Source: a virus. From it: a DNA stretch of 64,000 bases. The stretch is taken from the IMG/VR virus record IMGVR_UViG_3300000553_000004, positions 150,734 through 214,733 of that record; one strand, written 5' to 3'. Each line of letters opens with the position of its first letter. Within the stretch, counting starts at the first letter, position 1. The notes below the pieces were generated by a model that was given only the letters and a program-made list of their open reading frames with translations, searched no databases and was not told where the DNA came from. The position numbers and the translations under genes are program-made. Positions 1-64,000 of this stretch are shown here, in pieces.

Positions 1-126
1 CAGACCCCCGTGAAGATGGAAGATGCAATCAATACATTTCTTGAACAATTTCAAGGCGAAACCTCACATCTGAAACTTCTTCAAAGTCAATCCAACGCCG
101 AGGTAATAATTACAATCTTTTATTAA
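1..126 (+). CDS. partial hypothetical protein (C-terminus)
   Basis: An open frame enters from the left edge in frame 1 and stops at TAA 124-126, giving at least 41 residues. The visible part is polar and probably helical, with no recognisable motif. The next start codon follows after 1 nt. The 5' end is outside the window, so family and length are unknown. Confidence 0.55.
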   Translation, partial: QTPVKMEDAINTFLEQFQGETSHLKLLQSQSNAEVIITIFY

Positions 127-127
127 T

Positions 128-271
128 ATGATTTATAAACTCTTAATGGCATTGAAGTGTTTCGTGTTCGGTGGTTGTTTCCATCAGTGGGATAAGTGGA
201 TTACGACAAGTTCCTGTTATCAACATAGATATTGCAAACTATGCAATAAAATGAGTGAAAGGGAAGTATGA
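128..271 (+). CDS. small cysteine-rich protein, 47 aa
   Basis: The frame runs from ATG 128 to TGA 269-271 and the stop overlaps the ATG of the next gene (ATGA), the usual coupled arrangement here. The product has five cysteines and two histidines, with a CKLC pair near the C-terminus, so a small zinc-binding fold is possible. The N-terminal ten residues are hydrophobic. Function unknown. Confidence 0.5.
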   Translation: MIYKLLMALKCFVFGGCFHQWDKWITTSSCYQHRYCKLCNKMSEREV

Positions 272-699
272 TTAATTTAAAAGTCAGTGTAGACGCCGCA
301 AAGGCATTACCTTTACAAACCCGAGTGGTTGAGTGTGTTACAAAATCATCCTCATTACATCCGACATTTGGAAAAATCACTTGTTGGCGTGGTGCGTTGA
401 AAGACGAATACTTTTACATTGTCTTCATCGGTGGTGTAGTTGTGGTGTCAGTCGCCGAGTGTGAATTTCAATTGGGTCAGATATCCGTGAACTACGCCGA
501 ATCTGAATCGTTGTTGAAGTCGGCAGAAATTATCAAGGCGGCAGATAAAGAATTTAAACAACAGTTACAATCCGATTACACCAACATTATTGCAAAACAA
601 GAACAGGACGAAATCACGTTTGACGATGTTATGATTATTCTCGATTGGAGATATGCTGACTTGGCCAGAGTTGATGAATCTGATTTGTTTGGAGTATAA
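268..699 (+). CDS. hypothetical protein, 143 aa
   Basis: Start ATG 268 overlaps the preceding stop. The sequence has a beta-rich N-terminal half with a hydrophobic strand around residues 48-62 (YIVFIGGVVVVSVAE) and an alpha-helical acidic C-terminal half. I do not recognise the family. It is co-directional and coupled with its upstream neighbour, so it is probably expressed from an upstream promoter outside the window. Confidence 0.65.
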   Translation: MINLKVSVDAAKALPLQTRVVECVTKSSSLHPTFGKITCWRGALKDEYFYIVFIGGVVVVSVAECEFQLGQISVNYAESESLLKSAEIIKAADKEFKQQLQSDYTNIIAKQEQDEITFDDVMIILDWRYADLARVDESDLFGV

Positions 700-704
700 T
701 CATT

Positions 705-821
705 ATGCCCCTCTTCATTCTCCTAATGGTTTTTGGTTGGGGTGGATTCAACGCATTTAGTGGATTCACTTGTTTTATTATTTGTCTTTGTACCGTGTTT
801 TGTTTTTCCTACGAAAAGTAA
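705..821 (+). CDS. small membrane peptide, 38 aa
   Basis: ATG 705 to TAA 819-821. Nearly the whole peptide is hydrophobic (two phenylalanine/leucine-rich stretches separated by GWGGFNAFSG), ending with a charged SYEK tail, as expected of a one- or two-pass inner-membrane peptide. It fills the gap between two genes exactly. Function unknown. Confidence 0.5.
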   Translation: MPLFILLMVFGWGGFNAFSGFTCFIICLCTVFCFSYEK

Positions 822-833
822 CCTTTAAAAATT

Positions 834-995
834 ATGGCAACTGAATATGTAACAAATGTGGTGGTTAGTCATCACAACACTTGGACGTTGATTAAACACG
901 TCGCAGGTACAATCAATAAGACCGCGCCTATAAAATCGTTTGATACTAATTCATTCGGTTGGGAAAATAGAACACCGCTTGACAAAACTCCATAA
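834..995 (+). CDS. hypothetical protein, 53 aa
   Basis: ATG 834 to TAA 993-995. The last codons (TPLDKTP) contain the GCTTGACA -35 box that drives the RNA ligase gene, so coding and promoter sequence are shared. No motif recognised; the middle is basic and beta-prone. Confidence 0.5.
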   Translation: MATEYVTNVVVSHHNTWTLIKHVAGTINKTAPIKSFDTNSFGWENRTPLDKTP

Positions 996-1006
996 CATGA
1001 TAAACT
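979..1006 (+). promoter_or_regulatory. standard promoter of the RNA ligase gene
   Basis: TTGACA (979-984), 16-nt spacer, TAAACT (1001-1006), then GTTGAT and ATG 1013. The expected start of transcription is the A of the ATG, giving a leaderless message. The -35 lies inside the preceding coding sequence. Confidence 0.8.
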
Positions 1007-1012
1007 GTTGAT

Positions 1013-1984
1013 ATGAAATTAGACCACATTGAAAATCTTTATAGGCCGGAAGCCCAAATCATCTTGATGTTTCGTGAGTGTTATGCCCTGGAAAAAATTC
1101 ATGGCACGGCGGCGGGGTTCTCATTCGACCAATCGACAAACGAAATTTCATTTCAATCTGGAGGCGAATCATATTCACGTTTCGTTTCTCTATTCAATCA
1201 AGAACAAATAATCCAAGGTATCAAGAATCTGGGAATTCCTGTTGACAAGATTATTGAAATTTATGGTGAGGCGTATGCAGGTAGCCAACAAGGAATGTCA
1301 CATACCTACGGAAAAACCTTAAAATTTATCGTTTTCGACGTTAAGATTGGAGATAATTTCTTGAATGTTCCTGACGCCGAGGATGTGGCAAAGAAACTCG
1401 GGTTGGAATTTGTTTACTATACCAAGGTTCCATTGATTCGAGCAGTTCAAAACGAATTGGGTATTTTAGTTACTGAAACCTATCTCGGTGGTATTGACGC
1501 ACAACGTGACTTACCGAGTATGCAGGCAGTTCGCAACGGAGTTTCTACGCCTGAAGCCTTTACAAAGGGCGAAGGCCCGAAACGTGAAGGTGTTGTTCTC
1601 CGCCCATTGGTTGAGATGACTCTGAACAACGGAAGTCGTATCATCACCAAACACAAGGGAGATGCGTTTAAGGAGACTGCCACCGCACGTCCTGTCGTCG
1701 ACCCGTCCAAACTGATTGTCTTGGAAGAGGCGACAGCCATCGCAAATGAATGGGTCACAAATCACCGATTGGGACATATTTTACAGAAAATCCAACCGGT
1801 CTATCTCAAAGGCGAAATTCCCATCTTTGATATGTCACAAATTCCACAAATAATCACGGCAATGACCAATGACGTGATTCGAGAAGCCGAAGGTGAAATC
1901 GTGGTATCTGACGCCGCTAAGAAAGCCATTGGCAAAAAGGCAGTCGAATTGTTCAGGGGATATCTGAATTCTCAAGTCAAGTAA
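1013..1984 (+). CDS. RNA ligase (nucleotidyltransferase superfamily)
   Basis: 323 aa. Motif I with the adenylated lysine is visible as EKIHGT (Lys28), motif III-like FIVFDVKIG near residue 105, motif IV as EGVVLRP near residue 195, and motif V as ITKHKGDAF near residue 213. This order is that of ATP-dependent RNA ligases (Rnl2/Rnl5-like); the C-terminal 100 residues are an extra helical domain. The enzyme would seal nicked RNA, classically tRNA cut by host anticodon nucleases, which fits a phage that carries a tRNA set and a tmRNA. It has its own leaderless promoter. Subfamily assignment is uncertain without a search. Confidence 0.85.
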   Translation: MKLDHIENLYRPEAQIILMFRECYALEKIHGTAAGFSFDQSTNEISFQSGGESYSRFVSLFNQEQIIQGIKNLGIPVDKIIEIYGEAYAGSQQGMSHTYGKTLKFIVFDVKIGDNFLNVPDAEDVAKKLGLEFVYYTKVPLIRAVQNELGILVTETYLGGIDAQRDLPSMQAVRNGVSTPEAFTKGEGPKREGVVLRPLVEMTLNNGSRIITKHKGDAFKETATARPVVDPSKLIVLEEATAIANEWVTNHRLGHILQKIQPVYLKGEIPIFDMSQIPQIITAMTNDVIREAEGEIVVSDAAKKAIGKKAVELFRGYLNSQVK

Positions 1985-1985
1985 A

Positions 1986-2291
1986 ATGAGTAAGCCAAAA
2001 TTCAAAAGAGGTGAGACTGTAACCGTTCTTTCTAGGAAAAATTCCAAGGGAGAATGTTCGTGGGAGAATAATCATGTAGGCGGCAATGCTATTATCACCG
2101 GTGATAACAAACTGAAAAATAAGATTGACACATTATGTTATACTTTAGAATTACCACATCAATATTCTCTCCTTTTGTTAAATGAAGATGGTGGGCCTGA
2201 TAGGACGTGTAAATGGTTTGAGGAAAAATTTCTCGAATCATATTGTACAAATGTGGAGAGAGGATTGAAATTTCTTGAACCGTTGAATTAA
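1986..2291 (+). CDS. hypothetical protein, 101 aa
   Basis: ATG 1986 begins one nucleotide after the ligase stop. N-terminal KFKRGETVTVLSRKN looks like a small beta-barrel (SH3-like or KOW-like) opening strand, as in several other proteins of this window that begin with a GDxV/GQTV strand. No catalytic residues seen. Probably cotranscribed with the ligase. Confidence 0.6.
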   Translation: MSKPKFKRGETVTVLSRKNSKGECSWENNHVGGNAIITGDNKLKNKIDTLCYTLELPHQYSLLLLNEDGGPDRTCKWFEEKFLESYCTNVERGLKFLEPLN

Positions 2292-2294
2292 TTT

Positions 2295-2366
2295 ATGTTA
2301 CTCACCGCTCTTATTATTGTGGTTATGTGTTGTCTTCTGTTTTCTTGTGAAGAATTTGGTGGATAA
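2295..2366 (+). CDS. tiny membrane or lipoprotein-like peptide, 23 aa
   Basis: ATG 2295 to TAA 2364-2366. A single hydrophobic segment ending LLFSC followed by EEFGG resembles a minimal lipobox signal peptide, but the length makes any assignment weak. Fits neatly between flanking genes. Confidence 0.35.
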   Translation: MLLTALIIVVMCCLLFSCEEFGG

Positions 2367-2407
2367 CCAACGCTTGACTTATCGTGAGATGAGTATATTC
2401 TTTCTAT

Positions 2408-2926
2408 ATGGTAACAACACAACCACGGAACATCATCAGGTTTATCGATAGTGATATCGGTAAACAGGTAATATTTTCACCACACGAAGATTCTCTCCTT
2501 TATGAACGGTGGTTGGATGGGAAAGTTGGAACAATCAAGAAAATCAAAAATAGTCTATTTGACCAACAAATCACAGTTGATTTCAATTATCTTTTACAAT
2601 TTTCACCCACACCGAACATTCGTTCATCCGTTTTTAAAACTTCGGATAGAGATTCGGTTATTAAATCCATTGTTGGTAGAAAGATTACTTTTTGCCATGA
2701 GAAATCGAAGTGGAACACAGAACGGAATGTTCCCGTAAACGGTATGTTCCTCAGCGAAATTGGTGGTAGAGAATATGATTTTGTTGAAGAAAATGTTGTT
2801 GGTGGTAGTATCTATTTTGGTCTGAATACACCCACAACCGAGGTGAAGTTTGTTAATAGTTATTACCAATCGTCTCCTATTGGACCTGAATTCACCATCT
2901 CCGGCAACAATTTAATTTTCAAATAA
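2408..2926 (+). CDS. hypothetical protein, 172 aa
   Basis: Standard promoter at 2374-2401 puts +1 on ATG 2408. The product is beta-rich and shows two similar halves: a GKQVIFSPH-type strand near residue 17 and a GRKITFCHE-type strand near residue 92, suggesting a duplicated small domain. No known catalytic motif. It heads a run of genes with 1-nt or overlapping junctions. Confidence 0.65.
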   Translation: MVTTQPRNIIRFIDSDIGKQVIFSPHEDSLLYERWLDGKVGTIKKIKNSLFDQQITVDFNYLLQFSPTPNIRSSVFKTSDRDSVIKSIVGRKITFCHEKSKWNTERNVPVNGMFLSEIGGREYDFVEENVVGGSIYFGLNTPTTEVKFVNSYYQSSPIGPEFTISGNNLIFK

Positions 2927-2927
2927 T

Positions 2928-3485
2928 ATGTCATACATTGTCGTTCGTGATTATTCACGCACAGATAAACAATATCTGTTGAAAGTCCTTTCAAGGAACA
3001 TGGTAAATCTCCAATCGGCAACCGATTGGGCGGATTCTATGAAGAAGTCGGACATTAGAGGCGCCAAGACAAGGAGACAGAAAAAACACCTTGAACACAC
3101 CGATTATTACGTTGTTCAAAGTGTTGAGGAAAATGTTGAAATAAAAGCAGAACGGTTGATGTTTCAGGGGCATAAAATTTCTTTCAGTATTGACGACCTC
3201 TCCACGGTCTGTGTGAGTGAGAAACATAACCAAAATACCGGCCTTACTCATATATTTGAGGGTCGTGGTAGAAGTATGAACGAGGCATTTGATGATTGCC
3301 GATTGAAAATTTGGGAATTGGAAGCAGTTATTCCTGCCGGTTGGCTCCGGTTGGCTCCTACGGATTTTGTTAAAACAACCGACAAAAAATTTAATGGTTA
3401 CTATTGGGTAACGGCGACGGATAGAAATGATTTGTGGAACATCAAATATCTTAATTATAAAACCTTGTTTATCCGAAAAGTATGA
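2928..3485 (+). CDS. hypothetical protein, 185 aa
   Basis: Starts 1 nt after the previous stop. It has a basic segment KTRRQKKHLEH at residues 46-56, then a beta-rich region; the C-terminus (GYYWVTATDRNDLWNIKYL) is aromatic. The end overlaps the next start (ATGA). Family not recognised. Confidence 0.6.
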   Translation: MSYIVVRDYSRTDKQYLLKVLSRNMVNLQSATDWADSMKKSDIRGAKTRRQKKHLEHTDYYVVQSVEENVEIKAERLMFQGHKISFSIDDLSTVCVSEKHNQNTGLTHIFEGRGRSMNEAFDDCRLKIWELEAVIPAGWLRLAPTDFVKTTDKKFNGYYWVTATDRNDLWNIKYLNYKTLFIRKV

Positions 3486-3706
3486 AATTTGACAACAACT
3501 CGGGTCTGATAATCGAAGAACTTCGCAACGGCTTCTTGGGCCGTAAAGTCACCTATTTTCTCTGGCATGGTAAACGTCTCATCGCCACGTCGATTGATAG
3601 AACAAATTGGAAGATGGCTTCATGGGCGAATAAGGTTACTAATGTCAGCCTGAAACAAATCGATGATGGAATGTTCAAAGGATTGTCACAAACTATTGAC
3701 GTATGA
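3482..3706 (+). CDS. hypothetical protein, 74 aa
   Basis: ATG 3482 and the terminal TGA are both part of ATGA overlaps with the neighbours, so it is translationally coupled in a tight operon. It carries the GRKVTYFLWHGKR strand similar to the repeated strands of the gene at 2408, hinting at a shared small beta fold. No function inferred. Confidence 0.6.
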   Translation: MKFDNNSGLIIEELRNGFLGRKVTYFLWHGKRLIATSIDRTNWKMASWANKVTNVSLKQIDDGMFKGLSQTIDV

Positions 3707-4083
3707 AAGTTAAAATAACATTTGAATTGGATTTGAAGGATACTCACTACAACATCAAAAAAGTGAAGTTGATTCCGGTTTGTTTGATGAATTTGGGTAT
3801 GTGGTTTTCCAAACTCAACTGTCACTATTTGTCAGATAAATGTGATAGGATAGTTGCCAACTCCGCCAAGGATTGCCCTTACAACGATGTAATGAAGAAG
3901 GCATTGTTGGAACAGGTCGACCAAAATATAACATTGAGTGGACAATTGTTTAACAATTACAGAATTGAAGGAATCACCGAAGACGGGTATAAATTTGAAT
4001 TTACTCACCAAGACCCCGGCTATAAGGAAAAAACTTTGGTCGATGGTGTTGAAGTTCATCTCGAATCGTATGACGGAGACTAA
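3703..4083 (+). CDS. hypothetical protein, 126 aa
   Basis: ATG 3703 overlaps the preceding stop. The sequence opens with an alternating strand (KVKITFELDLKD) and ends in an acidic tail. Contains four cysteines without clear pairing. Last gene of the 2408-4083 transcription unit, since the next gene has its own promoter. Confidence 0.6.
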   Translation: MKVKITFELDLKDTHYNIKKVKLIPVCLMNLGMWFSKLNCHYLSDKCDRIVANSAKDCPYNDVMKKALLEQVDQNITLSGQLFNNYRIEGITEDGYKFEFTHQDPGYKEKTLVDGVEVHLESYDGD

Positions 4084-4120
4084 CGCTTGACTTACTATAA
4101 CCATCTGATAATCTACCCAC

Positions 4121-4306
4121 ATGAAACGAGTTATTTACACCGGCGGGCCCATACGAGTTGAAGTCTGGAATCAAGGACAACAGCCTGATTACAATCTGAC
4201 TTACGGTATGACAGGCGAATACATCGGCAATACATTTATTCCCGATGACAAGGAATGTCCTTCCTTTAACATCAAGTCGAAACATTTTTATTTCCCCAGA
4301 CGATAA
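4121..4306 (+). CDS. hypothetical protein, 61 aa
   Basis: Standard promoter at 4087-4114 (TTGACT, 16 nt, TAATCT) sets +1 at ATG 4121. A small beta protein with tyrosines and glycines; no recognised motif. The following gene starts 4 nt after its stop. Confidence 0.6.
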   Translation: MKRVIYTGGPIRVEVWNQGQQPDYNLTYGMTGEYIGNTFIPDDKECPSFNIKSKHFYFPRR

Positions 4307-4310
4307 TTGT

Positions 4311-4481
4311 ATGAAATTGAAAATTGGAGATGTGGTAGAATTGAAAATCACCAGAGAACTGCAGGTGGTTATCGATGTCCCTTCATCTGACCGAATCGAT
4401 ATCAGACCGCTTGGGACTGATAAGGGGAAAGTTGGAATCCCTAATTATTGGGTAAAACGGGTGGTTACTGAAATTAAATAA
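4311..4481 (+). CDS. hypothetical SH3-like protein, 56 aa
   Basis: I start this gene at ATG 4311 (MKLKIGDVVELK) rather than an upstream in-frame ATG at 4245 that would overlap the previous gene by 60 nt. The N-terminal KIGDVVELK strand and closing VKRVVTEIK strand are typical of tiny SH3-like barrels. Function unknown. Confidence 0.6.
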   Translation: MKLKIGDVVELKITRELQVVIDVPSSDRIDIRPLGTDKGKVGIPNYWVKRVVTEIK

Positions 4482-4484
4482 TTT

Positions 4485-4772
4485 ATGAGTTCCAAACTAA
4501 AAAGAACCGTTGATATAAAATTTACAGTTGATTACTGTGTATATTATATCGGCGGTGGAAAGCTCATTGCGTCGACTGCTGCTCCGACACGTTCAATATT
4601 GTTAAAAGGAATGAAGACAATTCGTGAACGGTACAAAGACGAGGCAGAAATCATAACATTTGAATCAATCAAAAAGAATGTGACGACGAAAGAGGCGAAA
4701 GGAAAATACACCGTATTCAGACCGGCCTCAATGACTCACGATAATTTAAAAAAGTTTTACAACGAAGTCTAA
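4485..4772 (+). CDS. hypothetical protein, 95 aa
   Basis: ATG 4485 follows an AT-rich AATAATTT spacer with no Shine-Dalgarno, the usual internal junction here. Lysine-rich alpha/beta protein; no motif recognised. Cotranscribed with the genes from 4121. Confidence 0.6.
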   Translation: MSSKLKRTVDIKFTVDYCVYYIGGGKLIASTAAPTRSILLKGMKTIRERYKDEAEIITFESIKKNVTTKEAKGKYTVFRPASMTHDNLKKFYNEV

Positions 4773-4775
4773 TTT

Positions 4776-5171
4776 ATGTGGAAATTCAAATTCACCAAAC
4801 CCAAACCTGTGTTGAGTGTTGCGCCCGAGACAGTAGTGGCCGAGGCGTCTACGATAAACATTGATTGTGTGTATCTATCCATACTTAATGATTTGGAACC
4901 GGCAAATGTTAATGATTGGGCCTGTAACCATAATTGGTATGGAAACCAAAGAAAAGGTTATATAATCTTATGCAATTCAGACCTTAAAACCGCAACTGTG
5001 GCTAGGATGTTTAATAATATTTTTACCACATCACAAGAACGGACAATTTACAAAAAGTGTAAGGATATGGAACGTCTAAAAGACGAAGAAAAATCGATTC
5101 GTGACCATCTAGCAGACCTTGAAACCTTAAAATCCAATTTTCCTCATTGTGTCTCACCGACAACCAAGTGA
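4776..5171 (+). CDS. hypothetical protein, 131 aa
   Basis: Begins MWKFKFTKPKP and ends with a charged coiled-coil-like helix (residues 95-120). Middle section has a WACNHNWYG motif of unknown meaning. Stop TGA 5169-5171 is immediately followed by the CGCTTGACA promoter of the next gene. Confidence 0.6.
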   Translation: MWKFKFTKPKPVLSVAPETVVAEASTINIDCVYLSILNDLEPANVNDWACNHNWYGNQRKGYIILCNSDLKTATVARMFNNIFTTSQERTIYKKCKDMERLKDEEKSIRDHLADLETLKSNFPHCVSPTTK

Positions 5172-5210
5172 CGCTTGACAATTCTTAAACATCAACTATA
5201 ATTTTAATAC

Positions 5211-5909
5211 ATGAAAACATTACTCATTACCTCACTGTTAGTTCTCGTCGCCCTCACAACTGTTCCGGCAGTTCGAGCGGAAGTCAATCCTGTCTCTGTC
5301 GTTACCAACGCAGTCGAACAGGCCAAACGAGCGGTTGCCCAAGCCCAATCAGCCTTGGCATCCATTCAATCGTTGACAGGCGTCGTTATCTCGACGAACC
5401 AAACGGTTGTGTCAACCAATGCCACACAAGTCGCCACGACTAACGGAGTCAAGGCCACCATCAATGAGGCAGTCATCGATATTCTTCACGGTGTCACCAC
5501 GGCGAGTAGTGACATCTATCAGGCATCCAAAACGGCGATTACAAAGGCGGTGGATTTCACTATGACCGAAACTCCGATTGTGGTCAAAGAGTTTCTCCAT
5601 TGGAAAATGGCGGAGGCAATTGTCTACGCCGTCGCTTGGTCTGTCCCCGCCTTCGTCCTATTGTTTGTCGCGCGGGCTTTCAACAAACGTAGTCAGTCGG
5701 TGGAAGTTCCGGCCTCATCCAGAGACAAGACCGACCAAAACGATTACTCCGTCTTGAAGTGGGTATTCCGTAGTCTTGCCGCCTTGGCGTTCATGTATAT
5801 CTTGGTCAATCAGGGGATGGTTATCACGAAGATTGCCTTGGCTCCCCGAGTGTATCTCATTGAATACGTGGTTAGTACGGTTCATAATGGTGTTCCGCCG
5901 AGTCAATAA
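5211..5909 (+). CDS. secreted/membrane protein with signal peptide, coiled coil and C-terminal membrane segments (holin-like candidate)
   Basis: 232 aa. Residues 1-23 form a signal peptide (MKTLLITSLLVLVALTT, then VRA-E). Residues 30-60 are an alanine/glutamine helix, probably coiled coil; residues 60-120 are Thr/Val-rich. Hydrophobic segments near 138-155, 187-204 and 208-222 should span the inner membrane. Promoter TTGACA-16-TATAAT lies 8 nt before the ATG, the best -10 match in the window, and an intrinsic terminator follows, so it is a strongly expressed single-gene unit. A lysis (holin/spanin) or envelope role is possible but unproven. Confidence 0.65.
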   Translation: MKTLLITSLLVLVALTTVPAVRAEVNPVSVVTNAVEQAKRAVAQAQSALASIQSLTGVVISTNQTVVSTNATQVATTNGVKATINEAVIDILHGVTTASSDIYQASKTAITKAVDFTMTETPIVVKEFLHWKMAEAIVYAVAWSVPAFVLLFVARAFNKRSQSVEVPASSRDKTDQNDYSVLKWVFRSLAALAFMYILVNQGMVITKIALAPRVYLIEYVVSTVHNGVPPSQ

Positions 5910-5954
5910 AACTTTTGGTGTATGTTTGTTCTGCTGTAAGTTTGTTCGCAGAAA

Positions 5955-5989
5955 TCCCGTAGGTTGAAAAACTTACGGGGTTTTTGTTT
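5955..5989 (+). terminator. intrinsic terminator after the 5211 gene
   Basis: A hairpin with CCCGTAGGT and ACTTACGGG arms around a TGAAAA loop is followed by TTTTTGTTT. It separates this gene from the next standard promoter at 6004. Confidence 0.8.
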
Positions 5990-6037
5990 ATATAGAGTCA
6001 CGCTTGACTTATTTTAATCCTCTGATAGTATTGTTAT

Positions 6038-6412
6038 ATGAAACGGACTTCCACAAAAACCAAACCACAAAGAATGTCTGGCTTCATGTCGGTATTGCCG
6101 ACTCGACGAATCGTTCATGTCAAAATCATAAACATCAACAGCGGCGAATATCCATTCCAAGTTGTATTGGTGGAAGACGACAAAGTGGTAGCAGAAGATT
6201 TTGAATTTTTCTTCGTGGCAGACCCATCATTAGTTAAACTTTATCCGACCCGAGAATCTGCCGTTCACGGTGAACTTGAACGGTTACACGAAGAATACAG
6301 TAAAGAACGTCGGAAGTTGAGAATTCAACAGCAGAGATACAAGTGGGCATTACGTCAGGTTGAAGATTACAAACACTTCGACGAATTGCAAAATCCAATC
6401 TTTACACAATAA
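6038..6412 (+). CDS. hypothetical protein, 124 aa
   Basis: Standard promoter at 6004-6031 sets +1 at ATG 6038. N-terminal 30 residues are basic (KRTSTKTKPQR), the centre is a beta domain and the C-terminal 45 residues form a long charged helix. Family not recognised. Confidence 0.65.
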   Translation: MKRTSTKTKPQRMSGFMSVLPTRRIVHVKIININSGEYPFQVVLVEDDKVVAEDFEFFFVADPSLVKLYPTRESAVHGELERLHEEYSKERRKLRIQQQRYKWALRQVEDYKHFDELQNPIFTQ

Positions 6413-6415
6413 AAT

Positions 6416-6691
6416 ATGAAACCCGTTAAATTTGAATCATTTCACAAATCACACCAGCGAATTTTTGGAAGTAAACCCACCTTCCGAGAAATGGCATTAG
6501 GCGATGGAATTAACAGACACCAACGCCGTGTGATTAATACGGAGAATGTGAGTGAGGCGGTTATCACCAGAACCAAACCTACCAAATCTAAAAAGAAAAC
6601 TCTTTGTCCCCACTGCGCCACGACCAATTTGATTAAGGTGGATGCGTACAGCAATGAATGTACTAATTGTGGTTGGAATGAGTTGAGTTGA
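6416..6691 (+). CDS. zinc-ribbon protein, 91 aa
   Basis: C-terminal CPHC (residues 67-70) and CTNC (residues 84-87) form a typical four-cysteine zinc ribbon; the preceding KPTKSKKK stretch is basic, suggesting nucleic-acid binding. Starts 3 nt after the preceding stop. Specific role unknown. Confidence 0.65.
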   Translation: MKPVKFESFHKSHQRIFGSKPTFREMALGDGINRHQRRVINTENVSEAVITRTKPTKSKKKTLCPHCATTNLIKVDAYSNECTNCGWNELS

Positions 6692-6692
6692 T

Positions 6693-6986
6693 ATGAATAT
6701 CAAAGTAATAAATCTTGTAGAATTTGAAGCCATCGTAAGGGCCAAATTGAAACACAATTGGGACAGAGACATCAAACAACATCAGACTTGTAATTTGATT
6801 GGATACTTGATGACGTCAGGCTTTCCTAAATTGGATGTCAACAACTTTGGTGTATTTCTCAAATCATTACAAGAATCAATCGTCATAGACTCCGTGGCCG
6901 TGGATTTGAATGATGCTACATATTACTATCTAATCAACGGAACTTCACAAGGATTAATCAAGAAATCCGATGTTCAGCCAGTGTGA
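6693..6986 (+). CDS. hypothetical protein, 97 aa
   Basis: Starts 1 nt after the zinc-ribbon gene. Mixed alpha/beta composition, no recognised motif. Ends shortly before the next promoter at about 7000. Confidence 0.6.
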   Translation: MNIKVINLVEFEAIVRAKLKHNWDRDIKQHQTCNLIGYLMTSGFPKLDVNNFGVFLKSLQESIVIDSVAVDLNDATYYYLINGTSQGLIKKSDVQPV

Positions 6987-7033
6987 AATCGTGAAGGCTT
7001 GACTTATTTCATAGGTCTGATAAATTAACTCCA

Positions 7034-7414
7034 ATGAACGAAGAACCAACACCGACAAAAAACGTAGAAAAAGTGACGAACTTTCTATTTTATTACGATT
7101 GTATTCCAGAGACAAATGCAATTCGTCTTAAATTATTGAATTTGGCAGAAATTATTCAAATCAATAAATACGATTTTGTGTTTCAGATGCCTACCGTTCA
7201 CGTCATGGACACCACCAAAAATGTTAAACCGACTATCGAAAAGTATATTAATTGGAGAGGTAAAGAACGTGAACGGGAAGTGTATCCTAAACCTAAACCA
7301 TTCCCATACGCACATTATTTGGTATTTTCCTCACCATTAACAGAAAAAGAATTGGAATTTTGGAGAATTTTTAAATTGGGATATTTATCCCATCGATGCG
7401 GAGTTTATTTATGA
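7034..7414 (+). CDS. hypothetical protein, 126 aa
   Basis: Promoter TTGACT-16-TAAATT lies 7 nt before ATG 7034. Aromatic, basic protein; the C-terminus overlaps the next gene by several codons. No motif recognised. Confidence 0.6.
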   Translation: MNEEPTPTKNVEKVTNFLFYYDCIPETNAIRLKLLNLAEIIQINKYDFVFQMPTVHVMDTTKNVKPTIEKYINWRGKEREREVYPKPKPFPYAHYLVFSSPLTEKELEFWRIFKLGYLSHRCGVYL

Positions 7415-7914
7415 AACCTATTAGTCAAAGAGTGGCCGAGAAATTGGAACGAGAAAGAAAGGAACGTATGAGACGTTCTACCGGAGAAAAACGGTATAAA
7501 TCTTTTAGTATTCCACTATACGGATACCCCTACATTGAGACTGAGGGTGATATTCTATTTCTAAAGATGCAGGCCAAGAAATTTGTCGATACGTGTGTAC
7601 ATTTCGCTCCATCTCAATTTTTGCAACTGGTGAAAGATGCCATTCACGAAAAAGAAGAGAACGAGATTACACGGAGAAACACTCCGCCGGTGCCGGAGGT
7701 GTTGTTGATGTCGCCCACTGTGTCGGCATACACAGAACCGACTGTAGCTCCACTGACAGAAGAACAGTTGAATGATTTATCTGAACTATCTGACGCATTA
7801 CGTTCTAATAGAAGTGTCCCCGAGACTCCTCTACCGTCTAGTGTACTACGAGCCACATCCAACTTAGGTGACTATTACACGAGTGCGGCAATCCATTACA
7901 CAGCCATAGGGTGA
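7411..7914 (+). CDS. hypothetical protein, 168 aa
   Basis: An in-frame ATG exists at 7396, but ATG 7411 (MKPISQRVAEKLERERKER) overlaps the preceding TGA as ATGA, the usual coupling, so I prefer it. N-terminus is a strongly basic helix, C-terminus is proline/threonine-rich and low complexity. Function unknown. Confidence 0.6.
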   Translation: MKPISQRVAEKLERERKERMRRSTGEKRYKSFSIPLYGYPYIETEGDILFLKMQAKKFVDTCVHFAPSQFLQLVKDAIHEKEENEITRRNTPPVPEVLLMSPTVSAYTEPTVAPLTEEQLNDLSELSDALRSNRSVPETPLPSSVLRATSNLGDYYTSAAIHYTAIG

Positions 7915-7953
7915 GAGGCTTGACTTGTTATAATACTGTGTTAGATTGTTGTT

Positions 7954-8292
7954 ATGAAAATTTCACGTTGGCCATCAAATATTATCGACTTTATTCGTAG
8001 TATCGACTTGATTGGGGTTATGATTATCGTTGCCATTATCGGTCTACAGGCGGCGATGCTGCTGCCGGCTTTGGCGAAAGCTAAAGAAAAAGCCAAGAAG
8101 AATAGAGTCATCGAACGGCAGAGAGTAAAATATGGGACGTTCGCCATTGGTGATGTCGTATTTGTCAAGAGTATAAACGTCAAGGGTGGTATCAACAACA
8201 TTGACGGCGATTACATGGATATTTTGACTATTGGTAAGGATGGTCAACCGACGATTCTTAAAGGTATTAACGTATCACTGATAACCAAATGA
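7954..8292 (+). CDS. pseudopilin-like protein with verrucomicrobial LLPALAKAKEKAK segment
   Basis: 112 aa. Standard promoter at 7920-7947. Residues 15-45 are a hydrophobic helix (GVMIIVAIIGLQAAMLLPA) running into LAKAKEKAKKN, the stretch seen after the prepilin helix in type II secretion/pilin-like proteins of Verrucomicrobia. The normal GFTLIE cleavage motif is absent (IDLIGVM instead), and the pilin head is replaced by a short GDVVFVKSI beta domain. This suggests a captured and rewired host gene; it should sit in the inner membrane. Role unknown. Confidence 0.7.
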   Translation: MKISRWPSNIIDFIRSIDLIGVMIIVAIIGLQAAMLLPALAKAKEKAKKNRVIERQRVKYGTFAIGDVVFVKSINVKGGINNIDGDYMDILTIGKDGQPTILKGINVSLITK

Positions 8293-8471
8293 ATAAAATC
8301 ATTTTCAATGAAGAATCTTGGCCTTATACCGGCAGAAAAGTTCCTGAGGGAGTTCAATTGTCGGTGAGATTTCCTTGTGATAACAAGGGTAAGACGTCAA
8401 GTTGGAAAGACCTTTGTTGGTATAATTCCACAAGGGATATCTGGATTTATCTGTCAACGTTACCTAAATAA
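8289..8471 (+). CDS. hypothetical protein, 60 aa
   Basis: ATGA overlap with the pseudopilin-like gene. Tryptophan-rich small protein (five Trp). No recognised family. Confidence 0.55.
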   Translation: MNKIIFNEESWPYTGRKVPEGVQLSVRFPCDNKGKTSSWKDLCWYNSTRDIWIYLSTLPK

Positions 8472-8474
8472 TTT

Positions 8475-8987
8475 ATGAAAACTAAAATCAAAGACTTTTT
8501 TATCAAAATCGGCAATCTTATTGTAATATCTACCCTCATTGGTATCACAGGATGTATCATCTTTGCCGTGTGGGTCGGAGCGGTCATCAATTCTGTTCTT
8601 GATTGGATTGTCGCCGGTGATGGTTGTAGCCATAATACCACGAAACCAACAACGGAATATATTGAACTATCTCCCAAAGCGATTCCAACTGGCGAACAGG
8701 TTGAATCGGCCTTCGTCAAGAAAGAATTGCCCACCGCATATTCACCGACTGACAATCCCTTATATCAGATGCAAAAGGACTACGACGAGTGGAAGGCCAA
8801 ACCGAAGGTTGGACTTGAAGTTGTTTTCAAGGCGGTGGACGATTCAAACGTCAGAATGTCGGACGCAAAATCTAAAATGGAACGAATTCTGGCTGCTCAG
8901 AAGAACCGTCGTATTCTCCGTGATAGTAAGGGTAGATTTATTAAAGGTACTGGAGTTTCGTTTAGTAAACGTTTCAAAGCCAACTAA
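8475..8987 (+). CDS. membrane-anchored hypothetical protein, 170 aa
   Basis: One N-terminal membrane helix (residues 10-40, LIVISTLIGITGCIIFAVWV) is followed by a soluble region rich in charged residues and a basic C-terminus (RRILRDSKGRFIKG). Starts 3 nt after its neighbour, so part of the same operon as the pseudopilin-like gene. Confidence 0.6.
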   Translation: MKTKIKDFFIKIGNLIVISTLIGITGCIIFAVWVGAVINSVLDWIVAGDGCSHNTTKPTTEYIELSPKAIPTGEQVESAFVKKELPTAYSPTDNPLYQMQKDYDEWKAKPKVGLEVVFKAVDDSNVRMSDAKSKMERILAAQKNRRILRDSKGRFIKGTGVSFSKRFKAN

Positions 8988-8997
8988 CATCATCGTT

Positions 8998-9288
8998 ATG
9001 GAAATGTACAGTATAAACATAAATGAAAGTAAAACCGAAATATTTCGGGTGTTGACAATTCTATTTTCTAAAGGTTATGTGTTTTCGGATAATAGAATTA
9101 ACACGATTGGACAGTTTGACCGGAGTTACGGTGGTGATTCGTTTTCTTATTGGCTGTATTTAGTTATAGGTTCCGAACGGGCGAATGGATGTAAGGTACA
9201 AATGCACGCATTCACCAGTCATCAGATGGGCAGTACGACCGTCGCGGTTGAGGATTTTGTAAATAAAATTCATGAAAAAGAAATATAA
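8998..9288 (+). CDS. VF-motif small-protein family member, 96 aa
   Basis: I place the start at ATG 8998; a much longer upstream in-frame extension overlaps the previous gene in another frame and is rejected. It belongs to a local paralogous family whose hallmark is an N-terminal helix followed by KGYVFSDNRxxT and a C-terminal VEDFVxK segment. The following gene overlaps by 17 nt and is a paralogue. Function unknown. Confidence 0.6.
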   Translation: MEMYSININESKTEIFRVLTILFSKGYVFSDNRINTIGQFDRSYGGDSFSYWLYLVIGSERANGCKVQMHAFTSHQMGSTTVAVEDFVNKIHEKEI

Positions 9289-9562
9289 AATAAAATTGAC
9301 GACTAATAATGTAAAGGAAATCATTACGACTTTACTTGGAGTCCATAGTTTCGTTTTTAACCTTGAGAGATATAGAACGTGGGAGTCGGTGGAACTTGAA
9401 ATTATCAAATCTGATAAGGGATTACGTTGGCCTTGGATTCTTTTGGGTTATACTGATAGATGTAGTAAGACGATAATACCGTCGAGGGTTGATTGGGATG
9501 GCCTTGATGATTACAAGGAAATAACTCTTGACGAATTTATTAAAAAGGAATTGACAGTATGA
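9272..9562 (+). CDS. VF-motif small-protein family member, 96 aa
   Basis: ATG 9272 (MKKKYKIKLTTNN). Shares the layout of the 8998 gene: helix, VFNLERYRTWE, a central W-rich strand and a closing LDEFIKKEL helix. Family function unknown. Confidence 0.6.
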   Translation: MKKKYKIKLTTNNVKEIITTLLGVHSFVFNLERYRTWESVELEIIKSDKGLRWPWILLGYTDRCSKTIIPSRVDWDGLDDYKEITLDEFIKKELTV

Positions 9563-9963
9563 GTTGCATTATTAAACCGGCGGTTATATGTGAGACGGCC
9601 ACATACCAACCAAAATTTAAACTAGGACAGACTGTTAATGTCAATACTAAGTGGGATGCTGACATGACCGATGATGATTCGTTGTTTGTTATAGGAACTC
9701 ATTTAGAATTAAAAAAGTGGATAACGTCCTTGGAGGCTTCCGGCGATTCATATGATAATTCAGATACGACGCATACATTATATTTGACTTATTATATCCG
9801 AGGCGACTATTGCCAATGGAGCTGGGAAGAATCATTGATATTATATTGTAGTAATGAGGCTAGAGGCAAAAAAATATTAGCTAGTGACATAGACAAGGCG
9901 TTTCGCACATTCACCTACACCGATTTTGAGAAATTTAAAAAAGAGTATCTATGCCAACCGTAA
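9559..9963 (+). CDS. hypothetical protein, 134 aa, paralogue of 9951
   Basis: ATGA overlap with upstream gene. Shares with the next gene the pattern GQTVN...TLYLTYYIRGDYCQWSWE...LYCSN, so the two are tandem duplicates. Overlap with its paralogue is 13 nt. No known domain recognised. Confidence 0.65.
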   Translation: MSCIIKPAVICETATYQPKFKLGQTVNVNTKWDADMTDDDSLFVIGTHLELKKWITSLEASGDSYDNSDTTHTLYLTYYIRGDYCQWSWEESLILYCSNEARGKKILASDIDKAFRTFTYTDFEKFKKEYLCQP

Positions 9964-10346
9964 CCACACAATTTGTCCGCCCTATAATCGGCGTTCCGTC
10001 GCCATATAAACCAAAATATATGACGGGTCAGACGATTGAGATTAAAAATTCAATCAGACCACAATTCGAAATAATCATAGCAACATACTACCAAGTATCA
10101 AAGGTATATTCATCACTACAAAGCGGCCGTTTCGACGATTCATGTTCCAATCGCACATTATACATCACATATAACCAAGAAATGTCGACGTGTGGGTGTC
10201 AGTGGGAAGTTGATTGTGAACTTTATTGTAGTAATACCAATCTGTTACAGTCGGATAAATATTTCAACAAATCAACAATGAGTTATTGGGGTTGGTCGGT
10301 TGGATATGTGACAGATGATGGCGGAATTAACATAATCACTCCATAA
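9951..10346 (+). CDS. hypothetical protein, 131 aa, paralogue of 9559
   Basis: Tandem duplicate of the preceding gene (GQTIEIKN, TLYITYNQE, CQWEVDCELYCSN). Divergence is high although the position of conserved C, W and Y residues is kept, pointing to an old duplication. Function unknown. Confidence 0.65.
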   Translation: MPTVTTQFVRPIIGVPSPYKPKYMTGQTIEIKNSIRPQFEIIIATYYQVSKVYSSLQSGRFDDSCSNRTLYITYNQEMSTCGCQWEVDCELYCSNTNLLQSDKYFNKSTMSYWGWSVGYVTDDGGINIITP

Positions 10347-10350
10347 CACA

Positions 10351-10647
10351 ATGAAAACCAACGCATTCAGTTTAATTGAAACATTGGTGGTAATCGCAAT
10401 CGTGATTTATCTCACATCGGCATTGTCGCTTTGGAACTATTTCCGAATTGTTCATGGCAGAGACGGTGCGTGGTCACACTCGACTCCAGACACGGCTGAT
10501 GTTTTTGTCACACTCATTCCGGTAGTCAATACAGCGTTCTCTTTTCTATTTTGGACGTCATCGCCTCGTAGAGATGGACGTGGGTTTTATTTGAATTTTA
10601 ATAAGATTAATAAAATAATCACAAAATTATTTTGTGTAAAGAAGTGA
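10351..10647 (+). CDS. pseudopilin-like protein with prepilin N-methylation motif
   Basis: 98 aa. The N-terminus MKTNAFSLIETLVVIAIVIY is a classical class III prepilin motif (charged leader, then FSLIE with the +5 glutamate and a hydrophobic helix). A second hydrophobic segment follows at residues 51-67, which true pilins lack. The host prepilin peptidase might process it. Likely a host-derived gene remodelled by the phage; second such gene in the window. Confidence 0.7.
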   Translation: MKTNAFSLIETLVVIAIVIYLTSALSLWNYFRIVHGRDGAWSHSTPDTADVFVTLIPVVNTAFSFLFWTSSPRRDGRGFYLNFNKINKIITKLFCVKK

Positions 10648-10660
10648 AAACTTTAATATC

Positions 10661-10870
10661 ATGACAATTACCAAAGATACAACTGTGACAGTGGTGGATG
10701 GAAACTTCAAAATATTGATGGGGCCTGCTCTAACCACCTTCTACGCCAAGGAAAACACAGGCAGTGAAAACTCAAAGTTTGTGTTACGAACCAACGGTGA
10801 GATTGACAGACTGATAACGATGTTACAGGCAGCTAAAGAGACGATGAAACTGATTATCGTCGCATCTTGA
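10661..10870 (+). CDS. hypothetical protein, 69 aa
   Basis: ATG 10661 to TGA 10868-10870. Small alpha/beta protein, no motif. Lies between two predicted membrane proteins in one forward run. Confidence 0.55.
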   Translation: MTITKDTTVTVVDGNFKILMGPALTTFYAKENTGSENSKFVLRTNGEIDRLITMLQAAKETMKLIIVAS

Positions 10871-10873
10871 AAT

Positions 10874-11068
10874 ATGAACTTTATATTAACATACTTAATG
10901 GTTTTTTTAATCATCGCCGTCATTCTTACAATATCATTTGGCTTGGTCGTTGGTACAATCAGTGGAGTGATGTATTTAATTGCCCACAACCATCCAATTT
11001 GGGCAGTTTTGTTCGCCATAGCCGTTGTATCACTCATCACAACCACGGTAATTGGATTGATTTGGTGA
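10874..11068 (+). CDS. small membrane protein, 64 aa
   Basis: Two hydrophobic segments (residues 3-29 and 35-63) leave almost no soluble part, so a two-pass inner-membrane protein is expected. ATG 10874 is preferred over an overlapping reading of the same bases in another frame because of its clear membrane pattern. Confidence 0.6.
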   Translation: MNFILTYLMVFLIIAVILTISFGLVVGTISGVMYLIAHNHPIWAVLFAIAVVSLITTTVIGLIW

Positions 11069-11160
11069 AGCCAAGAAACAATTTGACGATGCTAAAAAAG
11101 AAGACTTAGATTCATTCGGCCATTCTTGGATACCTCAAAGACATACACCCAAGAACATAT
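11069..11160 (+). pseudogene. possible 3' remnant of a coding sequence
   Basis: A frame without its own start codon reads KKQFDDAKKEDLDSFG and further to HTPKN, then stops at 11158-11160. The composition is protein-like, but no ATG opens it, so it may be the tail of a deleted or frameshifted gene. Weak evidence. Confidence 0.2.
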
Positions 11161-11175
11161 AACAATTAAATACAC

Positions 11176-11454
11176 ATGAAAATTCAAGTAACCATAAAGG
11201 GTAAGGAGATTAAAGTAGAATCTTCAATCTTGTCATACATGCTCACCGCTCACAGTCTCGGTCTTCGAGATTGGGTAGAGTCAGAAAAGAATGGATTTAT
11301 TAAAGGTTTAACCAACGGAGTTGACCGTGAGACAGCAGAAAGAAATCTTGGGTATTTGTATGATGCATTGGATACGATTGCAAGTCACCGAGATGCCAAC
11401 GATAAACTTAAAAAGATTTTGGATGAGGCGTGTAACACCGTTTCCGAAGCTTAG
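11176..11454 (+). CDS. hypothetical protein, 92 aa, ends in TAG
   Basis: ATG 11176 to TAG 11452-11454, one of few genes here that stop at TAG; read-through would add only three codons before TAA. Helical, with SHRDANDKLKKIL near the C-terminus. Family not recognised. Confidence 0.6.
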   Translation: MKIQVTIKGKEIKVESSILSYMLTAHSLGLRDWVESEKNGFIKGLTNGVDRETAERNLGYLYDALDTIASHRDANDKLKKILDEACNTVSEA

Positions 11455-11467
11455 AAATACATTTAAT

Positions 11468-11842
11468 ATGAAAAAACGAGCCAGAGACATTAACATTGGT
11501 GATACAGTCAAATTTGAAGTGGTAACGGCGATTGAAATCACTCCGAGAGGTAAATACGTATTCAAATCGGAACGTTGTTATCAATCAGGCGGCATTATGG
11601 GAGCTGGTATCAATCCTGAACAGTGGGTTTCTTTAAATAATTTTGAATTCTTGGATGCTCTCGAAGGAACCGAAATTTCCAAAGGCGGTTATGATGAAGA
11701 ATATAATTCATACCTATACCGAATCTTTGAACATAAGGGTAAGTTCTATAAATTTGAATATGTCAATGGCGAAATGTACAAATCCTACGAAGTCAAAAAG
11801 ACAAGTTGGATGGAGTATAAATGTGATTGGGTAGAAGTATGA
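11468..11842 (+). CDS. hypothetical protein, 124 aa
   Basis: I choose ATG 11468 (MKKRARDINIGDTVKFE); an upstream in-frame ATG would overlap the preceding gene. The INIGDTVKFEVV opening strand and many aromatic residues suggest a small beta-barrel. Coupled to the next gene by ATGA. Confidence 0.6.
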   Translation: MKKRARDINIGDTVKFEVVTAIEITPRGKYVFKSERCYQSGGIMGAGINPEQWVSLNNFEFLDALEGTEISKGGYDEEYNSYLYRIFEHKGKFYKFEYVNGEMYKSYEVKKTSWMEYKCDWVEV

Positions 11843-12015
11843 AAAAGAAATTCAGCGTGACAATGAACTGGCAAATCTTTATGTCACTCGCCATGGTAAC
11901 ATACAAAGATATTGAGGCTAAAGACGTGGAAGAAGCCAAGGAGATTGCCTTGAATCGATTCAATACATTACACAACTGGACAGAAGGATGGGTTCAACAA
12001 GTTGAAGAATTGTGA
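11839..12015 (+). CDS. hypothetical protein, 58 aa
   Basis: Starts at ATG 11839 in an ATGA overlap. MKKKFSVTMNWQI plus a helix DVEEAKEIALNRF matches the general plan of phage DpnD/PcfM-like or DUF-type small proteins in which a strand is followed by an EEAxxxA helix. Assignment tentative. Confidence 0.55.
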   Translation: MKKKFSVTMNWQIFMSLAMVTYKDIEAKDVEEAKEIALNRFNTLHNWTEGWVQQVEEL

Positions 12016-12052
12016 CGCTTGACCAACGAACCATTTGTGGTAATATAACAAC

Positions 12053-12316
12053 ATGAAAACTTTATCGACAAAATACCACACTCTGAACGGCGGTATTCCT
12101 ACCAAGACGCCGGCCAATGTAGGTGAAAATAGTATAGGCATGGACACTGGCTGTCAACGGAATTGGTTGCATTTGTGGATTGGACATCACAGACCTGCCA
12201 CGAAAAAAGAAAAGAAAGATGGTATGGAAGATGACATTTGGGTATCCGAGTCTGTTCATTTGTCCCGTGAAGATGCTCAACACTTAGTTGATGAAATCAA
12301 TGAGCGGTTATTCTAA
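12053..12316 (+). CDS. hypothetical protein, 87 aa
   Basis: Standard promoter at 12019-12046. Contains a HLWIGHHRPATKKEKKDG segment and a C-terminal helix SREDAQHLVDEI. Looks like a compact alpha/beta protein; no known family recognised. Confidence 0.6.
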   Translation: MKTLSTKYHTLNGGIPTKTPANVGENSIGMDTGCQRNWLHLWIGHHRPATKKEKKDGMEDDIWVSESVHLSREDAQHLVDEINERLF

Positions 12317-12401
12317 AATATATCATTTGGTTTTAGAAACCGCCGGTAAGACAAAATGAAAACTATAACAATACATGAGGGTTGAACGTATATACGTTTT
12401 T

Positions 12402-12554
12402 ATGAATATTAAATGTGACATGACAGAGAAGGAATACGCCGCTTGGATTTGTAAAATGATTATGGATGAACTTGAGGAACGGACAGGGAAAAGATGGCCA
12501 CCACGTATAACCGTGAAAGAGGGCTTGACCAATGAAATAAATTTGGTAGGATAA
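12402..12554 (+). CDS. hypothetical protein, 50 aa
   Basis: ATG 12402 to TAA 12552-12554. A helical MTEKEYAAWICKMIMDEL opening suggests a compact helix bundle. Its last 10 codons include the TTGACC -35 and spacer of the next promoter, and its stop is inside that promoter's -10 box (TAGGAT AA), another case of shared sequence. Confidence 0.5.
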   Translation: MNIKCDMTEKEYAAWICKMIMDELEERTGKRWPPRITVKEGLTNEINLVG

Positions 12555-12558
12555 AGGT

Positions 12559-12960
12559 ATGAATTTGCCTACCGAATTAAAGATTGCATGTCCTAATTGT
12601 GACCAGCATATATCATTTCCGATATCCATGATAGGACAAATCATACCATGCCCTAATTGTGAATTGAGTATGTCATTAAATGTTCAAGGTCATTCGTTGG
12701 TAACTCCCAAAGAACCGCCTATTACTCAAGACGGTGTAATATGCCCCCACTGTAAAGGACAAATGGAAAAAACCAAGAGAACCGAATCCAATTTCATCTT
12801 ACAATTGTTAGGGGTTATATTGTTTATTATCGGACTGGGGTTTTGTTTTACATTGATTGGCGCCATCATCGGTATTCCACTCATGATTGTGGCTGGTAGA
12901 ATGGGATTTAAAAAGGAAAAAGTTTGGTTGTGTAATTGTGGTTATTTCTATAAAATATGA
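12559..12960 (+). CDS. zinc-ribbon membrane protein, 133 aa
   Basis: Three CxxC pairs are visible before the membrane: CPNC (res 11-14), CPNC (31-34) and CPHC (59-62). They are followed by a hydrophobic block at residues 76-110 (LLGVILFIIGLGFCFTLIGA) and a final CNCGYF. Similar architecture occurs in bacterial zinc-ribbon/double-zinc-ribbon membrane proteins of unknown function. Standard promoter 12525-12552. Confidence 0.7.
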   Translation: MNLPTELKIACPNCDQHISFPISMIGQIIPCPNCELSMSLNVQGHSLVTPKEPPITQDGVICPHCKGQMEKTKRTESNFILQLLGVILFIIGLGFCFTLIGAIIGIPLMIVAGRMGFKKEKVWLCNCGYFYKI

Positions 12961-13442
12961 ATAAAATCATTGTCGGTATAATGTTCTCTATTATAGTGTT
13001 TAGTGGATTCATGGTGTATTACAGCCTGACTACACCATACGTTGCCCCTACCACACCCAATGAGTCAGTAACAAGTGAATACTTACAGATATTCCATTCG
13101 GTATCACCCACACCAAAGAGTATGAACGGTGAAAGTGTTAATATAGGAGATTCGATTGGAATTGCCCTTATAGATGACATCTCACCAGAGGATAACGGAT
13201 ACTATATAGAACGTAATCGTTTTGGAGATGATGGAGTATTGAAGGTAGTAGGATATGGTAAGGAATCAGATGATAAGATTACTGATGACTATATGCCTAT
13301 AATCCGACTAACCGATGGTCGGCTTGTTAAGATTTCTGTCTCCATAAAGAGACTGACAGTTAGCCATAATCCGGTTGACCGTAGTCTGTGGAATGACTAT
13401 CAGTGGTTGGGAACTCTACCACACCGATATTACTTTAAGTAA
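12957..13442 (+). CDS. membrane-anchored exported protein, 161 aa
   Basis: ATGA overlap with the zinc-ribbon gene. N-terminal membrane anchor or signal (residues 5-25, IVGIMFSIIVFSGFMVYYSL), then a soluble beta-rich domain. Two-gene operon with its membrane neighbour. Function unknown. Confidence 0.65.
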   Translation: MNKIIVGIMFSIIVFSGFMVYYSLTTPYVAPTTPNESVTSEYLQIFHSVSPTPKSMNGESVNIGDSIGIALIDDISPEDNGYYIERNRFGDDGVLKVVGYGKESDDKITDDYMPIIRLTDGRLVKISVSIKRLTVSHNPVDRSLWNDYQWLGTLPHRYYFK

Positions 13443-14180
13443 ACGTATCCACTTACATCCCCATATACGGAGAGGGTACGACCAGTGAAGTTAAACAAAG
13501 CTAGACCCTATAAGGGGAGGGGTACCCCCAGCGCTACTTACTGCCAGAGGGCTAGGTAGGGGTTTTTATAACCATTAACTACGTGGACAATTATAGACCA
13601 TGTTAAGCGCCTATATATTATCGTTAACGTTATGGCGCAAATAGTGGAAACATTGTAGAAATTTCCCGGCAAGAAAATACGTTTCTCATTTAATACGTAT
13701 AACAATCGTTGGCTCGTCAAAAACCACGTTAATCAAAGTTATCGGTATTGGGTAGGCAAATTCCCTAGTGATGTACCACATCGTTTCTCTTGGCTTCGGG
13801 GTTGAAGTTCTGGCCGACAGGCCAAAAAGTTTAACAGCTTCACTGGGGCATAATTAGTAAAATCCAATTTTGAAAACATTATTATATTTTATTATTTTTA
13901 AGCATGGTAGGAATCAGGCTTGGTAAGGTCGTCCATAAAAAAATAAGGATATTGATAATAAATAAGAACTGCGCTTAGAGCCGGGTTGGATTGTTATTAA
14001 TAATAGGAATTGACCGAATTTTGAAAGGTTAACGTTAAAGTTGGAGAAACTGCGCCATACCACTATATGTGGTGTATCTAAAAATTGGACATACTATAAG
14101 TGGTATATTTTCAGAAATAATACTGAAAACATTAGACAAATCGCCACAGGGGATATGGATTGTATTGGTACGAGCCAGAG
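13443..14180. other. 738-nt tract without a convincing gene
   Basis: No open frame here has a standard promoter, sensible start and protein-like composition. The tract holds one copy of the GTACCCCCAGCGC repeat (13522-13534), several GC-rich hairpins (TGGCC gaca GGCCA near 13810) and palindromes around CGTTAACG. It could be a large structured RNA transcribed from the 12525 promoter, or regulatory DNA. Confidence 0.5.
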
Positions 14181-14189
14181 AAGATATAG

Positions 14190-14251
14190 GAACGAACTGC
14201 GCTTCGGGAATTACGGGTCGCGGAACTGCCTTCCGGCTTGGTTCGCCTCAC
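14190..14251 (-). ncRNA. GUGAG RNA, family A
   Basis: On the reverse strand a standard promoter (TTGACG, 16 nt, TAATCT, 6 nt) places +1 on the G of GTGAGGCGAACCAAGCCGG at 14251. The first 45 nt are nearly identical to RNAs starting at 27031 (minus) and 35758 (plus). A GTG-initiated peptide is formally possible (MRRTKPEGSS), but related RNAs have early stops, so RNA function is more likely. Confidence 0.6.
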
Positions 14252-14343
14252 AACAATAGATTATCAGGTTTTTATAAAACGTCAAGCCTTGCAGCTCTAC
14301 GCTTGACTGTAAAGGATGTCCTGATAAGATAATGGGAAATGTC

Positions 14344-14640
14344 ATGAGTCATCCTAAATACAAGCTAGAACTTAACACGGATTCATTTGAACCCATTATT
14401 ACAGAGTTGTTTAGGCATGGCTTTGTTTTCAGTAACGGTAGATTTAAGACTATGGCTGAAATTAAAGCCTGTCACGGTAATAATCCAGCTTGGGACTACC
14501 TAAATTTTGGCCATCATTTCGAATGTCGGATGGTTGTCTTTGGTAGCTTTTCATCTTGGATGCGTGAAACCGTGACTTTAAAGGAATTTCTAAAGATTAA
14601 GTATTACCAGCGCTTGACTGTAAAGAATAAACCAGTATGA
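14344..14640 (+). CDS. VF-motif small-protein family member, 98 aa
   Basis: Promoter TTGACT (14302) -16- TAAGAT; an in-frame ATG at 14332 lies only 1 nt after the -10, so transcripts could not include it, and ATG 14344 (MSHPKYKLELN) aligns with the next paralogue (MIHPRYKICLD). Carries RHGFVFSNGRFKT and a closing LKEFLKIKYYQRLT. Its last codons contain another GCTTGACT. Function unknown. Confidence 0.7.
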   Translation: MSHPKYKLELNTDSFEPIITELFRHGFVFSNGRFKTMAEIKACHGNNPAWDYLNFGHHFECRMVVFGSFSSWMRETVTLKEFLKIKYYQRLTVKNKPV

Positions 14641-14921
14641 TTCATCCTAGATACAAAATATGTCTTGACGCACATAATAGCTTCGACGCAATTGCGACGG
14701 AGTTGTTTAGGCATGGCTTTGTTTTCGGTCGGTTCCGATTGAAAACCATTGAAGAGATTGACAAGGAGTATAGTCTTAAATGGAGTTGGTCAGACATTAG
14801 TATTGGAATTGATTCCGAGTGTCGAATGGTCTTACATGCAAACGGTTTGAGTATGAATGAGTGTAAACTGATAACTCTTGAAGATTTTCTAAAGATTCCC
14901 TATTACCACCGCTTGACTTAA
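14637..14921 (+). CDS. VF-motif small-protein family member, 94 aa
   Basis: ATGA overlap with its paralogue. RHGFVFGRFRLKT and LEDFLKIPYYHRLT mirror the upstream gene; the final R-L-T-stop codons (CGC TTG ACT TAA) are the -35 of the next promoter. Recent tandem duplication is evident from shared nucleotides such as GAGTTGTTTAGGCATGGC. Confidence 0.7.
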   Translation: MIHPRYKICLDAHNSFDAIATELFRHGFVFGRFRLKTIEEIDKEYSLKWSWSDISIGIDSECRMVLHANGLSMNECKLITLEDFLKIPYYHRLT

Positions 14922-14954
14922 TCCCTTCTTTTGGTATCTTATTCAGACTTATAT

Positions 14955-15236
14955 ATGAGAATCGTTTACATCATCAAGACGCTCAAGCGGGCAGAGTTTA
15001 TCCGAGTTTTTAATAAACTGGCTCGTAAGGGTTACTGTTATGATGCGGATTGGCGCCTCCGCAAAGCCAGTTTGATTATTAAGGCTCGTAATGGACATCC
15101 GTTCCTTTTGTTGTTAAATGCCGACCCTGACTGTAAAATGGTGGTTTGTAACGGAAATCACCAGCGTTTTTCAAGTGACACCAAGGTCTTTACTCTCACG
15201 GTTGAAGACTATCTAAAACTTAAATTGTATGAATAA
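14955..15236 (+). CDS. VF-motif small-protein family member, 93 aa
   Basis: The promoter inside the previous gene (TTGACT-16-TATCTT ending at 14940) gives an 8-nt leader before ATG 14955, preferred over an upstream ATG that would precede +1. Contains RKGYCYDADWRLRK and VEDYLKLKLYE. Stop overlaps the next gene. Confidence 0.65.
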   Translation: MRIVYIIKTLKRAEFIRVFNKLARKGYCYDADWRLRKASLIIKARNGHPFLLLLNADPDCKMVVCNGNHQRFSSDTKVFTLTVEDYLKLKLYE

Positions 15237-15525
15237 TTTGATAAAACCATACAAAATTGAGTGTACTGACTCTGACCAAGTGAAAGAACGTTTACTCTTT
15301 TTGATAAGTAAGGGTATGGTGTTTACCACTTACCGTCACCGAACTTGGGAAGTCATCTCTACTAAGTGTGGTGACCCGTGGCGGCGGTGGTGTTAGATTG
15401 AAGCTTGCCATGAAAATGATTGTTTGAAGGTTTTGAACACACGTCGATACCGGTTAGATAATGAGACTAAACACACTAAGATTGAGTTTGAAGATTTTGT
15501 GGCTCATGTCTTACCGTTGTTGTAA
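15229..15525 (+). CDS. VF-motif family member interrupted by one in-frame TAG
   Basis: Reading from ATG 15229 (overlapping the previous stop) gives 98 codons to TAA 15523-15525, with a single TAG at codon 56 (15394-15396). Both halves align with the paralogues: SKGMVFTTYRHRT before the TAG, and IEACHENDCLKVLN then FEDFVAHVL after it. The TAG sits where paralogues at 14344 and 15863 have tyrosine. A CUA-anticodon tRNA at 57068 could read it. Otherwise it is a fresh nonsense mutation. The downstream frame has not decayed. Confidence 0.7.
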
Positions 15526-15562
15526 CGCTTGACTTTTTGTAACCTTTGTATAAATTGGAACC

Positions 15563-15856
15563 ATGAAAGGCATATTTGGTTGGTCTTATCCTCCGGGTTG
15601 TTCAGGTCCTCCGGATGATGATTACGTTTCTCACACTCTACGGTGTAAACACTGTAAGGCGTTCATTGGCGGTAAACCAGCCAGAATCGAACCGTGGGAA
15701 AGTTCCTGCCAGTGTGATGGTACAGTTGACGAAATCGGTCTGGCGCAGTGTGGCTTCGCTGTGACAACCCATCCGGCTCATAAAGAAGTCTGGGATGCCG
15801 GTGCGAGTGAGATTTTTGTCTGTAAACGTTGTAAAAAGGAAACCAAGGTTGGTTAA
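15563..15856 (+). CDS. zinc-finger-like protein, 97 aa
   Basis: Standard promoter 15529-15556. Cysteines cluster as CKHC (27-30), CQC (47-49) and CKRCKK (87-92), consistent with one or two zinc sites. Function unknown. The next gene is another VF-motif family member 6 nt downstream. Confidence 0.65.
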   Translation: MKGIFGWSYPPGCSGPPDDDYVSHTLRCKHCKAFIGGKPARIEPWESSCQCDGTVDEIGLAQCGFAVTTHPAHKEVWDAGASEIFVCKRCKKETKVG

Positions 15857-15862
15857 ACTATT

Positions 15863-16153
15863 ATGAACCCAGCTGGATACAGAATTAAATGTCGTAGTAA
15901 TACAGAGTGTATGGCTCACATGGAAGTCCTTTTAAAGAGGGGATTTGTGTTCACTACTGACCGGCATAAAAAGATTAAGGATATTCGGGAAAACTGGCCG
16001 TTTAATTCTTGTGAGTGGAAATACATTTATGCCGGACACGAAGAACATTGCAAACGAGTTTTGAACGCATCCAAAGTGTCAGGTAATTGGAATTTTGATA
16101 TCGGTGAAATGACGGAAGTGTCACTTAACGACTTTTTGAAGTTGGATTTGTAA
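15863..16153 (+). CDS. VF-motif small-protein family member, 96 aa
   Basis: MNPAGYRIKCRSN opens, KRGFVFTTDRHKK is the family signature and LNDFLKLDL closes. It is the closest relative of the TAG-interrupted gene (same WKYIYAGHEEHCKRVLN region). Function unknown. Confidence 0.7.
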   Translation: MNPAGYRIKCRSNTECMAHMEVLLKRGFVFTTDRHKKIKDIRENWPFNSCEWKYIYAGHEEHCKRVLNASKVSGNWNFDIGEMTEVSLNDFLKLDL

Positions 16154-16191
16154 GGGCTTGACTCTTTCGGAGAGTGTGTTAAGATTTTGGT

Positions 16192-16395
16192 GTTGATACG
16201 GTTTGTTTAGGTTGAACCGAGAAAAATAAACTGGTGGAGTCAGAAGCATAAGGTTGACAGAGTGGAACCAGAAACTCTGTTGGAGCGAGTGTAGATTATT
16301 AGGTCCCAATCGGGTTGGGTGAACAAAAACCCTTCAAACCGACAGGAACGGCGGCCTTTCCAGTCACGATAGGATTGTCTAAGGCCGCCGTCTTC
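16192..16395 (+). ncRNA. structured noncoding RNA candidate, about 200 nt
   Basis: A promoter (TTGACT 16158-16163, 16 nt, TAAGAT 16180-16185) precedes +1 at G16192, and no start codon is near. The tract ends in a 9-bp hairpin, GGCGGCCTT (16350-16358) pairing AAGGCCGCC (16381-16389). There is no long U-tract, so the true 3' end is unknown. No Rfam family recognised by eye. Confidence 0.5.
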
Positions 16396-16503
16396 AATTG
16401 ACCGAAGGTGAGTCAGCTCAAAATGACGATAACTTAGGATGGAATAGGTTCACAAAAATCCCCCCAATGAGGGTAGGAGTGCGAGCCTGTTTCATGCGTT
16501 GTT

Positions 16504-16564
16504 CACTTTATCGATAAAGTGATATGAGTTCTCGTAGTATCGACCACCCGCTTTGACGCTTCGT
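16504..16564 (-). ncRNA. short RNA, family B, ending in TTTATCGATAAA palindrome
   Basis: Reverse promoter TTGACG-16-TAATCT-6 nt puts +1 at 16564 (ACGAAGCG). The body AAAGCGGG-x-GGTCGATACTACGAG is shared with RNAs starting at 40626 and, in part, 37069. The 3' part is the palindrome CACTTTATCGATAAAGTG (16504-16521), a likely 3' hairpin. Confidence 0.6.
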
Positions 16565-16755
16565 ATCAATAGATTAACAGAGTTATTATAATCGTCAAGC
16601 CTTGGAAACTGTGAGGTAATGTCGAAGATAATGGGAAGAACAATCGGTAATGAGATTGACTTGAAACCCAAGGAACTTGGTCAGTCTGATTAGACCGATA
16701 CAACGATGGTAAATCCAGTTGTAAACGTCACTGTCAACCAATGGTATACGAATTC
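16565..16755. other. 191 nt with no gene seen
   Basis: Between the family B RNA promoter and the stop of the next reverse gene I see no start codon with a standard promoter and no clear hairpin series. It may be the 3' untranslated part of that reverse gene. Confidence 0.4.
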
Positions 16756-16965
16756 TCATGGGTAAACGGTGATAGTCATCTTGAAGTTAACCACGGGGTT
16801 AATCCCCTTGGCTTTCAAAATTGCCATGGCCTTTGGTAAGGTCAACTTAGACACATTAAACAGATTGTCACATTCTGACTCCCGTTGGTTGTTGTAGAAG
16901 AAATATCCCTTACTGAGATTGGTTCCTTCAACCACGGTTATAAATTTGTAGATTGTGTCACTCAC
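16756..16965 (-). CDS. hypothetical protein, 69 aa, GTG start
   Basis: Reverse promoter TTGACA (plus-strand 16997-17002), 16 nt, TAGTAT, 9 nt before GTG 16965. Sequence ends with LPKAMAILKAKGINPVVNFK, a helix-strand unit. Family not recognised; the nearby noncoding tracts make its neighbourhood unusual. Confidence 0.55.
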   Translation of the reverse strand: MSDTIYKFITVVEGTNLSKGYFFYNNQRESECDNLFNVSKLTLPKAMAILKAKGINPVVNFKMTITVYP

Positions 16966-17185
16966 TATGATTGAATACTATCAAGATTCTCTATTATGTC
17001 AAGCGTAGTAATTTTCCATCCTCTGACAATCTTATTGTATTTAATTGCCCAATGAATATTAGATGGGTGGATATGATTGTAAATTTTTATAAAATCTTTT
17101 CTAATTCCTATAAACGTTAAGAAATAGGCGACATCGGTTTTATATCGGCGCTTGACAATTTTTAAATCTTCTGTAAATTGACAAT

Positions 17186-17809
17186 ATGAAAGAAAACATT
17201 ATATTGAAATTTCCGGTCGGTATGTTCACCCATACAGAACTCGCCCTTGTTAATGGTAAAACTAATCAGCAGGTATGGCCGGCCTATCAAAAGGCAATCG
17301 CCGACGGCATCATAGTTTCGGCTGGTAATCGGCCGAATTCTACGGGTAAAGGTAAACCGTCACGAATTTGGACAGTGGTTGTTGGTCAACCGGTTCCACT
17401 TGTGGCCAAGGTTGAAGTGGTTAAAGTTCCCGTGGATTTAGCTCTTCATCATCGTGGAGTTCCGGCCGCCAAAAAGGAAAAGGTTGCCAAGGTAGAAAAG
17501 AATGAAGTCGTGGCCGAAGTCATGCCTACCGTGGCGCCGACCGAAACGGTTGTAACCGAGGTGGTTGCTACCGTCGTGGTTGAAGAGGTTCCCTTTGTCA
17601 GGAATAATGACCGTGAAATTCAGACCATCAAACATCTCTGTTCCGTCTGTAAGTCGCCTCTGTTGGCTCAAAATGACGATACGGGGGTTATGGTATGGTG
17701 TTCGCAACCGAAGTCAATCTGTGACATCCATGAAAACCCGTATGGACACGGCCGGAATATCAATGATGCCTATGAAGCGTTGTGTGATAAATACAAGTTA
17801 AACCGTTAA
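17186..17809 (+). CDS. winged-helix-like DNA-binding protein with V/A/P-rich linker and zinc-ribbon end
   Basis: 207 aa. Standard promoter 17152-17179. Residues 6-60 (FPVGMFTHTELALVNGKTN ... GKPSRIWTV) resemble a small winged-helix unit and match the N-terminus of the 19247 gene. Residues 70-140 are a valine/alanine/proline/glutamate-rich linker. The C-terminal part has CSVC (res 150-153) with downstream cysteines, possibly binding zinc. DNA-binding role is inferred. Confidence 0.6.
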   Translation: MKENIILKFPVGMFTHTELALVNGKTNQQVWPAYQKAIADGIIVSAGNRPNSTGKGKPSRIWTVVVGQPVPLVAKVEVVKVPVDLALHHRGVPAAKKEKVAKVEKNEVVAEVMPTVAPTETVVTEVVATVVVEEVPFVRNNDREIQTIKHLCSVCKSPLLAQNDDTGVMVWCSQPKSICDIHENPYGHGRNINDAYEALCDKYKLNR

Positions 17810-17846
17810 GGCTTGACTTCTATAAATAACCAACTAAACTTTTTAT

Positions 17847-18329
17847 ATGAAATTTTCAAAACAATATACCGATGAAGAATGGTTTTCGTTATCGCTTGAA
17901 CAACGAAAAAGATATCCGACATATAAAATGATGTTTCTTCTTCTTGAAGATGTTGGTAGAATTGAACGGGTTGTTTGTCAACTTATCCGATTACCCAAAG
18001 GAGTTTGGTCTGAATTGTATTATATTTCCATGGCGTCTAAACATCATACATTGCCGGGATTCAGTAGTTCAAAAGATGAACTGGGCCGTAGCGTGTTCAC
18101 ATCTACATTAACCGATTCAAACTTGTTTGATACTCATTATTTAGCTCACATTGAACTCGTTAAACGTCATAATACACATATTAACAATTACAAAAAATCC
18201 ATTTCTTTTTTACAAAAAATGCTAAATAGTTCTTTGAAAATATCAAAACGTCTTAAAAAGATAAAAGTGGATAACAAATACAAAAATACATACCGTAAAA
18301 CTCGTTACGGATATTACGCAATTATTTAA
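17847..18329 (+). CDS. hypothetical basic protein, 160 aa
   Basis: Standard promoter 17813-17840. The N-terminus YTDEEWFSLSLEQRKRYPTYKM is helical and the last 30 residues are strongly basic and tyrosine-rich. Its end overlaps the convergent GIY-YIG gene by 4 nt. Confidence 0.6.
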   Translation: MKFSKQYTDEEWFSLSLEQRKRYPTYKMMFLLLEDVGRIERVVCQLIRLPKGVWSELYYISMASKHHTLPGFSSSKDELGRSVFTSTLTDSNLFDTHYLAHIELVKRHNTHINNYKKSISFLQKMLNSSLKISKRLKKIKVDNKYKNTYRKTRYGYYAII

Positions 18330-19078
18330 TGATGTTTTGGTTGTGGTAAAGTCAAAAGTAACCATTCTTTTTTCTTTCCAGTATGTTTTCTTATTCCCCT
18401 AACTAACAATCTTATACCAAAATAAGATAAATGTGGATTTTTAATACTAAAATGAAAACTTGTTCCTTCAAATTTCTCTTTGGTCAACCGATTATAGAAG
18501 ACGTGAACGGTTTTGTCTATAAATCGTTCTCTCATTTCACCCATAAGTTTTTTATTGGTTAAACTTATTTTTCTTTTGGTGTCTTCCGATACCACTTTCC
18601 CTTTAAGTTTATCTGATATTTTCTTTCTAATTTCAGTAGTGAAAACTTGTCGTTCGGCAAGAAAATTTTGGTTGTAACATTTATTCTGTTCCGTCTTGGC
18701 AATGTCAAGATATTTTTGTTCTACCAAGATTAGTTTGTCTATTGGAACTTTTTCAACCACTTGAAATATAAAGTTTTCTTCTCCATACTTGTTCCAAGAT
18801 GACTGTAAATGTGGATTGGTATGTCGGCTCTCTGTCAACATCGTTTGATGTTGTCTCCTTCTATTCCAAAAGTAGTTGGTTGACCCAACATAATATTTCC
18901 CATTAACCTTGTTTATTATCTTGTATATCCCTGACACTTTCTTTCTTTTTGTAATATCGTTGAAGGCTTTCCACTCGCATTCTGTCTTTGTTTTTTTCGT
19001 AAAATCTCTTTCCTCGTTCCCGATTTTGTTCTCTAATCTGTTCAACGGTGAGTCTGTTATTTCGTTTTGGCATATCAT
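18326..19078 (-). CDS. GIY-YIG homing endonuclease
   Basis: I start at the ATG complementary to 19076-19078 (MICQNEITDS), which follows AAAGGAACATT and matches the paralogue at 40501; a longer upstream open frame lies antisense to another gene and is rejected. The catalytic signature is GIYKIINKVNGKYYVGSTNY, with the downstream Arg/Glu region and a C-terminal DNA-binding part (RKKISDKLKGK, a NUMOD3-like segment). It would cut a specific DNA target and promote its own spread. A second conserved frame overlaps its first 55 codons. Confidence 0.85.
   Translation of the reverse strand: MICQNEITDSPLNRLENKIGNEERDFTKKTKTECEWKAFNDITKRKKVSGIYKIINKVNGKYYVGSTNYFWNRRRQHQTMLTESRHTNPHLQSSWNKYGEENFIFQVVEKVPIDKLILVEQKYLDIAKTEQNKCYNQNFLAERQVFTTEIRKKISDKLKGKVVSEDTKRKISLTNKKLMGEMRERFIDKTVHVFYNRLTKEKFEGTSFHFSIKNPHLSYFGIRLLVRGIRKHTGKKKEWLLLTLPQPKHH
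18903..19073 (-). CDS. overlapping basic small ORF, 56 aa
   Basis: Starts 5 nt inside the GIY-YIG gene (ATGATATG) in the +1-shifted frame and reads MPKRNNRLTVEQIREQNRER through FYEKNKDRMR to a TAA just inside the GIY motif. Equivalent frames occur at three other endonuclease genes here and this frame is better conserved than the nuclease frame. It may be a separate DNA-binding peptide or the N-terminal half of a frameshift fusion. Confidence 0.5.
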   Translation of the reverse strand: MPKRNNRLTVEQIREQNRERGKRFYEKNKDRMRVESLQRYYKKKESVRDIQDNKQG

Positions 19079-19246
19079 AATGTTCCTTTCAGATAATAAG
19101 TATGTTGTTGAACATCTAAACGTTAAGAAATCTTTGGAATTCATTTTTATATTGACGCTTGACTTCTTAAAACAATGGTATAGAATTTTGTCATAGTTAA
19201 AAACAACAACTACAACAAACAAACAAACAAAAACAAATAACAAACT

Positions 19247-19789
19247 ATGAAAAACAACAAACAAAACAAGTCGAATCGTAAAAGCATGAAGGGTCGTTGG
19301 GGGAAAGTCGGAGCCCCGCCCAAGGCCACCAAGTTCCCCCGTGGAGCGTTCACGATGGAATCCCTGTTCAACATGAACCAAAATCAGTGTGAGCTGTCCC
19401 TCCGCACCAAGGTGGATATCGGAGTGGAATCCGGCGCCCTCATCGCCCTCAAAGCCCGTAAACAAAAGGGTGGCGCCGTTGGTCGGCCGAAGGCGATTTT
19501 CATCCTGAAGGAAAATTTCGACGCCTCGAAACACGAACTGGCCCCGCCGAAGTCGACGAAGACCAAGGTTGTCAAGCCCCAGACCGTGGCTGTCGTTGAA
19601 GTCGCCCAGCCGACTGTGGCTCCCGTCGCCCCCGAGGCTCTGGCGCCGGTTGTCGAAACGATTGTCGAAGCGGTTGTCAATCAACCCGTTCCGGTGAATG
19701 AAGTGATTTCTACCGAACCGGCCGCCGCGCCCGCTGTGGTTCTCGCCCCCGTCACGGCCGAGACTCTCGTTGAAATGTTGGTGAGTTAA
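19247..19789 (+). CDS. winged-helix-like protein with A/V/P-rich tail
   Basis: 180 aa, with markedly higher GC and preferred codons. Basic N-terminus (KNNKQNKSNRKSMKGRWGK), then KFPRGAFTMESLF ... GRPKAIFIL paralogous to the 17186 protein, then an Ala/Val/Pro tail. Promoter TTGACT-16-TAGAAT ends near 19184, giving a 55-nt leader made almost only of A and C (ACAACAAACAAACAAAAAC), then a strong terminator follows. Probably abundant; could be a nucleoid-type DNA binder. Confidence 0.65.
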   Translation: MKNNKQNKSNRKSMKGRWGKVGAPPKATKFPRGAFTMESLFNMNQNQCELSLRTKVDIGVESGALIALKARKQKGGAVGRPKAIFILKENFDASKHELAPPKSTKTKVVKPQTVAVVEVAQPTVAPVAPEALAPVVETIVEAVVNQPVPVNEVISTEPAAAPAVVLAPVTAETLVEMLVS

Positions 19790-19810
19790 TCCGACTCTGT
19801 TGTGACACAA

Positions 19811-19841
19811 GGCCCGCAGTTTAACGACTGTGGGTCTTTTT
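19811..19841 (+). terminator. intrinsic terminator after the 19247 gene
   Basis: GGCCCGCAGT (19811-19820) pairs with ACTGTGGGTC (19827-19836) around TTAACG, ten pairs including two G-U, followed by TTTTTC. Confidence 0.85.
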
Positions 19842-19885
19842 CTTGCGACGCTTGACAATTCTTAAATGTTTGGTAATCTACGTAT

Positions 19886-19947
19886 GGGTGGTTAGCTCAT
19901 TGGCAGAGCCCTTTGTATGATGGGTTCGATTCCCATACCATCCACCA
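19886..19947 (+). ncRNA. tRNA-like RNA lacking the anticodon stem
   Basis: Acceptor GGGTGGT/ACCATCC with A-CCA encoded, D arm GCTC-ATTGGCA-GAGC and T arm ATGGG-TTCGATT-CCCAT are all intact, but only ten bases (CCTTTGTATG) lie between D and T arms where about 22 are expected. A standard promoter (19852-19879) puts +1 exactly on the first G of the acceptor stem, so the RNA needs no 5' processing. Either a tRNA that lost its anticodon stem or a tRNA mimic. It cannot decode normally. Confidence 0.7.
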
Positions 19948-19952
19948 ATTTT

Positions 19953-20153
19953 ATGCTTGATATACGTCAACCAATGGAAACTCGCATTGAACGTCGTGAA
20001 CGGCGCAAGAATGAACGTCGTCGTACGCAGTTCAATGAACGCACTCGCACGTGTCATTCATGTGGTGGGACTGAGCGTTGGTGTACTTGCTGTGAAGTAT
20101 TTTCATGCTATGGTTCATGCAATGACGGATACGGAACTTGCCAGTGTTCGTAA
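19953..20153 (+). CDS. small cysteine-rich protein, 66 aa
   Basis: ATG 19953 follows the tRNA-like RNA by 5 nt. A basic helix (ERRERRKNERRR) precedes CHSC, CTCC and further CxxxC/CQC cysteines, eight in all, suggesting a small two-zinc fold. Cotranscribed with the tRNA-like RNA. Confidence 0.6.
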   Translation: MLDIRQPMETRIERRERRKNERRRTQFNERTRTCHSCGGTERWCTCCEVFSCYGSCNDGYGTCQCS

Positions 20154-20190
20154 CGCTTGACTTGTGGTAAATTTCCTATAAATTAAAATC

Positions 20191-20370
20191 ATGTTCAGGC
20201 TCGACTATAACGGCGGCGATGTTCAATGCCCACATTGTAAACAATCTTTTGGGATTGAATGGGATACTGAATATGGTGACCCGTTAATGAGCGACCAAAC
20301 AACCGAATGTCTTGAATGCAAGAAAACTTTCACATTTCAGGCTCTTTTAACCTATTCGACTTGGGCTTGA
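20191..20370 (+). CDS. zinc-ribbon protein, 59 aa
   Basis: Standard promoter 20157-20184. CPHC (13-16) and CLEC (40-43) make a clean zinc ribbon. The final codons TGG GCT TGA are part of the next gene's GCTTGACA -35 box. Similar mini zinc ribbons occur in many phages; role unknown. Confidence 0.7.
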   Translation: MFRLDYNGGDVQCPHCKQSFGIEWDTEYGDPLMSDQTTECLECKKTFTFQALLTYSTWA

Positions 20371-20400
20371 CATTTTAATAATCTTTAGTATTCTCTTCAT

Positions 20401-21855
20401 ATGAGTTTTAACACTGACAATTTACTTGAACCGCAAAAACCACACGCCGAGTTACTTTCGGCCTCACTCGCCGCCAACGGTATTTCGTGGGATGCGTCTG
20501 GAACTGGTATGGGAAAAACGTTCGTTGGCGCCGCCATCGCTCGCCATCGCAATAAAAAGTTCGCCGTCATCTCTCCGAAGCTGAACATTCCGAAGTGGAA
20601 GGCGACGCTTGACACGTTCGGTATGAAACCCGAATTTATCATCAATTACGAAAAATTGGCCCGTGGTAACACGGATTACTATCACTATCGTACCAAGGGA
20701 ATGACCAAGCAGGAAGTCCCCCATTTTCTCCGTGGCGAATTCAAACTTCCCCGTGGTTGCAAAGACATGGAAATTTATTTCGACGAAAGCCACCGCATGA
20801 AAGGCTACGAGTCATTAAACGCTGGTTTACTCTACTCGGCAAGCGAACAGGGAATTCCGATTCACCTTATGTCTGCTACGCAGGCTATGACACCGCTTGA
20901 CATGCGAGCCTTTGGTTACGCCGCCGGTCTTCACAAGGGAATGAATCATGTGAAGCTTGATAACTTTGGGATGCGCAAGTTTAAATCGTTCATGGAAGAA
21001 GCGGGAGCAGAATATACCGGCCGTTGGGGTTCCATGTTTTTCGACTGTAATAAGCCGGAGTCAATCACAAAGTTGCAGGAAATTCGTCGCCAGTTGTTTG
21101 ACGTTAAAAAGATTGCCAGTCGCATGAAACGTGAAGACTTTGGTGACATCTTTCCTAATAATCAGATTGAATGCACGCCTTACGACATGGGTGCGAATGG
21201 CGACAAGATTTCCCGTGTGTATGAAGATATGCAGAATGAGCTTGCCAGATTGGAAAAATTCTCTGAAAACTATTCTCAACATATCTTCGCCGTCCTGACC
21301 AAGGCTCGCCGACTGGCCGAATTGTATAAGGTTCCTACTCTCTGTGAACTCGCCGAGGATATGATTGAAGAGGGCAAGTCTGTTCTCATCTTCGTCAACT
21401 ATACTGATAGTATCGACGCGCTTTATGCTCGTTTGTCAAAGGTTTTCGGCGAGGAAATGATTGGACGTATTTACGGTGGCCAGACATTCAACGCTCGCCA
21501 CTCCGACATCGCCGACTTTCAATCCGACAAAAAACGGATTATGCTTGCCAACCTCACCGCTGGTGGTGAATGTATTGATTTGCAAGACATTACGGGAAAA
21601 CATCCTCGGGTGTCTTTCATCAATCCCTCATATCGAGCCATCTCGGTTTTACAGTGTATCGGTCGCCATGACCGCGCAGGTGCAAAGTCTGATTGTCTCA
21701 CTAACTTAGTCTTAGCGCATGGGACAATTGAGTCAAGCGTTGGCGCCAAGTTCAACGGTAAAAAGGGACACTTGGATATTCTGAATGACGGTGACTTTGT
21801 ACCGGATGGGATTAGTTTCACGACGTCACGCATCGTCGCAGGAATGGATGTCTGA
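20401..21855 (+). CDS. SNF2-like superfamily 2 helicase
   Basis: 484 aa. Walker A is GTGMGKT (res 37-43), motif II DESH (res 129-132), motif III SAT (res 159-161); the second RecA domain shows VLIFVNYTDSIDALY, GRIYGGQ, and motif VI QCIGRHDRAG near residue 422. The order and spacing fit SNF2/DEAD-like phage helicases. It is an ATP-driven translocase on DNA, probably for replication, recombination or transcription remodelling. Standard promoter 20367-20394. Confidence 0.85.
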   Translation: MSFNTDNLLEPQKPHAELLSASLAANGISWDASGTGMGKTFVGAAIARHRNKKFAVISPKLNIPKWKATLDTFGMKPEFIINYEKLARGNTDYYHYRTKGMTKQEVPHFLRGEFKLPRGCKDMEIYFDESHRMKGYESLNAGLLYSASEQGIPIHLMSATQAMTPLDMRAFGYAAGLHKGMNHVKLDNFGMRKFKSFMEEAGAEYTGRWGSMFFDCNKPESITKLQEIRRQLFDVKKIASRMKREDFGDIFPNNQIECTPYDMGANGDKISRVYEDMQNELARLEKFSENYSQHIFAVLTKARRLAELYKVPTLCELAEDMIEEGKSVLIFVNYTDSIDALYARLSKVFGEEMIGRIYGGQTFNARHSDIADFQSDKKRIMLANLTAGGECIDLQDITGKHPRVSFINPSYRAISVLQCIGRHDRAGAKSDCLTNLVLAHGTIESSVGAKFNGKKGHLDILNDGDFVPDGISFTTSRIVAGMDV

Positions 21856-21892
21856 GGCTTGATTTTTGGTAAACATCGTATAAATTAAACCT

Positions 21893-22261
21893 ATGTTTGA
21901 TAGAATCCATTTGACCAGAACCGAACAGGCCGTTTCAGATTCGTTGGCTCATGCCCGAATTCAACAGGATTACATACATGACACGTTGAGGGTGGTACAT
22001 CACGGCAGTAATGATTGGGACGGTGACGTGGATATTAACATCTATGAAGAACACGTTGCCGATGCTGTAAAGGTCGTTGAAGACCACACTGGTACAAAGT
22101 GTACGTCAACGTTTTTGAAAATCGGTAAGAAAACTGGCCGAAGGATTTGGAAAATCACCGCAAAGGGATACATCAATGGTCCGTGTGGCCACTACGCCCG
22201 AGTTGAATGGGAAAAGAAAAATGGAAAGCCGTATCCGATGGAACTTGTGGTCGAGGCTTGA
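21893..22261 (+). CDS. hypothetical protein, 122 aa
   Basis: Standard-type promoter (TTGATT, 16, TAAATT, 6) at 21859-21886. Acidic alpha/beta protein with HADAVKVVEDHTG-like helix and closing VVEA; the GCT TGA end is the next promoter's -35. No family recognised. Confidence 0.6.
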   Translation: MFDRIHLTRTEQAVSDSLAHARIQQDYIHDTLRVVHHGSNDWDGDVDINIYEEHVADAVKVVEDHTGTKCTSTFLKIGKKTGRRIWKITAKGYINGPCGHYARVEWEKKNGKPYPMELVVEA

Positions 22262-22300
22262 CGGTAAACAAATAACTGTTAGTATAACAATACAAAATTT

Positions 22301-22582
22301 ATGCCATGTCGTTGTGATTATCCCGATACGTGTAACGAGGACCCAGGTCTTCGTGATTCCGCCAACAAATCCACCCGCGCAGCTTGTGACATGAGGACAA
22401 TCCTCCGTCGTCACAATCTCGAACTTGAATTGACGCTCGAGACTCGGAAGTGGATTAAGAAACACGATGACAAAGATGCCGCTCGCATCGCCGTGGAAAC
22501 TCGGAAAGGGTTGCGTCAACGTGTCAAACAAGCCGCACTCGACAAGCTGAGTCTCGAAGAGCGCCGTGTGTTGGGGTTGTGA
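22301..22582 (+). CDS. hypothetical protein, 93 aa
   Basis: Promoter TTGACG-16-TAGTAT gives a leader of roughly ten nt before ATG 22301. N-terminal CRCDYPDTC then a highly charged helical region with LSLEERRVLGL at the end. Unknown function. Confidence 0.6.
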   Translation: MPCRCDYPDTCNEDPGLRDSANKSTRAACDMRTILRRHNLELELTLETRKWIKKHDDKDAARIAVETRKGLRQRVKQAALDKLSLEERRVLGL

Positions 22583-22585
22583 GGT

Positions 22586-22819
22586 ATGAATCGTTACACC
22601 GAGTTGACCTGTAAGTTTTGGCCCCATTACAATATCACGGCAGGCTTAACAAACCTTGCCTTTTGGTTGCCATCTGTTATATATTGGACACCGCCGGTAA
22701 TATTTCCAATTATAACATCGTCAATGGGAATGCTTTGTGTCTATTGGGGAATACAGGGAATTCTACATCATCGTCACCAGCGTAAACAACGCTTGACTAA
22801 AAGTAATCCGTTGGTATAG
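22586..22819 (+). CDS. small membrane protein, 77 aa
   Basis: Follows by 3 nt. Hydrophobic region residues 14-55 (AGLTNLAFWLPSVIYWTPPVIFPIITSS) implies two membrane helices; basic C-terminus HHRHQRKQR faces the cytoplasm. The promoter for the tRNA genes lies within its last codons. Confidence 0.6.
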   Translation: MNRYTELTCKFWPHYNITAGLTNLAFWLPSVIYWTPPVIFPIITSSMGMLCVYWGIQGILHHRHQRKQRLTKSNPLV

Positions 22820-22830
22820 TTATTTGTGTC

Positions 22831-22909
22831 GCGGATGTAGCTGAGTTGGATTTCAAGCAGTGGTTTTCTAAACCACGTTACGTGGGTTCAAATCCCACCA
22901 TCCGCACCA
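22831..22909 (+). tRNA. tRNA-Arg (TCT)
   Basis: Acceptor GCGGATG/CATCCGC, discriminator A and encoded CCA; anticodon stem GTGGT/ACCAC with loop TTTCTAA (anticodon TCT, reads AGA); T arm GTGGG-TTCAAAT-CCCAC. D stem is only three clear pairs. Promoter TTGACT-16-TATAGT with 10-nt leader inside the previous gene. Confidence 0.85.
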
Positions 22910-22916
22910 ATTTTAA

Positions 22917-23015
22917 TGGCCTTTAGCTCAATGGCAGAGCAGAGCACTCACGCGGGCAGTTACGCCTGCATCGTTAATGCTTTGGTTGACAGTTCGAGTC
23001 TGTCAAGGCCAACCA
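22917..23015 (+). tRNA. tRNA-Asn (GTT) with 24-nt insertion in the anticodon loop
   Basis: Acceptor TGGCCTT/AAGGCCA, A-CCA, D arm GCTC-AATGGCA-GAGC, T arm GACAG-TTCGAGT-CTGTC. The anticodon stem GAGCA/TGCTT encloses 31 nt. Removing 22949-22972 leaves the perfect Asn loop CTGTTAA, so the insert lies exactly between U33 and G34. The insert folds as hairpin GCGGGC-AGTTAC-GCCTGC. It is far too short for a group I intron. The 3' half overlaps the end of a reverse HNH gene. Confidence 0.75.
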
Positions 23016-23622
23016 TTTTATTATTAGGATAATGTAATTCCATGTGACAGTTATGACATAATAATTGACATTTATTAACTTCAATTTGTAATTTATTGAA
23101 GGAATATCCCGACATTTTTCTTAAATCCAATCCACTTTCTTTTTCATTTGGATTTTTGTGATGAAACGTTAATGCTGAATAATTTCTGTTGTATCCACAA
23201 TTACTACATTTACCACCCAATTGTTTAATAAAAAATAATTTTCGTTCAATCCCACGATTTTTATTTTTAGTATAATTATTTTTTTCATTTTGAAAATTAA
23301 ATTGACTTTTACTAACTTTATATGTTCCTTCACTCATCGCAATAGTTTTTAAGTTATACTTTTTTAACCAATATCTTATGTTTGTTTGAGAAGATGACAA
23401 CATTTTGGCTATTTGATATGTTGATTTGTTTTGATTTATTAACTCTTTTAATTTATCAAGTGGAATTTCAACGTGGTCATAAGGAGAATTTATTGTTTTA
23501 ATTCCAAGTTTTTTCATATATCGTTTTGTCGTAGTCACCGGCATATTCAATTCTTTGGCAATTTTATAGTATCCATATCCTTTTTTAGATAGTTCTTTAT
23601 ATTTTTCTATTAGATGCTCCAT
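22960..23622 (-). CDS. HNH homing endonuclease with N-terminal HTH repeats
   Basis: 220 aa. Two helix-turn-helix units (YYKIAKELNMPVTTTKRYM, residues 18-36; TYQIAKMLSSSQTNIRYWL, residues 68-86) precede the HNH domain: CSNCGYN (137-143), LTFHHKNP (151-158) and CQLLCHNCH. The last 18 codons are antisense to the 3' half of the tRNA-Asn gene, so the natural C-terminus may be near LHYPNNK. Likely a mobile gene sitting beside the interrupted tRNA. Confidence 0.8.
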   Translation of the reverse strand: MEHLIEKYKELSKKGYGYYKIAKELNMPVTTTKRYMKKLGIKTINSPYDHVEIPLDKLKELINQNKSTYQIAKMLSSSQTNIRYWLKKYNLKTIAMSEGTYKVSKSQFNFQNEKNNYTKNKNRGIERKLFFIKQLGGKCSNCGYNRNYSALTFHHKNPNEKESGLDLRKMSGYSFNKLQIEVNKCQLLCHNCHMELHYPNNKMVGLDRLELSTKALTMQA

Positions 23623-23720
23623 AGTTTAATTTATGTTTATACTCATAAGTAGTAAACTATGAACCAAAACAACAATAAATCCACGCTTGACATTATTTTA
23701 TTTTGGTTGTAATGTTTGGT

Positions 23721-23912
23721 ATGGGAATCGAATACATAAAAGACGGAAATGGTCAAATCATTGGAAGTAAAAACGGCGACTGGATTAGAGATAAATCGGG
23801 TCGCCAAATTGCCCGTTTCAATGAAGGAACAAATCAGACTTTGACGGCTGATGGTAAGAGATTCGGACAAGGCAATCAATTGACGGCCGCCTTGAAGTCA
23901 AAAGGAAAATAA
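23721..23912 (+). CDS. hypothetical protein, 63 aa
   Basis: ATG 23721 (MGIEYIKDGNGQIIG) is 5 nt after TAATGT, a -10 at 17-nt spacing from TTGACA. The IKDGNGQIIG / IRDKSGRQIARFNE / TLTADGKRFGQGN pattern consists of repeated beta-hairpins seen in several phage proteins of unknown function. Confidence 0.65.
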   Translation: MGIEYIKDGNGQIIGSKNGDWIRDKSGRQIARFNEGTNQTLTADGKRFGQGNQLTAALKSKGK

Positions 23913-23952
23913 CGACGCTTGACATTTTTGGTTTCTTTGTTAGTATGTATTT

Positions 23953-24262
23953 GTTGTTCGTAAGTAAAGAATTGGTGAAAACCAGAGTGTTGAAAGCGAA
24001 CAAACTGGTCGGTCTGAGATGAACGGTAAGAGTCACTTAAATCATGTGATGTTTCCGTTCTGTACTGGTAGAGCCCGTAGATTGGTCCGATACGGCTACA
24101 AATTTGGCCTCTTGTTCCACCCTCAATGGGTGTTGGTGAAAGTCATCACGACTCCTTTGTTGGGGTTTTAACAATGCTGATAATTTTTGGTGAATGAAAC
24201 CCCGCGGGGTGGAGTTCGCAAATTGGCCTCTTGTTTCATCATCCTCAATGGGTGGTGATGGT
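23953..24262 (+). ncRNA. structured noncoding RNA candidate, about 310 nt
   Basis: Standard promoter 23919-23946 gives +1 at G23953 with no start codon following. Visible helices: GTTCG/CGAAC, TGGT-gaaa-ACCA, and GAACGG/CCGTTC enclosing TCAC/GTGA. Two near repeats, AAATTTGGCCTCTTGTT then CCTCAATGGGTG (near 24098 and 24219), each form a hairpin around TCAAT. Not recognised as a known family. Confidence 0.55.
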
Positions 24263-24364
24263 GTAAGAAAACATGAAGACCTTCGGTTTAAGAAGGGATA
24301 ACAAAGCTAATTCGATTTCCCGAAAGGGGCTTGACAGACTAAGAAGTTCTGTTAAGATAAGTTT

Positions 24365-24610
24365 GTTCCGTGACTGAGTAACTGCTACTGTTAGCAGTAA
24401 GGTGATGGCAGGGTGAAGAATCCTGTTAGACACGAAAGTAACTCGGAGTAGGTAAGGCAGAGAAACTGATGGGTCGTACAACCGTTGAGGTTTTTCGTAG
24501 ACACGTATATATGCTATAACAGCGTGTCTTAGGTGGCGACGGCTGCCAGCTGGCTGAATAACCGAAAGAGTGAGGATAGTCGAGAGTAACAAGCGAGTCT
24601 CTCCGGAACA
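24365..24610 (+). ncRNA. structured noncoding RNA candidate, about 245 nt
   Basis: Promoter TTGACA (24331-24336), 16 nt, TAAGAT, 6 nt, +1 at G24365. Strong helices include ACTGCTA-ctgt-TAGCAGT, CAGG/CCTG and AGACACG/CGTGTCT. Apparent open frames on either strand lack standard promoters and look antisense. Followed directly by the promoter of the Met tRNA. Confidence 0.55.
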
Positions 24611-24672
24611 TTAAATTTCAACGCTTGACAACGGGTCAAGTCGTGGTAAGATAGTTTTGTTGGTTTTAGGAT

Positions 24673-24756
24673 TGCGGAGACAAGCCGAGGGACGCTGGCC
24701 ACGCTCATAACGTGGGTTAATAACTATGAATGGTTCGACTCCATTCTCCGCTACCA
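24673..24756 (+). tRNA. tRNA with CAT anticodon (Met or Ile2), long variable arm
   Basis: Anticodon arm CCACG-CTCATAA-CGTGG is perfect, T arm AATGG-TTCGACT-CCATT and A-CCA are present. The acceptor TGCGGAG/CTCCGCT has a T-T mismatch at 1-72, reminiscent of the unpaired first position of initiators, but the three G-C pairs of initiator anticodon stems are absent. The variable region is 13 nt. Promoter TTGACA-16-TAAGAT with a 22-nt leader. Confidence 0.7.
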
Positions 24757-25026
24757 AATTTCGATTAGATAAGGCTGGAGAAAATCAGTCTCGGGCGCTT
24801 GCCGCCTCAAAAGTCGGTAGTTACGATACGTAAGTTGTGGCAACACAATGTAACCGGAAATAACTTCTAATTAGAATGAGTCAGTTGTCCCGTTGGTGGG
24901 ATAAGTCGGCGAAAGCCGATGGTGGGGAAGGTCCACGATTGACAAGAACCCTGAGTTAAGGTCCAAACCGTAATGAATCCAGATATACTTGGATGACATT
25001 CGCCTTCAACTCACGGGACATTTTTT
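24757..25026 (+). ncRNA. probable structured RNA downstream of the CAT tRNA
   Basis: No credible gene. TGTCCCGT (24886-24893) can pair with ACGGGACA (25013-25020), which is followed by TTTTTT, so a transcript reading through the tRNA would end here. The enclosed 120 nt contains GTCGGCGAAAGCCGA, a GNRA-type hairpin (GGC-GAAA-GCC). Confidence 0.5.
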
Positions 25027-25150
25027 GTAAGTGTTTTCAAAGTTTGAGGACTACTTATTTGTAGATGCGGGTTTCATATAATTAGAAGTATGGGATTCAT
25101 CCGAATTCACGTCCGGTCGAGCATTACCCGGAACTCGCTCCAATTTCTTC
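25027..25150. other. 124 nt with no feature recognised
   Basis: Between the RNA terminator and the stop of the next reverse gene I see no promoter or hairpin of note. Confidence 0.4.
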
Positions 25151-25417
25151 TCAGTGGTGGTTTACAAACATATCTTGAAGTCGGGCAATCTCTTCATTCA
25201 ATTCCGTTTCAACTTTATTCACCGCGTTCAAACATTCAAGCGGCATAAAGCAGTTGTATTTCTCATTCCAGAATCCTTCCTGACGTTTACTGACTCCGGT
25301 CGAAGCTGCCGTGTCATCACCGCTGGCAGCATATTGAAGCGCCTTATCATCACTTGAAAACCGCTTGGTGTGAGTTGCGTTGGTATACGGAGGAAAGAAT
25401 TTGTATGTTTTTTTCAT
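25151..25417 (-). CDS. hypothetical protein, 88 aa
   Basis: Standard reverse promoter at 25424-25451 (TTGACT, 16, TAAACT, 6) sets +1 at the ATG. Basic N-terminus (MKKTYKFFPPYTNATHTKRF) and a C-terminal helix with ELNEEIARLQDMF. No family recognised. Confidence 0.65.
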   Translation of the reverse strand: MKKTYKFFPPYTNATHTKRFSSDDKALQYAASGDDTAASTGVSKRQEGFWNEKYNCFMPLECLNAVNKVETELNEEIARLQDMFVNHH

Positions 25418-25470
25418 ATGGTTAGTTTAACAAATTACTTTGAATAGTCAAGCCTCACACCGGTATGGTG

Positions 25471-25530
25471 GTACCACCAGCGCATAAAATTAGGATACCC
25501 CACCCGTATAGGATGGAGTACCCCTAGCGC
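25471..25530. repeat. two copies of the GTACCCCYAGCGC repeat
   Basis: GTACCACCAGCGC (25471-25483, one mismatch) and GTACCCCTAGCGC (25518-25530) lie between two reverse genes. Other copies are at 13522, 26038, 32381 and 32407, all in intergenic positions near gene ends. Confidence 0.6.
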
Positions 25531-25545
25531 TTGAATCACCGGCCC

Positions 25546-25983
25546 TTATTCCACCGGCTGATAGGATGTCAGTGTGATGCCACTTGCCCGACTCCGTAGA
25601 AATTTCTTGAACTTGTAGGTGGCCTTACCATCCTTGAATTGGATATCCAATCCGGTCAAGTAATCTGAATTCATTGAAATTAATCGAACATTGTGGAATT
25701 TTGAATCTGCGGCAGAATAAGAATTCTTCCAGTAAGTGAACGTGACGTGAGGTACATTCTTGGGAGTGTTACTCGTGTTCACGACTCCGCTCTTGGGAAT
25801 CCGAATGGTGACGGTCTTGGCGGTATGTTTCCGACGAAAGACGTTGTAAAAGAAACATTCACTGACTTCCTGACCGATTGAATGTTTAACTGACTTTACT
25901 TGTGACGACCCACGGGCCGTATACAAGTCGCCCTTACGAATAATTTCGTTTGGTTTCAATTGCCGATGATTATCAAGTTTCAT
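25546..25983 (-). CDS. hypothetical protein, 145 aa
   Basis: Reverse promoter TTGACA-16-TATAAT with 9 nt to the ATG, a near-consensus signal. Beta-rich basic protein with TVTIRIPKSG and TYKFKKFLRSR segments. No recognised family. Confidence 0.65.
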   Translation of the reverse strand: MKLDNHRQLKPNEIIRKGDLYTARGSSQVKSVKHSIGQEVSECFFYNVFRRKHTAKTVTIRIPKSGVVNTSNTPKNVPHVTFTYWKNSYSAADSKFHNVRLISMNSDYLTGLDIQFKDGKATYKFKKFLRSRASGITLTSYQPVE

Positions 25984-26027
25984 AATTTTATTATTATACC
26001 GATTTTGTTTTGTTTGTCAAGCCCCGA

Positions 26028-26050
26028 CTAGGGGCGAGTACCCCTAGCGC
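26028..26050 (-). terminator. palindromic hairpin between reverse genes, overlapping repeat copy
   Basis: CTAGGGG (26028-26034) and CCCCTAG (26041-26047) form a 7-bp hairpin just after the GP88-like gene and just before the GCTTGACA of the next one, overlapping a GTACCCCTAGCGC copy (26038-26050). A U-tract is absent, so termination is inferred only from position. Confidence 0.45.
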
Positions 26051-26058
26051 TGACAGAT

Positions 26059-26919
26059 TTATAACCCAATGCTCTTAGTTTTTGGATGTTTGAGTTTACC
26101 ATAGCCGCCCATTCCACGTTTTTTAAGAGCAGACCAAGCCTTGGCGAAAACGCCGCCTGCAGGCTGTTGGCCGTGAACTACAAGCGCAAATGACTTGTCA
26201 CCAGAATAACAATGTGAATCGTCATGGTCAATAGATAAACCAAGGCTTGCCGCTTCTTCCGGTGACGTTACAACCTTGGCAAATTTCAGATTGTGTTTTG
26301 CTATCAGGTGGTCATGCGTTCCCCCGTAAGAGGCGGTGAGCTTAAAATTGGCCGGAATTGTTCCCAGACGTTTCACCCAGAACGGTAAAGCTTTAGTATA
26401 GGAATAGAATAACCGAGTGGGATTGCGACGAGCAACTTCCATCCAAGCGTCAAAATATTTTTGAGTAAAGTAGTCACCGGAGACATGAACCCGAGTCGGC
26501 TTACCCCACCGAGCGACGGGCAAACTGCGTTCAATCAATTCGACGGTTGCTTGCTTTCCTTTTGTCAAAGCATGAAGCAAGGTTAGAAAATTCCACCAGC
26601 GAGCAGCACGGACGCCGGGACGTAGAACTTCATCAATTGCGGTGAAGCAACGGAATTCTGTATCCGGGCCGTCCTGAATCCCGAAGCCGCTGAATGTTCC
26701 TTTGGCGCTTGCCGTGTTAGTGCTTCGCGCCGCTTTCAACGTCGCACAGGAACGACAATCTTTGGCAAAGGGACAACTATGCCCAGCCGGCATGGAAAAG
26801 GTGATAATGTCATCCAGTTTATTGTTGCGGTCAGCAAATTTGAGGTCAGCCGTCGCAGCGTCAAAACCTTTTGACTGGAGAAAATTCTCCATGAAGTTTT
26901 TCATTTTCGTATCAATCAT
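26059..26919 (-). CDS. GP88-like phage protein, 286 aa
   Basis: Standard reverse promoter 26926-26953. The cysteine-rich start HSCPFAKDCRSCATL, the central VHVSGDYFTQKYFDAWMEV, and FYSYTKALPFW followed by LTASYGGTHD match the conserved blocks of the GP88/Gene product 88 phage family as I recall it, whose biochemical role is unclear. The clustered cysteines could hold a metal or Fe-S cluster. Confidence 0.65.
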   Translation of the reverse strand: MIDTKMKNFMENFLQSKGFDAATADLKFADRNNKLDDIITFSMPAGHSCPFAKDCRSCATLKAARSTNTASAKGTFSGFGIQDGPDTEFRCFTAIDEVLRPGVRAARWWNFLTLLHALTKGKQATVELIERSLPVARWGKPTRVHVSGDYFTQKYFDAWMEVARRNPTRLFYSYTKALPFWVKRLGTIPANFKLTASYGGTHDHLIAKHNLKFAKVVTSPEEAASLGLSIDHDDSHCYSGDKSFALVVHGQQPAGGVFAKAWSALKKRGMGGYGKLKHPKTKSIGL

Positions 26920-26971
26920 ATTTACAATTTATATTATTAAAAGGAAATGTCAAGCGTGCTGACCTCGACCA

Positions 26972-27031
26972 AATATTAACGATAAAGTGATTTGGGGTGG
27001 CGGAACTGCCTTCCGGCTTTGTTCGCCTCAC
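26972..27031 (-). ncRNA. GUGAG RNA, family A
   Basis: Reverse promoter TTGACT-16-TAAATT-6 nt gives +1 at 27031 (GTGAGGCGAACAAAGCCGG). Shares 40 of the first 45 positions with the copies at 14251 and 35758, then CACTTTATCGTTAA near the 3' end. Confidence 0.6.
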
Positions 27032-27108
27032 ATAGATAATTTATCAAAAGTATTGCAGAAGTCAAGCCTCACCCGATTTTCACAGGTGAGGCTTGGTGAG
27101 AGTGTGGA

Positions 27109-27636
27109 TTAAATTTTGTTCTGTTTTCGACAGACATACAGGGCCTGAAAGACGCCCATCATTTTAGGAAATGTCGTAATAAGATAATCACGAGCGATTT
27201 CAGGATTTTTCAATCCATAAACAAATCGTGGCAAGCCACGGGAATCATCACGGGCTGCCAATTCTAGTTGGCGTTCGGCTGTTGTGAGAGGACGACGGAA
27301 AAGGCCGACCTTGCGAGCGATGGCCGGAAACCCCTTCGAGTATTCACGCCACATCGGGTCAGGCCGTTCATTATCCGAACAGATTTTGTTCAACCGGCTG
27401 CCGACATAATTGACATCGTAATTCATGTTCAACACTGAACTCATAGTCGAACAGAGAATAACGACGGTGGGCGCCGTCTGGCAAAATGTCATCACGGCCA
27501 ACGTGGTATCTCGCCATGGCAATGAATAAGGAACTTTTTGTCTCGAACCAGTTAATTCACGACTGTTACGAAGTATGTTCACTGTTTGGTTGTCTTCCAT
27601 AAAAGATAATGGAAGATTGGTGTTATTTTGACACAT
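27109..27636 (-). CDS. hypothetical protein, 175 aa
   Basis: Reverse promoter TTGACA-16-TAAATT is followed by a leader of about 55 nt, A/C-rich (ACAAACAAACAAACAAC) before the ATG. Helical protein with a RPDPMWREYSKGFP stretch and C-terminal TFPKMMGVFQALYVC. Family not recognised; the long leader suggests higher or regulated expression. Confidence 0.65.
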   Translation of the reverse strand: MCQNNTNLPLSFMEDNQTVNILRNSRELTGSRQKVPYSLPWRDTTLAVMTFCQTAPTVVILCSTMSSVLNMNYDVNYVGSRLNKICSDNERPDPMWREYSKGFPAIARKVGLFRRPLTTAERQLELAARDDSRGLPRFVYGLKNPEIARDYLITTFPKMMGVFQALYVCRKQNKI

Positions 27637-27696
27637 ATTATTTTTTGTTTGTTGTTTGTTTGTTACGAAATCAATTTATCAAAGTTTGTAGAAATG

Positions 27697-27909
27697 TCAA
27701 GCGACGTCAGGGAACTGAAATAGTTCCTGTAAGGTGGGAGTGAACCCAAGTTCGGTGGTGATTTTATTCTTCTTCACCATGAGACGTGTGGCGATTTGGC
27801 GAGCCATATAGGCCGGACGTTCACCATCTTGGTAAAGGTTTTCAGGTGAGAGTTGTCCTTCAATGTCCCGTAGTTCATCAAAGAGTTGTTCTTTTCGTGT
27901 AGCAGTCAT
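27697..27909 (-). CDS. hypothetical protein, 70 aa
   Basis: Standard reverse promoter 27916-27943 with leaderless ATG. Helical protein with RKEQLFDELRDIEGQL; divergent from the SprT-like gene. Unknown function. Confidence 0.65.
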   Translation of the reverse strand: MTATRKEQLFDELRDIEGQLSPENLYQDGERPAYMARQIATRLMVKKNKITTELGFTPTLQELFQFPDVA

Positions 27910-27915
27910 GTCTGT

Positions 27916-27989
27916 AAATTATCAAAACATTGTAGTAAGTCAAGCGGTGGTTAACCGAGGCTTGACAATATTAATATGTTTGGTAACTT
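27916..27989. promoter_or_regulatory. divergent standard promoter pair
   Basis: Reverse TTGACT-16-TAATTT (27916-27943) serves the 27909 gene and forward TTGACA-16-TAACTT (27962-27989) points at ATG 27996. Eighteen nt separate the two -35 boxes, so shared regulation by one DNA-binding protein is possible. Confidence 0.7.
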
Positions 27990-28023
27990 ATCAATATGAA
28001 ATACATCACTGTTTCACCAACAC

Positions 28024-28755
28024 TTGAAAAAGGCCGTAAGGGCCAAAATGGAAGCCACTCTCGACATCTGTCGAGCCAAGTATCAAAAACATATTCCCAC
28101 CCCGATTCTCAAATTTCGCCAATTGGGTCGAACCGCTGGAGTGTGTGATTATAGTCTCAACGATATGGCGTCAACCAAAATCGTAATCAATCCCGACTTT
28201 TTCAAAAATCATTATGACGACATGATGAACGATACCGTTCCACATGAAGTCGCACATTACATCGCAGTGTTCATTCACGGACGGGCTGGCCACGGACACG
28301 GTTGGTTATGGAAGAATGTCATGGCGGTCGTTGGTATTAGTGGCGCAGACCGTTGTCACCAATACAGTCTCGAAGGGGTCAAGGCCCGTAACATGGATAA
28401 ACCTTACAAATATTCGTGTGGTTGTGATGGCGAACGTGGTGTTCATATGCTCACCAAAACGAAACACAAACGTCACCAAGACTCGGTGACGATGACGTGT
28501 AAGGGTTACATCTGTCGCCGGTGTCGTGGTAGTTTGACCTACGAAGGATTTACGATGGGAGGTCAATACGTTCCCGCCAAGAAACCGTTTGTGGTTCAAC
28601 CTACAACTGTTCCCGTGGTGGAAATCCACCCAAAGACAGTCATACCGATTCAGATGGTTCCGATACCGTTAACGGAGACGGAAGGCGCCTATCGAATGAT
28701 GACACGATTTGTTAATGGGTCGCTCGTGAACGTTAAAGTTCCCGTGATGGCCTAA
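28024..28755 (+). CDS. SprT-like zinc metalloprotease, possible frameshift at the start
   Basis: Active-site HEVAH (near residue 74) with a third ligand region (GHGHGWLWKNVM) and a C-terminal zinc ribbon (CGCDGERG ... CRRCRG) are typical of SprT-like proteins (Spartan/SprT, DNA-protein crosslink proteolysis). The standard promoter points at ATG 27996, which is out of frame by one base. Deleting one A from the A5 run 28027-28031 would join MKYITVSPTLEK to AVRAKMEATLD. Without that, the start is TTG 28024 or ATG 28048. Confidence 0.8.
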   Translation: MKKAVRAKMEATLDICRAKYQKHIPTPILKFRQLGRTAGVCDYSLNDMASTKIVINPDFFKNHYDDMMNDTVPHEVAHYIAVFIHGRAGHGHGWLWKNVMAVVGISGADRCHQYSLEGVKARNMDKPYKYSCGCDGERGVHMLTKTKHKRHQDSVTMTCKGYICRRCRGSLTYEGFTMGGQYVPAKKPFVVQPTTVPVVEIHPKTVIPIQMVPIPLTETEGAYRMMTRFVNGSLVNVKVPVMA

Positions 28756-28762
28756 CGCAAAA

Positions 28763-28803
28763 GGGAAGCTGGAGTGTGATGACTCCGGCTTTCTTCTTTT
28801 TCA
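28763..28803 (+). terminator. intrinsic terminator after the SprT-like gene
   Basis: GAAGCTGGAGT pairs with ACTCCGGCTTTC around GTGATG and is followed by TTCTTTTTC. Confidence 0.75.
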
Positions 28804-28874
28804 TTTACATTAACGTTAAAGGAATTAACGCACTCGCCGATACCCTACTCTTGGTTTTTGACAACCTCATCAAC
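28803..28874 (-). ncRNA. short reverse RNA with TTCCTTTAACGTTAA tail
   Basis: Reverse promoter TTGACT-16-TAACCT-6 nt gives +1 at 28874 (GTTGATGAGG). The 3' part GAGTGCGTTAATTCCTTTAACG can form a CGTTAA/TTAACG hairpin and is shared with RNAs at 33132 and 40626. Early stop codons argue against coding. Confidence 0.5.
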
Positions 28875-28904
28875 AAAGATAGGTTAACAAATTGTTTAGG
28901 GAAG

Positions 28905-29285
28905 TCAAGCGGCGAGAGCTTTCTTGACTTCGGAGATGGTTGCCAAAGGCTTGATGATTTTTGGCTTGCCTCTGGGATTTAATGAGAACCCTTTACTTCG
29001 TTCAAGAACTTCTTTACGAGACAGACACAAAGTTTCTAACTTTGACCGTCCGTGATTACAAGCATAACACGCAATTACTTTTCTCTGTTCTCCATGACGT
29101 TTTTTCTTCCATCGGGAAAGATTGTAACGTGAAATTACGTGCTCTATTGTTGCCGAATTTGGTGGTAAAGTTTGACCAGATGGAATATTTTTAATGTCAG
29201 TTAAAATTGTAAGGCACCCACAATAAAAACAATTTGGATTGTTTGCGTGAAGTTTAAGTTTTAACGTCCGATTACTCATCGTCAT
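28905..29285 (-). CDS. HNH endonuclease, 126 aa
   Basis: CFYCGC (residues 19-24), IEHVISRYN (47-55) and VIACYACNHGRS (71-82) give the beta-beta-alpha-metal HNH core with zinc-binding CxxC pairs. It overlaps the end of the upstream membrane gene, so it depends on that transcript. Homing or nicking activity is likely. Confidence 0.8.
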   Translation of the reverse strand: MTMSNRTLKLKLHANNPNCFYCGCLTILTDIKNIPSGQTLPPNSATIEHVISRYNLSRWKKKRHGEQRKVIACYACNHGRSKLETLCLSRKEVLERSKGFSLNPRGKPKIIKPLATISEVKKALAA

Positions 29286-29426
29286 CGATTTCAGTGTTCG
29301 GTGGAATTCCGTGAATGATACACGCAGTCCACTTGACTACGCCTACCAAAGTCTGACCTGCAATCAGAAGCATGAAGAATGTCAACCAAGGATTCTCGGT
29401 GGCAAATTTGAAGAATGAGTCAAGCA
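29272..29426 (-). CDS. small membrane protein, 51 aa
   Basis: I start at the ATG complementary to 29424-29426 (MLDSFFKFATENPWL); upstream sequence is a long leader ending ACAAACAAAAATAAT. One membrane helix (TFFMLLIAGQTLVGVV) and an acidic tail. Its promoter (TTGACT-16-TACACT) is near 29505-29532, leaving about 95 nt of leader. Confidence 0.55.
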
Positions 29427-29537
29427 TATTATTTTTGTTTGTCGCATAGTATAAGGACAAAGAAATATATCCCAAGTCCAATATACAGTATTGTCACGTT
29501 GAAGAAAGTGTATCAGAGTTTTTATAGAAGTCAAGCC

Positions 29538-29750
29538 TCAAACTTCACCATCGGCTTTGCCGCCCATTAATCGGTGATTCTCGGATATTAGACTGTCATT
29601 ATCTTTTTTGAGTTCCGTCCACGCCTCACTTAAATCCCGAATCGTTTCGGCGTTAATCGCCATACTCCGACAGAGTGGACATGGAATATGGTGATTTTCG
29701 TCTCTGATGAATGAAATTTCATCGTGTCCTTGTGAACATTTAGTAAACAT
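29538..29750 (-). CDS. zinc-binding small protein, 70 aa
   Basis: CSQGHDEISF (residues 5-14) and HIPCPLCRSM (22-31) resemble a treble-clef zinc knuckle, followed by a coiled-coil helix (LSEAWTELKKDNDSLISEN). Overlaps the preceding gene's stop by a few bases. Confidence 0.6.
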   Translation of the reverse strand: MFTKCSQGHDEISFIRDENHHIPCPLCRSMAINAETIRDLSEAWTELKKDNDSLISENHRLMGGKADGEV

Positions 29751-29907
29751 ACAGACGCCGTTCTCCGTTCAATACGGGGTTGTCGTGACCCCCACGACTG
29801 AAATCAGACTCTTGTGAATCGTTATGTTTCGGTTTGTTTCCGTTGGACTTCCGTGGTTTGTCGTTACGGTATTTACCGAACTTGTCTGTATTTCTGGATT
29901 TTCCCAT
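29740..29907 (-). CDS. hypothetical basic protein, 55 aa
   Basis: ATG complementary to 29905-29907; MGKSRNTDKFGKYRNDKPRK is highly charged and probably disordered. Overlaps the next gene by 11 nt. Function unknown. Confidence 0.5.
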   Translation of the reverse strand: MGKSRNTDKFGKYRNDKPRKSNGNKPKHNDSQESDFSRGGHDNPVLNGERRLYVY

Positions 29908-29911
29908 AAAA

Positions 29912-30190
29912 TTAACGAGGTGTGGTTGGTTTCACCGGTTCGGTGGATACTTCGGTGACATCCTTGGTGGCAACTGTGACCACTTTGGGTGTATTCTTGA
30001 CGAGTTTGTCTACCGCCTCTTCGATGTCAATGACGTATTGATGCATCACCGACTCGTGTTTCTTCACTCCGGTACGATGGTCGATGATGGCTTGAATCCG
30101 CCACTTCTGAGGGCGGCAGTCATCGTCAAGGTCTTTGTGGTATCTGGCAAAAACCAAATCCTGAGCCTGTCTGTAAATGTCAGCAGTCAT
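29912..30190 (-). CDS. hypothetical protein, 92 aa
   Basis: I take the start at MTADIYRQAQD (30190), which overlaps the previous gene's stop; a longer frame upstream overlaps that gene in another frame. Helical, with a Val/Thr-rich tail (VVTVATKDVTEV). Family not recognised. Confidence 0.5.
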   Translation of the reverse strand: MTADIYRQAQDLVFARYHKDLDDDCRPQKWRIQAIIDHRTGVKKHESVMHQYVIDIEEAVDKLVKNTPKVVTVATKDVTEVSTEPVKPTTPR

Positions 30191-30332
30191 GGTCATCTTT
30201 CTTGTCAAATTTCGGTTTACGAACGTGTTTCTTTTTGGACGGAACCACTCGGGTCTTGATGTCACATCCTTTACGACGTTCGGTGATTAACTCCATTTGA
30301 GTTTTCAATTTCGGTTTCTTCGCTTTTTTCAT
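30180..30332 (-). CDS. small basic protein, 50 aa
   Basis: Standard reverse promoter 30339-30366, leaderless ATG 30332. MKKAKKPKLKTQMELITERR and a later VVPSKKKHVRKPK make it strongly basic, suggesting nucleic-acid binding. Heads the 30332 to 29538 reverse operon. Confidence 0.6.
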   Translation of the reverse strand: MKKAKKPKLKTQMELITERRKGCDIKTRVVPSKKKHVRKPKFDKKDDHDC

Positions 30333-30493
30333 ATAGTTAATTTATCAAAGAATTAACAAATGTCAAGCGGGCGTCAAAAATTAAAGGGCTTCGGAGATGA
30401 TTTCACGATTGGTCATTAACCTTCCGTCCCAAGTGGCAGGGCTCGAACCGGCGGCGTGGCCCTATAAACTGGGTAACAAAGAAGATAAATAAA

Positions 30494-30826
30494 TTACAAT
30501 TTTTTTACCGATTTCTTTTTCGTAGGTTTCACGTCACCCGTAGATTCGGTAGACGGAATCCGTTTAGTTACGGCAACCTCCAATTGTTTTTGAAGTTTTT
30601 TTCTTTGTTTTGCGCTTCCATTCTCGATGAGGGTGGAGAATTTCTCCGCGATGGTCATCCCATCATACTTGTCCTGACGGGCATACGCCTCATGACGTTT
30701 ACGGTCCTGCTTGGCGTGGGCCTTGTTCTGGCTGTAACCGTTTTTCTTCGTCGCAATGACGTGCGTTTTACGTTTCTCGCCGGTGGATGAAATCGTCGCG
30801 GCCTGTGGATATTTTTGTTTACTCAT
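30494..30826 (-). CDS. hypothetical basic protein, 110 aa
   Basis: Reverse promoter TTGACT-16-TAACTT with 9 nt to the ATG. Lysine/arginine-rich throughout (AHAKQDRKRHEAYARQ, KQRKKLQKQLE), likely a disordered nucleic-acid binder. No family recognised. Confidence 0.6.
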   Translation of the reverse strand: MSKQKYPQAATISSTGEKRKTHVIATKKNGYSQNKAHAKQDRKRHEAYARQDKYDGMTIAEKFSTLIENGSAKQRKKLQKQLEVAVTKRIPSTESTGDVKPTKKKSVKKL

Positions 30827-30866
30827 AATGGTTTAAAGTTATCAGATGTTTATAAAAAGTCAAGCC

Positions 30867-31004
30867 TTAACGAACACAGGCGTAGTAGATGACGTAGAAC
30901 CAACCGAAAATCCCATGAAGGATTGCCCAGCCGATTGATTTATTGATGGTGAACGAGATGGCAATTGCCATCGCCGAACCGAATCCAATTACTGATTTAA
31001 TCAT
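30867..31004 (-). CDS. small membrane protein, 45 aa
   Basis: Start complementary to 31002-31004; two hydrophobic segments (VIGFGSAMAIAISF and IGWAILHGIFGWFYVI). Promoter TTGACT-16-TAAATT near 31037-31064 leaves a leader of about 50 nt ending in ACAAACAACAAAAC, the A/C-rich leader class. Confidence 0.55.
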   Translation of the reverse strand: MIKSVIGFGSAMAIAISFTINKSIGWAILHGIFGWFYVIYYACVR

Positions 31005-31071
31005 ATTTTTGTTTTGTTGTTTGTTTTATTAACGACTTCAATTTATCACAGTAATCTATTTAGTCAAGCGG

Positions 31072-31407
31072 TCAGTCCCACCACATACGAGTCACATTGT
31101 CGAAGGGATATTTGTGTTCAATGTAATCACAATAATCGGCCCCACACACGTTTTTAACCTTGCCGGTGACATACATACAGACACTTAACTCACGAGCGAG
31201 GATGATTTTACAATCATCGGGGAGGGATTCCAACATGGACGGTGTGAATTCGTTGTATTCAGGACAAGCCTCTTCCATGATTCGGATTGCGGTCACTTTG
31301 TCCACGGGTGAGACAGCCCGAAAATCCAATTGACGAGTCTCTTCGTTGTAGGCAATCAGAACCGAACGGCGAACGGTTTCATTGATGAATTTTTGGTTAA
31401 TAATCAT
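31072..31407 (-). CDS. hypothetical protein, 111 aa
   Basis: Standard reverse promoter 31414-31441, leaderless. Alpha/beta protein with VTAIRIMEEACPEY and a terminal YPFDNVTRMWWD. Divergent from the gene at 31493. Unknown. Confidence 0.65.
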   Translation of the reverse strand: MIINQKFINETVRRSVLIAYNEETRQLDFRAVSPVDKVTAIRIMEEACPEYNEFTPSMLESLPDDCKIILARELSVCMYVTGKVKNVCGADYCDYIEHKYPFDNVTRMWWD

Positions 31408-31413
31408 GACTTA

Positions 31414-31486
31414 AATTTATCAAATGTTTATTGTAAGTCAAGCCTCATACATCTACGCTTGACATTATGGTAATGTTTGATATTTT
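31414..31486. promoter_or_regulatory. divergent standard promoter pair
   Basis: Reverse TTGACT-16-TAAATT and forward TTGACA-16-TATTTT both lie 6 nt from their ATGs; the -35 boxes are 17 nt apart. Confidence 0.75.
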
Positions 31487-31492
31487 AACCAC

Positions 31493-31738
31493 ATGAATTT
31501 GAAGTCCACTATTACCGATGTTTGTTCCGCCATCCTCACTCAACATCTTGGGTCCATTGAAAACGTCGTGATTGATTCGGCCTGTAAGACTGTTATTACC
31601 GAGTGGAATACTCATCACACCGAACAGATTGACACTCGCCACGAACTCGCCGAGTGGAGTCGGACGATGGATGGTATCAGAACCGAACAGCTCGGATGTG
31701 GTAATTGTGAACATTGTTCATGTGGCGAATCCCATTAA
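31493..31738 (+). CDS. hypothetical protein, 81 aa
   Basis: Leaderless from the 31459-31486 promoter. Helical body and a C-terminal CGNCEHCSCG cluster likely binding a metal. Family not recognised. Confidence 0.65.
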   Translation: MNLKSTITDVCSAILTQHLGSIENVVIDSACKTVITEWNTHHTEQIDTRHELAEWSRTMDGIRTEQLGCGNCEHCSCGESH

Positions 31739-31742
31739 TTTT

Positions 31743-32009
31743 ATGTCAGTACAATACATTGAAAACGAAATCGTTCATCTCAATGGTGAACTCGTAACCG
31801 TAGTCCGTCAATTCACTCAGACTCAGAGTGATTCATGGAACGGTCAACTATCCGTAATCAAGGTCGGTGAGAATCGGTATAAGTATCTCATCACTGCGAT
31901 GGATGGCAAGTCGACGTTATTTTCAATGTGTGATGTTCTCCGAGTCGAACCGTCTCTATCAGTCAGTGTGGGAACTTCCCAAATAATCCGACTGAAAGGT
32001 TCAATGTAA
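31743..32009 (+). CDS. hypothetical protein, 88 aa
   Basis: ATG 31743 (MSVQYIENEIVHLNG) is chosen over an upstream in-frame ATG that lies within the previous gene. Beta-rich; stop TAA shares its last A with the next ATG. Confidence 0.6.
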   Translation: MSVQYIENEIVHLNGELVTVVRQFTQTQSDSWNGQLSVIKVGENRYKYLITAMDGKSTLFSMCDVLRVEPSLSVSVGTSQIIRLKGSM

Positions 32010-32104
32010 TGTGTATTATTGTTTTATTCGCTCTATTAGGTTTACCGATAGGCGCAGTCGGTTTGTTCTGTCTCATCTACTTCTTCTTTTTCATGAGTCG
32101 GTGA
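32009..32104 (+). CDS. membrane peptide, 31 aa
   Basis: TAATG overlap with the previous gene. Almost entirely hydrophobic (CIIVLFALLGLPIGAVGLF) with a single terminal arginine; one membrane helix. Third gene of the 31493 operon. Confidence 0.45.
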   Translation: MCIIVLFALLGLPIGAVGLFCLIYFFFFMSR

Positions 32105-32141
32105 CGCTTGACATTAATTAAATGTTTGGTATTTTAATCAC

Positions 32142-32363
32142 ATGAATAACAATTTACTTTTACAGGCTCAGAAATGGTTGGCTACTATCGGCATCAAATC
32201 CGAAGCATGTCAGACCTTTCTCAAAGTCAGTCGCAAAGATGTCGACGACAGTGGCCTTTTCGAAACCGATTCATTTCTTCGTGAATTGAAACTTGGTATC
32301 GGTAGTAATAAACTCTATCTCGGATTGGATGATGTGGCGAACTATCACATCAAAGCATTCTAA
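32142..32363 (+). CDS. hypothetical protein, 73 aa
   Basis: Standard promoter 32108-32135. Helical N-terminus, acidic; followed by two GTACCCCCAGCGC-type repeats. Unknown function. Confidence 0.6.
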   Translation: MNNNLLLQAQKWLATIGIKSEACQTFLKVSRKDVDDSGLFETDSFLRELKLGIGSNKLYLGLDDVANYHIKAF

Positions 32364-32380
32364 CCCCACACGGGGAGTGG

Positions 32381-32418
32381 GTACCCCCAGCGCATTACCT
32401 TTTTGGGACCCCCAGCGC
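32381..32418. repeat. two copies of the (GTA)CCCCCAGCGC repeat
   Basis: GTACCCCCAGCGC (32381-32393) and GACCCCCAGCGC (32407-32418) lie just after a gene stop, next to a CCCC-acac-GGGG hairpin. Confidence 0.55.
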
Positions 32419-32495
32419 TGTTTCACCCGCTACCCGCGCCTGAATACTGCGCTGGTGACGCTTGACAATTAAAACAAACAATGTAGTATTTCAAT

Positions 32496-32678
32496 ATGAA
32501 TGAATACATCGTCAATCTCACTTGGTCTGTAACCGGCTCGGTCAAGGTCAAGGCAAACTCACCCGAAGAAGCTGCCGAACTAGCTAAGGGCCCTACGGTT
32601 TCCTTGCCCGAATCCAATTATTATCTCGAAGATTCAATCACCTGTAACCCTGATGCCGACGTCCGGTTAATATCGTAA
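32496..32678 (+). CDS. hypothetical protein, 60 aa
   Basis: Standard promoter 32462-32489. A strand YIVNLTWSVTGSVKVKAN followed by helix SPEEAAELAKG is the plan of small phage proteins with an SPEEAxxxA element. Unknown role. Confidence 0.65.
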   Translation: MNEYIVNLTWSVTGSVKVKANSPEEAAELAKGPTVSLPESNYYLEDSITCNPDADVRLIS

Positions 32679-32682
32679 TACT

Positions 32683-32931
32683 ATGAAACAACTACTGACA
32701 TGGTTACGTAAACGTACACCGTCGTTTATTTGCGCAGTAATAGGTCACGGGCATCTTTCAACAGTCGAACCGTATCAAACGATATGGACATACAAAAATT
32801 ATAAGGGACTGACCGTAGAGGATTTAACGAAGACCGATAACGTATCCGAAGTATCAGTCCGCGGAAAGTTAAAATGTAAACGTTGTGGACAGATTTCCAT
32901 CGGTAACGTTAAATATAAAAACTATTGTTAG
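32683..32931 (+). CDS. hypothetical zinc-type protein, 82 aa, ends in TAG
   Basis: ATG 32683 to TAG 32929-32931. C-terminal CKRCGQI with a final cysteine suggests a partial zinc site. One of three genes here stopped by TAG. The adjoining TTTAACGTTAAAGG resembles the palindromes at the ends of the short RNAs. Confidence 0.55.
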   Translation: MKQLLTWLRKRTPSFICAVIGHGHLSTVEPYQTIWTYKNYKGLTVEDLTKTDNVSEVSVRGKLKCKRCGQISIGNVKYKNYC

Positions 32932-33053
32932 TTTAACGTTAAAGGACACCAATACACAATAAACCATATGGCGCCTAATAGGCGGTCATACATGCGCAGA
33001 ATTGTGGCGTACTTGAAGTATATTACCATTTTTTATCGCAACGTCAAGCGCCA

Positions 33054-33132
33054 GGAGTTAACGTTAAAGGAATTAACGCAGGCCTTGGTCCCACATTCTC
33101 GGCGCCTTTCGGTCGGCCTCATCATCTCTCAC
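33054..33132 (-). ncRNA. GUGAG RNA with TTCCTTTAACGTTAA tail
   Basis: Reverse promoter TTGACT-16-TAAACT-6 nt inside the tandem repeat gives +1 at 33132 (GTGAGAGATGATGAGG). A GGCCGACCGAAAGGCGCC hairpin and the shared CGTTAATTCCTTTAACG end follow. Confidence 0.6.
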
Positions 33133-33342
33133 ATGAATAGTTTAACAAATAAGACCGAGAAGTCAAGCGGTGGGAAAACGTGTGAGTTTTATTGGCAAAG
33201 TTTGGATACGTCCAAACACAATCCAATGGTTCACTCACATGAATAGTTTAACAAATAAGACCGAGAAGTCAAGCGGTGGGAAAACGTGTGAGTTTTATTG
33301 GCAAAGTTTGGATACGTCCAAACACAATCCAATGGTTCACTC
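33131..33342. repeat. direct tandem repeat, 2 x 106 bp
   Basis: Copies 33131-33236 and 33237-33342 are essentially identical. Each contains a reverse standard promoter and the body of a GUGAG RNA, so the duplication amplifies an RNA gene. Only two copies, no spacer variation, so not CRISPR. Confidence 0.85.
33182..33238 (-). ncRNA. GUGAG RNA with closed stem structure
   Basis: +1 at 33238. The 57-nt RNA closes on itself: GTGAGT pairs ACTCAC, ATTGG pairs CCAAT and GTTTGG pairs CCAAAC around loop ACGTAT. Promoter identical to that of the neighbouring copy because it lies in the repeat. Confidence 0.65.
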
Positions 33343-33344
33343 AC
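33288..33344 (-). ncRNA. second copy of the structured GUGAG RNA body
   Basis: Same sequence as 33182-33238 in the second repeat unit, but the bases upstream (ACCCGTAAGAG on the plus strand) carry no TTGACA/TANNNT pair at the usual spacing. It may be the 3' end of a longer reverse RNA starting near 33490 from the promoter at about 33497-33524. Confidence 0.45.
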
Positions 33345-33573
33345 AACCCGTAAGAGTTAGCCAGTCTGAATCCGTTAACAGAGGTCGAGCTGAGGAAGTG
33401 GTTATCTAGAAACCTTAAACTGTCATTTCGTTAAACATAATACGGAAACCGAACTGCTTTTGTGTCCCTTACATTGTCTTTCCTTTACACCATCAATCTA
33501 TCATACTATCCAAAAGAGTCAAGCGTGGTCTGACACCGCTTGACAATAGTTAAAACAATGATAGTATTCAATT

Positions 33574-33714
33574 ATGAACGGAAAGATTAAATTCGACGAA
33601 CTGAGTGACTTGGCAGAGTTTCTCAAACACTTCACCGGTAGCTCGGCTATCTTTGAAGTCCGCCAAGACATGACGACGAAACGGTGGATACTTGAATTTA
33701 CCGGAGGCTTTTAA
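33574..33714 (+). CDS. hypothetical protein, 46 aa
   Basis: Standard promoter 33540-33567, leaderless. MNGKIKFDELSDLAEFLKHF then a strand TKRWILEFTGGF. Small alpha/beta protein of unknown role. Confidence 0.6.
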   Translation: MNGKIKFDELSDLAEFLKHFTGSSAIFEVRQDMTTKRWILEFTGGF

Positions 33715-33716
33715 TT

Positions 33717-33761
33717 ATGAAAATTACAACAGTTGTCGAGAATAATCCGGCGAACGTATGA
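33717..33761 (+). CDS. mini-ORF, 14 aa
   Basis: ATG 33717 to TGA 33759-33761, ATGA overlap with the next mini-ORF. Too short to judge; may be a remnant or a leader peptide. Confidence 0.25.
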   Translation: MKITTVVENNPANV

Positions 33762-33820
33762 AAACCGGCCGCAAAGTCGCCGTCATTACATATATCCAAG
33801 TCATGATGTTCAAGGCTTGA
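33758..33820 (+). CDS. mini-ORF, 20 aa, stop inside next promoter
   Basis: MKTGRKVAVITYIQVMMFKA ends with GCT TGA, which is the GCTTGACA of the 33851 promoter. Possibly the shortened survivor of a gene cut back by promoter insertion. Confidence 0.3.
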   Translation: MKTGRKVAVITYIQVMMFKA

Positions 33821-33850
33821 CATTAGTTAAACATTTGGTAAACTTTTTAT

Positions 33851-34105
33851 ATGAAGAAATTCTGTATGGTTGCCATTTCCAACCTGTCATTCACAAGGGG
33901 AAAGCGGTGGGCTGAAAAGTATGTGGAGTTGCGAATGGAATTTCATCGTAAACACGGCCACGGGTTGATTCTGTCAACGTGGCATGGCGTCGAATTTTTC
34001 GACAACGTGTTAAAGGCCCTCAATGGCGATATGTGTAAGGAACCCAAAGGGGAATACCGAAATAATTTCCTCAAACTGATTGAGATTGGTTCGAGGGAGG
34101 CTTGA
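33851..34105 (+). CDS. hypothetical protein, 84 aa
   Basis: Standard promoter 33817-33844. Basic alpha/beta protein (LSFTRGKRWAEKYVELRMEF) with HGHGLILSTWHGVEFF. Ends REA-stop inside the next promoter. Unknown. Confidence 0.6.
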   Translation: MKKFCMVAISNLSFTRGKRWAEKYVELRMEFHRKHGHGLILSTWHGVEFFDNVLKALNGDMCKEPKGEYRNNFLKLIEIGSREA

Positions 34106-34135
34106 CATTAGTTAAACATTTGATACAATTTCTAT

Positions 34136-34372
34136 ATGACAAAAACCACCTTAGTCTTTATTGGGACGAACATCAGCCCGAAAGTCGGCGACATTCTGAC
34201 TGACTTCCGAGGCGATACCGAAATTTTCTGCTCGTCGAATCCGCCCTACGAGCCCGAGGACAGTCTCAACCGCGGCGCCAAGGTATACACCCGCAAGGCC
34301 GGAAAGACAAGTCAAAATCACAGTTATCCTTCCGTGTATGGGTTGGAATTTGTCCTGACGCCCGAGGCTTGA
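34136..34372 (+). CDS. hypothetical protein, 78 aa
   Basis: Standard promoter 34102-34129. Compact beta protein with VGDILTDFRGDTEIF; final PEA-stop is the next -35. Family not recognised. Confidence 0.65.
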   Translation: MTKTTLVFIGTNISPKVGDILTDFRGDTEIFCSSNPPYEPEDSLNRGAKVYTRKAGKTSQNHSYPSVYGLEFVLTPEA

Positions 34373-34404
34373 CAATCCAAGACAAATGTGGTATGATTCA
34401 GCCA

Positions 34405-34845
34405 ATGAAAAAAGAATTGTCTGCAATGATTTTCCCGGTTGAGAACTATACCGATAAAATCCATTTTGGTGTTAAAAGTCAAATGGAAAAATATTCCCAC
34501 TTGTCTTTTACCATCGGACAGCTCAAGCCATATCTTCAAAGTGGTTACCCTTGGTTGAAAGATTTAAGTGAACGTCAAGACATTCTTCTCAAACAAATTA
34601 TAAAAACGGGGCTTGCCAAATTGGTTCAATTGGGTATGGTTAAGAAAGTCACAAGTAAGGTTCAAGTGGAACCACAATGGCAATGGGCTTCAAAGGTCGC
34701 CGAGAGTGGCTACACGAATATCACCAACGAGAACGAAGTCGCACAGACTGACGAAGCCCGCAAGGCCGCCAGTCGTCGGGCAATTGGTGGACGTTCCCTT
34801 CACAGACTCAACGGTAAAGCTAAGCTCGGACAGCTACACGCTTGA
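34405..34845 (+). CDS. hypothetical protein, 146 aa (wHTH-like)
   Basis: TTGACA-17-TATGAT places +1 near ATG 34405 (MKKELSAMIF), so I reject the upstream ATG at 34369, which lies inside the promoter. Helices with IKTGLAKLVQLGMVKKV followed by a short strand suggest a winged helix; C-terminus is basic and disordered. Ends LHA-stop in the next promoter. Confidence 0.6.
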   Translation: MKKELSAMIFPVENYTDKIHFGVKSQMEKYSHLSFTIGQLKPYLQSGYPWLKDLSERQDILLKQIIKTGLAKLVQLGMVKKVTSKVQVEPQWQWASKVAESGYTNITNENEVAQTDEARKAASRRAIGGRSLHRLNGKAKLGQLHA

Positions 34846-34875
34846 CAATAGTTAAATATTTGGTAGTATTTCTAT

Positions 34876-35223
34876 ATGAAATTACTCACCAAACAAATCG
34901 AAAAAGCTCTGGCCAATCCCACCCTCAACGGCCAAAACGCTCAATATCCCATCTGTAAGTTTTTCAATCCGTGTGGAGCTGCAACGTGGCTCATCTTCGC
35001 CCGTGAAACTGGCGACTCGGCAGACATCCTTTGGGGTGTGGCTGACCTCGGGTTCGGTTGCGTCGAATATGGGACAATCAGCTTGTCAGAGCTCCAAAAT
35101 CTCCGTCTCCCTTTCGGTCTGACCATTGAACGTGATTTACATTGGGCGCCCAAGACTCACGCCAACGGTGACAAGTGGAACCTCGCCGACTATCTGAAAC
35201 TCAACTCTCTGTCGTCAATCTGA
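34876..35223 (+). CDS. hypothetical protein (DUF2958-like), 115 aa
   Basis: Standard promoter 34842-34869. The blocks FFNPCGAATWLIFA, DILWGVADLGFGCVEYG and LSELQNLRLPFGLTIERDLHW are those I associate with DUF2958, a small domain of unknown function common on plasmids and phages. Length agrees with that domain. Confidence 0.75.
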   Translation: MKLLTKQIEKALANPTLNGQNAQYPICKFFNPCGAATWLIFARETGDSADILWGVADLGFGCVEYGTISLSELQNLRLPFGLTIERDLHWAPKTHANGDKWNLADYLKLNSLSSI

Positions 35224-35263
35224 CACCGCTTGACAATTCTCAAACATTTGATAAAATACTTTT

Positions 35264-35464
35264 ATGATTAATTTCATTATCCCAAAAACCTCCATGTGTG
35301 TCGTCATTTCCTATCGGGACGGCAACAAAACCGAAACTCTCATTCCTACTCCGTGTAACAACGCGGATTTGCGGAATACAATGTTGATGAAACATCGAGT
35401 GGGCTTCTCCGAGATTCGGGGAATCAAGTCCGTCGAGGCCGGCGAGATGTTTCGCGGCCGGTGA
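35264..35464 (+). CDS. hypothetical protein, 66 aa
   Basis: Standard promoter 35230-35257. Beta-rich; no motif recognised. Followed by the promoter of a structured RNA or ORF. Confidence 0.6.
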   Translation: MINFIIPKTSMCVVISYRDGNKTETLIPTPCNNADLRNTMLMKHRVGFSEIRGIKSVEAGEMFRGR

Positions 35465-35501
35465 CACGCTTGACAATTACCGAATGTTTGGTAACTTGTT
35501 T

Positions 35502-35625
35502 AGGTAAGAAGAATTTAAAAATCATGGTTGTTGGTTGGTTCGGGGCTTTTCTTTTTTCTCCCCGATGGTCCCTATATTTTGGGAAACCAACCAACAATCG
35601 AATCTGGTGGCTGTTTGGGACTATC
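35502..35625 (+). ncRNA. structured RNA candidate with 15-bp outer stem
   Basis: After TTGACA-16-TAACTT, the transcript can fold GGTTGTTGGTTGGTT against AACCAACCAACAATC, enclosing CGGGG/CCCCG and TCCC/GGGA hairpins. A frame from ATG 35524 to TGA at about 35727 overlaps it and ends in GCTTGA like real genes here, so a hydrophobic small protein (MVVGWFGAFLFSP) cannot be excluded. Confidence 0.45.
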
Positions 35626-35757
35626 CGTGATATAATCGTGGGTCGCACGGGACCTCGTTACCAAAACTCTAATAGCTACCGTTACACGGAGTCAAGCCTC
35701 ATTCCGAGTATATGGAGTGGGGCTTGACTCCTGCAAATCTTTTGTTAAACTATTCAT

Positions 35758-35820
35758 GTGAGGCGAATCAAGCCGGAAGGGAGTTACGCGACCCGTAATT
35801 CCTTTATCGATAAAGATGGG
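35758..35820 (+). ncRNA. GUGAG RNA, family A
   Basis: Promoter TTGACT-16-TAAACT-6 nt gives +1 at 35758 (GTGAGGCGAATCAAGCCGG). Ends with palindrome CTTTATCGATAAAG directly before the next promoter. Homologous to the reverse-strand RNAs at 14251 and 27031. Confidence 0.65.
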
Positions 35821-35862
35821 ACGCTTGACAATAGTTAAATGTTTGGTATATTGTATTTACAT

Positions 35863-36096
35863 ATGACACCTGAACAGACCAAACTAATCTCCGACTTGGC
35901 CGCCGACTTGAAACCAATGGTTAAAGATATTGAGGCCGGCATACCTACCACCCAAAACAATTACGGCCGTTATGGGTCGCTCATCAGTCAATTGTCAAAG
36001 GGTGACAAACGAGTCGGCGCCATCATCGCTCTGGCGCTGATTGAAGCCGGTGCGAATCGTGTTGGTGTTCAAAACGCACTGAAACTCTTTGTGTAA
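35863..36096 (+). CDS. hypothetical protein, 77 aa
   Basis: TTGACA-16-TATATT with about 10 nt to ATG 35863, chosen over an upstream ATG lying in the promoter. Helical, with GAIIALALIEAGANRVGVQNAL. Unknown function. Confidence 0.65.
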   Translation: MTPEQTKLISDLAADLKPMVKDIEAGIPTTQNNYGRYGSLISQLSKGDKRVGAIIALALIEAGANRVGVQNALKLFV

Positions 36097-36133
36097 GGCT
36101 TGACATTTCTTTAACATTTGATACACTTTCTAT

Positions 36134-36403
36134 ATGAAAAAACTATTCAAACAAAAACCGCGCAACCAAGTTGGGTATCGTTACAGTAACAATTACATTG
36201 GAACTGTCACTGTCACGCCGGAAAATCTGAAACGACTCTCGGAGTTTCGTCAAGCCGTCCGTGAAATCGGTCGCTCGACTTCGATTCGTGGCCGGTCAGC
36301 CAATCGTCGGGCTCTTGCCGAACGCCATGGTTTGATATATAACATGGTCTTGTCAGACGTTCCCGCCAAGTTCGCAACGTCGCTCGATGTTTACTGGCGT
36401 TAA
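36134..36403 (+). CDS. hypothetical protein, 89 aa
   Basis: Standard promoter 36100-36127 (TTGACA-16-TACACT). Basic, arginine-rich (SIRGRSANRRALAERHGL). Possibly nucleic-acid binding; no family recognised. Confidence 0.6.
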   Translation: MKKLFKQKPRNQVGYRYSNNYIGTVTVTPENLKRLSEFRQAVREIGRSTSIRGRSANRRALAERHGLIYNMVLSDVPAKFATSLDVYWR

Positions 36404-36506
36404 TAATTTGTCAAGCGTTGTGTCGCAGTAAACGTCACCATTATTCAGTGTGATGATTGAAAGATGCAACGCTTGACAATAGTTAAAACAATGGTATTCT
36501 TTGGTT

Positions 36507-36941
36507 ATGAATAACACAATCGACCTCGACAAACAATTTTTCTTCGGTGGTAACGCCACCTTCACCGTTGAATCCGAAAAATCGGGCGAACATAAGACCT
36601 ACAAAATCCGCCGGACGAAGCCCACCCCGCGTTTCCCGAACCCGTCGCTCATGTTGTCACTCCTCAGTGGCCCGTGTAATGAAACGAATTACAGTTATAT
36701 CGGTATCGTTAACGAAGAAACCGGCTCGCTCCGTCTGACCAAGGCGAGTAAACGGAATGAACAGAGTCCCGACGTTTTAACCTTCAATTGGTTAATGAAA
36801 CATCTCTTTACCGATAAAGTTCTAATGAATGCAAAGGTACACCACGAAGGGAAGTGTGGAGTCTGCGCAAGAAAATTGACAGTTCCCGAATCAATTTTGA
36901 GAGGCATAGGTCCCGAATGTTGGAGCCGGATTGCCGGTTGA
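36507..36941 (+). CDS. DUF6011-like zinc-binding protein, 144 aa
   Basis: Leaderless ATG 36507 from promoter 36473-36500; an upstream TTG would lie in the promoter. The C-terminal GKCGVCARKLTVPESILRGIGPEC pattern (CxxC, then GIGPxC) is the signature of DUF6011, seen in many phage and plasmid proteins. N-terminal part is a beta domain. Function unknown. Confidence 0.7.
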   Translation: MNNTIDLDKQFFFGGNATFTVESEKSGEHKTYKIRRTKPTPRFPNPSLMLSLLSGPCNETNYSYIGIVNEETGSLRLTKASKRNEQSPDVLTFNWLMKHLFTDKVLMNAKVHHEGKCGVCARKLTVPESILRGIGPECWSRIAG

Positions 36942-36950
36942 GGCTTGACA

Positions 36951-36980
36951 AGTCCCCGTGTATAACAGCGGGGATTTTGT
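36951..36980 (+). terminator. weak hairpin terminator after the 36507 gene
   Basis: CCCCG and CGGGG arms around TGTATAACAG followed by ATTTTG. Short stem, moderate U-tract. Confidence 0.45.
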
Positions 36981-37004
36981 CCTGCGGTAAACTTTCGGGC
37001 TAAA

Positions 37005-37069
37005 AATCAATGCAGGTGTAGTATCGACGTTCCGCTTGTTCAGCTCTCTTTTGACTCCGTATGTCTCAC
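37005..37069 (-). ncRNA. GUGAG RNA, related to family B
   Basis: Reverse promoter TTGACT-16-TATAGT-6 nt, +1 at 37069 (GTGAGACATACGGAGTC). Shares AAGCGG-x4-GTCGATACTAC with family B. A GTG frame would stop after nine codons. Confidence 0.6.
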
Positions 37070-37154
37070 ATGGATACTATAACAAACTATCCCGCCGAGT
37101 CAAGCGTCGTAGAGTGAGGCTTGACATTCCTTTAACATTTGATACACTTTTTAT

Positions 37155-37346
37155 ATGATTAAAGGAATTACAATTTTAAGCCGCGATGGAAAACATAAAG
37201 GTCACTATACAGGCGGCGTCCGGCCCTGTCAAATGGAAGGTTGTCGTGGGAGTCGAATGGCTATCAGATGGGACGATGGAAAACTAACATATCCTTGTAG
37301 CACTTTGACTAAAGCCATTTCGTCGACCACGCATAAAATAATGTGA
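37155..37346 (+). CDS. hypothetical protein, 63 aa
   Basis: Standard promoter 37121-37148. Basic, cysteine-containing (PCQMEGCRGSRMAIRWDDGK) small beta protein, perhaps metal-binding. Unknown. Confidence 0.6.
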   Translation: MIKGITILSRDGKHKGHYTGGVRPCQMEGCRGSRMAIRWDDGKLTYPCSTLTKAISSTTHKIM

Positions 37347-37383
37347 CGCTTGACATTCCTTTAACATTTGATAATCTATCTAT

Positions 37384-37518
37384 ATGATTTTAACAGCTAA
37401 CGAGGAAACTCGGTTTAATTTATTGGAGGAAAAGTTTTCCAAGGGACAATGCACCGAGCCTGAAATTATCGAACTGCAAGAACTGCTCGACCGTTATTAC
37501 AACAATTGTCACGCTTGA
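37384..37518 (+). CDS. hypothetical protein, 44 aa
   Basis: Standard promoter 37350-37377, leaderless. Two helices (NEETRFNLLEEKFSKGQ and PEIIELQELLDRYY); ends CHA-stop, the GCT TGA belonging to the next promoter. Confidence 0.6.
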   Translation: MILTANEETRFNLLEEKFSKGQCTEPEIIELQELLDRYYNNCHA

Positions 37519-37548
37519 CATTAGTCAAACATTTGATACACTTTCTTT

Positions 37549-37752
37549 ATGACAATTTCACAACTCGCCAAATTGAATAAGAAACACGGCGGCCATTTTT
37601 TCGACCATGACAACATGAAGGTTGCCGGTGATACACAGAAAAGTTATCGGATTGAATCCGACGAACTGAATAAGACCGTGATTCTCACTCGCAAACGGGA
37701 TAACCATCAATGGGAATTTTCCGCCAAGACCGGCCGCGTTACTCACGCTTGA
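37549..37752 (+). CDS. hypothetical protein, 67 aa
   Basis: Standard promoter 37515-37542. Helix-loop-strand layout with KTGRVTHA end; stop is the next -35. Unknown. Confidence 0.6.
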   Translation: MTISQLAKLNKKHGGHFFDHDNMKVAGDTQKSYRIESDELNKTVILTRKRDNHQWEFSAKTGRVTHA

Positions 37753-37786
37753 CATTTCACCAAACAACCCTATAATCATTTTACAT

Positions 37787-37987
37787 ATGCCACCTATCAA
37801 AAAGATGACTTTTAATGAGTGTATGGACGGTTATATCGCCGCCCTCGACACTATCACACAACAACAGATTGACGCCCTCGCCTATATCTTCGGCGCAAGT
37901 GGGTGTGGTTGGACGAAGGAAAAGGCTATCGCCGAATTGGGATTCGAGAAACACGACGCAGGTGATGAACTCGACGACAACGCTTGA
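37787..37987 (+). CDS. hypothetical protein, 66 aa
   Basis: TTGACA-16-TATAAT with 10 nt to the ATG. Helical, with ITQQQIDALAYIFGASGCGWTKEKAIAELGF, a phage-like helical domain. Stop inside the next promoter. Confidence 0.6.
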   Translation: MPPIKKMTFNECMDGYIAALDTITQQQIDALAYIFGASGCGWTKEKAIAELGFEKHDAGDELDDNA

Positions 37988-38017
37988 CATTCCTTTAACA
38001 ATTGATACACTTTCTAT

Positions 38018-38263
38018 ATGACAAAATCATACACACACGAACAAGTCACTTATGGGGCCAAGGGCCGCCGGTGGGAATTTACCGCCCCCAATTATCAATT
38101 TGCGACGCCGACGATGCCGGGAGGGGTCATTACGGCCCACAAGGTTGCCCGAGTCATCAACGGCTCGCATAAACGGTGTGACGGGATGGACAATCTGGCG
38201 CGGGGGAAGATGTCCACCATTTTCCACAAGGCCGCAACGGCGGCCAGCCGGAGGATTCGGTAA
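38018..38263 (+). CDS. hypothetical protein, 81 aa
   Basis: Standard promoter 37984-38011. Basic beta/alpha protein with VARVINGSHKRCDGMDNLARGK, resembling small DNA-binding phage proteins, but no family recognised. Confidence 0.6.
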   Translation: MTKSYTHEQVTYGAKGRRWEFTAPNYQFATPTMPGGVITAHKVARVINGSHKRCDGMDNLARGKMSTIFHKAATAASRRIR

Positions 38264-38271
38264 AAACAAAC

Positions 38272-38335
38272 AAGGGGCGAACGGTGGGCGCAGTTCCACT
38301 TCGCAAGATGAAAACATTAAACGTTCGCCCCTCTT
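38272..38335 (+). terminator. long hairpin after the 38018 gene
   Basis: AGGGGCGAACG and CGTTCGCCCCT form an 11-bp stem enclosing about 40 nt, followed by CTTTCTT. The large loop (GTGGGCGCAGTTCCAC hairpin inside) is unusual for a simple terminator, so a small RNA is also possible. Confidence 0.6.
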
Positions 38336-38379
38336 TCTTCACCGCTTGACAATTTTTAAATGGTTGGTAATATTCAGAT

Positions 38380-38703
38380 ATGAAAACAACCAAGGAAATC
38401 AAAAACTTTTTAAAGGAAATGGGCCTCACTGTCAGAGGTAACACGGGTACCGGAAAGTCTAAATGGCAATCTTTCCATGTTCCGTCTGACATCATTCCCA
38501 TTAGCCAGCTTCAAGTAATGAAATTCAGTCTGCCGGAGTTTCCGGTGGAGTTTCGCAAACTCTGTATCCGAACGGTTTATCCTGATTCTGAAACTCTTTA
38601 CTCGCAGGACACGGCCGGAAATGTCGGAAAGTATAGCATCGCCATGTTGCCCCACCAATGGGAACACGTCATGGCGGTCTGGCCGCTGAAGTTCATCGCT
38701 TGA
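38380..38703 (+). CDS. hypothetical protein, 107 aa
   Basis: Standard promoter 38346-38373. Begins MKTTKEIKNFLKEMGLTVRGNTGTG, a helix plus Gly-rich turn as in DUF-type small phage proteins predicted to bind nucleic acid. Ends FIA-stop in the next promoter. Confidence 0.6.
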   Translation: MKTTKEIKNFLKEMGLTVRGNTGTGKSKWQSFHVPSDIIPISQLQVMKFSLPEFPVEFRKLCIRTVYPDSETLYSQDTAGNVGKYSIAMLPHQWEHVMAVWPLKFIA

Positions 38704-38736
38704 CATTTCTCAAAACAACTGTAAACTGTCTTTGTC

Positions 38737-39105
38737 ATGAAAAACAAAATTATCGCCTTCGCCGCCTTGGTTCAAGCCGAAACCGAGGCACGCATGAAAG
38801 CCGGAGGCAGTCACGAATCCACCATCGACGTCCACGCAAAGACGACGGTGAAAGAAGGCAAGAAATATGCCAAGGTTGACATCGGCCAGAGCGGCCGTTA
38901 CATGGTCGAGATGAGCACGGGCAACATCTTCGGCATCAAGGCTTACGGTCAAATCCACAAGGGGCATTTTTACGGGACTGTGGACACGATTAACGATTAT
39001 TACTGGGGCGAATACTACCCGATTCACAAGACCAACCCCGTCGGATGTTGCAAGTGGTCGGTGCCCAAACTCACTTTCGCTCCCCAGCCTGTTGCTGGGG
39101 CGTGA
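38737..39105 (+). CDS. hypothetical protein, 122 aa
   Basis: TTGACA-16-TAAACT with 9 nt to the ATG. Beta-rich (KKYAKVDIGQSGRYMVE ... GNIFGIKAYGQIHKGHFYGTVD), a pattern frequent in small phage proteins that carry a GxxYGIKxYG strand. Higher GC and better codons than neighbours suggest strong expression. Confidence 0.65.
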   Translation: MKNKIIAFAALVQAETEARMKAGGSHESTIDVHAKTTVKEGKKYAKVDIGQSGRYMVEMSTGNIFGIKAYGQIHKGHFYGTVDTINDYYWGEYYPIHKTNPVGCCKWSVPKLTFAPQPVAGA

Positions 39106-39185
39106 GGTTCGGTCAATCGGCATCAAGCCTCCCCGAGAAATTGGGCGAGGCTTGACTGCTGCGGTGAATATGTTAAACTTTCCTT

Positions 39186-39249
39186 GTGAGAGACGATGTG
39201 GCTGAAATACGCCGGAGAGTAGGGTAACGGCGGCTGCGTTCGTTTTTTT
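39186..39249 (+). ncRNA. GUGAG RNA with intrinsic terminator
   Basis: TTGACT-16-TAAACT-6 nt gives +1 at 39186 (GTGAGAGACGATGTGGC). The RNA ends with CGCCG/CGGCG hairpins and TTTTTTT (39243-39249), the clearest complete transcription unit of the group: about 64 nt with its own promoter and terminator. Confidence 0.7.
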
Positions 39250-39337
39250 GAGTGTATAGGAATGAGACACGCTTGACAATTCATTTAAGTATTGTATTCT
39301 GTATTTGTAAACGGTAAACATCAAAACAAATAACAAT

Positions 39338-39796
39338 ATGAACGCTAACGAAATTATCTCACAAGTCGAGTCTCGCAGAGGCCGTCACGTCAAGGTTACA
39401 TGGCAACGTGTGGCCAAAGTCCTAAAGGGTGCTTCCTCACTCTTAATTGTCAAGCGCACTTCCGCTTGGGTTCGTTCAGGAATTGATTACGCAAATCTCA
39501 ACGTAGTTAAAGAAGGCATCGCAAATGGTGAACGTGGCGAAGTCCAACCTTTGCCTTGGGGTGAATGGATTCAATTCCCCTTTATCATCGGCCACAAGGG
39601 GACTGAATATGTTCGCCTTTATCCGGCGACGTTTGACAACCTTAAACCGGAAGTTGAATGGTCAATTAACGGAAGACCGGCAAGCTATGAAAGTTGTGAG
39701 CAGTATCTTCTTTCGTCTGAAAAACGGAAGGATGAAGATGACCGCCCGCTTTGTTTTACTGTCAAGGCCGAATCGGTCATTGACATTGCAGATTAG
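39338..39796 (+). CDS. hypothetical protein, 152 aa
   Basis: Promoter TTGACA-16-TATTCT near 39272-39299 and an A/C-rich leader (CATCAAAACAAATAACAAT) before ATG 39338. Contains RRGRHVKVTWQRVAKVLKG, similar to a small conserved phage domain. Followed by an intrinsic terminator. Confidence 0.65.
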   Translation: MNANEIISQVESRRGRHVKVTWQRVAKVLKGASSLLIVKRTSAWVRSGIDYANLNVVKEGIANGERGEVQPLPWGEWIQFPFIIGHKGTEYVRLYPATFDNLKPEVEWSINGRPASYESCEQYLLSSEKRKDEDDRPLCFTVKAESVIDIAD

Positions 39797-39802
39797 TTCG
39801 GT

Positions 39803-40501
39803 TCATATTGTAACCAGCCCCGATGAAAGACTCTGGGTCTGGTTTTTTTTCTTTTTATGGGCAAGACTCATTTTAAGTCTTGTTTCTGCTGAACGTTTCT
39901 TTCCCCAATGTGGACTATTAGGACCTGTGTTTACATTTCTTAAATGTTCTTTTTCATTTTCTGTTAGTTTTCTATGTGGTGAAGAATTAGACATTTTTAA
40001 TTTGACTTCATCGGAATATTTTTTGCCTATTTTGGCAATAGACATTTTCTCTCTTGCATAATCACTAAAAAATTGTTCGGTTGATTCAAATTTTAGATTG
40101 TAACATTTGTCTTGTTCATTTCTGGCAATGTCAAGATATTTTTGTTCTACTAATATTCTTTTATTAGGTTCGGTAATTTCTACTATTAGAAATTCAAAAT
40201 TATCCTTACCATATTTATTCCACGCACGCTGTAAGTAATCATTATAGTGTTTATTTTCAATTAAACAATTCTTATGTTCTCTCCATCGTCGTTGAATACT
40301 ATTAGCACTTCCAACATAATACTTGCCATTAGTCTTGTTTACTATCTTGTAAATTCCCGATACGTTTCTTTTCGTGGTAGTCGGCAAGTTTTTCTTTTCT
40401 AATTCTGTCTTTGTGTCGTTCGTAAAATCGTTTGGCACGTTCATTGTTTCGTTTTCTTTGTTCGTCAAGTGTAAGTTTGTCGTTTCGTTTTGGCATATCA
40501 T
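39803..40501 (-). CDS. GIY-YIG homing endonuclease
   Basis: 232 aa, clear paralogue of the 19078 gene: same MICQNE start after AAAGGATAACTT, then VSGIYKIVNKTNGKYYVGSA, YLDIARNEQDKCYNL and NUMOD3-like repeats. The C-terminal RLKMSLAHKKKK is basic. A second conserved frame overlaps its 5' end. Convergent with the 39338 gene, whose terminator it overlaps. Confidence 0.85.
   Translation of the reverse strand: MICQNETTNLHLTNKENETMNVPNDFTNDTKTELEKKNLPTTTKRNVSGIYKIVNKTNGKYYVGSANSIQRRWREHKNCLIENKHYNDYLQRAWNKYGKDNFEFLIVEITEPNKRILVEQKYLDIARNEQDKCYNLKFESTEQFFSDYAREKMSIAKIGKKYSDEVKLKMSNSSPHRKLTENEKEHLRNVNTGPNSPHWGKKRSAETRLKMSLAHKKKKNQTQSLSSGLVTI
39817..39850 (+). terminator. intrinsic terminator after the 39338 gene
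   Basis: AACCAGCCC and GGGTCTGGTT pair (one bulge) and are followed by eight Ts. It lies within the 3' end of the convergent GIY-YIG gene. Confidence 0.75.
40329..40496 (-). CDS. overlapping basic small ORF, 55 aa
   Basis: MPKRNDKLTLDEQRKRNNER, then FYERHKDRIR and a stop just inside the GIY motif. Starts 5 nt after the nuclease ATG in the shifted frame. Strongly similar to the overlapping frame at 19073. Confidence 0.5.
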   Translation of the reverse strand: MPKRNDKLTLDEQRKRNNERAKRFYERHKDRIRKEKLADYHEKKRIGNLQDSKQD

Positions 40502-40558
40502 AAGTTATCCTTTCATTTAATAAGTATAATATGAAATTTGATAACGATAGAAAATTTA

Positions 40559-40626
40559 CAATTATCGTTAAAGGAATCAACGCACTCGTAGTATCGACCT
40601 CCCGCTTTTACGCTTCGTTATCTCAC
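40559..40626 (-). ncRNA. GUGAG RNA, family B
   Basis: Reverse promoter TTGACT-16-TAAACT-6 nt, +1 at 40626 (GTGAGATAACGAAGCG). Contains AAAGCGGGAGGTCGATACTACGAG-like block (shared with 16564) and ends CCTTTAACGATAA. A GTG frame meets TAA at the third codon, so it cannot code. Confidence 0.65.
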
Positions 40627-40711
40627 ACCAATAGTTTAACAAATAACCCAGATAAGTCAAGCGTCGGAGAGTGAGGCTTGACAATTTCTATTAGTAATAT
40701 AAACTACCTAT

Positions 40712-40915
40712 ATGAAAAAGTTCACGCACGTCGGTCATGTGGTTGGAACGGGAGACTTATATCCCAGCTACAACACCAAGCTCCGCGAAACTAAAACTCT
40801 GTGGGTGACGCCCAAGGGCATCAAGTTCCGCAAGTCTGATGGGTTCAAGCCGAATGATGAATGGCCGAAAACTCACTTGGACTTGGCCACGGTTATGTCG
40901 CAGGTCACCATCTGA
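40712..40915 (+). CDS. hypothetical protein, 67 aa
   Basis: Standard promoter 40678-40705. Basic, with VTPKGIKFRKSDGF; small beta protein. Unknown. Confidence 0.6.
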   Translation: MKKFTHVGHVVGTGDLYPSYNTKLRETKTLWVTPKGIKFRKSDGFKPNDEWPKTHLDLATVMSQVTI

Positions 40916-40962
40916 TATTGATTGAGGCTTGACGTTTCTTTAACATTTGATACACTTTCTAT

Positions 40963-41298
40963 ATGAAAAAAACAACTGACCAACTTATCGCCGAATACAA
41001 ATCCGAATTCATCCGCACCAACGGAAAAGAAATTTTCTGCTGCTGTTACACCAACGGCTGGTTCCGTGTCGGTAACTCGGATAAAGTTCGCCGTGTCAAA
41101 TTCGAGGAAATGATTGCCACTTTACAGAGTCGCCCGACCGTCAGCGACCGCACCGAAATGGTGAATGGTGTTCCGACCGTCATCAAGGCTAGCCAACACG
41201 TCGTCCGGTCCTATCTGGCGCCGCACTCCGATATTGTCGAAGAGCGTGACACTCCGCACTGCTGCTCCCCTTCTAACGAAACGTATTGGTCCATGTGA
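40963..41298 (+). CDS. hypothetical protein, 111 aa
   Basis: Standard promoter 40929-40956. Helical start, CCCYTNGWFRVGNS motif and a cysteine pair near the end (HCCSP). Could bind a metal; family unknown. Confidence 0.6.
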   Translation: MKKTTDQLIAEYKSEFIRTNGKEIFCCCYTNGWFRVGNSDKVRRVKFEEMIATLQSRPTVSDRTEMVNGVPTVIKASQHVVRSYLAPHSDIVEERDTPHCCSPSNETYWSM

Positions 41299-41335
41299 GG
41301 CTTGACAATACTCAAACAATCTATATCATTTAAAC

Positions 41336-41554
41336 ATGAGAACAAAATACTTCAAAAATATACGGGCATTTGACGCCATCAAACGGCTCGCTAACGATAG
41401 TCTCACCGCCCCATACGAGCAGACCGATTCGTGGAAGCCGTCCGCATACTCAATCTCGGAAGTATACAACCGCAACGACTTCCAACAAATCACTCGCCAA
41501 GAGGCGCGGAAGTTACGCCCGACGGCCTTCCGCACTCCGTTTTCTAAGGCTTGA
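41336..41554 (+). CDS. small protein, QEARKLxP family, 72 aa
   Basis: Standard promoter 41302-41329. C-terminus ITRQEARKLRPTAFR is shared with the products at 41585 and 43302, defining a small paralogous family. Ends SKA-stop in the next promoter. Confidence 0.65.
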   Translation: MRTKYFKNIRAFDAIKRLANDSLTAPYEQTDSWKPSAYSISEVYNRNDFQQITRQEARKLRPTAFRTPFSKA

Positions 41555-41584
41555 TTTCTTAAACAATTGTGGTAATCTAACCAT

Positions 41585-41794
41585 ATGAGAACAAAATATT
41601 TTACGAAACAATCGTCCTTCATCCGTGTGTGGCGAATCAGGAACAATTTCGTCGCATACTTTTCACGCGGACGGGGTTATGTGTGGTGTCGGTCGGCGTG
41701 TGATAACCTCGAAGACTGTATCGCCGGCAGCCTGACTCCCGTCACCCGCGACCAAGCTCGCAAGATGGAACCCAAGGCTTTCCGCAAGGCTTGA
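41585..41794 (+). CDS. small protein, QEARKLxP family, 69 aa
   Basis: Standard-type promoter 41551-41578 (TTGATT). MRTKYF start identical to its upstream paralogue and VTRDQARKMEPKAFR at the end. Stop lies in the next promoter. Confidence 0.65.
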   Translation: MRTKYFTKQSSFIRVWRIRNNFVAYFSRGRGYVWCRSACDNLEDCIAGSLTPVTRDQARKMEPKAFRKA

Positions 41795-41824
41795 CATTCC
41801 TTTAACATTTGATACACTTTCTAT

Positions 41825-42136
41825 ATGAAAAAGAAACTATCCAAAGCTCTTCAGGCCGCAATCAAACGTTATCTTGACAATCGTGACAATCGTGACAGTC
41901 AATCGGCAACGTTCGTCTGGGACAAGCCGGCTGACCAAAAAGCAATCTCTGAAATTGCTTTCACTGAAAAGTCAATGGTTCGTGTCGAACAATCATCTGG
42001 TCGTTGGTGGTTCACCGTGAAACGTGGCGCCCAACGTTGGACGTTCTACGCCCATGAAGACAATTACACGCAGACACTCACCGGCACGCAGGCAACGTCC
42101 TGTAGCCCGCTGACAACACTGTTCGGCAGGGCTTGA
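41825..42136 (+). CDS. hypothetical protein, 103 aa
   Basis: Standard promoter 41791-41818. A basic helix and DNRDNRDS repeat precede a beta domain (RWWFTVKRGAQRWTFYAHED). Ends GRA-stop inside the next promoter. Unknown. Confidence 0.6.
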   Translation: MKKKLSKALQAAIKRYLDNRDNRDSQSATFVWDKPADQKAISEIAFTEKSMVRVEQSSGRWWFTVKRGAQRWTFYAHEDNYTQTLTGTQATSCSPLTTLFGRA

Positions 42137-42166
42137 TTTAGTTAAAACTTTCGGTAAACTGGCTTT

Positions 42167-42409
42167 ATGAGAATGTTATCATCTACGCCGCCCCCGGAAG
42201 AGGAAACTCAAGCAGACCGTGACCGGCTGACTCGTCAAGGCCCGCCACTAGGCAAGCATCGTATCAATCTCGGGCCGCTCGGTTATGTGACCAAAGGCCA
42301 CTGGGGACGCAAGCCTGATTGGGCATTCGCAAATTGTGTCTTGGTGCTGGAGTTGGTGCTGGGTTCGGCTATGTGGGTTCGGTATCCTCGCCATGATATC
42401 GTCGCTTGA
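42167..42409 (+). CDS. hypothetical protein, 80 aa
   Basis: Standard-type promoter 42133-42160. Proline- and charge-rich first half; hydrophobic ending (FANCVLVLELVLGSAMWV). Weak composition but promoter and stop fit the local grammar. Confidence 0.5.
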   Translation: MRMLSSTPPPEEETQADRDRLTRQGPPLGKHRINLGPLGYVTKGHWGRKPDWAFANCVLVLELVLGSAMWVRYPRHDIVA

Positions 42410-42439
42410 CTTGTGGTAAACTTTCTATAAATTAAGTGT

Positions 42440-42787
42440 ATGAGTTGCCCTTGTCCATGTTGTAAGACAGATTCCGACAATTTCGGTAAGCCACCGGTAA
42501 ACTGTCCAAAATGTAATAAACCAATGTGGAAGTGTTCCACAAGTTATGGCGCCGTTTGGGCGTTGCCGCCTATGTTAAAACATTTACGGGCTGGTAGTCT
42601 TCATGCTATTGTTTATGAATGTTACGAATGTAATGTGATTATACCAACAAATGTGAATCGTCACGATTATCATAAACGTCGTGACCCTGCTGATGGTGAA
42701 CTAAAACGTATGCTCACGGTAACATTATACCATGAGCCTGATTTTCAGACTTTTACCAAGTTTGGGCCATTTGCTAAGTCCGCTTGA
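42440..42787 (+). CDS. zinc-binding protein, 115 aa
   Basis: Standard promoter 42406-42433. CPCPCC, CPKC and CYEC cysteine pairs point to one or two zinc sites. Ends KSA-stop in the next promoter. Function unknown. Confidence 0.65.
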   Translation: MSCPCPCCKTDSDNFGKPPVNCPKCNKPMWKCSTSYGAVWALPPMLKHLRAGSLHAIVYECYECNVIIPTNVNRHDYHKRRDPADGELKRMLTVTLYHEPDFQTFTKFGPFAKSA

Positions 42788-42817
42788 CTTTCTACAAACT
42801 TTCTATAAATTAAGTGT

Positions 42818-43078
42818 ATGACGAAGACCGCACAAGAAGCTGAAGCACTCTCCAAGAAGCTACGGGTTGCTTTCGAGAAAGTCCAGAACAAGGAACACTG
42901 GAAGAATCCGATTGATGCCGTCATTCACAAGTCTGAAATGGATATCACCGGCGATGCCATTCAATTCTTCACCGGAACACAAGCCTTTTTCAGCTCCAAC
43001 AAACTGACTTTGGCCGAATGTGAGGCCGGCATGGTTCGTGTCACCGCTGCCGGTTACTACGCCGGCCCATGTAATTGA
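42818..43078 (+). CDS. hypothetical protein, 86 aa
   Basis: Standard promoter 42784-42811. Helix AQEAEALSKKLRVAFEKVQ then a beta region ending VRVTAAGYYAGPCN, resembling the end of the 21893 protein (AKGYINGPCGHYA). Possible shared fold. Confidence 0.65.
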   Translation: MTKTAQEAEALSKKLRVAFEKVQNKEHWKNPIDAVIHKSEMDITGDAIQFFTGTQAFFSSNKLTLAECEAGMVRVTAAGYYAGPCN

Positions 43079-43081
43079 TTT

Positions 43082-43270
43082 ATGTTAATCACCAAACAAT
43101 TTGACGAAATCATCGTCGAACGAACACACTGCCCAAGTTGTCGGGCGCCAAGAGGCCATAACTGTTGCTCGGCCTTCGGTAACTTTGTCTCTCCACACAA
43201 AGACCGTGTGAAGGATTTTCAAAAGAGGTTCGATGTCAAGTTCACGGTGCTACCAAAGCTGAAGGCTTGA
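43082..43270 (+). CDS. zinc-binding small protein, 62 aa
   Basis: Starts 3 nt after its neighbour. HCPSCRAPRGHNCCSAFGNFVSPHKDRV matches the mycobacteriophage-style C-x2-C...H zinc finger (CPxCxAxxGxxC...HxxR) common in small phage and actinobacterial proteins. Stop in the next promoter. Confidence 0.7.
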   Translation: MLITKQFDEIIVERTHCPSCRAPRGHNCCSAFGNFVSPHKDRVKDFQKRFDVKFTVLPKLKA

Positions 43271-43301
43271 TTTGTCAAAACAATCGTGGTAATCTAACAA
43301 C

Positions 43302-43520
43302 ATGAAACGAGCCAAATATTACAAGATAGCCGGACTGTTCGCAGTGTTGCTTTGTCCTGCTGGTGGTGACAAGGGCTTCACTGTCCATGCTAACGGATTG
43401 CTTGGCGAACATTACAATCTGTCAACCGACTTCCCGAATGGTGGTATCAGCCGGATTAGTCGTGACGAAGCCGAACGGATTGCCCCTCGCTCAGCTCTCC
43501 GTCAATACAAGATAACATGA
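43302..43520 (+). CDS. small protein, QEARKLxP family, 72 aa
   Basis: TTGATT-17-TAATCT-6 nt promoter. End SRDEAERIAPRSALR aligns with the family at 41336 and 41585; N-terminus KRAKYYKIAG. Overlaps the next start by ATGA. Confidence 0.6.
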   Translation: MKRAKYYKIAGLFAVLLCPAGGDKGFTVHANGLLGEHYNLSTDFPNGGISRISRDEAERIAPRSALRQYKIT

Positions 43521-43705
43521 CACTCGCCGACTTACAACATTTCAAATATGCTGGTGGTTATTTCAGAGACGCCAGAGTGCCAAAGGGCAAGACAGCTCCC
43601 GTGCTTCATGGTAGTGAAATCATTGAGGTTATACAGAAGCACCTGAATCCTCCAGTCGAACGACCTGGCAATGACCAGGCTTGTGTGGATGCTCAATGCC
43701 CTTGA
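43517..43705 (+). CDS. hypothetical protein, 62 aa
   Basis: ATGA overlap with its neighbour. Small helical-strand protein (GSEIIEVIQKHL). No recognised family. Confidence 0.5.
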   Translation: MTLADLQHFKYAGGYFRDARVPKGKTAPVLHGSEIIEVIQKHLNPPVERPGNDQACVDAQCP

Positions 43706-43744
43706 TACGCTTGACTTGAGCAAAGTTCTTGGTATCTTATCTAT

Positions 43745-43939
43745 ATGAAATTGATTCTCACCAAACACGCCGACCATGTTGAGGTTGAAGTGATGGACGG
43801 TAGCCTTCGCCTTCATTGCTACACTTTCAACAACATGAAACTTGCCGAGGCCTTTTGCACCGGCTTCCACTGTGCCAAGACTGTAATCAACGGCATGGTT
43901 CAATCTCTGCCACTCGGTTACGAGAAGCGGAAGGCTTGA
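43745..43939 (+). CDS. hypothetical protein, 64 aa
   Basis: Standard promoter 43711-43738. Beta-hairpin then helix (KLAEAFCTGFHCAKTVI). Ends RKA-stop in the next promoter, which drives a GUGAG RNA. Confidence 0.6.
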   Translation: MKLILTKHADHVEVEVMDGSLRLHCYTFNNMKLAEAFCTGFHCAKTVINGMVQSLPLGYEKRKA

Positions 43940-43969
43940 CCGGTGGGATTGGTGTGATATGATGTGGGT

Positions 43970-44030
43970 GTGAGGTTCCGATGGGTATGTTCCCTTACCG
44001 AAAGGTAGAGCCTCAACACCACCCTACCGC
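43970..44030 (+). ncRNA. GUGAG RNA candidate in GC-rich tract
   Basis: TTGACC-16-TATGAT-6 nt gives +1 at 43970 (GTGAGGTTCCGATGGG). GTGAGG may pair with CCTCAAC about 45 nt downstream, with an inner TACCGAAAGGTA hairpin. The following 180 nt are unusually GC-rich and hold no convincing gene. Confidence 0.5.
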
Positions 44031-44238
44031 GGGGGCTTGCCAAGGGGTTAAAACAGCCCTACATTCCCCCCTACCGTGGGGTGGGGAGTGGCCTTCTGGA
44101 CACCCCTTTTTGACACCCCCCGCGACCCTCGCATGTCCATTCTCGACGGGGACGCCATTTCCCGTTGGAAAAAAGAATACGTATCCACGTTCTATAATAA
44201 CTTGATTTTACCGTTTTCTATGGTAGACTTTTGTTCAC

Positions 44239-44295
44239 ATGTTAAACGAAGTTGAAAAAAATCCCGGAGAAATTTTAAATCTAAAAGACCGATGA
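44239..44295 (+). CDS. mini-ORF, 18 aa
   Basis: MLNEVEKNPGEILNLKDR from ATG 44239, 9 nt after TAGACT of a TTGATT-16-TAGACT promoter and overlapping the next gene by ATGA. May be a short real gene or leader peptide. Confidence 0.35.
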   Translation: MLNEVEKNPGEILNLKDR

Positions 44296-44558
44296 AACTG
44301 ATTGAAAATTGGATTAGAAATTCGTCACACAGTCCTTGGTGTGAAGAGGCCGATGGAAACATCTATTCAAGTGGTGGAGATTGTAATTGTGGTAGAGTCG
44401 ATGTTTTGGATGCTATGAAATCGTCATATTTAAATGCTTTCAAAGATGGTATGAAACATGCCGCCTCTATCTGTGATGGTCATGAAGATTGGATGCCTGC
44501 CGATAATGAGGAATGTAGGGATGCAATTTTAAATGCGGTCAAAACTATAAAATTATGA
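44292..44558 (+). CDS. hypothetical protein, 88 aa
   Basis: WCEEADGNIYSSGGDCNCGR then a helical part with HAASICDGHEDW; cysteines and histidines could bind zinc. ATGA overlaps on both sides. Unknown. Confidence 0.6.
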   Translation: MKLIENWIRNSSHSPWCEEADGNIYSSGGDCNCGRVDVLDAMKSSYLNAFKDGMKHAASICDGHEDWMPADNEECRDAILNAVKTIKL

Positions 44559-44716
44559 ATAAATTCAGAATTACAGCATTTAAAGGAAGTTGTTGGTCAA
44601 CTCCGGCCTTTGCGTGGTATGATTATAGTAAAATGAAAAATTCATATACATCTTGGGATTTGGTTTTCAGTATTCTTTGTTGGGAAATTGCCTTTGGAAA
44701 GATAAAACATTTATGA
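44555..44716 (+). CDS. hypothetical protein, 53 aa
   Basis: ATG 44555 in an ATGA overlap, TGA 44714-44716. Aromatic (WSTPAFAWYDYSKM), with a C-terminal helix of a borderline membrane type. Ends overlapping the next start. Confidence 0.5.
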   Translation: MNKFRITAFKGSCWSTPAFAWYDYSKMKNSYTSWDLVFSILCWEIAFGKIKHL

Positions 44717-44913
44717 ACGAAGAAACAATCACAATAACAAAAAAAGAATATGATTCTCTTAAAGAGGATGCTAAATTCATGAGAGCTCTGGAAGCAGCAG
44801 GGGTTGATAATTGGGAAGGTTATGACTTTGCGCTAGATGCGATGAAAGAACGTAAAGATGAAAAAACGAAAGCCGAGACAAATATAACACTTGGCTTTTT
44901 AAATAAAACTTAA
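44713..44913 (+). CDS. conserved small phage protein, 66 aa
   Basis: ATG 44713 (MNEETITITKKEYDSLKED) is preferred to an upstream frame extension that overlaps the previous gene. FMRALEAAGVDNWEGYDFALD is a motif I recall from many small tailed-phage proteins of unknown function. Confidence 0.7.
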   Translation: MNEETITITKKEYDSLKEDAKFMRALEAAGVDNWEGYDFALDAMKERKDEKTKAETNITLGFLNKT

Positions 44914-44933
44914 ACAAAATAAGGATAACACAA

Positions 44934-45047
44934 ATGATTGCATCAATATGGATAACAATGTCACTGGGGTCGTGTCTCGAAGTAATTGTCGTTGGCATGG
45001 TCGTCGGGTTCGTCGTCGTAAGTATTCTCTGGAAGAAGTTCTTTTGA
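44934..45047 (+). CDS. small membrane protein, 37 aa
   Basis: ATG 44934 is preceded by AAGGATAAC, one of the few Shine-Dalgarno-like sites here. One hydrophobic helix (IVVGMVVGFVVVSILW) with KKFF end. Unknown. Confidence 0.5.
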   Translation: MIASIWITMSLGSCLEVIVVGMVVGFVVVSILWKKFF

Positions 45048-45165
45048 GTTATTATAAAACTGGGAATGTGATGCCAGCGGGGCGAGTCAACGTTCGTTGA
45101 CACGTAATTCCTTACTACTATCGGTTGAATGGGTATATTCGATGTCTTAGCGGATGTCCGTGGCG

Positions 45166-46068
45166 TCAAGAAACACCTTCGAAGAATGATTTTAGTATTG
45201 TATTATCACCGAATTCAAATTTAAGTCTGCGTATTAGATTCTCCGGAACATTCTTTATATCCGTATTATCTACATTGAATCTACCCAAATCGGATGATTT
45301 TCTATATTCGCCCATATCCACGATTGAAATCATATTCTTATCTGCATCATACCGGCCTTCAAAATCACTTCTGGTAGACGGGCCGTGGCATCTATCGGCA
45401 GGTCTTACGTGGAGTTCTTCGGTATCATTGTACCACCACCATATCTTATTTTTCTTATTTTTATAATTATGTCCAATATCATTATATGAGATGACTTCTT
45501 GTACGGCTTTCTTTGGATATTGTTTAACTACGTTCTGAATCTTATTCTTTATAGCATCCACGTCACCGCCTATTATGTAGATGTATTTGTGTTTCATTGA
45601 ACCCATTCCCAAGTAAATTGCGTTGGTTGCCTGATAGATGGTTCCTTTATGACCTTGATTGTCATCGGCAAACGTTACCACCACTTTTATAGATGGTTCA
45701 TCTCTCTTCAATAGTTTTAAAGATTGTCCAATTACGAAGGATTCTAGGTTCTTTATACCAATATCATCTATGAATAGTCTTTTAAGTTCGAGTATTTCTG
45801 TCGGTTTTACTTCTGGTTCGAGAAATCTACCAACAGTATAAAAAGGTACGCCGTAGATTATTACTCCAATCATTTGTCTATTTCCATCTATTTTTTTGTA
45901 TATACCGTAAATTCTTTTTATGCCGGATGGGAATGTTTCAAGGTAATGTTTAAGGACGAACGGTTCGGATTCCTGCCTACTTGTGGGTAAAATTTCAAAA
46001 TCATCCTTCATTTTCTCAAGGATGACAAATTCTTTTAATATTTTGACCACGGCATTTTTTATGCTCAT
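45166..46068 (-). CDS. Mom-like DNA adenine modification enzyme (GNAT fold)
   Basis: 300 aa. The block ELKRLFIDDIGIKNLESFVIG and then VVTFADDNQGHKGTIYQATN with YLGMGS match the conserved core of Mu Mom-type acetyltransferase-like proteins (GNAT superfamily), which add a carbamoylmethyl group to adenine and protect phage DNA from restriction. N-terminal 60 residues and C-terminal 80 are extra. Upstream is CTATTTATA-CCT-ATG, not a standard promoter. Confidence 0.65.
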   Translation of the reverse strand: MSIKNAVVKILKEFVILEKMKDDFEILPTSRQESEPFVLKHYLETFPSGIKRIYGIYKKIDGNRQMIGVIIYGVPFYTVGRFLEPEVKPTEILELKRLFIDDIGIKNLESFVIGQSLKLLKRDEPSIKVVVTFADDNQGHKGTIYQATNAIYLGMGSMKHKYIYIIGGDVDAIKNKIQNVVKQYPKKAVQEVISYNDIGHNYKNKKNKIWWWYNDTEELHVRPADRCHGPSTRSDFEGRYDADKNMISIVDMGEYRKSSDLGRFNVDNTDIKNVPENLIRRLKFEFGDNTILKSFFEGVS

Positions 46069-46119
46069 AGGTATAAATAGTCACGATTTATTGTTAATTT
46101 GATTCTATTTATTCTTTAT

Positions 46120-46812
46120 ATGAATGTTCATCAACTAAAAAAATTAATAAGAGAAGTCATCCAGGAAGTGGAAACGGATGTAGAATCAGACATAGAAGAC
46201 CCGAAAGATAATTCTGGCGAGTCAGAACCTATATCACCAGCAGATTTACGTAAAAAACAGTTTGGAACCAAGGGTACGGTTCTTTCATTGTCATTGGGTG
46301 GTATGAATAAAAATAATTCTAAAACTCTAAGAGATTTTATTGGAATGATAGCATATGAAGCCGGCAAACGTCAATTGGACATTATCCATGCCGAATTGGA
46401 AAAAGATGGTAAGATTGGTATGGAAATGGATACCAGAGAAATTGATAAAGTAGAACCAAAGACAAACGTTCCACCGGCCAAAACTGGTCCGTTGCCAAAA
46501 GGATGGAAGAGAACTCCACCGGATGCTGCAACATGGAACGCTATGAGTCCTGAAGAGAGAAGTTCATTTTTAGTTCCAAACTCTCACGAAGAGGATTGGA
46601 AAGCAGCTACCGACGCGGATGTAGCCAAAGCTAAGAGTAAACCTTCTAAGATTACAAAGGACACTCCTATGTATAATTTCGGAAGAGAAGGTAAATTACC
46701 TAAAGATAATGAATTGTGGACGGACAACGATTGGAAGACGTGGGAAAGATTGAATCCAATTCAAAAGAAACAGGTCAGATTTAACATTCCAAAATACGAA
46801 CCGGTTGACTGA
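46120..46812 (+). CDS. hypothetical protein, 230 aa
   Basis: I start at ATG 46120 (MNVHQLKKLIREVIQEVETD), which follows CTATTTAT by 7 nt. The opening helix is like that of several marine-phage proteins that begin KLRKLIREEI. The rest is charged, proline-rich and low complexity, probably disordered or structural. Followed by a terminator. Confidence 0.6.
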   Translation: MNVHQLKKLIREVIQEVETDVESDIEDPKDNSGESEPISPADLRKKQFGTKGTVLSLSLGGMNKNNSKTLRDFIGMIAYEAGKRQLDIIHAELEKDGKIGMEMDTREIDKVEPKTNVPPAKTGPLPKGWKRTPPDAATWNAMSPEERSSFLVPNSHEEDWKAATDADVAKAKSKPSKITKDTPMYNFGREGKLPKDNELWTDNDWKTWERLNPIQKKQVRFNIPKYEPVD

Positions 46813-46837
46813 TTTAGTAATGGTATATTCATATTAT

Positions 46838-46868
46838 AAAGGACATCCTTAATTGAGGGTGTCCTTTT
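46838..46868 (+). terminator. intrinsic terminator
   Basis: AAAGGACATCC and GGGTGTCCTTT form the stem around TTAATTGA, followed by TTTT. Confidence 0.85.
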
Positions 46869-46884
46869 TAATTTAATACGTTAA

Positions 46885-48621
46885 ATGGACTTTATTAATA
46901 GTTATACTCATATGCAACGCACTGTCATAAACAAAGGTAAGAAATATCGTGTAAATGTAGCAGATTTTGATGGAGTTGGGCCATCTAGTGATTTTGGAAC
47001 ATTGTGGATGCAATCCACCGACCTAAATTGGTATGCTGTAAACGTCTCGGGGTCAGGTCTACCTGCTACCATTTATATAAATCAAACTCCACTCACTTGG
47101 CAATCTATAGGTGGTCAGGATTTCGGATATCAATTACTATACTGCGCCGACAACGGAAATGTATATAAAACGTATTTGAGTGGAAGTGCGGGAAATGTCA
47201 CCATGTCTATCAGTCAGACTCCTGCTCCCTCCAATTTAGATTATAAACCATATCTTTTATTAAAATCTATAACCGATGGATTTTCTTATCCTGTATATGC
47301 TAAGAGCGGTTCCATTTATCTATTTACTGATACCAATCATCCGATATTTATGAATGGTGGTAATACATATCACCCATTGCCAATCTCCCCCATCTCAGGA
47401 ACATTGATTGCCGATAAAGACGGATACTACCCGATTGACATCCATATACCAAATACATCATCGTGGAATATCAGTAATGGTGGTTATGGTTACGTATCAG
47501 TATATGGATGTAATTTATTAAAGAATCTAAATGCCTCCAACAATAATTTGTCCCAACCATTTATTAACACTATCTTATCGTCGTTGGTGACGGGTGGATT
47601 GAATAGTGGTTCGGTTTATTTGACGGGTAGTAACAATGGATATCCTACGGATTTGACTAATGTTACCACGCTTCAAAATAGACATTGGAATGTCAGTGTT
47701 AATCCAACTCCTATTACACCTTTGTCTGGAAGACTCATGGCAGATGCCGATGGGTATCTTCCGGTTGATGTAAACATTGCCGACCAAGCATCTTGGAGTG
47801 TAGGTTATGGTGGGTATACTTTCATTTCAGCATTAAATTGTCCTATTCTCTCCACGTTACATTGTGGTGGCAACAATCTTTCATCTATAATTTTGACGGG
47901 TGCGACTTCTTTAAATTATTTGGATGCTCCGAATGACCATCTTTCCTATATCGACCTAGCAACTAATACCGCATTGACTCAATTAGTATTGAGTAATAAC
48001 CAATTTACATCAATAGATTTATCTCACAATCCAATATTGGATTATTTGGCAGTGGATAATAATCTATTTACTACTCTAAGTTTACCGCATAATCCGATAC
48101 TTACAGGTTTAGTTTGTAACAGTAATCCAAACTTAGTATCCTTGGATTTATCATATAATCCGCTCATCAATGGAACGTTGAATTTTTCAAATAATCTTTC
48201 TCTTACCACGTTAAATATGAGTAATAATACAGGATTGGGTGCGACATTTACATATGACAGTGGTGGATTGCAAAATATTCAAAACTTAATTCTTGAAAAT
48301 ACCCAATGTGTATGGATATACGCCCAACTGAATCATCTAACCAACTTGGACGCATCTAATAATTCACAATTGACTGATTTGGAATGTTATAGTAACAATT
48401 TAACTTCACTAGACGTATCTAATGATGTGGCATTGACTAGATTGGATTGTTCTGATAATCAATTAACTCAAACATCCATTGATGGTATATTAGCATCCTT
48501 GGTTGCTCATGGATTAAGCGGAGGAACGGTTATTTTAGCTGGCGGAACGAATTCGCCACCAACAGATTTGACCAATGTAACTATACTTCGAAGTAGAGGA
48601 TGGACAGTAACCACAAACTAA
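46885..48621 (+). CDS. leucine-rich-repeat protein, 578 aa
   Basis: N-terminal 170 residues are a beta domain. Then two copies of a DGYYPIDIHI...GGYGYVSVYGC module (near residues 190 and 292) introduce Bacteroidota-type LRRs of the form LxxLxxSNNxLTxLDxS (roughly residues 330-530). A final cap SLVAHGLSGGTVILAGG repeats an earlier cap at about 235. LRR proteins bind other proteins; in a phage this could be a fibre/adhesin or an anti-host effector. No signal peptide is evident. Confidence 0.75.
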   Translation: MDFINSYTHMQRTVINKGKKYRVNVADFDGVGPSSDFGTLWMQSTDLNWYAVNVSGSGLPATIYINQTPLTWQSIGGQDFGYQLLYCADNGNVYKTYLSGSAGNVTMSISQTPAPSNLDYKPYLLLKSITDGFSYPVYAKSGSIYLFTDTNHPIFMNGGNTYHPLPISPISGTLIADKDGYYPIDIHIPNTSSWNISNGGYGYVSVYGCNLLKNLNASNNNLSQPFINTILSSLVTGGLNSGSVYLTGSNNGYPTDLTNVTTLQNRHWNVSVNPTPITPLSGRLMADADGYLPVDVNIADQASWSVGYGGYTFISALNCPILSTLHCGGNNLSSIILTGATSLNYLDAPNDHLSYIDLATNTALTQLVLSNNQFTSIDLSHNPILDYLAVDNNLFTTLSLPHNPILTGLVCNSNPNLVSLDLSYNPLINGTLNFSNNLSLTTLNMSNNTGLGATFTYDSGGLQNIQNLILENTQCVWIYAQLNHLTNLDASNNSQLTDLECYSNNLTSLDVSNDVALTRLDCSDNQLTQTSIDGILASLVAHGLSGGTVILAGGTNSPPTDLTNVTILRSRGWTVTTN

Positions 48622-48629
48622 TACCAACT

Positions 48630-49310
48630 ATGTTACAACAAAACCTAAAAATAAAAACCGAACACATGGCAGAGAATAACTATCTCTTCATCCATATCCC
48701 CAAAACAGGCGGCAGAAGCGTATTATCCGCTATGGGTATCAAATTCCATTGTGAACACAAATCTTTACAGGAATACATAAAAGACCTAACCGAACCCGTG
48801 GTAAGAAGTAGATACAAATTCACCATCATCCGCAACCCTTGGGATAGAGCAGTATCATGGTATAGATTCTTCTATAAACCAATGCCCAACGAAATACCCC
48901 TAACCTTTGAACAATGGGTGTTATCTAAAACTGGCGGCAAAATGAACAACCGAACCGATAACCCATCCTTCAATAGAGTTAAAATCCCCTTGGATGTCCT
49001 CTCCTATTGCAGAAACGCCAGCGGTGAACTCCTAATGGATAAATACCTACGCTTCGAACACCTCAACGAAGACTTTAAAGAAATTGCCACCAAATTCAAT
49101 ATCACTACCCCATTACCCACCATCGGTAATCAAGACCAAAAACACGCCATCCAAACTGCCACTCACCTCATAAAGATGAATAAACAAGCAGAAGGATTCA
49201 TCCTTGATACCTCTACTAATTATAAAGACCTCTACAAATCCCAAGAATCAATTGATACTATCGCCAATATGAACCAAGAGTTAATCACAAAATTCAACTA
49301 TTCTTTCTAA
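48630..49310 (+). CDS. sulfotransferase-family protein
   Basis: 226 aa from ATG 48630 (an upstream ATG overlaps the LRR gene; ATG 48666 is another option). FIHIPKTGGRSV is the 5'-phosphosulfate-binding loop and IIRNPWDRAVSWYRFF the 3'-phosphate motif of PAPS-dependent sulfotransferases. Many phages carry these, probably to sulfate glycans or other surface groups. Codons end in C/A much more than in neighbours, hinting at separate origin. Confidence 0.8.
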   Translation: MLQQNLKIKTEHMAENNYLFIHIPKTGGRSVLSAMGIKFHCEHKSLQEYIKDLTEPVVRSRYKFTIIRNPWDRAVSWYRFFYKPMPNEIPLTFEQWVLSKTGGKMNNRTDNPSFNRVKIPLDVLSYCRNASGELLMDKYLRFEHLNEDFKEIATKFNITTPLPTIGNQDQKHAIQTATHLIKMNKQAEGFILDTSTNYKDLYKSQESIDTIANMNQELITKFNYSF

Positions 49311-49384
49311 TTCTTCATATGTATACAGATGGGTAACACATGAAGTGTTGCCAATAAAAAATAAATCAACAGGAAAACAAAATT

Positions 49385-49885
49385 ATGGCCATTACTACTA
49401 CAACCCCAATCTCCGCCTCGGTATTCAACCTCTGGTGGATTAAGAATGCAAACCTCTTCACTAACATACCAGTGTCAGGTAGCAGCACAACCAATCTCAA
49501 CTTAGCATTCGTTCCATTCAACGGCACCTATGCTCTAAGCACTACCCCATCAAGATTGAATCTTAATGTCGATGCTTTGAAAACAACTGATGCTACCTTC
49601 AATGGTGTCTATAACGGATTGGTCACGGAAATCCAACGTCAATATACCGTTAAGAATCCCGGTGCAGTATCAACCTTTGTTATCAAAACCTTGAACGTCA
49701 TGGCACAGAACCCTGATAGACCAGTATCTATCTTCGTTCAAGCATTAGTCAATGGAGCAGTAAAAACCTTCATGATTAATGACGTGTTCGCCCTCGCTGG
49801 CACAGACTCAACCTTCGCAGTCGTTCTTAATAATACTATGAACGAATTCGGTAGACAAGGTAAAGTGGCCGGAATCATCTCCTAA
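49385..49885 (+). CDS. probable structural-type protein, 166 aa
   Basis: Ser/Thr/Asn-rich, beta-prone protein with good codons, an A-rich leader (AAATCAACAGGAAAACAAAATT), an upstream GTAACAC-atgaa-GTGTTGCC hairpin and a strong terminator, all signs of high expression. No known family recognised. A virion or decoration protein is a guess. Confidence 0.55.
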   Translation: MAITTTTPISASVFNLWWIKNANLFTNIPVSGSSTTNLNLAFVPFNGTYALSTTPSRLNLNVDALKTTDATFNGVYNGLVTEIQRQYTVKNPGAVSTFVIKTLNVMAQNPDRPVSIFVQALVNGAVKTFMINDVFALAGTDSTFAVVLNNTMNEFGRQGKVAGIIS

Positions 49886-49903
49886 ACAATATATCCACAA
49901 ACA

Positions 49904-49934
49904 AAAAGACACCCGATTATGGGTGTCTTTTTTT
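49904..49934 (+). terminator. intrinsic terminator
   Basis: AAAAGACACCC and GGGTGTCTTTT around GATTAT, followed by TTT. Separates the 49385 gene from the tmRNA promoter. Confidence 0.9.
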
Positions 49935-49939
49935 ATAAT

Positions 49940-49967
49940 TTGACATATGACATAAATTGGATATACT
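49940..49967 (+). promoter_or_regulatory. promoter of tmRNA
   Basis: TTGACA (49940-49945), 16 nt, TATACT (49962-49967); the mature 5' end GGG is 11 nt further, so a very short leader is removed by RNase P. Confidence 0.8.
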
Positions 49968-49978
49968 TATTTTTATAT

Positions 49979-50370
49979 GGGCTCGTAATGGTTTCGACAT
50001 GATGTTGAAGATAAACGAAGCACGCCGAGGATGTTATCAGGACTCGTAAAAAGATAACAAAAACATAAATGCTAACCTTAACCGTTTGGCCAACCTCGAT
50101 TTTTCATTCTCGGTGAATGAAGTTGAGGTCGCAGTAGCTTAATAACTACTCCGTCGCACTGACCGACTTCCTCTAAGTTGGATGTGGCGTAAAATAGAGG
50201 AAGAACTGCTTGTAGTTTAAATTATAAGACTGATACGAAAGGCCAGTATGCCAATCTATGACATGTAGGTTGTTCATTACCGATAATGTCGAATTCACCA
50301 AAATGAAATAAGCGTGTAGCGTCGGTTGTTAGATATGTTATGGACGTTGGTTCAACTCCAACCGAGTCCA
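49979..50370 (+). ncRNA. ssrA: transfer-messenger RNA (tmRNA) with 23-residue tag
   Basis: 5' GGGCTCG pairs with 3' CGAGTCC, including G3-U70, the alanine identity pair; discriminator A follows and CCA is not encoded. GGTTTCGACATG and the T arm GTTGG-TTCAACT-CCAAC are standard. After ATAAAT the resume codon GCT (50071) opens ANLNRLANLDFSFSV then NEVEVAVA and TAATAA (50140-50145). The tag is longer than the usual 8-15 residues and ends AVA rather than LAA. It rescues stalled ribosomes; a phage copy is rare. Confidence 0.9.
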
Positions 50371-50391
50371 GGGAACAGTAGAATACAACCT

Positions 50392-50976
50392 TCACGGTGG
50401 TTGTTCCTGAGTAATGCTAATAGTATTCTTATGAGAAGAGATGATTTCTTTAATAAAAGATTTCATCTCTTCTTTTTTAAAATTACTTTTGGCATTATTG
50501 ATTGCCATACATACAAATTCAACATTTCCTCTAATATATCCCTTCGACGAATCTATTCTATCTAAACTAGCTTTTTTTAAAGATTTTAGTTTGTGATTTT
50601 GAGATGACGTTTTCATCAATTCCATTTTTATTCCTGTGTATGGACATATTCCATTTTGTTTATTCCATAATTCTTTTAAATATTTTTCGTCTATATCAAT
50701 ATCATTTTTGTGTTTTATTATCGATGCCCTACCTTTTCTAAGATATATTTTAAATGGTGTATATTCGGTTAATCTATTTCCTGAATATTTTTTTATATTA
50801 GTGTTAGATGGAATAGTTTTCCAGAATTCTTCACTCATATTTTTATTTCTGTGAGACGTTGAACACGATTGATTGCAAAAATGTTTCATTTCTTTTTTCT
50901 CACATCTTTTAAATTCTTTTAATAATTTTTCGAATGGAATTCCACAATTCTCACATTTTATTTTAATGGTTTTCAT
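50392..50976 (-). CDS. HNH homing endonuclease
   Basis: 194 aa. N-terminal treble-clef zinc region (CENCGIPFEK ... CNQSCSTSHRN), then CPYTGIKMEL, KASLDRIDSSKGYIRGN and FVCMAINNAKSN, the HNH core with D-x-I-D. Close paralogue of the 55335 gene. Start preceded by CTATTTAT-TTAT. Lies between tmRNA and a truncated tRNA-like hairpin. Confidence 0.85.
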   Translation of the reverse strand: MKTIKIKCENCGIPFEKLLKEFKRCEKKEMKHFCNQSCSTSHRNKNMSEEFWKTIPSNTNIKKYSGNRLTEYTPFKIYLRKGRASIIKHKNDIDIDEKYLKELWNKQNGICPYTGIKMELMKTSSQNHKLKSLKKASLDRIDSSKGYIRGNVEFVCMAINNAKSNFKKEEMKSFIKEIISSHKNTISITQEQPP

Positions 50977-50989
50977 ATAAATAAATAGT

Positions 50990-51030
50990 GGAGACGGCAG
51001 GTAATCCGATTAATATATCCGTCTCCACCA
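50990..51030 (+). ncRNA. tRNA-like minihelix with A-CCA end
   Basis: GGAGACG pairs with CGTCTCC and is followed by A-CCA, like a Ser-type acceptor stem, but only 23 nt (no D, anticodon or T arm) are enclosed. Could be a tRNA shortened by deletion, possibly linked with arrival of the adjacent HNH gene, or a simple hairpin. Confidence 0.45.
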
Positions 51031-51072
51031 TTAAAATATATAGAATTTAGAAAATTCTCAATATATATCGAT

Positions 51073-51234
51073 ATGAAAAAAGAAGAATTAAAAGACACAA
51101 TAACCAATGCCGTTTTAAACTTCTTGAATGATGATAGAATTGTAAAAAATTCTAAAGATAATCAACCCACCGAACGTCCTATATTTAAAAAGATAGACGG
51201 TAATACTTTCGGTTTAAATAAAAAAGATAATTAA
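51073..51234 (+). CDS. hypothetical protein, 53 aa
   Basis: MKKEELKDTITNAVLNFLND and a disordered, basic C-terminus. AT-rich upstream, no standard promoter. Unknown. Confidence 0.5.
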   Translation: MKKEELKDTITNAVLNFLNDDRIVKNSKDNQPTERPIFKKIDGNTFGLNKKDN

Positions 51235-51312
51235 CGTTTTTACTTTCTTTTCTATATCTATTGTTGTAGGACACAATACAGTGTTCACATAACACACACA
51301 GAAAGGTTAATT

Positions 51313-51927
51313 ATGTCACAAAAAGACTCTACTAGTTCCCAATATTATCCAATGGATAATTCTACAGACCAAATCATTTCAGTTTACGAAAATAAACTAA
51401 GTCAGAATATTGCCGCAAAAACTATATCTGCATCGAAACGGGGAGAGAATCCTGATTTCACAAAGGAAGAACTTCTATATCTAAACAAAAAGGCATGTGA
51501 ATTAGATGACTCAGAATTGAATGTCATCACTCCACCTCCGGTAATCACTCTTAAAAAAGGTAAAACTGAATTGAACATTAGACATGCTGCGGCATTGGTT
51601 CAAAAAATGGAAGAAAAATATCCAACAGGAACGGGCATTGTATCTTCGAAAGAAAATATACTTCCACCGTATCACGAAGAACAAGCCGATTATACGATTC
51701 ATCAAATTCAAAAAGAAGAACCTCTAAAAATTCCTGGAGGATTTGAACAACCAATTAAAACAATGAATAAGAATGCGTATGAAATTCGTGAAGCTGTTCT
51801 ATCCCATGCTCTGGGATGGGTTCAATACACCCACGAATTTAAATCCTTCCCAAAATCAGCTCCAACCGAAGATGACGTTTTAAACGTTGCCCAAAAGTTC
51901 TACAAATTCGTCGAGAATCGAAAATAA
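51313..51927 (+). CDS. hypothetical protein, 204 aa
   Basis: Polar, mostly helical, with a VITPPPVITLKKGKTEL linker and C-terminal NVAQKFYKFVENRK. An AGAAAGG site precedes the ATG, so SD-type initiation is possible. Family not recognised; could be structural. Confidence 0.55.
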   Translation: MSQKDSTSSQYYPMDNSTDQIISVYENKLSQNIAAKTISASKRGENPDFTKEELLYLNKKACELDDSELNVITPPPVITLKKGKTELNIRHAAALVQKMEEKYPTGTGIVSSKENILPPYHEEQADYTIHQIQKEEPLKIPGGFEQPIKTMNKNAYEIREAVLSHALGWVQYTHEFKSFPKSAPTEDDVLNVAQKFYKFVENRK

Positions 51928-51972
51928 TTCCAGTATTGACATCACACTAAAATTGTGGTAGTATAGGTTGTT

Positions 51973-52710
51973 ATGGAATTAAAAGAACTCATCAATGAAG
52001 CTAAATACGTCGTTGCATTTACAGGTGCGGGTCTGTCAACGGAGTCTGGTATTCCAGATTTCCGGTCAAGTAGCGGACTTTATTTAAGTGGAAAATACGA
52101 AGGATATACTCCTGAACACATCTTGAGTAATCGTTTCTTTCGTTCAAATAAAGAAATCTTCTTTTCATTCTACAAGGAAAGAATTATGGCGATGTCTGAC
52201 AAACAACCCAGCCGTGCGCATTTTGCATTGAAAAAGATGCAGGACGTTGGAAAGTTGAAATCGGTAATTAATCAAAACATTGACAATCTAATTCAAAAAG
52301 CTGGCACCACCAACGTTTTTGATTTACATGGAAATATTTCATCGTTCAGATGTGTCAGCGCTTGTGGTAAAGATTATACAGGCGAAGAATTCATGAAGAT
52401 GATGGAAGACAAGCCGGTTCCTCGTTGTGAATGTGGTGGAGTCGTAAGACCGAACACCGTTCTATTCGATGAATGGTTGAATGATGACATCTATGATGGT
52501 GCCTATCACGAAGCCAAGAAGGCTGATTTGATGATTGCAATTGGTTCATCGTTGGTCGTAAGACCAGCCTGCACATTGTTGTCAGAAATTGGCCCTGATT
52601 GTAAATTGGTAATTCTCAATAGGGATGAAACTCCCTATGACAAGAAAGCCACATTGATTCTTCGTGAACCGTGTGGTGAAGTGTTGGAGAATTTGGCAAA
52701 GGAATTATGA
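51973..52710 (+). CDS. Sir2-family NAD-dependent protein deacylase
   Basis: 245 aa, full length for bacterial CobB-type enzymes. GAGLSTESGIPDFRS binds NAD, NQNIDNLIQKAGT and LHGN (catalytic His) follow, two cysteine pairs (CVSACG, CECGG) hold zinc, and IGSSLVVRPA closes the NAD pocket. It consumes NAD to remove acyl groups from lysines. TTGACA-17-TAGTAT promoter with an 8-nt leader heads an operon of six ATGA-coupled genes to 54732. Confidence 0.9.
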   Translation: MELKELINEAKYVVAFTGAGLSTESGIPDFRSSSGLYLSGKYEGYTPEHILSNRFFRSNKEIFFSFYKERIMAMSDKQPSRAHFALKKMQDVGKLKSVINQNIDNLIQKAGTTNVFDLHGNISSFRCVSACGKDYTGEEFMKMMEDKPVPRCECGGVVRPNTVLFDEWLNDDIYDGAYHEAKKADLMIAIGSSLVVRPACTLLSEIGPDCKLVILNRDETPYDKKATLILREPCGEVLENLAKEL

Positions 52711-52883
52711 ACAGTAGTGAATATAAAACTCCCGATAGCATATTCACTTTTGGTGAAATAGGTGATTTCTATAAAGAAACTTGGATTGATGCCGAAACTC
52801 ATTTGAGAAGTTTTGATAACAGAACATTCCATTTGGAAAAGGTTGTTCAGTTTCTTGAGAATAGTAAAAAATACGTTATATGA
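52707..52883 (+). CDS. hypothetical protein, 58 aa
   Basis: ATGA overlaps on both sides within the Sir2 operon. Acidic, aromatic; no motif. Expressed with Sir2 by coupling. Confidence 0.55.
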   Translation: MNSSEYKTPDSIFTFGEIGDFYKETWIDAETHLRSFDNRTFHLEKVVQFLENSKKYVI

Positions 52884-53263
52884 ATCCTCTGGCTCAAAAA
52901 TGGGATAAGACAGGTCTGTTAGATGGAATGACAGACTTTAGAAAAAATGGATGTGCAGTGATTCTGGAAGATGTTGCTAGAATATTAATTGAAACAACTC
53001 CTAAAGAAAATAAAGAACGGTCAAGACATGAACATTTTTGTGGTTACATATTGCCTATGGTTAAAGTAGGGTATAATTTGTTATATCCACAAAAATTTCC
53101 TGATGTTGTTGTCTTTGTAAAAGACTTTGAGGAATTTTTTAATAAAAATGAATCAGTGACCGAAGTTTTAAAATCATCCTCAAATGAGGATGTAGATGTA
53201 TTTTGTGAATTGTATGAACCGTATTTTATCAAAACGTTTATGAAACTTAGAATGGCAGAATGA
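52880..53263 (+). CDS. hypothetical protein, 127 aa
   Basis: Helical protein in the Sir2 operon with HEHFCGYILPMVKVGYNLLYP. No recognised family. Next gene begins 1 nt later. Confidence 0.6.
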   Translation: MNPLAQKWDKTGLLDGMTDFRKNGCAVILEDVARILIETTPKENKERSRHEHFCGYILPMVKVGYNLLYPQKFPDVVVFVKDFEEFFNKNESVTEVLKSSSNEDVDVFCELYEPYFIKTFMKLRMAE

Positions 53264-53264
53264 T

Positions 53265-54008
53265 ATGAACGCATTTGTAAAAACAACCAATGGTAAGTTT
53301 CCCAATCCAAACTTTTGTTATGCTTGGAAGGGGCTTACCGAACTGCAATACAATGTAATTACATTTGAAGACGCCGACTTACAAGACCCGTCTTTCTGGA
53401 TGAGTTGCAATAGAACCACGCCGGTTTTTGCCGGCGTAATTGTATTCGATGAAATCTTGGAGAAATTAGGGGTCGATTACAAAAAGATTGACACCTATCC
53501 TACCATCCTACGTTCATATCTCAATCGTTATGTCGAGAAAACCACACTTGGAGAGTATAGAAAAGTGTGGGACAAAGATGAAGATAATCGTCCTCTTATG
53601 TTCATGAAACCCATTAAACAGAAACAGTTTAACGGTAGAGTCATGAAAAGTATTCTTGATTGGATTTGTATGACTAAATTTGCCGATGATACGGAAGTTT
53701 ACATTTCCGAGCCTGTTAATTTTCTCACCGAGTATAGAGTCTATATTCGTAATGGTAAAATTCTACTTGGAAGAAACTATCGCGGTGATTGGACAAAAGG
53801 CATAGACATTAATGTGGTTAAAGATGCAGTGGAAACATTTGCAGATGAAGCCCCTTGCGCTTATGCTTTGGACTTTGGGTTGACTGATGATGGTAAAACA
53901 TCCTTGGTAGAATTCAATGATGCAACCAGTCTTGGAAATTATGGATTGGATGCTGTAAACTTCGCTGATATGATTGTCAGTAGATGGGTTGAGATTTGTA
54001 ATCCATGA
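53265..54008 (+). CDS. ATP-grasp family protein (DUF4343-like)
   Basis: 247 aa. VYISEPVNFLTEYRVYIRNGKIL and ALDFGLTDDGKTSLVEFND give the C-terminal ATP-grasp core with metal-binding E/N residues; N-terminal half has the SCNRTTPVFAG segment. Such proteins ligate an acid to an amine with ATP. Substrate unknown; context with Sir2 and a zincin suggests protein modification (inference). Confidence 0.75.
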   Translation: MNAFVKTTNGKFPNPNFCYAWKGLTELQYNVITFEDADLQDPSFWMSCNRTTPVFAGVIVFDEILEKLGVDYKKIDTYPTILRSYLNRYVEKTTLGEYRKVWDKDEDNRPLMFMKPIKQKQFNGRVMKSILDWICMTKFADDTEVYISEPVNFLTEYRVYIRNGKILLGRNYRGDWTKGIDINVVKDAVETFADEAPCAYALDFGLTDDGKTSLVEFNDATSLGNYGLDAVNFADMIVSRWVEICNP

Positions 54009-54262
54009 ACGATACAAAGCCACAATGTTCTGTCTGTAACTGGACCGATTACGAAGGTGATTGGGGAGGTTGTAGATGGATTAGAGGGTTTAGAACTGTA
54101 TGTCCTGAATGTAAAAGACATTTTAGTGGATGTCATGATGCTCCAATATTGAGTGACCCACATCCATTTTTGGCTCACCGATTTAAAAGAAGAAATAGTT
54201 GGTGGTCAAAATTTAAAAAGAAATTCTTGGATGTTATAGACATGCTAGGATATTATCCATGA
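54005..54262 (+). CDS. zinc-binding small protein, 85 aa
   Basis: CSVCNWTD (9-16) and CPECKRHFSGCH (34-45) form a probable zinc site. ATGA overlaps with both neighbours in the Sir2 operon. Confidence 0.6.
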   Translation: MNDTKPQCSVCNWTDYEGDWGGCRWIRGFRTVCPECKRHFSGCHDAPILSDPHPFLAHRFKRRNSWWSKFKKKFLDVIDMLGYYP

Positions 54263-54732
54263 AATATAAATTAATTAATAAGACTAAGATTTCTACAAAT
54301 GTTCTTAAAACGTTGATAGAGTTGGCTGCTCCAAAAGGAATTGATGAAGTCGACATTTCAATAAAATATGATTATTCTGGAGAGTCGGCTTGGCATGCAG
54401 TGGCATATGCATTTAAGAAAAAGAAATCCATTAATTTGTGGATAATGGATGGAGATTTAAACCTACCTAAATATAGTAACCCGTCTGCCTTAAAAAAGGT
54501 CGGTTATAGTCCCAGATTTTTAATTAAAAACCAAAATGAAGTATTAGTATCTCTGCTAGCTCATGAACTTAGGCACATATGGCAAGGAAATGTCAGTAAA
54601 CAGAATTTCTTAAAAAGTAAATTACACTATTACAAATCTTGGGATGGACTGACATATTCTAGCGTATATAAAATGGAATTAGATGCATGTAAATATGCAA
54701 AAAAAATATTAGACAAATATAGAAAATTATGA
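54259..54732 (+). CDS. zincin-like metalloprotease, 157 aa
   Basis: LLAHELRHIWQG contains HELRH (HExxH) and a downstream KMELDACKYAKK provides the third acidic ligand, as in small phage zincins. Last gene of the Sir2 operon. Could process phage or host proteins. Confidence 0.65.
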   Translation: MKYKLINKTKISTNVLKTLIELAAPKGIDEVDISIKYDYSGESAWHAVAYAFKKKKSINLWIMDGDLNLPKYSNPSALKKVGYSPRFLIKNQNEVLVSLLAHELRHIWQGNVSKQNFLKSKLHYYKSWDGLTYSSVYKMELDACKYAKKILDKYRKL

Positions 54733-55335
54733 TGTGTTTCGCATTTTATTTACAAATTGTAGAACTTCTTCTTTTGAATAATCATGTTTCGCAAAGTTTA
54801 TTCCTTGACAAACAAACTCTGCATTTCCTTTGATATATCCTTTTGATGAATCAATTCTATCTAAACTTGCCTTTTCTATTGAACGACATTTTCTAAAACT
54901 TAATTTGCTTTCTGGAAGTATCATTTTAATACCAGTATAAGGACATTTGCCGTTTTGAAATTCCCACAATTCTTTTAGAAAGTCTATATCTATATTAGAT
55001 TCCCACGAACCTCGATTCTTACTTTTATCTACAAAATATCCAAATGGAGATTTTCCTGTTTTATGTATATCATAACAAGATTTATTACAATAATGAATTC
55101 CTTTATTTTCTCTATGACGTGATGTGTATTTTCCACGTTTCATTTCAAATTCTTTACCGCATCCATTACATTTCACCTTTATCATTGTGATTGGTCTAAA
55201 ATAATTTAATTTACAAGTTCCACTACAAAAATGTCGTCCATTTCTCTCTTTTAGAGTATTTAAAAATACTTTACGAGATTTTTCAAATTGCTTATTACAT
55301 ACCATACAATTAACACTTATTATTTGATTTTTCAT
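54727..55335 (-). CDS. HNH homing endonuclease
   Basis: 202 aa paralogue of the 50976 gene: zinc pairs CMVCNKQF and CSGTCKLN, then CPYTGIKMIL, KASLDRIDSSKGYIKGNAEF. It overlaps the end of the convergent zincin gene by 6 nt and is itself overlapped at its start by a conserved basic ORF. Confidence 0.85.
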   Translation of the reverse strand: MKNQIISVNCMVCNKQFEKSRKVFLNTLKERNGRHFCSGTCKLNYFRPITMIKVKCNGCGKEFEMKRGKYTSRHRENKGIHYCNKSCYDIHKTGKSPFGYFVDKSKNRGSWESNIDIDFLKELWEFQNGKCPYTGIKMILPESKLSFRKCRSIEKASLDRIDSSKGYIKGNAEFVCQGINFAKHDYSKEEVLQFVNKMRNTS

Positions 55336-55456
55336 AATAATTTTTTAAATTTTTCTTTCTTATTTGTTTTTTATTTCGTCGGTAATACCGCATTGATTTT
55401 TTGCAATTCGCTTGACGTTTTTCTTCTTCTGTGTTATATTTTTTATGTCTTCCCAT
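55310..55456 (-). CDS. basic small ORF overlapping HNH start, 48 aa
   Basis: MGRHKKYNTEEEKRQANCKK, then RYYRRNKKQIRKKN, ending 26 nt inside the HNH gene. Same family as the frames at 19073, 40496 and 59407. CTATTTAT lies 5 nt before its ATG, so this ORF, not the HNH gene, is the first translated from that site. Confidence 0.55.
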   Translation of the reverse strand: MGRHKKYNTEEEKRQANCKKSMRYYRRNKKQIRKKNLKNYYEKSNNKC

Positions 55457-55513
55457 ATACAATAAATAGTGAAATGGAAAGAAAAAGTAATAAAAAAGTA
55501 ATAAAATAATTTT

Positions 55514-56380
55514 ATGTTAGGTGCTATTATCGGCGATATAGTAGGCTCTCCGTATGAAGGGTCTTCTTTAAATTGGGTGGATGATAAATCATTCCCTCTA
55601 TTTGCAAATGAACTTTCGAGATTCACAGACGACACAATCTTGACCTGCGCTACCGCAGACGCATTATTGAAAATCAGTGATAATAGATGTGATGATAACA
55701 CAGAGTCGTTGATGTCAATGGATAAGATATTTGCCGAGAAATACATAGAATGGAATTTAAAATATCCTGGTCGTGGATATGGAAGTGGATTTCAACAGTG
55801 GGTTGATAACGGTGGAATCGACATAAATCCAAGTTATGCAAATGGATGTATGATGCGTTGTAGTCCAATACCGTTATTTTATATAGATTCATATATGGCA
55901 AGATATACGGCATATGATAGTATTAAAATGACACATAATTCTCCTGAATCGCATCGAGGCGTATGTTCAATCGTGTCTGCTATTCATATGGCTTTACAAG
56001 GTTCTACCAAACTTCAAATCAAAGCTTATGTAGAAGAACAATTCGGTCATATGTTAGATTTAACGGTAGAACAATGGAGAGAACATCCTAAGACTTCGAT
56101 TAGGTGTAATCTCTCAGCTCCACAATCATTAGTATGTTTTATGGAATCTACTGATTATGAATCTACCATCAGAAATGCCGTTTATACTAAAGGTGATACT
56201 GATACTACTGCTGCAATTGCCGGTTCTATTGCAGAAGCTTTCTACGGAGTTAAGTCGATTCCACAAGAGATGATTGATGGAGCTAAATCGAGAATGACGC
56301 CTGAGATGATAGAATTGGTAAATAAATATTATTCAATAATTGGGGAACGTAGAGAACAATATAAAGGATTTAAAATATGA
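55514..56380 (+). CDS. ADP-ribosylglycohydrolase (DraG family)
   Basis: 288 aa. GAIIGDIVGSPYE, SRFTDDTILT (metal-binding TDDT), THNSPES and GDTDTTAAIAGSIAEAFYG are the four classical motifs. It removes ADP-ribose from proteins or nucleic acids. Coupled by ATGA to a predicted outer-membrane protein. A second member lies at 59807. Confidence 0.9.
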   Translation: MLGAIIGDIVGSPYEGSSLNWVDDKSFPLFANELSRFTDDTILTCATADALLKISDNRCDDNTESLMSMDKIFAEKYIEWNLKYPGRGYGSGFQQWVDNGGIDINPSYANGCMMRCSPIPLFYIDSYMARYTAYDSIKMTHNSPESHRGVCSIVSAIHMALQGSTKLQIKAYVEEQFGHMLDLTVEQWREHPKTSIRCNLSAPQSLVCFMESTDYESTIRNAVYTKGDTDTTAAIAGSIAEAFYGVKSIPQEMIDGAKSRMTPEMIELVNKYYSIIGERREQYKGFKI

Positions 56381-56913
56381 AATATGTAAAAACATTAACA
56401 TTAATAACATTCACGTCGTTATTAACTGCAACCGCAGCCCCATCAACCAATCTTTTATCATCTACAAAAAGTGATATAGGACTTTGGGCATTTTCATTTA
56501 GTGGCAAAGGCAATTCAACTCTAAACAATACTCATACGAATAACAATTCCACGGTCGGTGTAGAATTTCAAATTGGTTATAATACCAAACTTATTCTTCC
56601 TACGGAAGTCGGAGTTCGTCAGTCAATTGGATATTCAAATTCAAAAGTAGAATCTTGGAATTTATCGACTAAAGTATATTCCGATTGGAATGTTATTAGA
56701 GTTGGTAATCTAGAAACGGATGCCGGAGCAAATTTCGGCGTATCGTATGGAAGTCAAGTTGGTGATTGGAGTATTTCTCCTGAAATTATCGGTAGACTTT
56801 ATTTAAAGAAGGATGTAGATTTATTTTGTAGAATTGAATATCCATACGACCTCACCTATGGTTCCTTTCAGAACAATTTAGCGTATAATTTTGGATTGCG
56901 ATTGCGGTTTTAG
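56377..56913 (+). CDS. predicted outer-membrane beta-barrel protein
   Basis: 178 aa. Signal peptide (res 1-20, TLITFTSLLTATAAPS), then alternating strands (VGVEFQIGYNTKL, VGVRQSIGYSN, ANFGVSYGSQ) and a C-terminal YNFGLRLRF, a good BAM recognition signal with terminal Phe. About eight strands fit the length. A phage-made outer-membrane protein could block superinfection. Stops at TAG. Confidence 0.7.
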   Translation: MKYVKTLTLITFTSLLTATAAPSTNLLSSTKSDIGLWAFSFSGKGNSTLNNTHTNNNSTVGVEFQIGYNTKLILPTEVGVRQSIGYSNSKVESWNLSTKVYSDWNVIRVGNLETDAGANFGVSYGSQVGDWSISPEIIGRLYLKKDVDLFCRIEYPYDLTYGSFQNNLAYNFGLRLRF

Positions 56914-57067
56914 AAGTTCAAAAACGGTTACAATTAAAATTAAATAAGAGTTGACTTTTTCACTAACTCTGATATAGTTATTTACATGAAGAACAAACAA
57001 ACATAGGTTACTACAAACGACGATAACATCGCCTTCGTAATTTCTTTGTCTTCATATCTTCCTTTAT

Positions 57068-57143
57068 ATCCCATTAACTCAGCGGCCAGAGTGATGCTCT
57101 CTAAAAGCTTTCGTCATCGGTTCGAATCCGATATGGGATACCA
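57068..57143 (+). tRNA. suppressor tRNA, anticodon CTA (reads UAG)
   Basis: Canonical 76-nt tRNA: acceptor ATCCCAT/ATGGGAT, A-CCA encoded, D arm ACTC-AGCGGCCA-GAGT, T arm ATCGG-TTCGAAT-CCGAT, 5-nt variable loop. Anticodon stem ATGCT/AGCTT has one T-T mismatch; loop CTCTAAA gives CTA at 57101-57103. It should insert an amino acid at amber codons; the charging identity cannot be read by eye. A gene at 15229 has exactly one in-frame TAG. Confidence 0.8.
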
Positions 57144-57216
57144 ATTTTCTTTACGGTCGAGATATACATTCAGTGTGTTCTTTTGGCTCAAGACCAAACT
57201 CGACCACCATTTTAAC

Positions 57217-57294
57217 GGTCTGATAGCTCAATTGGCAGAGCGCTGGGAGGATAAAACCGACCGGAGGTTAGAGGTTCAAGTCCTTTTCAGACCA
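57217..57294 (+). tRNA. tRNA-like gene with enlarged anticodon loop
   Basis: Acceptor GGTCTGA/TCAGACC-A, D arm GCTC-AATTGGCA-GAGC and T arm AGAGG-TTCAAGT-CCTTT are fine, CCA not encoded. Between D and T arms are 28 nt instead of about 22; the best stem CTGG/CCGG encloses a 14-nt loop containing GATAA. Anticodon uncertain (GAT, Ile, possible). Confidence 0.5.
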
Positions 57295-57361
57295 CTTTTT
57301 AAATATTAATAGAATACGAACTTGACGTTTTCGAATTTTGTGTTATAGTTATTGACAGTAA

Positions 57362-57446
57362 GCGAGTGTGATGTAATTGGCAGCCATCCGAGTCTTAGAA
57401 ATTCGGGGAGAAATCCGTGTAGGTTCAAATCCTATCACTCGTACCA
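57362..57446 (+). tRNA. tRNA-Leu (TAG)
   Basis: Acceptor GCGAGTG/CACTCGT (G1-U72), A-CCA, anticodon arm CGAGT-CTTAGAA-ATTCG with anticodon TAG, long variable arm, T loop TTCAAAT. Promoter TTGACG-16-TATAGT with 12-nt leader. Confidence 0.85.
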
Positions 57447-57452
57447 ATTTAC

Positions 57453-57528
57453 GGGGTCTTAGCTCATCTGGTAGAGCGTCTGATTTGCATTCAGAAGGTG
57501 GCGAGTTCGAGTCTCGCAGGCTCCACCA
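57453..57528 (+). tRNA. tRNA-Ala (TGC)
   Basis: Acceptor GGGGTCT/AGGCTCC carries the G3-U70 alanine identity pair; anticodon arm TCTGA-TTTGCAT-TCAGA, anticodon TGC; T loop TTCGAGT; A-CCA encoded. Confidence 0.9.
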
Positions 57529-57650
57529 AATTTTGGTGATTTAATAAAATCATCTGGTGGAATGGACAGTTTAACTGCTCCCAGTTTGTCGGTGTCGAAT
57601 AACCGACTATTTTCATAGGAAGTTTCAATAAATTCTTCATATTTATACGC

Positions 57651-58055
57651 ATGGAACACATTAAATCAAAACGTCCATTTGTAAAAATCTGCGCATATTG
57701 TCAGGGCATAAATAAACCACAGATGTCGAATTTCTCCACGGGTATAGATTCTAAAGTTAAAGATGAGATGAAACAGGTTGATGCTCAAGTAAAATCCAAA
57801 TCCGATGAATTAACATTTAGTCATGGAATTTGTGAACCACATTTAATACAAACATTACAAGAAATTCCTGGAATGACAAAAGAACGTATTAATTCTATGG
57901 TCAGTAAATTGACTGACTCGGCGCCGTGTTTATTAAATAATGACCAACTCCGACATTCTTACATGCGTGGTATATTTACGCCAGAACAGGTGAAACAGGT
58001 CCAACAATCAAATCAACATTTGACGGAACGATTTAAAAAACTTGCCGGAATCTAA
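57651..58055 (+). CDS. hypothetical zinc-site protein, 134 aa
   Basis: N-terminal KICAYCQGI (CxxC) with a later SHGICEPHL suggests the treble-clef found in bacterial proteins of the ICSYCKK...HGICPEC type. Upstream ATATTTAT-ACGC-ATG. Function unknown. Confidence 0.6.
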   Translation: MEHIKSKRPFVKICAYCQGINKPQMSNFSTGIDSKVKDEMKQVDAQVKSKSDELTFSHGICEPHLIQTLQEIPGMTKERINSMVSKLTDSAPCLLNNDQLRHSYMRGIFTPEQVKQVQQSNQHLTERFKKLAGI

Positions 58056-58076
58056 TCCTGAGTTATAATACAGTCC

Positions 58077-58271
58077 ATGTTCACTAATGAATTGTCAGGA
58101 TTGTTTATCCCACTTATTATATATGGAATAATTGTAGGCATACTTTTATGTGGAGTTGGCGCCGGTGGATGTGTATTAATCCATCATTACAAAATTTCCA
58201 TAGAAGAACGTCAATCCAATGCCGTGATAGTAACAAACGTAGTATACGTTACAAATTCAATTTCAAAATAA
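58077..58271 (+). CDS. small membrane protein, 64 aa
   Basis: Single long hydrophobic helix (LFIPLIIYGIIVGILLCGVGAGGCVLI) then a short polar tail. Unknown. Confidence 0.55.
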   Translation: MFTNELSGLFIPLIIYGIIVGILLCGVGAGGCVLIHHYKISIEERQSNAVIVTNVVYVTNSISK

Positions 58272-58277
58272 TTTAAT

Positions 58278-58574
58278 ATGTCACTAAAAATGGAACAATG
58301 TGTATTTTGTAAATTAACCACGTTAACCCGTGGACATCATATTATCCCAAAATGCAAATCAGGTACAACCATCGTACAGACATGCGAGAGTTGTGAATCA
58401 TTTATTCATTCCACTTGGACGCACAATGAATTAAGAGACGTCTATAATACAGTAGAAAGTATAATTGAAAACGAAAAGTTTGAAAAATTCTTAAAGTGGA
58501 GATGGAAACAGCCTGTGACCACAGTATTCAAATCTACTCTCGGTAAATCCAGAGATAAAAATAAATATCATTGA
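58278..58574 (+). CDS. HNH-like zinc protein, 98 aa
   Basis: CVFCKLTTLTRGHHIIPK and CESCESFIH form an HNH-like beta-beta-alpha zinc fold as in small phage HNH proteins with the RHHIIP motif. Could nick DNA. Family member without an obvious DNA-binding extension. Confidence 0.65.
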   Translation: MSLKMEQCVFCKLTTLTRGHHIIPKCKSGTTIVQTCESCESFIHSTWTHNELRDVYNTVESIIENEKFEKFLKWRWKQPVTTVFKSTLGKSRDKNKYH

Positions 58575-58587
58575 ATATGGACACAAT

Positions 58588-59448
58588 TTAATATATTAAT
58601 TTCCATCCTTTCGTTTGTTTAATTTTATTTTTAATAAGTAACCATACACAACTATGATGTAAATCATATTTTATTCTAAAATCAAAACGAGTTCCTGTAA
58701 ATACTTCGCCTGTATATTGATTTTTAAAAGTATATATAGTTTTGTTATATTGAGAATGATTGTGACCAGAGCATTTATTTTTAATTTTATCTATAACACA
58801 TTGAAGACGTTTCTTTCCTTTCCATATAGATGAGAGACTAGATTTTGTTTGGTTTGAATGATGTTTTCCTAAAAATGGAGGATTGAGTTTATTATTTTTT
58901 ATCAATTGATTTAGATGGGGTATTGAATGAATTCTGCCTTTGTTGCTATTACTTATTTTCTTTTTTATTTCATCGGTCATATCTACTCTATCAGAGATAA
59001 ATGATATATTATAGCATTTACTTCTTTCTGTTTTAGCCATATCCAAATATTTTTGTTCTGTGTCTTTTAGTGTTTTGAAGTTTGCTGTTGTTTGCTCTAT
59101 TATTAGAAAATTAAAATTATTTTTACCGTGTTTATTCCACGAATTTTGAAGATAATTATTTTTGTGGTTGTTTTTATTTAAATGATAAATATGATTACTT
59201 CGTCTTTTATGAAAATTTTTTGTTGAACCAATATAATACTTACCATTAATTTTATTTATTATCTTGTAAATTCCGCTTACCTTTGTGGTATCGTTCGAGA
59301 TTTTCTTTTTTAATTCTTCTTTTGTGTCGGTTATAATACCGCATACGTCTAATTCTCCACTGCTCTCGGATTTCATCTGTGGTTCTATTAAGTTTTTTTC
59401 TCCCCATATAACATTTTCTTTTTTGATTGTTGACATTTCTCCGTTCAT
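58588..59448 (-). CDS. GIY-YIG homing endonuclease
   Basis: 286 aa; VSGIYKIINKINGKYYIGST with YLDMAKTERSKCYN and NUMOD-like segments. Third member of the group with the 19078 and 40501 genes. Start preceded by CTATTTAT-ATCAT. A conserved basic ORF overlaps its 5' third in the other frame. Confidence 0.85.
   Translation of the reverse strand: MNGEMSTIKKENVIWGEKNLIEPQMKSESSGELDVCGIITDTKEELKKKISNDTTKVSGIYKIINKINGKYYIGSTKNFHKRRSNHIYHLNKNNHKNNYLQNSWNKHGKNNFNFLIIEQTTANFKTLKDTEQKYLDMAKTERSKCYNISFISDRVDMTDEIKKKISNSNKGRIHSIPHLNQLIKNNKLNPPFLGKHHSNQTKSSLSSIWKGKKRLQCVIDKIKNKCSGHNHSQYNKTIYTFKNQYTGEVFTGTRFDFRIKYDLHHSCVWLLIKNKIKQTKGWKLIY
59252..59407 (-). CDS. overlapping basic small ORF, 51 aa
   Basis: MGRKKLNRTTDEIREQWRIR, then RYYNRHKRRIKKENLERYHK, ends inside the GIY motif like the frames at 19073 and 40496. 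Conserved layout but lies in the +1-shifted frame of the nuclease. Confidence 0.5.
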   Translation of the reverse strand: MGRKKLNRTTDEIREQWRIRRMRYYNRHKRRIKKENLERYHKGKRNLQDNK

Positions 59449-59504
59449 ATGATATAAATAGAGTTGAAATTATTCAAAGTGACAAAAATCGTGATAAAAT
59501 AAAT

Positions 59505-59810
59505 ATGGAAAAATCTTATTGTTATATACTTCAAACTATAGAAAATACGTTATATTGCGGATGGACGCTTGATTTAGATAGACGAGTTATAGAACACAAT
59601 TCCCCAGATAGTAAAACAAAACATACAAGAATTCGTCAACCAGTAAAATTGGTTTATTTTGAAGAATTTGATACGAGGGCAAAAGCGGCCCAACGAGAAT
59701 GTCAAATAAAACGATTATCAAGAAAACAAAAAATCGAATTAATTAAACTAAAATATCCAGAATTTACTATTCCTAATTTTGTTAAGAAACCACCATTTAT
59801 AAAAATATGA
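59505..59810 (+). CDS. GIY-YIG domain protein (UPF0213/YhbQ-like)
   Basis: ATG 59505 chosen over an upstream start because MEKSYCYILQTIENTLYCGW begins exactly at the domain. 101 aa single-domain nuclease with YCGWTLDLDRRVIEHN and REKR-like core, as in bacterial UPF0213 proteins. Coupled by overlap to the ADP-ribosylglycohydrolase. Confidence 0.8.
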   Translation: MEKSYCYILQTIENTLYCGWTLDLDRRVIEHNSPDSKTKHTRIRQPVKLVYFEEFDTRAKAAQRECQIKRLSRKQKIELIKLKYPEFTIPNFVKKPPFIKI

Positions 59811-60721
59811 CATTACGAGAAAGATATAGAGGCGCCATGTTAGGTTTGGCGGTTGGAGATGCGTTGGGCGTTCCAGCAGAATTTCAAGAACGAGGAACAT
59901 TTCCAAAGATTACTGAAATGATTGGCGGTGGCCCATTTCGTTTAAATCCTGGCGAGTGGACGGATGACACGACTATGGCATTATGTTTGGCAAATAGTTT
60001 GCTTGAAACAAATGAATTCAATGCAAAAGACCAAATGGATAAATACTGGCGATGGGTAGAGGATGGATATATGTCAAGTAATGGTAAAATGTTTGACATT
60101 GGAGATACTACATCAGAAGCACTTTGTAGATACAGAAAAACTGGCAATCCAATGGCAGGCAGCGACGACCCAAAATCTGCTGGTAATGGTTCTATAATGA
60201 GACTGGCACCAATACCACTTTTCTTTAAGGAAGATGACCAAGGATATCTTTTGACGGCAGCAAGATTAAGTTCAAAAACCACACATGGAGCCAAAACCTG
60301 TATTGATTCTTGTGTTTTATTATCTCTAGCAATTTATTTTGCTTTGAGAGAATTTCCTAAAGAACATTTGTTAAATATATTTACAGAACCGCCGCCATAT
60401 ACATCACCGGAGGTAATAGACATAGCAAAGGGTTCTTATAAAACCAAAACCGAAGACCAAATCAAATCAACGGGATACGTCATCCATACTCTTGAGGCGG
60501 CTTTGTGGTGTTTTCATAATACCGATACATTCGAGGATGGTTTGATAAAGGCGGTCAATCTTGGTCATGATTCAGATACCACAGGCGCCGTATATGGTCA
60601 ACTGGCAGGCGCTTATTACGGAGTTCAGGCGATTCCCCAAAGATGGCTTGACAAGATAGTGAAACGTGATATTATAATAACCGTCGCAGATAATCTGTTC
60701 GACAATAGACCATGCAATTAA
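59807..60721 (+). CDS. ADP-ribosylglycohydrolase (DraG family)
   Basis: 304 aa. RGAMLGLAVGDALGVPAEF, GEWTDDTTMAL, GNGSIMRLAPIP, THGAKTC and GHDSDTTGAVYGQLAGAYYG are complete and closer to bacterial enzymes than the 55514 copy, so the two are not recent duplicates. Removes ADP-ribose from macromolecules; may reverse host ADP-ribosylating defences. Confidence 0.9.
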   Translation: MTLRERYRGAMLGLAVGDALGVPAEFQERGTFPKITEMIGGGPFRLNPGEWTDDTTMALCLANSLLETNEFNAKDQMDKYWRWVEDGYMSSNGKMFDIGDTTSEALCRYRKTGNPMAGSDDPKSAGNGSIMRLAPIPLFFKEDDQGYLLTAARLSSKTTHGAKTCIDSCVLLSLAIYFALREFPKEHLLNIFTEPPPYTSPEVIDIAKGSYKTKTEDQIKSTGYVIHTLEAALWCFHNTDTFEDGLIKAVNLGHDSDTTGAVYGQLAGAYYGVQAIPQRWLDKIVKRDIIITVADNLFDNRPCN

Positions 60722-61014
60722 CATTTACACAAACCGAATTTGACAAACTGAGGACGTTCCAAAACCGAATGAATAAGGAATTCGGTGATACGGCGTATGT
60801 TGGAACCAACAACGCTGTTGTATTGGTGGAATACTCTCCACAATTGACGGCCATGCTACGCCCTATGGCGGAAGTAAAACAGTATGATTATGAACTTTTA
60901 CAACTTTCCTGTCAGGATTGTAAAACCAAGAGGATGTATTTGGCGGTTTCCGGTGAAACCACATACGTCTGTGAAGACTGCGTGGTAAGACGGAAGAAAA
61001 AAGGAGCCAATTAA
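60712..61014 (+). CDS. zinc-ribbon protein, 100 aa
   Basis: Overlaps the preceding stop. Helical N-terminus and a C-terminal zinc ribbon CQDC (res 66-69) with CEDC (86-89), ending in basic VVRRKKKGAN. Unknown. Confidence 0.6.
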   Translation: MQLTFTQTEFDKLRTFQNRMNKEFGDTAYVGTNNAVVLVEYSPQLTAMLRPMAEVKQYDYELLQLSCQDCKTKRMYLAVSGETTYVCEDCVVRRKKKGAN

Positions 61015-61073
61015 GAATTGGTTTAAGGTGAAAATAATAGTTCGTTTCGGTTGTATAATACCTATTTATAGGT

Positions 61074-61874
61074 ATGAAAACGACGGAATTATTATGTAAT
61101 AAATGTGGAAAATCGTTTTTGATGATAGTAAAATACTATAATCAAAAAATTAAAAATGGTCAAAAAGAATTTTATTGTAGTAGAAATTGTTTTATTGATA
61201 ATGTAAAAAGAAAACCAATAAAGAAAATTTGTTTATATTGTCATAAAGAATTTGATTCGACGACATTTAAAGACGCTAAAAACTGTTGTTCTAATGTTTG
61301 TTCTTCAAGATATTCTCAATCATTTGTAAATAAAGATAACATTTCAAAATCTATGAAAAGATTTTGGAAAAACAATCCACAATTACATAAAAAAACAATT
61401 CCGGTTTTGTGTATTTTTTGTAAAGCCGAATTTATTCCAAATGGACAAGAAAAGTGTTGTAGTATAGAATGCAGAAAAAACAAAATGAGATTAAATGGGT
61501 TACTTTCTGTCCAAGTTCAAAAAGAAAATAGACGTAGTAAAAATGAAATTTATTTCGCTGAATTGTGTAAAAAACATTTTCAAAACGTAGAATTTAATAT
61601 ACCAAAATTTAATGGGTGGGATTGTGATGTAATTCTCAATGACCAAAAAGTTGCGGTTATGTGGAATGGTAAATGGCACTATGAGAAGATTACAAGAAAA
61701 CATTCGGTCAATCAAGTTCAAAATAGAGACAAGATAAAATTGAATGAAATCATTAAATGTGGATACACTCCATATGTAATAAAAGACCTTGGAAGAGAAG
61801 ATAATGTGTTTGTAGAATCTGAATTTAAAAAGTTTACAAAATTTTTGTTGACAGATTGTAAAAATGGTATATAG
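61074..61874 (+). CDS. zinc-finger plus Vsr/PD-(D/E)XK-like homing endonuclease
   Basis: 266 aa. Three zinc-knuckle pairs (CNKCGK...CSRNC; CLYCHKEF...CSNVCS; CIFCKAEF...CSIEC) precede a nuclease domain WDCDVILNDQKVAVMWNGKWH then YTPYVIKD, the E-x-x-D-x-x-x-W/H pattern of Vsr-like very-short-patch/EDxHD homing enzymes. Preceded by CTATTTAT-AGGT-ATG. Confidence 0.7.
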   Translation: MKTTELLCNKCGKSFLMIVKYYNQKIKNGQKEFYCSRNCFIDNVKRKPIKKICLYCHKEFDSTTFKDAKNCCSNVCSSRYSQSFVNKDNISKSMKRFWKNNPQLHKKTIPVLCIFCKAEFIPNGQEKCCSIECRKNKMRLNGLLSVQVQKENRRSKNEIYFAELCKKHFQNVEFNIPKFNGWDCDVILNDQKVAVMWNGKWHYEKITRKHSVNQVQNRDKIKLNEIIKCGYTPYVIKDLGREDNVFVESEFKKFTKFLLTDCKNGI

Positions 61875-61892
61875 TTATATACAGTTAAGTTT

Positions 61893-61966
61893 GCCTGTGT
61901 CTTCTAATGGTAGGAACGTCGTTTCATAAGCGATTAATATGGGTTCAATTCCCGTCATAGGCACCA
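61893..61966 (+). tRNA. tRNA-Met (CAT)
   Basis: Acceptor GCCTGTG/CATAGGC, A-CCA, anticodon arm GTCGT-TTCATAA-GCGAT with anticodon CAT, T arm ATGGG-TTCAATT-CCCGT. D stem weak. Confidence 0.8.
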
Positions 61967-61968
61967 AC

Positions 61969-62044
61969 GCTCCAGTGGTGAAATTGGATATCACACAAAG
62001 CTACGAACTTTGAATTTTAGGTTCAAATCCTAACCGGAGCACCA
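61969..62044 (+). tRNA. tRNA-Arg (ACG)
   Basis: Anticodon arm CAAAG-CTACGAA-CTTTG (anticodon ACG), D stem GTGA/TCAC, T arm TAGG-TTCAAAT-CCTA, acceptor GCTCCAG/CCGGAGC with one A-C mismatch, A-CCA encoded. Needs host deaminase to make inosine. Confidence 0.8.
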
Positions 62045-62049
62045 ATTTT

Positions 62050-62217
62050 ATGAAAACATCTTTTCAACAAGCGGATGAAATAAAAGATGCAAGAGACAAA
62101 GAGTTTCTTGACCAGTTTGAAAGAATTAGAGATGATAAACGAGAACGTGATAAAAAGACACGTCAATGGTCAAAACAGTTTGAAAAGTATTTTAAAGAAA
62201 ATTTAATTGGCGTATAA
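62050..62217 (+). CDS. small charged protein between tRNAs, 55 aa
   Basis: ATG 62050 to TAA 62215-62217. MKTSFQQADEIKDARDKEFL and basic helix DDKRERDKKTRQW. Its last three codons are also the first bases of the next tRNA gene, so its mRNA end and the tRNA 5' end overlap. Confidence 0.55.
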   Translation: MKTSFQQADEIKDARDKEFLDQFERIRDDKRERDKKTRQWSKQFEKYFKENLIGV

Positions 62218-62282
62218 CTCAATGGATAGAGTATTGGTCTTCGAAACCAAGAATTTCGGTTCAAGTCCGAATATGCCTACCA
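62208..62282 (+). tRNA. tRNA-Arg (TCG)
   Basis: Anticodon arm TTGGT-CTTCGAA-ACCAA, D arm ACTC-AATGGATA-GAGT, acceptor TGGCGTA/TATGCCT with a T-T first pair, A-CCA. Overlaps the 3' end of a small gene. Confidence 0.8.
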
Positions 62283-62288
62283 AATTTT

Positions 62289-62360
62289 GCCTCTGTAGTT
62301 CAATGGTTAGAACGGGAATTTTGTAAATTTCAGATAAGCGTTCGATTCGCTTTTGAGGCT
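62289..62360 (+). tRNA. tRNA-Thr (TGT)
   Basis: D arm GTTC-AATGGTTA-GAAC, anticodon arm GGAAT-TTTGTAA-ATTTC, T arm AAGCG-TTCGATT-CGCTT. The acceptor has weak pairs 6 and 7 and CCA is not encoded (TCGC follows). Confidence 0.75.
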
Positions 62361-62361
62361 C

Positions 62362-62436
62362 GCTCCTATAGTATAATGGGTATTATTCGTGTTCGGTAAA
62401 CATGAGACGTGAGTTCAATTCTCACTGGGAGCTCCA
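62362..62436 (+). tRNA. tRNA-Thr (GGT), C33 variant
   Basis: Acceptor GCTCCTA/TGGGAGC, T-CCA, anticodon stem CGTGT/ACATG with loop TCGGTAA. The usual U33 is C if the loop is seven nt. T arm GTGAG-TTCAATT-CTCAC. Confidence 0.65.
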
Positions 62437-62443
62437 AAATTTT

Positions 62444-62517
62444 GCCCGTTTAGTATAGTGATATTATGACGGTTTCGTAAACCGAAGACAGGAGTTTGAT
62501 TCTCCTAACGGGCTCCA
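62444..62517 (+). tRNA. tRNA-Thr (CGT)
   Basis: Acceptor GCCCGTT/AACGGGC, T-CCA encoded, anticodon loop TTCGTAA (anticodon CGT) on a four-pair stem CGGT/ACCG, T arm AGGAG-TTTGATT-CTCCT. Third Thr tRNA in a row. Confidence 0.75.
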
Positions 62518-62566
62518 AAATTTATATACGCTTGACAAAAAGTTTTGTTCGTGTATAGTTATTAAT

Positions 62567-62629
62567 GTTCGGTAGTTTAACGGAAGAACACTTAATCACA
62601 GTGATGTTGGCTCTAATCCAACTCGAACA
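62567..62629 (+). tRNA. degenerate tRNA-like gene
   Basis: Promoter TTGACA-16-TATAGT then GTTCGG/TCGAAC acceptor, T-arm-like GTTGG-CTCTAAT-CCAAC and anticodon hairpin CACT-TAATCAC-AGTG. Total only about 63 nt, T54 replaced by C, anticodon ambiguous (ATC?). Either aberrant or decaying. Confidence 0.45.
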
Positions 62630-62638
62630 AGAATTTAT

Positions 62639-62713
62639 GGTGGGAAAGCCAAACGGTCAGGCAAGACTCTGCAAAAGTCTTTTTAGTTAGTTCGACTCTA
62701 ACTCTCACCTCCA
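62639..62713 (+). tRNA. tRNA-Cys (GCA)
   Basis: Acceptor GGTGGGA/TCTCACC, T-CCA, anticodon arm AGACT-CTGCAAA-AGTCT (anticodon GCA), T arm GTTAG-TTCGACT-CTAAC, D stem GCC/GGC. Confidence 0.85.
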
Positions 62714-62886
62714 GATTTTGCCGTTAGTGTAACAGACGTGAGAAAGCACAGTCGGAGTGTTATCTATAACGATTGGATGATATAGACCATCATAAAGGCT
62801 TGACAGAGAAGTAATTCGATTGTATGTTAAGCGAATAATGAGACAGAGACGGTGACATAACGGAGTTCCGTCACGGTGATTATTGT

Positions 62887-63210
62887 ATGAGTGATTCGAT
62901 TCAGAAAGACGATGAAAAGTTTAATGATTTAATCACTAAACAACATCCAACGTATGAATCATTTGCCGAATCGTTGCCATCTACAAATGACAACATTGAA
63001 AATGATGACGCCAAGTTAGAAACTTTGGTATATCTTCAAGACATAACGCAAGGGCCGAGAGAACATGATTCACTTGAAGAAAAGTATGAAGAAGAAATCA
63101 TGATTAACGAAGTCACGAAGATGCTTGATAACGATTTTAAAAGACGGTTGCAGCAAGGTGAAGACCCATTCGCCGAATTCTTTAGAAAAAAGGAAGACGA
63201 GCAATGGTGA
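62887..63210 (+). CDS. acidic hypothetical protein, 107 aa
   Basis: Glu/Asp-rich and helical, with EEEIMINEVTKMLDNDFKRRL. Preceded by GTGAC/GTCAC hairpin (62851-62876). Stop overlaps the next ATG. Unknown. Confidence 0.6.
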   Translation: MSDSIQKDDEKFNDLITKQHPTYESFAESLPSTNDNIENDDAKLETLVYLQDITQGPREHDSLEEKYEEEIMINEVTKMLDNDFKRRLQQGEDPFAEFFRKKEDEQW

Positions 63211-63362
63211 ACCAAGACGACAAGCGGTTCCTCGAATTACTGTGTAAGCAGAAAATTCACGAAAAAAGAAAGGCCGCTGTTGCCAAATACCCCGAAAGGG
63301 TATATGTTAGATGTGAAGATTTTAGAAATTGTGTGAAAAACACAATAAAAACGGTAGTTTGA
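63204..63362 (+). CDS. hypothetical protein, 52 aa
   Basis: ATG 63204 overlaps the previous stop. Helical and basic (LCKQKIHEKRKAAVAKYPER) with C-terminal CEDFRNCVKN. Unknown. Confidence 0.5.
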   Translation: MVNQDDKRFLELLCKQKIHEKRKAAVAKYPERVYVRCEDFRNCVKNTIKTVV

Positions 63363-63427
63363 AATAAAAAACAAAAAAAAGCGCAAACGCTTGACAGAAA
63401 CAAAAACTCTGATATACTTATTGACAG

Positions 63428-63580
63428 ATGAAGACAGCATTACAAAATAATAAAGATAAGAAACACAACCCGCAGGGGTTGCCTAAGATGCTCGTATCGT
63501 CTAAAAAATCTGTGTGGCATACGTCATATAGTTATCAATTTAATGATACAAATATTGAAAGGAGCGGCGGACGCTCATAA
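63428..63580 (+). CDS. small basic protein, 50 aa
   Basis: TTGACA-16-TATACT promoter with 9 nt to ATG 63428. MKTALQNNKDKKHNPQGLPK, probably disordered; ends ERSGGRS. Followed by an intrinsic terminator. Confidence 0.5.
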   Translation: MKTALQNNKDKKHNPQGLPKMLVSSKKSVWHTSYSYQFNDTNIERSGGRS

Positions 63581-63607
63581 AGTAGTAATAACAAAACTTT
63601 AAGAACA

Positions 63608-63637
63608 CCGCCCTCAAGAAAATGAGAGGCGGTTTTT
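63608..63637 (+). terminator. intrinsic terminator
   Basis: CCGCCCTC and GAGAGGCGG around AAGAAAAT, followed by TTTTT. Confidence 0.85.
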
Positions 63638-63942
63638 CATTTTAGAATTTAGAGTCAAGCTGGACTTAAAACGAAGTAACGGATAGCACCGTTTAAACGC
63701 TGTATAGTCGGTTGGTCGATGAACCAATTACTACACCTTACAAGGGAGTAGGTTAGACTATAAAAATCATGATATAAATCGGTGAATGCAAGTCCGTGTT
63801 TCATGACTTCAAAGAGAAAGCATTTTGTAGAAGGAAAGCCCCTAACGATGAAGGCTTGACTAATGTGGAGAGACACATAAATTTTTATGGGAAAGCCGCC
63901 CGAGCCAGGCTTGACAGTTCGGAGAGACGAACACAATTTTAT
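63638..63942. other. 305 nt with no convincing gene
   Basis: Contains a forward promoter-like TTGACT-16-TAAATT near 63856-63883 that leads into AAAGCCGCCCGAGCC, and palindromic GTTTAAAC near 63692. No CDS with sensible composition; may encode small RNAs preceding the last tRNA. Confidence 0.4.
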
Positions 63943-63943
63943 A

Positions 63944-64000
63944 GGCGGGCCGCTGGGCGGTGCCGAAACTCCAAATCTTGGCTTCGTCGGTTCAATTCCG
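63944..64000 (+). tRNA. partial tRNA, probably tRNA-Trp (CCA)
   Basis: Anticodon arm CGAAA-CTCCAAA-TCTTG (anticodon CCA) and the start of a T arm (TCGG-TTCAATT-CCG) are visible before the window ends. Upstream TTGACA at 63910 has only a weak -10. Acceptor cannot be checked. Confidence 0.5.

Follow-up and report, generated by a model that had tools for sequence, protein, structure and literature searches.

Focal gene and its paralogues

The focal ORF is a small plus-strand reading frame of 99 codons that begins with ATG, carries a TAG at codon 56 and ends with a TAA at 15523–15525 (Table 1). It lies in the last 64 kb (record positions 150734–214733; hereafter the window, of 64,000 nucleotides) of a 214,733-base virus record. 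Translation of 15229–15525 confirmed the claim of an earlier note on this DNA that the frame contains exactly one in-frame TAG and is open on both sides of it. The 42 codons that follow the TAG contain no second lesion, either frameshift or stop; the protein belongs to no family in Pfam or PHROGs. The record encodes a T4-type DNA polymerase, RIIA, and ribonucleotide reductase. The phage is a standard-code, T4-like jumbo phage whose nearest named relative by DNA polymerase is Microcystis phage Mel-JY01 (41% identity).

Table 1. Positions of the focal ORF, its intact paralogues, the tRNA with a CUA anticodon and the promoter-like sites on either side (window coordinates)
Feature	Position	Strand	Basis and remarks
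Intact paralogue 1	8998..9288	+	Profile match, open frame; Tyr TAT at TAG column
Intact paralogue 2	9272..9562	+	Profile match, open frame; Trp TGG at TAG column
Intact paralogue 3	14332..14640	+	Profile match, open frame; Tyr TAC at TAG column
Intact paralogue 4	14637..14921	+	Profile match, open frame; Asp GAC at TAG column
Promoter-like site GCTTGAC-N17-TATCTT	14911..14940	+	Motif scan; ahead of the unit 14955 + 15229
Intact paralogue 5	14955..15236	+	Profile match, open frame; Leu at TAG column
Focal ORF	15229..15525	+	55 codons, TAG, 42 codons, TAA; member of the seven-copy paralogue family
In-frame TAG, codon 56	15394..15396	+	Sequence; first residue of predicted beta strand 56–59 (AlphaFold2)
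Next promoter-like site	15527..15556	+	Motif scan; begins two bases past the focal TAA
Intact paralogue 6	15863..16153	+	Profile match, open frame; Tyr TAC at TAG column
tRNA with CUA anticodon	57068..57143	+	ARAGORN; Rfam RF00005, 57.5 bits (gathering score 29)

Whole-record family and profile searches place the focal ORF in a family of seven small paralogues, all within the 214.7-kb record. None of the six other members is interrupted, and all six lack a TAG at the focal column. Their identity to the focal protein does not exceed about 30%, the 15863 paralogue (27–30%) being among the nearest; the last 8 bases of the 14955 paralogue are shared with the start of the focal ORF. The earlier note had placed the TAG where the paralogues carry tyrosine. 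This holds for half of them (8998, 14332 and 15863) and fails for those at 9272, 14637 and 14955, which have Trp, Asp and Leu, and the placement of the column among the paralogues itself depends on the alignment. TGG to TAG is as short a change as TAT or TAC to TAG. In the searches used, the family was found only in this phage record: single-protein scans, a DNA pattern and a family profile returned no relatives from IMG/VR, GenBank phages or GTDB genomes, and the family is absent from the contigs of related phages around the polymerase gene, though these contigs are fragments. Because six intact paralogues are present, the focal gene is redundant.

The focal locus is known from one assembly, and no second contig carrying it was found in the searched collections, which leaves room for the TAG to come from a single wrong base in the metagenomic contig, introduced by assembly or sequencing. 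Such an error is very improbable in our judgement: other contigs match about 40 kb of the genome without a mismatch, which points to a low consensus error rate, though reads may be shared.

Both the focal ORF and its neighbors lie among many copies of a promoter-like motif, GCTTGAC-N17/18-TANNNT. In a motif scan the window contained 85 sites where 0.13 were expected; the record contained 125, compared with one for the reversed control, and most sites fall at 140–195 kb of the record (window 1–44000). A TG often directly precedes the TA of the motif, which is missing from most pieces of related records and present in a few. From its form and placement we infer that the motif is an early promoter. 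Since sites at 14911 and 15527 bracket the unit formed by the 14955 paralogue and the focal ORF, the focal gene is probably an early gene, translated after the 14955 paralogue with which its start overlaps.

State of the part after the TAG

We scored the focal protein against a profile built from the six intact members, with the focal gene left out. The full-length protein reached 47.7 bits; for the upstream and downstream halves the values were 27.6 and 11.3. When the downstream half was shuffled 500 times at constant composition, the highest score was 6.1 bits, and the downstream halves of the intact members gave 9.8–27.2 bits in the same test. The focal downstream half therefore exceeds the best shuffle and falls within the range of its intact relatives, bearing out the earlier statement that this part is conserved to a normal TAA.

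With the paralogues as alignment, AlphaFold2 predicted a confident fold for the read-through product (pLDDT 87.7, pTM 0.81); the model had tyrosine placed at the stop and is silent on the residue really inserted. From residue 56 on, the predicted elements are strands 56–59 and 68–72 and a helix at 87–97. By this model, a stop at residue 55 would cost two strands and the last helix, and with them much of the fold and most of the predicted beta sheet. Because the downstream half fits the family and the predicted fold is confident, the stop is recent or tolerated. Codon-usage scores of the two halves rank the focal downstream half best in its own frame, with a per-codon signal that is too weak for stretches of 40–55 codons. 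A fold search with the focal model matched nothing in the PDB; its hits were weak and fell on small, uncharacterised proteins of phages (best E 2.8e-3, TM about 0.6).

A tRNA with a CUA anticodon

The same window contains a tRNA gene with a CUA anticodon, as had been reported (Table 1). It sits inside a 21.7-kb stretch (21,734 bases) that is 100% identical in L058, an IMG/VR contig from another sample. ARAGORN names it tRNA-Pyl from the CUA anticodon alone. The tRNA has the anticodon loop CUCUAAA, an encoded CCA, A73, an A1–U72 pair and a variable loop of 5 bases; its D arm and T loop are normal, and its anticodon stem contains one U–U mismatch. Its best matches are tRNA-Asp/Asn genes of Pseudomonas phages and the tRNA-Arg(CCT) of a 484-kb phage, which are not conclusive for its origin.

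Bacterial tRNA-Tyr carries a long variable arm, so insertion of tyrosine by a tRNA with a 5-base variable loop is unlikely. We take this short loop to exclude the bacterial tRNA-Tyr, -Leu and -Ser classes, and A73 together with U35 presumably fits Lys best. Judged by these features, the tRNA would more likely insert Lys than Tyr. Searches of the record detected neither a phage release factor nor a Tyr/Trp-type synthetase, and because the latter was not detected, charging of the tRNA would depend on the host.

Use of TAG across the genome

Genome-wide recoding of TAG was considered and rejected. ORF coverage barely shifts, from 88.6% under code 11 to 89.2% with TAG as sense; the longest genes contain no internal TAG, and TAG is still in use as an ordinary, rare terminator. 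Among 303 ORFs of 70 codons or more, 18 (5.9%) end in TAG, compared with 3.5–5.7% in four related records and other relatives, so that avoidance of TAG as a terminator relative to relatives was not seen. Among stop triplets, TAG accounts for 16–19% in this record and its relatives alike. A backup stop within 10 codons follows 7 of 12 TAG genes versus 46% of TAA and 38% of TGA genes, which is no clear excess among so few genes.

The rest of the genome was also surveyed for in-frame TAG codons, and no further TAG-interrupted gene with a homologous second half was found. When the record was searched for ORFs whose stop is followed in frame by a long stretch free of further stops, 16 cases ending in TAA, two in TAG and one in TGA were returned. 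Of these, only for the focal ORF has the sequence beyond the stop been seen to fit a family. At record positions 128291–128542 (locus L010), a TAA-ended ORF is followed by 58 coding-like in-frame codons with a GTG near their start; these codons probably form a gene of their own that starts at the GTG. Other genes that seemed to cross a TAG in relatives (19–58 kb) were rejected: among the matches listed, the alignments examined looked like antisense or overlapping-gene shadows.

Origin and consequence of the stop

The reading that we tentatively prefer, at close to an even chance, is that a redundant early gene recently acquired an amber mutation, which is tolerated through leaky suppression by the phage's CUA tRNA. 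One base change would have converted a sense codon, probably Tyr or Trp, to TAG in a tandemly duplicated early gene. The CUA tRNA would compete with host release factor 1 for the UAG and insert an amino acid there; some full-length protein would result, allowing the mutation to be tolerated. The stop would thus be accidental and leakily suppressed, neither a programmed signal nor part of a genome-wide code change. Expression and charging of the tRNA, its amino acid, suppression in the focal gene and the recency of the change are steps that we infer. The single TAG, the family fit and confident fold of the downstream part, the canonical CUA tRNA, the non-recoded genome and the redundancy of the gene speak for tolerance, and it is plausible that the phage's own tRNA would suppress the stop in part. 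Several observations speak against it. A long-standing suppressor should have let several TAGs gather in small accessory genes, and one was found. The focal gene lies in the early-promoter region and the tRNA more than 40 kb away, where the motif is sparse; for this reason the tRNA may not be abundant during translation of the focal gene. The U–U mismatch in the anticodon stem counts against tolerance as well, as do the expected dependence on the host for charging and the failure to find any orthologue in the searched collections.

An alternative is a plain nonsense mutation, in which the focal gene is a young pseudogene, host release factor 1 reads the UAG, only a 55-residue fragment is made, and the tRNA serves something else or nothing. 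Loss of the gene would be cheap with six intact paralogues, TAG terminates ordinary genes about as often as it does in relatives, there is no read-through structure around the TAG, and jumbo phages of the XacN1 type have CUA tRNAs without a detectable amber target (PMC5852040). This account is a strong competitor, though we would put it short of an even chance. The intact family fit and the lack of a second lesion require that the change be recent, and the stop is the only type within reach of the phage's own tRNA. Two points tip the balance slightly towards leaky suppression over a plain young pseudogene: the phage could itself read this kind of lesion, and no second one follows.

That a TAG, an intact downstream half and a CUA tRNA occur in one genome would also fit programmed, functional read-through, with the TAG under selection and short and long forms made in a fixed ratio set by the tRNA. 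We consider this highly unlikely. The case is single in the genome and has no conserved counterpart that we found in the searched collections; the short form would lose most of the predicted beta sheet, and six paralogues manage without any TAG. No stable structure lies downstream either: the RNA around the TAG (15364–15484) folds little better than shuffles (z = −1.42), by a method that does not cover pseudoknots. The earlier note had proposed programmed or tolerated read-through rather than a dead gene. That the gene is not long dead is supported by the 11.3 bits of its downstream half and the pLDDT of 87.7, and tolerated read-through is possible given the CUA tRNA; the programmed version lacks support, given the single case, the ordinary use of TAG, backup stops that show no clear enrichment, the lack of RNA structure and the failure of the searches to find an orthologue.

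Relation to known systems

The nearest known cases are the jumbo phages XacN1 and RsoM2USA, which this phage resembles as a large myovirus with many tRNAs, including CUA, and a standard-code annotation (PMC5852040, PMC8504454). XacN1 has CUA tRNAs; its authors looked for products of amber read-through, and no homologous sequence turned up behind any of its amber stops (PMC5852040), whereas in the present phage the amber stop of one ORF is followed by a second half of clear homology. RsoM2USA also has a CUA suppressor tRNA (PMC8504454). A standard-code jumbo genome and a CUA tRNA, as in XacN1-like phages, are both found here. The case is a further member of this group of suppressor-tRNA phages, now with one candidate target named.

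Phages that use code 15 are well documented (PMC11210395, PMC13037316). The present phage shares with such TAG-recoded phages (Lak, crAss-like) an internal TAG and a CUA tRNA, the latter common though not universal among them. In those phages internal TAGs are numerous, and coding density rises greatly once TAG is treated as sense; here the rise is slight.

In crAss-like phages, suppressor tRNAs precede codon reassignment, and one genome is beginning to gather TAG codons (PMC7886860). The present phage resembles this incipient recoding in having a suppressor-type tRNA with little or no reassignment (PMC7886860). There, TAGs enter conserved genes such as TerL; here, by contrast, a T4-like phage has a single one, in a small gene that is redundant. 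It is conceivable, if rather unlikely, that the focal gene represents a first step of stop-codon reassignment, in which an active CUA tRNA has just made the first internal TAG tolerable, before any in hallmark genes.

The route by which phages pass from the standard code to TAG as sense is an unsettled question, and no targets had been identified for the CUA tRNAs of standard-code jumbo phages. An amber-interrupted gene with an intact second half, together with a CUA tRNA, offers a single-gene test of the function of the tRNA and of the residue that it inserts. If the stop is merely a new nonsense mutation, the case is an ordinary one.

Other features of the genome

The genome carries further features of interest. 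ORFs at 51973–52710, 55514–56380 and 59807–60721 and at record positions 91284–93341 (L008) encode Sir2-like, two ADP-ribosylglycohydrolase-like and NAD synthetase-like proteins, a set that suggests manipulation of NAD or ADP-ribose during infection. A tmRNA at 49979–50370, with the predicted tag ANLNRLANLDFSFSVNEVEVAVA, is also present in the contigs L058 and L059. A Mom-like DNA modification protein is encoded on the minus strand at 45166–46068. Two homing-endonuclease-like ORFs with matches to the GIY-YIG family (18326–19858 and 58588–59448) likewise lie on the minus strand, in a region that is mostly plus-strand.

Follow-up and report, generated by a model that had tools for sequence, protein, structure and literature searches.

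A 24-nt hairpin splits the anticodon loop of an otherwise intact tRNA gene of a phage, most likely of the CAU type. An antisense gene for an HNH endonuclease, relatives of which recurrently pair with tRNA-CAT genes, overlaps this tRNA gene. Tentatively, we favour reading the hairpin as a target-blocking insertion that would belong to the homing history of this HNH lineage at phage tRNA(CAU) genes. The basis is a single metagenome record of 214,733 bases (214.7 kb). The stretch of 64,000 nucleotides analysed here, called the window, is part of that phage record, and positions refer to the window unless the record or a contig is named.

A phage tRNA gene carries a 24-nt hairpin in its anticodon loop

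The Rfam tRNA model matches 22917-23012 with 54.7 bits, a score that includes the penalty for a long insertion, and an encoded CCA follows. ARAGORN missed the gene at default settings and reported 22917-23015 with a 24-nt intron once introns were allowed. On direct reading every stem is paired, as originally predicted: 7 bp in the acceptor, 4 bp in the D stem, 5 bp (one G-U) in the anticodon stem and 5 bp in the T stem. The anticodon loop has 31 nt instead of the usual 7: CTCACGCGGGCAGTTACGCCTGCATCGTTAA. The body of the tRNA shows no decay, which is also compatible with a functional processed RNA or with a recent insertion. The features of the locus are as follows.

22831-22909, plus strand: ordinary tRNA-Arg(TCT), directly upstream (ARAGORN/Rfam-type tRNA scan)
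22917-23015, plus strand: interrupted tRNA gene, most likely CAU (Ile2/Met type) (Rfam, ARAGORN, direct reading, comparison with phage tRNAs)
22917-22923 and 23005-23011, plus strand: acceptor
22926-22940, plus strand: D arm
22942-22946 and 22978-22982, plus strand: anticodon stem
22951-22974, plus strand: insert, placed between A35 and U36 in the favoured register (MAFFT gap and HNH register); 22949-22972 in the Asn register
22952-22969, plus strand: hairpin GCGGGC-AGTTAC-GCCTGC, single copy in the 214.7-kb record
22988-23004, plus strand: T arm
23012, plus strand: A73
23013-23015, plus strand: CCA
22960-23622, minus strand: HNH endonuclease ORF, 220 aa, with an N-terminal HTH-like part and intact HNH residues

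The hairpin has a 6-bp stem (GCGGGC/GCCTGC, one G-U). Folded alone, the insert reaches -11.2 kcal/mol, a value matched by 0.9% of its own shuffles and by 0.14% of random 24-mers from the window, and its GC content is 67% vs 40% for the window. No further copy of the hairpin was found in the 214.7-kb record, and a dispersed repeat was thereby rejected; a search for the exact insert sequence among viral contigs likewise found none. A group I ribozyme was also rejected: 24 nt lack the catalytic core (P3-P8), and RF00028 has no match at 22800-23100, which bears out the earlier view that the insert is too short for a self-splicing intron.

Other features of the window include a tRNA-like gene at 19886-19944 (38.9 bits) that has CCA and both the D and the T arm yet apparently lacks an anticodon arm, and a tRNA with a CTA anticodon (called Pyl) at 57068-57143, a possible amber decoder. 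The window also encodes a sirtuin-family protein (51973-52710) and two ADP-ribosylglycohydrolases (55514-56380 and 59807-60721), i.e., NAD/ADP-ribose genes.

The interrupted tRNA is most likely of the CAU type

The original prediction described a tRNA-Asn with the hairpin between U33 and G34. The tRNA and its 24-nt hairpin insert stand, but not the isotype and the exact site. Excision of 22949-22972 does restore the canonical loop CTGTTAA (Asn, GTT); the same excision shifted by one or two bases gives CTCTTAA (Lys, CTT) or CTCATAA (Met/Ile2, CAT), so that three different 24-nt excisions are equally canonical. ARAGORN's own pick among these registers is Lys.

CAT is favoured by the discriminator, the closest phage tRNAs, the MAFFT gap and the register in which the HNH gene is read. 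Among the tRNAs collected from the loci, the discriminator found here, A73, is present in 23/23 CAT and 10/10 Lys tRNAs, while 12 of 13 Asn tRNAs carry G73; the discriminator thus speaks against a functional tRNA-Asn(GUU). A classifier of the tRNA body, which has moderate accuracy, scored CAT at -46, Lys at -49 and Asn at -59, a modest margin over Lys and a clear one over Asn. Among 50,697 phage records, the best full-length match was tRNA-Met of Acinetobacter phage Acj9 (84%), and it stayed the best when the Asn loop was imposed. In the MAFFT alignment with the tRNAs that partner HNH genes, the gap falls after CTCA, placing the insert between A35 and U36. The pairs C4-G69 and C5-G68 fit an Ile2 tRNA. 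Taken together, body, discriminator and the loop CTCATAA left after excision agree with a tRNA(CAU), Ile2 or elongator Met, and the isotype is most likely CAU rather than Asn. Lys is the remaining alternative, and the register argument for CAT is strong, not absolute.

The choice of register also bears on the earlier claim that the insert occupies position 33/34, the exact site cut by anticodon nucleases such as PrrC. That coincidence depends on choosing the Asn register, and the evidence favours 35/36. The known substrate of PrrC is tRNA-Lys.

The overlapping HNH gene belongs to a lineage that adjoins tRNA-CAT genes

The HNH ORF runs antisense through the 3' half of the tRNA, so its C-terminal tail is antisense tRNA and its stop codon TAA (22960-22962) lies in the hairpin loop. 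It matches the phage HNH families PHROG 2255 and 3106 (E about 1e-22), gives no Pfam HNH match, and retains every residue that is invariant in its clade. It thus combines an HNH motif with membership in a phage HNH family, as expected of a homing endonuclease. The mobile-element history originally suggested by this overlap gains support here and became the most productive lead.

Relatives of the HNH protein were gathered from IMG/VR, where they occur in unrelated phages. The 3' end of the HNH gene meets a tRNA in convergent orientation in 13 pairs, and in 11 of them (the window, L023, L030, L033, L035, L037, L044, L058, L081, L089 and L109) that tRNA is CAT; the exceptions are Lys-CTT in L091 and Ile-TAT in L095. 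Against a background of 23 CAT among 215 distinct tRNAs in the loci, the binomial P is about 1e-9, an approximate value because the background includes the partners and some contigs are related. In L023, L030, L033 and L109 the HNH ORF closes with L-stop, its codons TTA-TGA being antisense to CTCATAA. The ORF of the window (..STKAL) reads in the same register and is extended only through the insert. This shared register makes an arrangement with a CAT anticodon the simplest ancestor, which again puts the insert between A35 and U36.

Two relatives reach the loop itself. In L028 and L031 (minus strand, from about 2400 down to 1690), an antisense HNH relative lies inside a group I intron that splits the tRNA as CT/CATAA (U33/C34). 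The L031 intron matches RF00028 with 30.6 bits (E 1.8e-4), below the gathering score of 50, and the identical core sequence was read in L028. The case shows that the CAT anticodon loop is within reach of the HNH lineage. By tree path, L023 is the closest relative, at a weakly supported fork; its partner tRNA-CAT carries an extra hairpin with a GAAA cap in the D loop. Hairpin inserts in tRNA loops thus occur in 2 of the 13 HNH-partner tRNAs and in none of the roughly 200 remaining tRNAs of these loci, a post hoc comparison. In nine other HNH-bearing contigs the adjoining tRNA-CAT is intact.

Relatives of the HNH gene also adjoin permuted tmRNA genes (L047, L066 and L115), and in the window a phage tmRNA gene is directly followed by an HNH-type ORF (50392-50976) on the opposite strand, the two together spanning 49979-50976. 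L081 is a 211-kb phage with the HNH gene at a similar coordinate; homing endonucleases alone are common to both phages in the stretches compared.

The hairpin may block the target of the HNH endonuclease

As in a T4-type mobA/byp cassette, the insert adjoins a homing-endonuclease gene and lies within a gene tied to that endonuclease. We propose that the landing site of the HNH lineage would be the DNA of the tRNA-CAU gene, with the conserved loop CTCATAA as its likely core; the anticodon loop is taken as the recognised target because nearly all HNH partners have it in common. By disrupting CTCATAA, the hairpin would leave the phage's own copy no longer a target. Uninterrupted tRNA-CAU genes of rival phages would still serve as targets, and co-conversion of the HNH gene and the hairpin could overwrite them. 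Since an uncut transcript could not decode, the interrupted tRNA would probably be sacrificed, its RNA not being spliced. Cutting of the anticodon loop, protection by the hairpin and the lack of RNA splicing are the steps that we infer from the arrangement described above.

Several observations stand against target blocking. The nine contigs with an intact tRNA-CAT beside the HNH gene argue that a loop insert is not required for self-protection; in most HNH-bearing phages protection would come by other means, perhaps by the HNH gene itself splitting the site. Further, the group I intron of the relatives sits at 33/34, whereas the favoured register of the insert is 35/36. The undecayed tRNA body, too, would suit a functional, processed RNA. 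Searches found no sister genome lacking the HNH gene and, with the helicase as query, no sister phages; the GP88 relatives have little else in common near the locus.

If target blocking holds, one conserved tRNA loop would occur in three states relative to one endonuclease lineage: open with the HNH gene alongside, filled by an HNH-carrying group I intron, or blocked by a tiny hairpin. Such a set would make it possible to study, in one compact system, how a homing endonuclease avoids harming the genome that carries it and at what cost to the phage.

Alternative explanations for the hairpin

The strongest competitor, which we still consider unlikely, is chance inactivation: a small insertion turned the tRNA into a pseudogene, the hairpin has no role and the proximity of the HNH gene is coincidental. 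The single copy in the record and the lack of an exact copy among viral contigs fit this account, host tRNAs would make the loss of a phage tRNA tolerable, and decay is not expected after a recent insertion. It leaves to coincidence, however, that the insert lies inside the element common to the HNH partners, that it is a stable hairpin and not random sequence, and that a hairpin is also inserted into the tRNA partnered with the nearest HNH relative, in L023.

A second account, in our view doubtful, takes the insert as a protein-spliced mini-intron, cut on both sides of the hairpin by an endonuclease, with the halves healed and sealed by the phage kinase and RNA ligase. The specific version in which a phage or host nuclease excises the hairpin and the phage kinase and an Rnl1-type ligase rejoin the halves seems to us slightly more doubtful. 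The original prediction had noted an encoded RNA ligase, and the record holds more repair parts than that:

1013-1984 of the window, plus strand: PF09414 RNA ligase, the possible sealer in a splicing model (the record has three RNA ligases in all)
61257-61727 of the record: kinase-type protein of the AAA_33 family, near the second PF09414 ligase
62116-63168 of the record: second PF09414 ligase
134456-135556 of the record: Rnl1-type ligase (PF09511)

The intact tRNA body and the canonical loops restored by three excisions also suit splicing. On the other side, jumbo phages commonly carry RNA-repair sets to counter anticodon nucleases (PMC7824862), which accounts for these genes. Neither the PF01974 tRNA-splicing endonuclease nor RtcB was found in the phage record, while PF01974 was detected in four archaeal controls. 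Folding predicts a 3x3 internal loop, a 2-bp helix and a single bulge of 3 nt rather than a bulge-helix-bulge, and ARAGORN and Rfam tRNA scans revealed no comparable anticodon-loop insert in the other tRNAs found in the phage. In the literature we found no description of such a splicing route in bacteria or their phages. The cut-and-ligate removal first envisaged thus drew no positive evidence, nor did the idea that the insert protects the tRNA from anticodon nucleases. Removal by RNA repair is possible, not supported; if it did occur, a bacterial virus would be using a protein-type route of tRNA splicing.

It is very unlikely, in our judgement, that the hairpin is retained and functional as a tRNA-like decoy or Y-RNA-like ligand, e.g., for the phage's DUF2828 (Ro-like) protein. 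The phage does encode such a protein with small stem-loop RNAs upstream, and hairpins in tRNA-like anticodon regions adjoin DUF2828 genes in L165 (a 258-kb phage) and in Synechococcus phage B23. But those RNAs have a CAGCAWW motif in common, and within the present insert no site rises above random level (46% of random windows do as well as the best one), while the score of the B23 chimera is reached by 0.4% of random windows. We therefore rejected the insert as a DUF2828-associated RNA of this kind and did not group it with the L165 and B23 RNAs; the DUF2828 gene also lies more than 100 kb from the insert within the record.

The DUF2828 region of the record (G000:66509-66714 and 66724-68298, equal to L210:6010-6215 and 6225-7799) has three stand-alone stem-loops with the CAGCAWW-type motif. 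The motif occurred near the DUF2828 gene in 6/6 phages inspected (the present record, L165, L215, L216, L217 and L218), mostly in small stem-loops; in L165 (3380-4240, minus strand) and B23 (L217:3411-3520, annotated tRNA-OTHER) it has been built into tRNA-like folds. The motif elements in L210 and L165 gave no Rfam match. These DUF2828-adjacent elements look like phage Y RNAs and may belong to the Y RNAs already known from bacteria and phages.

A pattern search for tRNA inserts before TAA gave viral matches in L077, L078 and L164-L167 that proved to be genuine tRNA-like genes bearing anticodon hairpins; they were rejected as different systems. The remaining viral matches were nested tRNAs or chance, and matches in genomes were mostly archaeal. 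L077, a 415-kb contig in whose record no DUF2828 was found, has adjacent tRNA-like genes at 4776-4883 and 4932-5044 with anticodon-region hairpins of 35-37 nt, among 52 tRNA matches; the sole tRNA match of a 35.7-kb contig, L078:3758-3852 (minus strand), has an anticodon-loop hairpin of about 21 nt. We discarded as artefacts the introns that ARAGORN proposed in L074 (86 nt) and L053 (211 nt), since at these places Rfam finds either no match or a normal tRNA.

Finally, we judge a shrunken group I intron relic at 33/34 of the tRNA-CAU to be the least likely of these readings: that site does hold a group I intron with the same HNH type in L028 and L031, and the T4 gene 60 insert has been proposed to derive from a degenerate group I intron (PMC5009743), but no intron core sequence is left in the insert, the HNH gene here lies outside the anticodon loop, and a 20-nt relic plus a separate 4-nt insertion would be needed to leave CATcgTTAA.

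Comparison with known systems

Like the protein-spliced tRNA introns of archaea and eukaryotes, the insert is short and sits in the anticodon loop, but it differs from them in having no bulge-helix-bulge and no splicing endonuclease in the phage record. It occupies the same loop as group I introns in bacterial and phage tRNAs, one of which harbours an HNH relative (L028, L031); unlike these, its 24 nt cannot form a ribozyme and have no reading frame of their own.

In T4, a 50-nt insert in gene 60 lies beside a homing endonuclease and has been suggested to have protected against the nuclease involved in the spread of a homing endonuclease (PMC5009743). As with mobA and gene 60, a free-standing homing-endonuclease gene is found here next to a short insert in a conserved gene (PMC5009743). 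In T4 the insert interrupts a protein-coding gene and ribosomes bypass it, whereas here a tRNA anticodon loop is split, with no known rescue mechanism. Homing endonucleases such as SegB act on phage tRNA regions (PMC2988022, PMC13096335), and the present endonuclease gene likewise lies among phage tRNA genes. SegB is of the GIY-YIG type, whereas the gene described here is an HNH gene from a lineage linked to CAT tRNAs, and it adjoins a tRNA that is interrupted.
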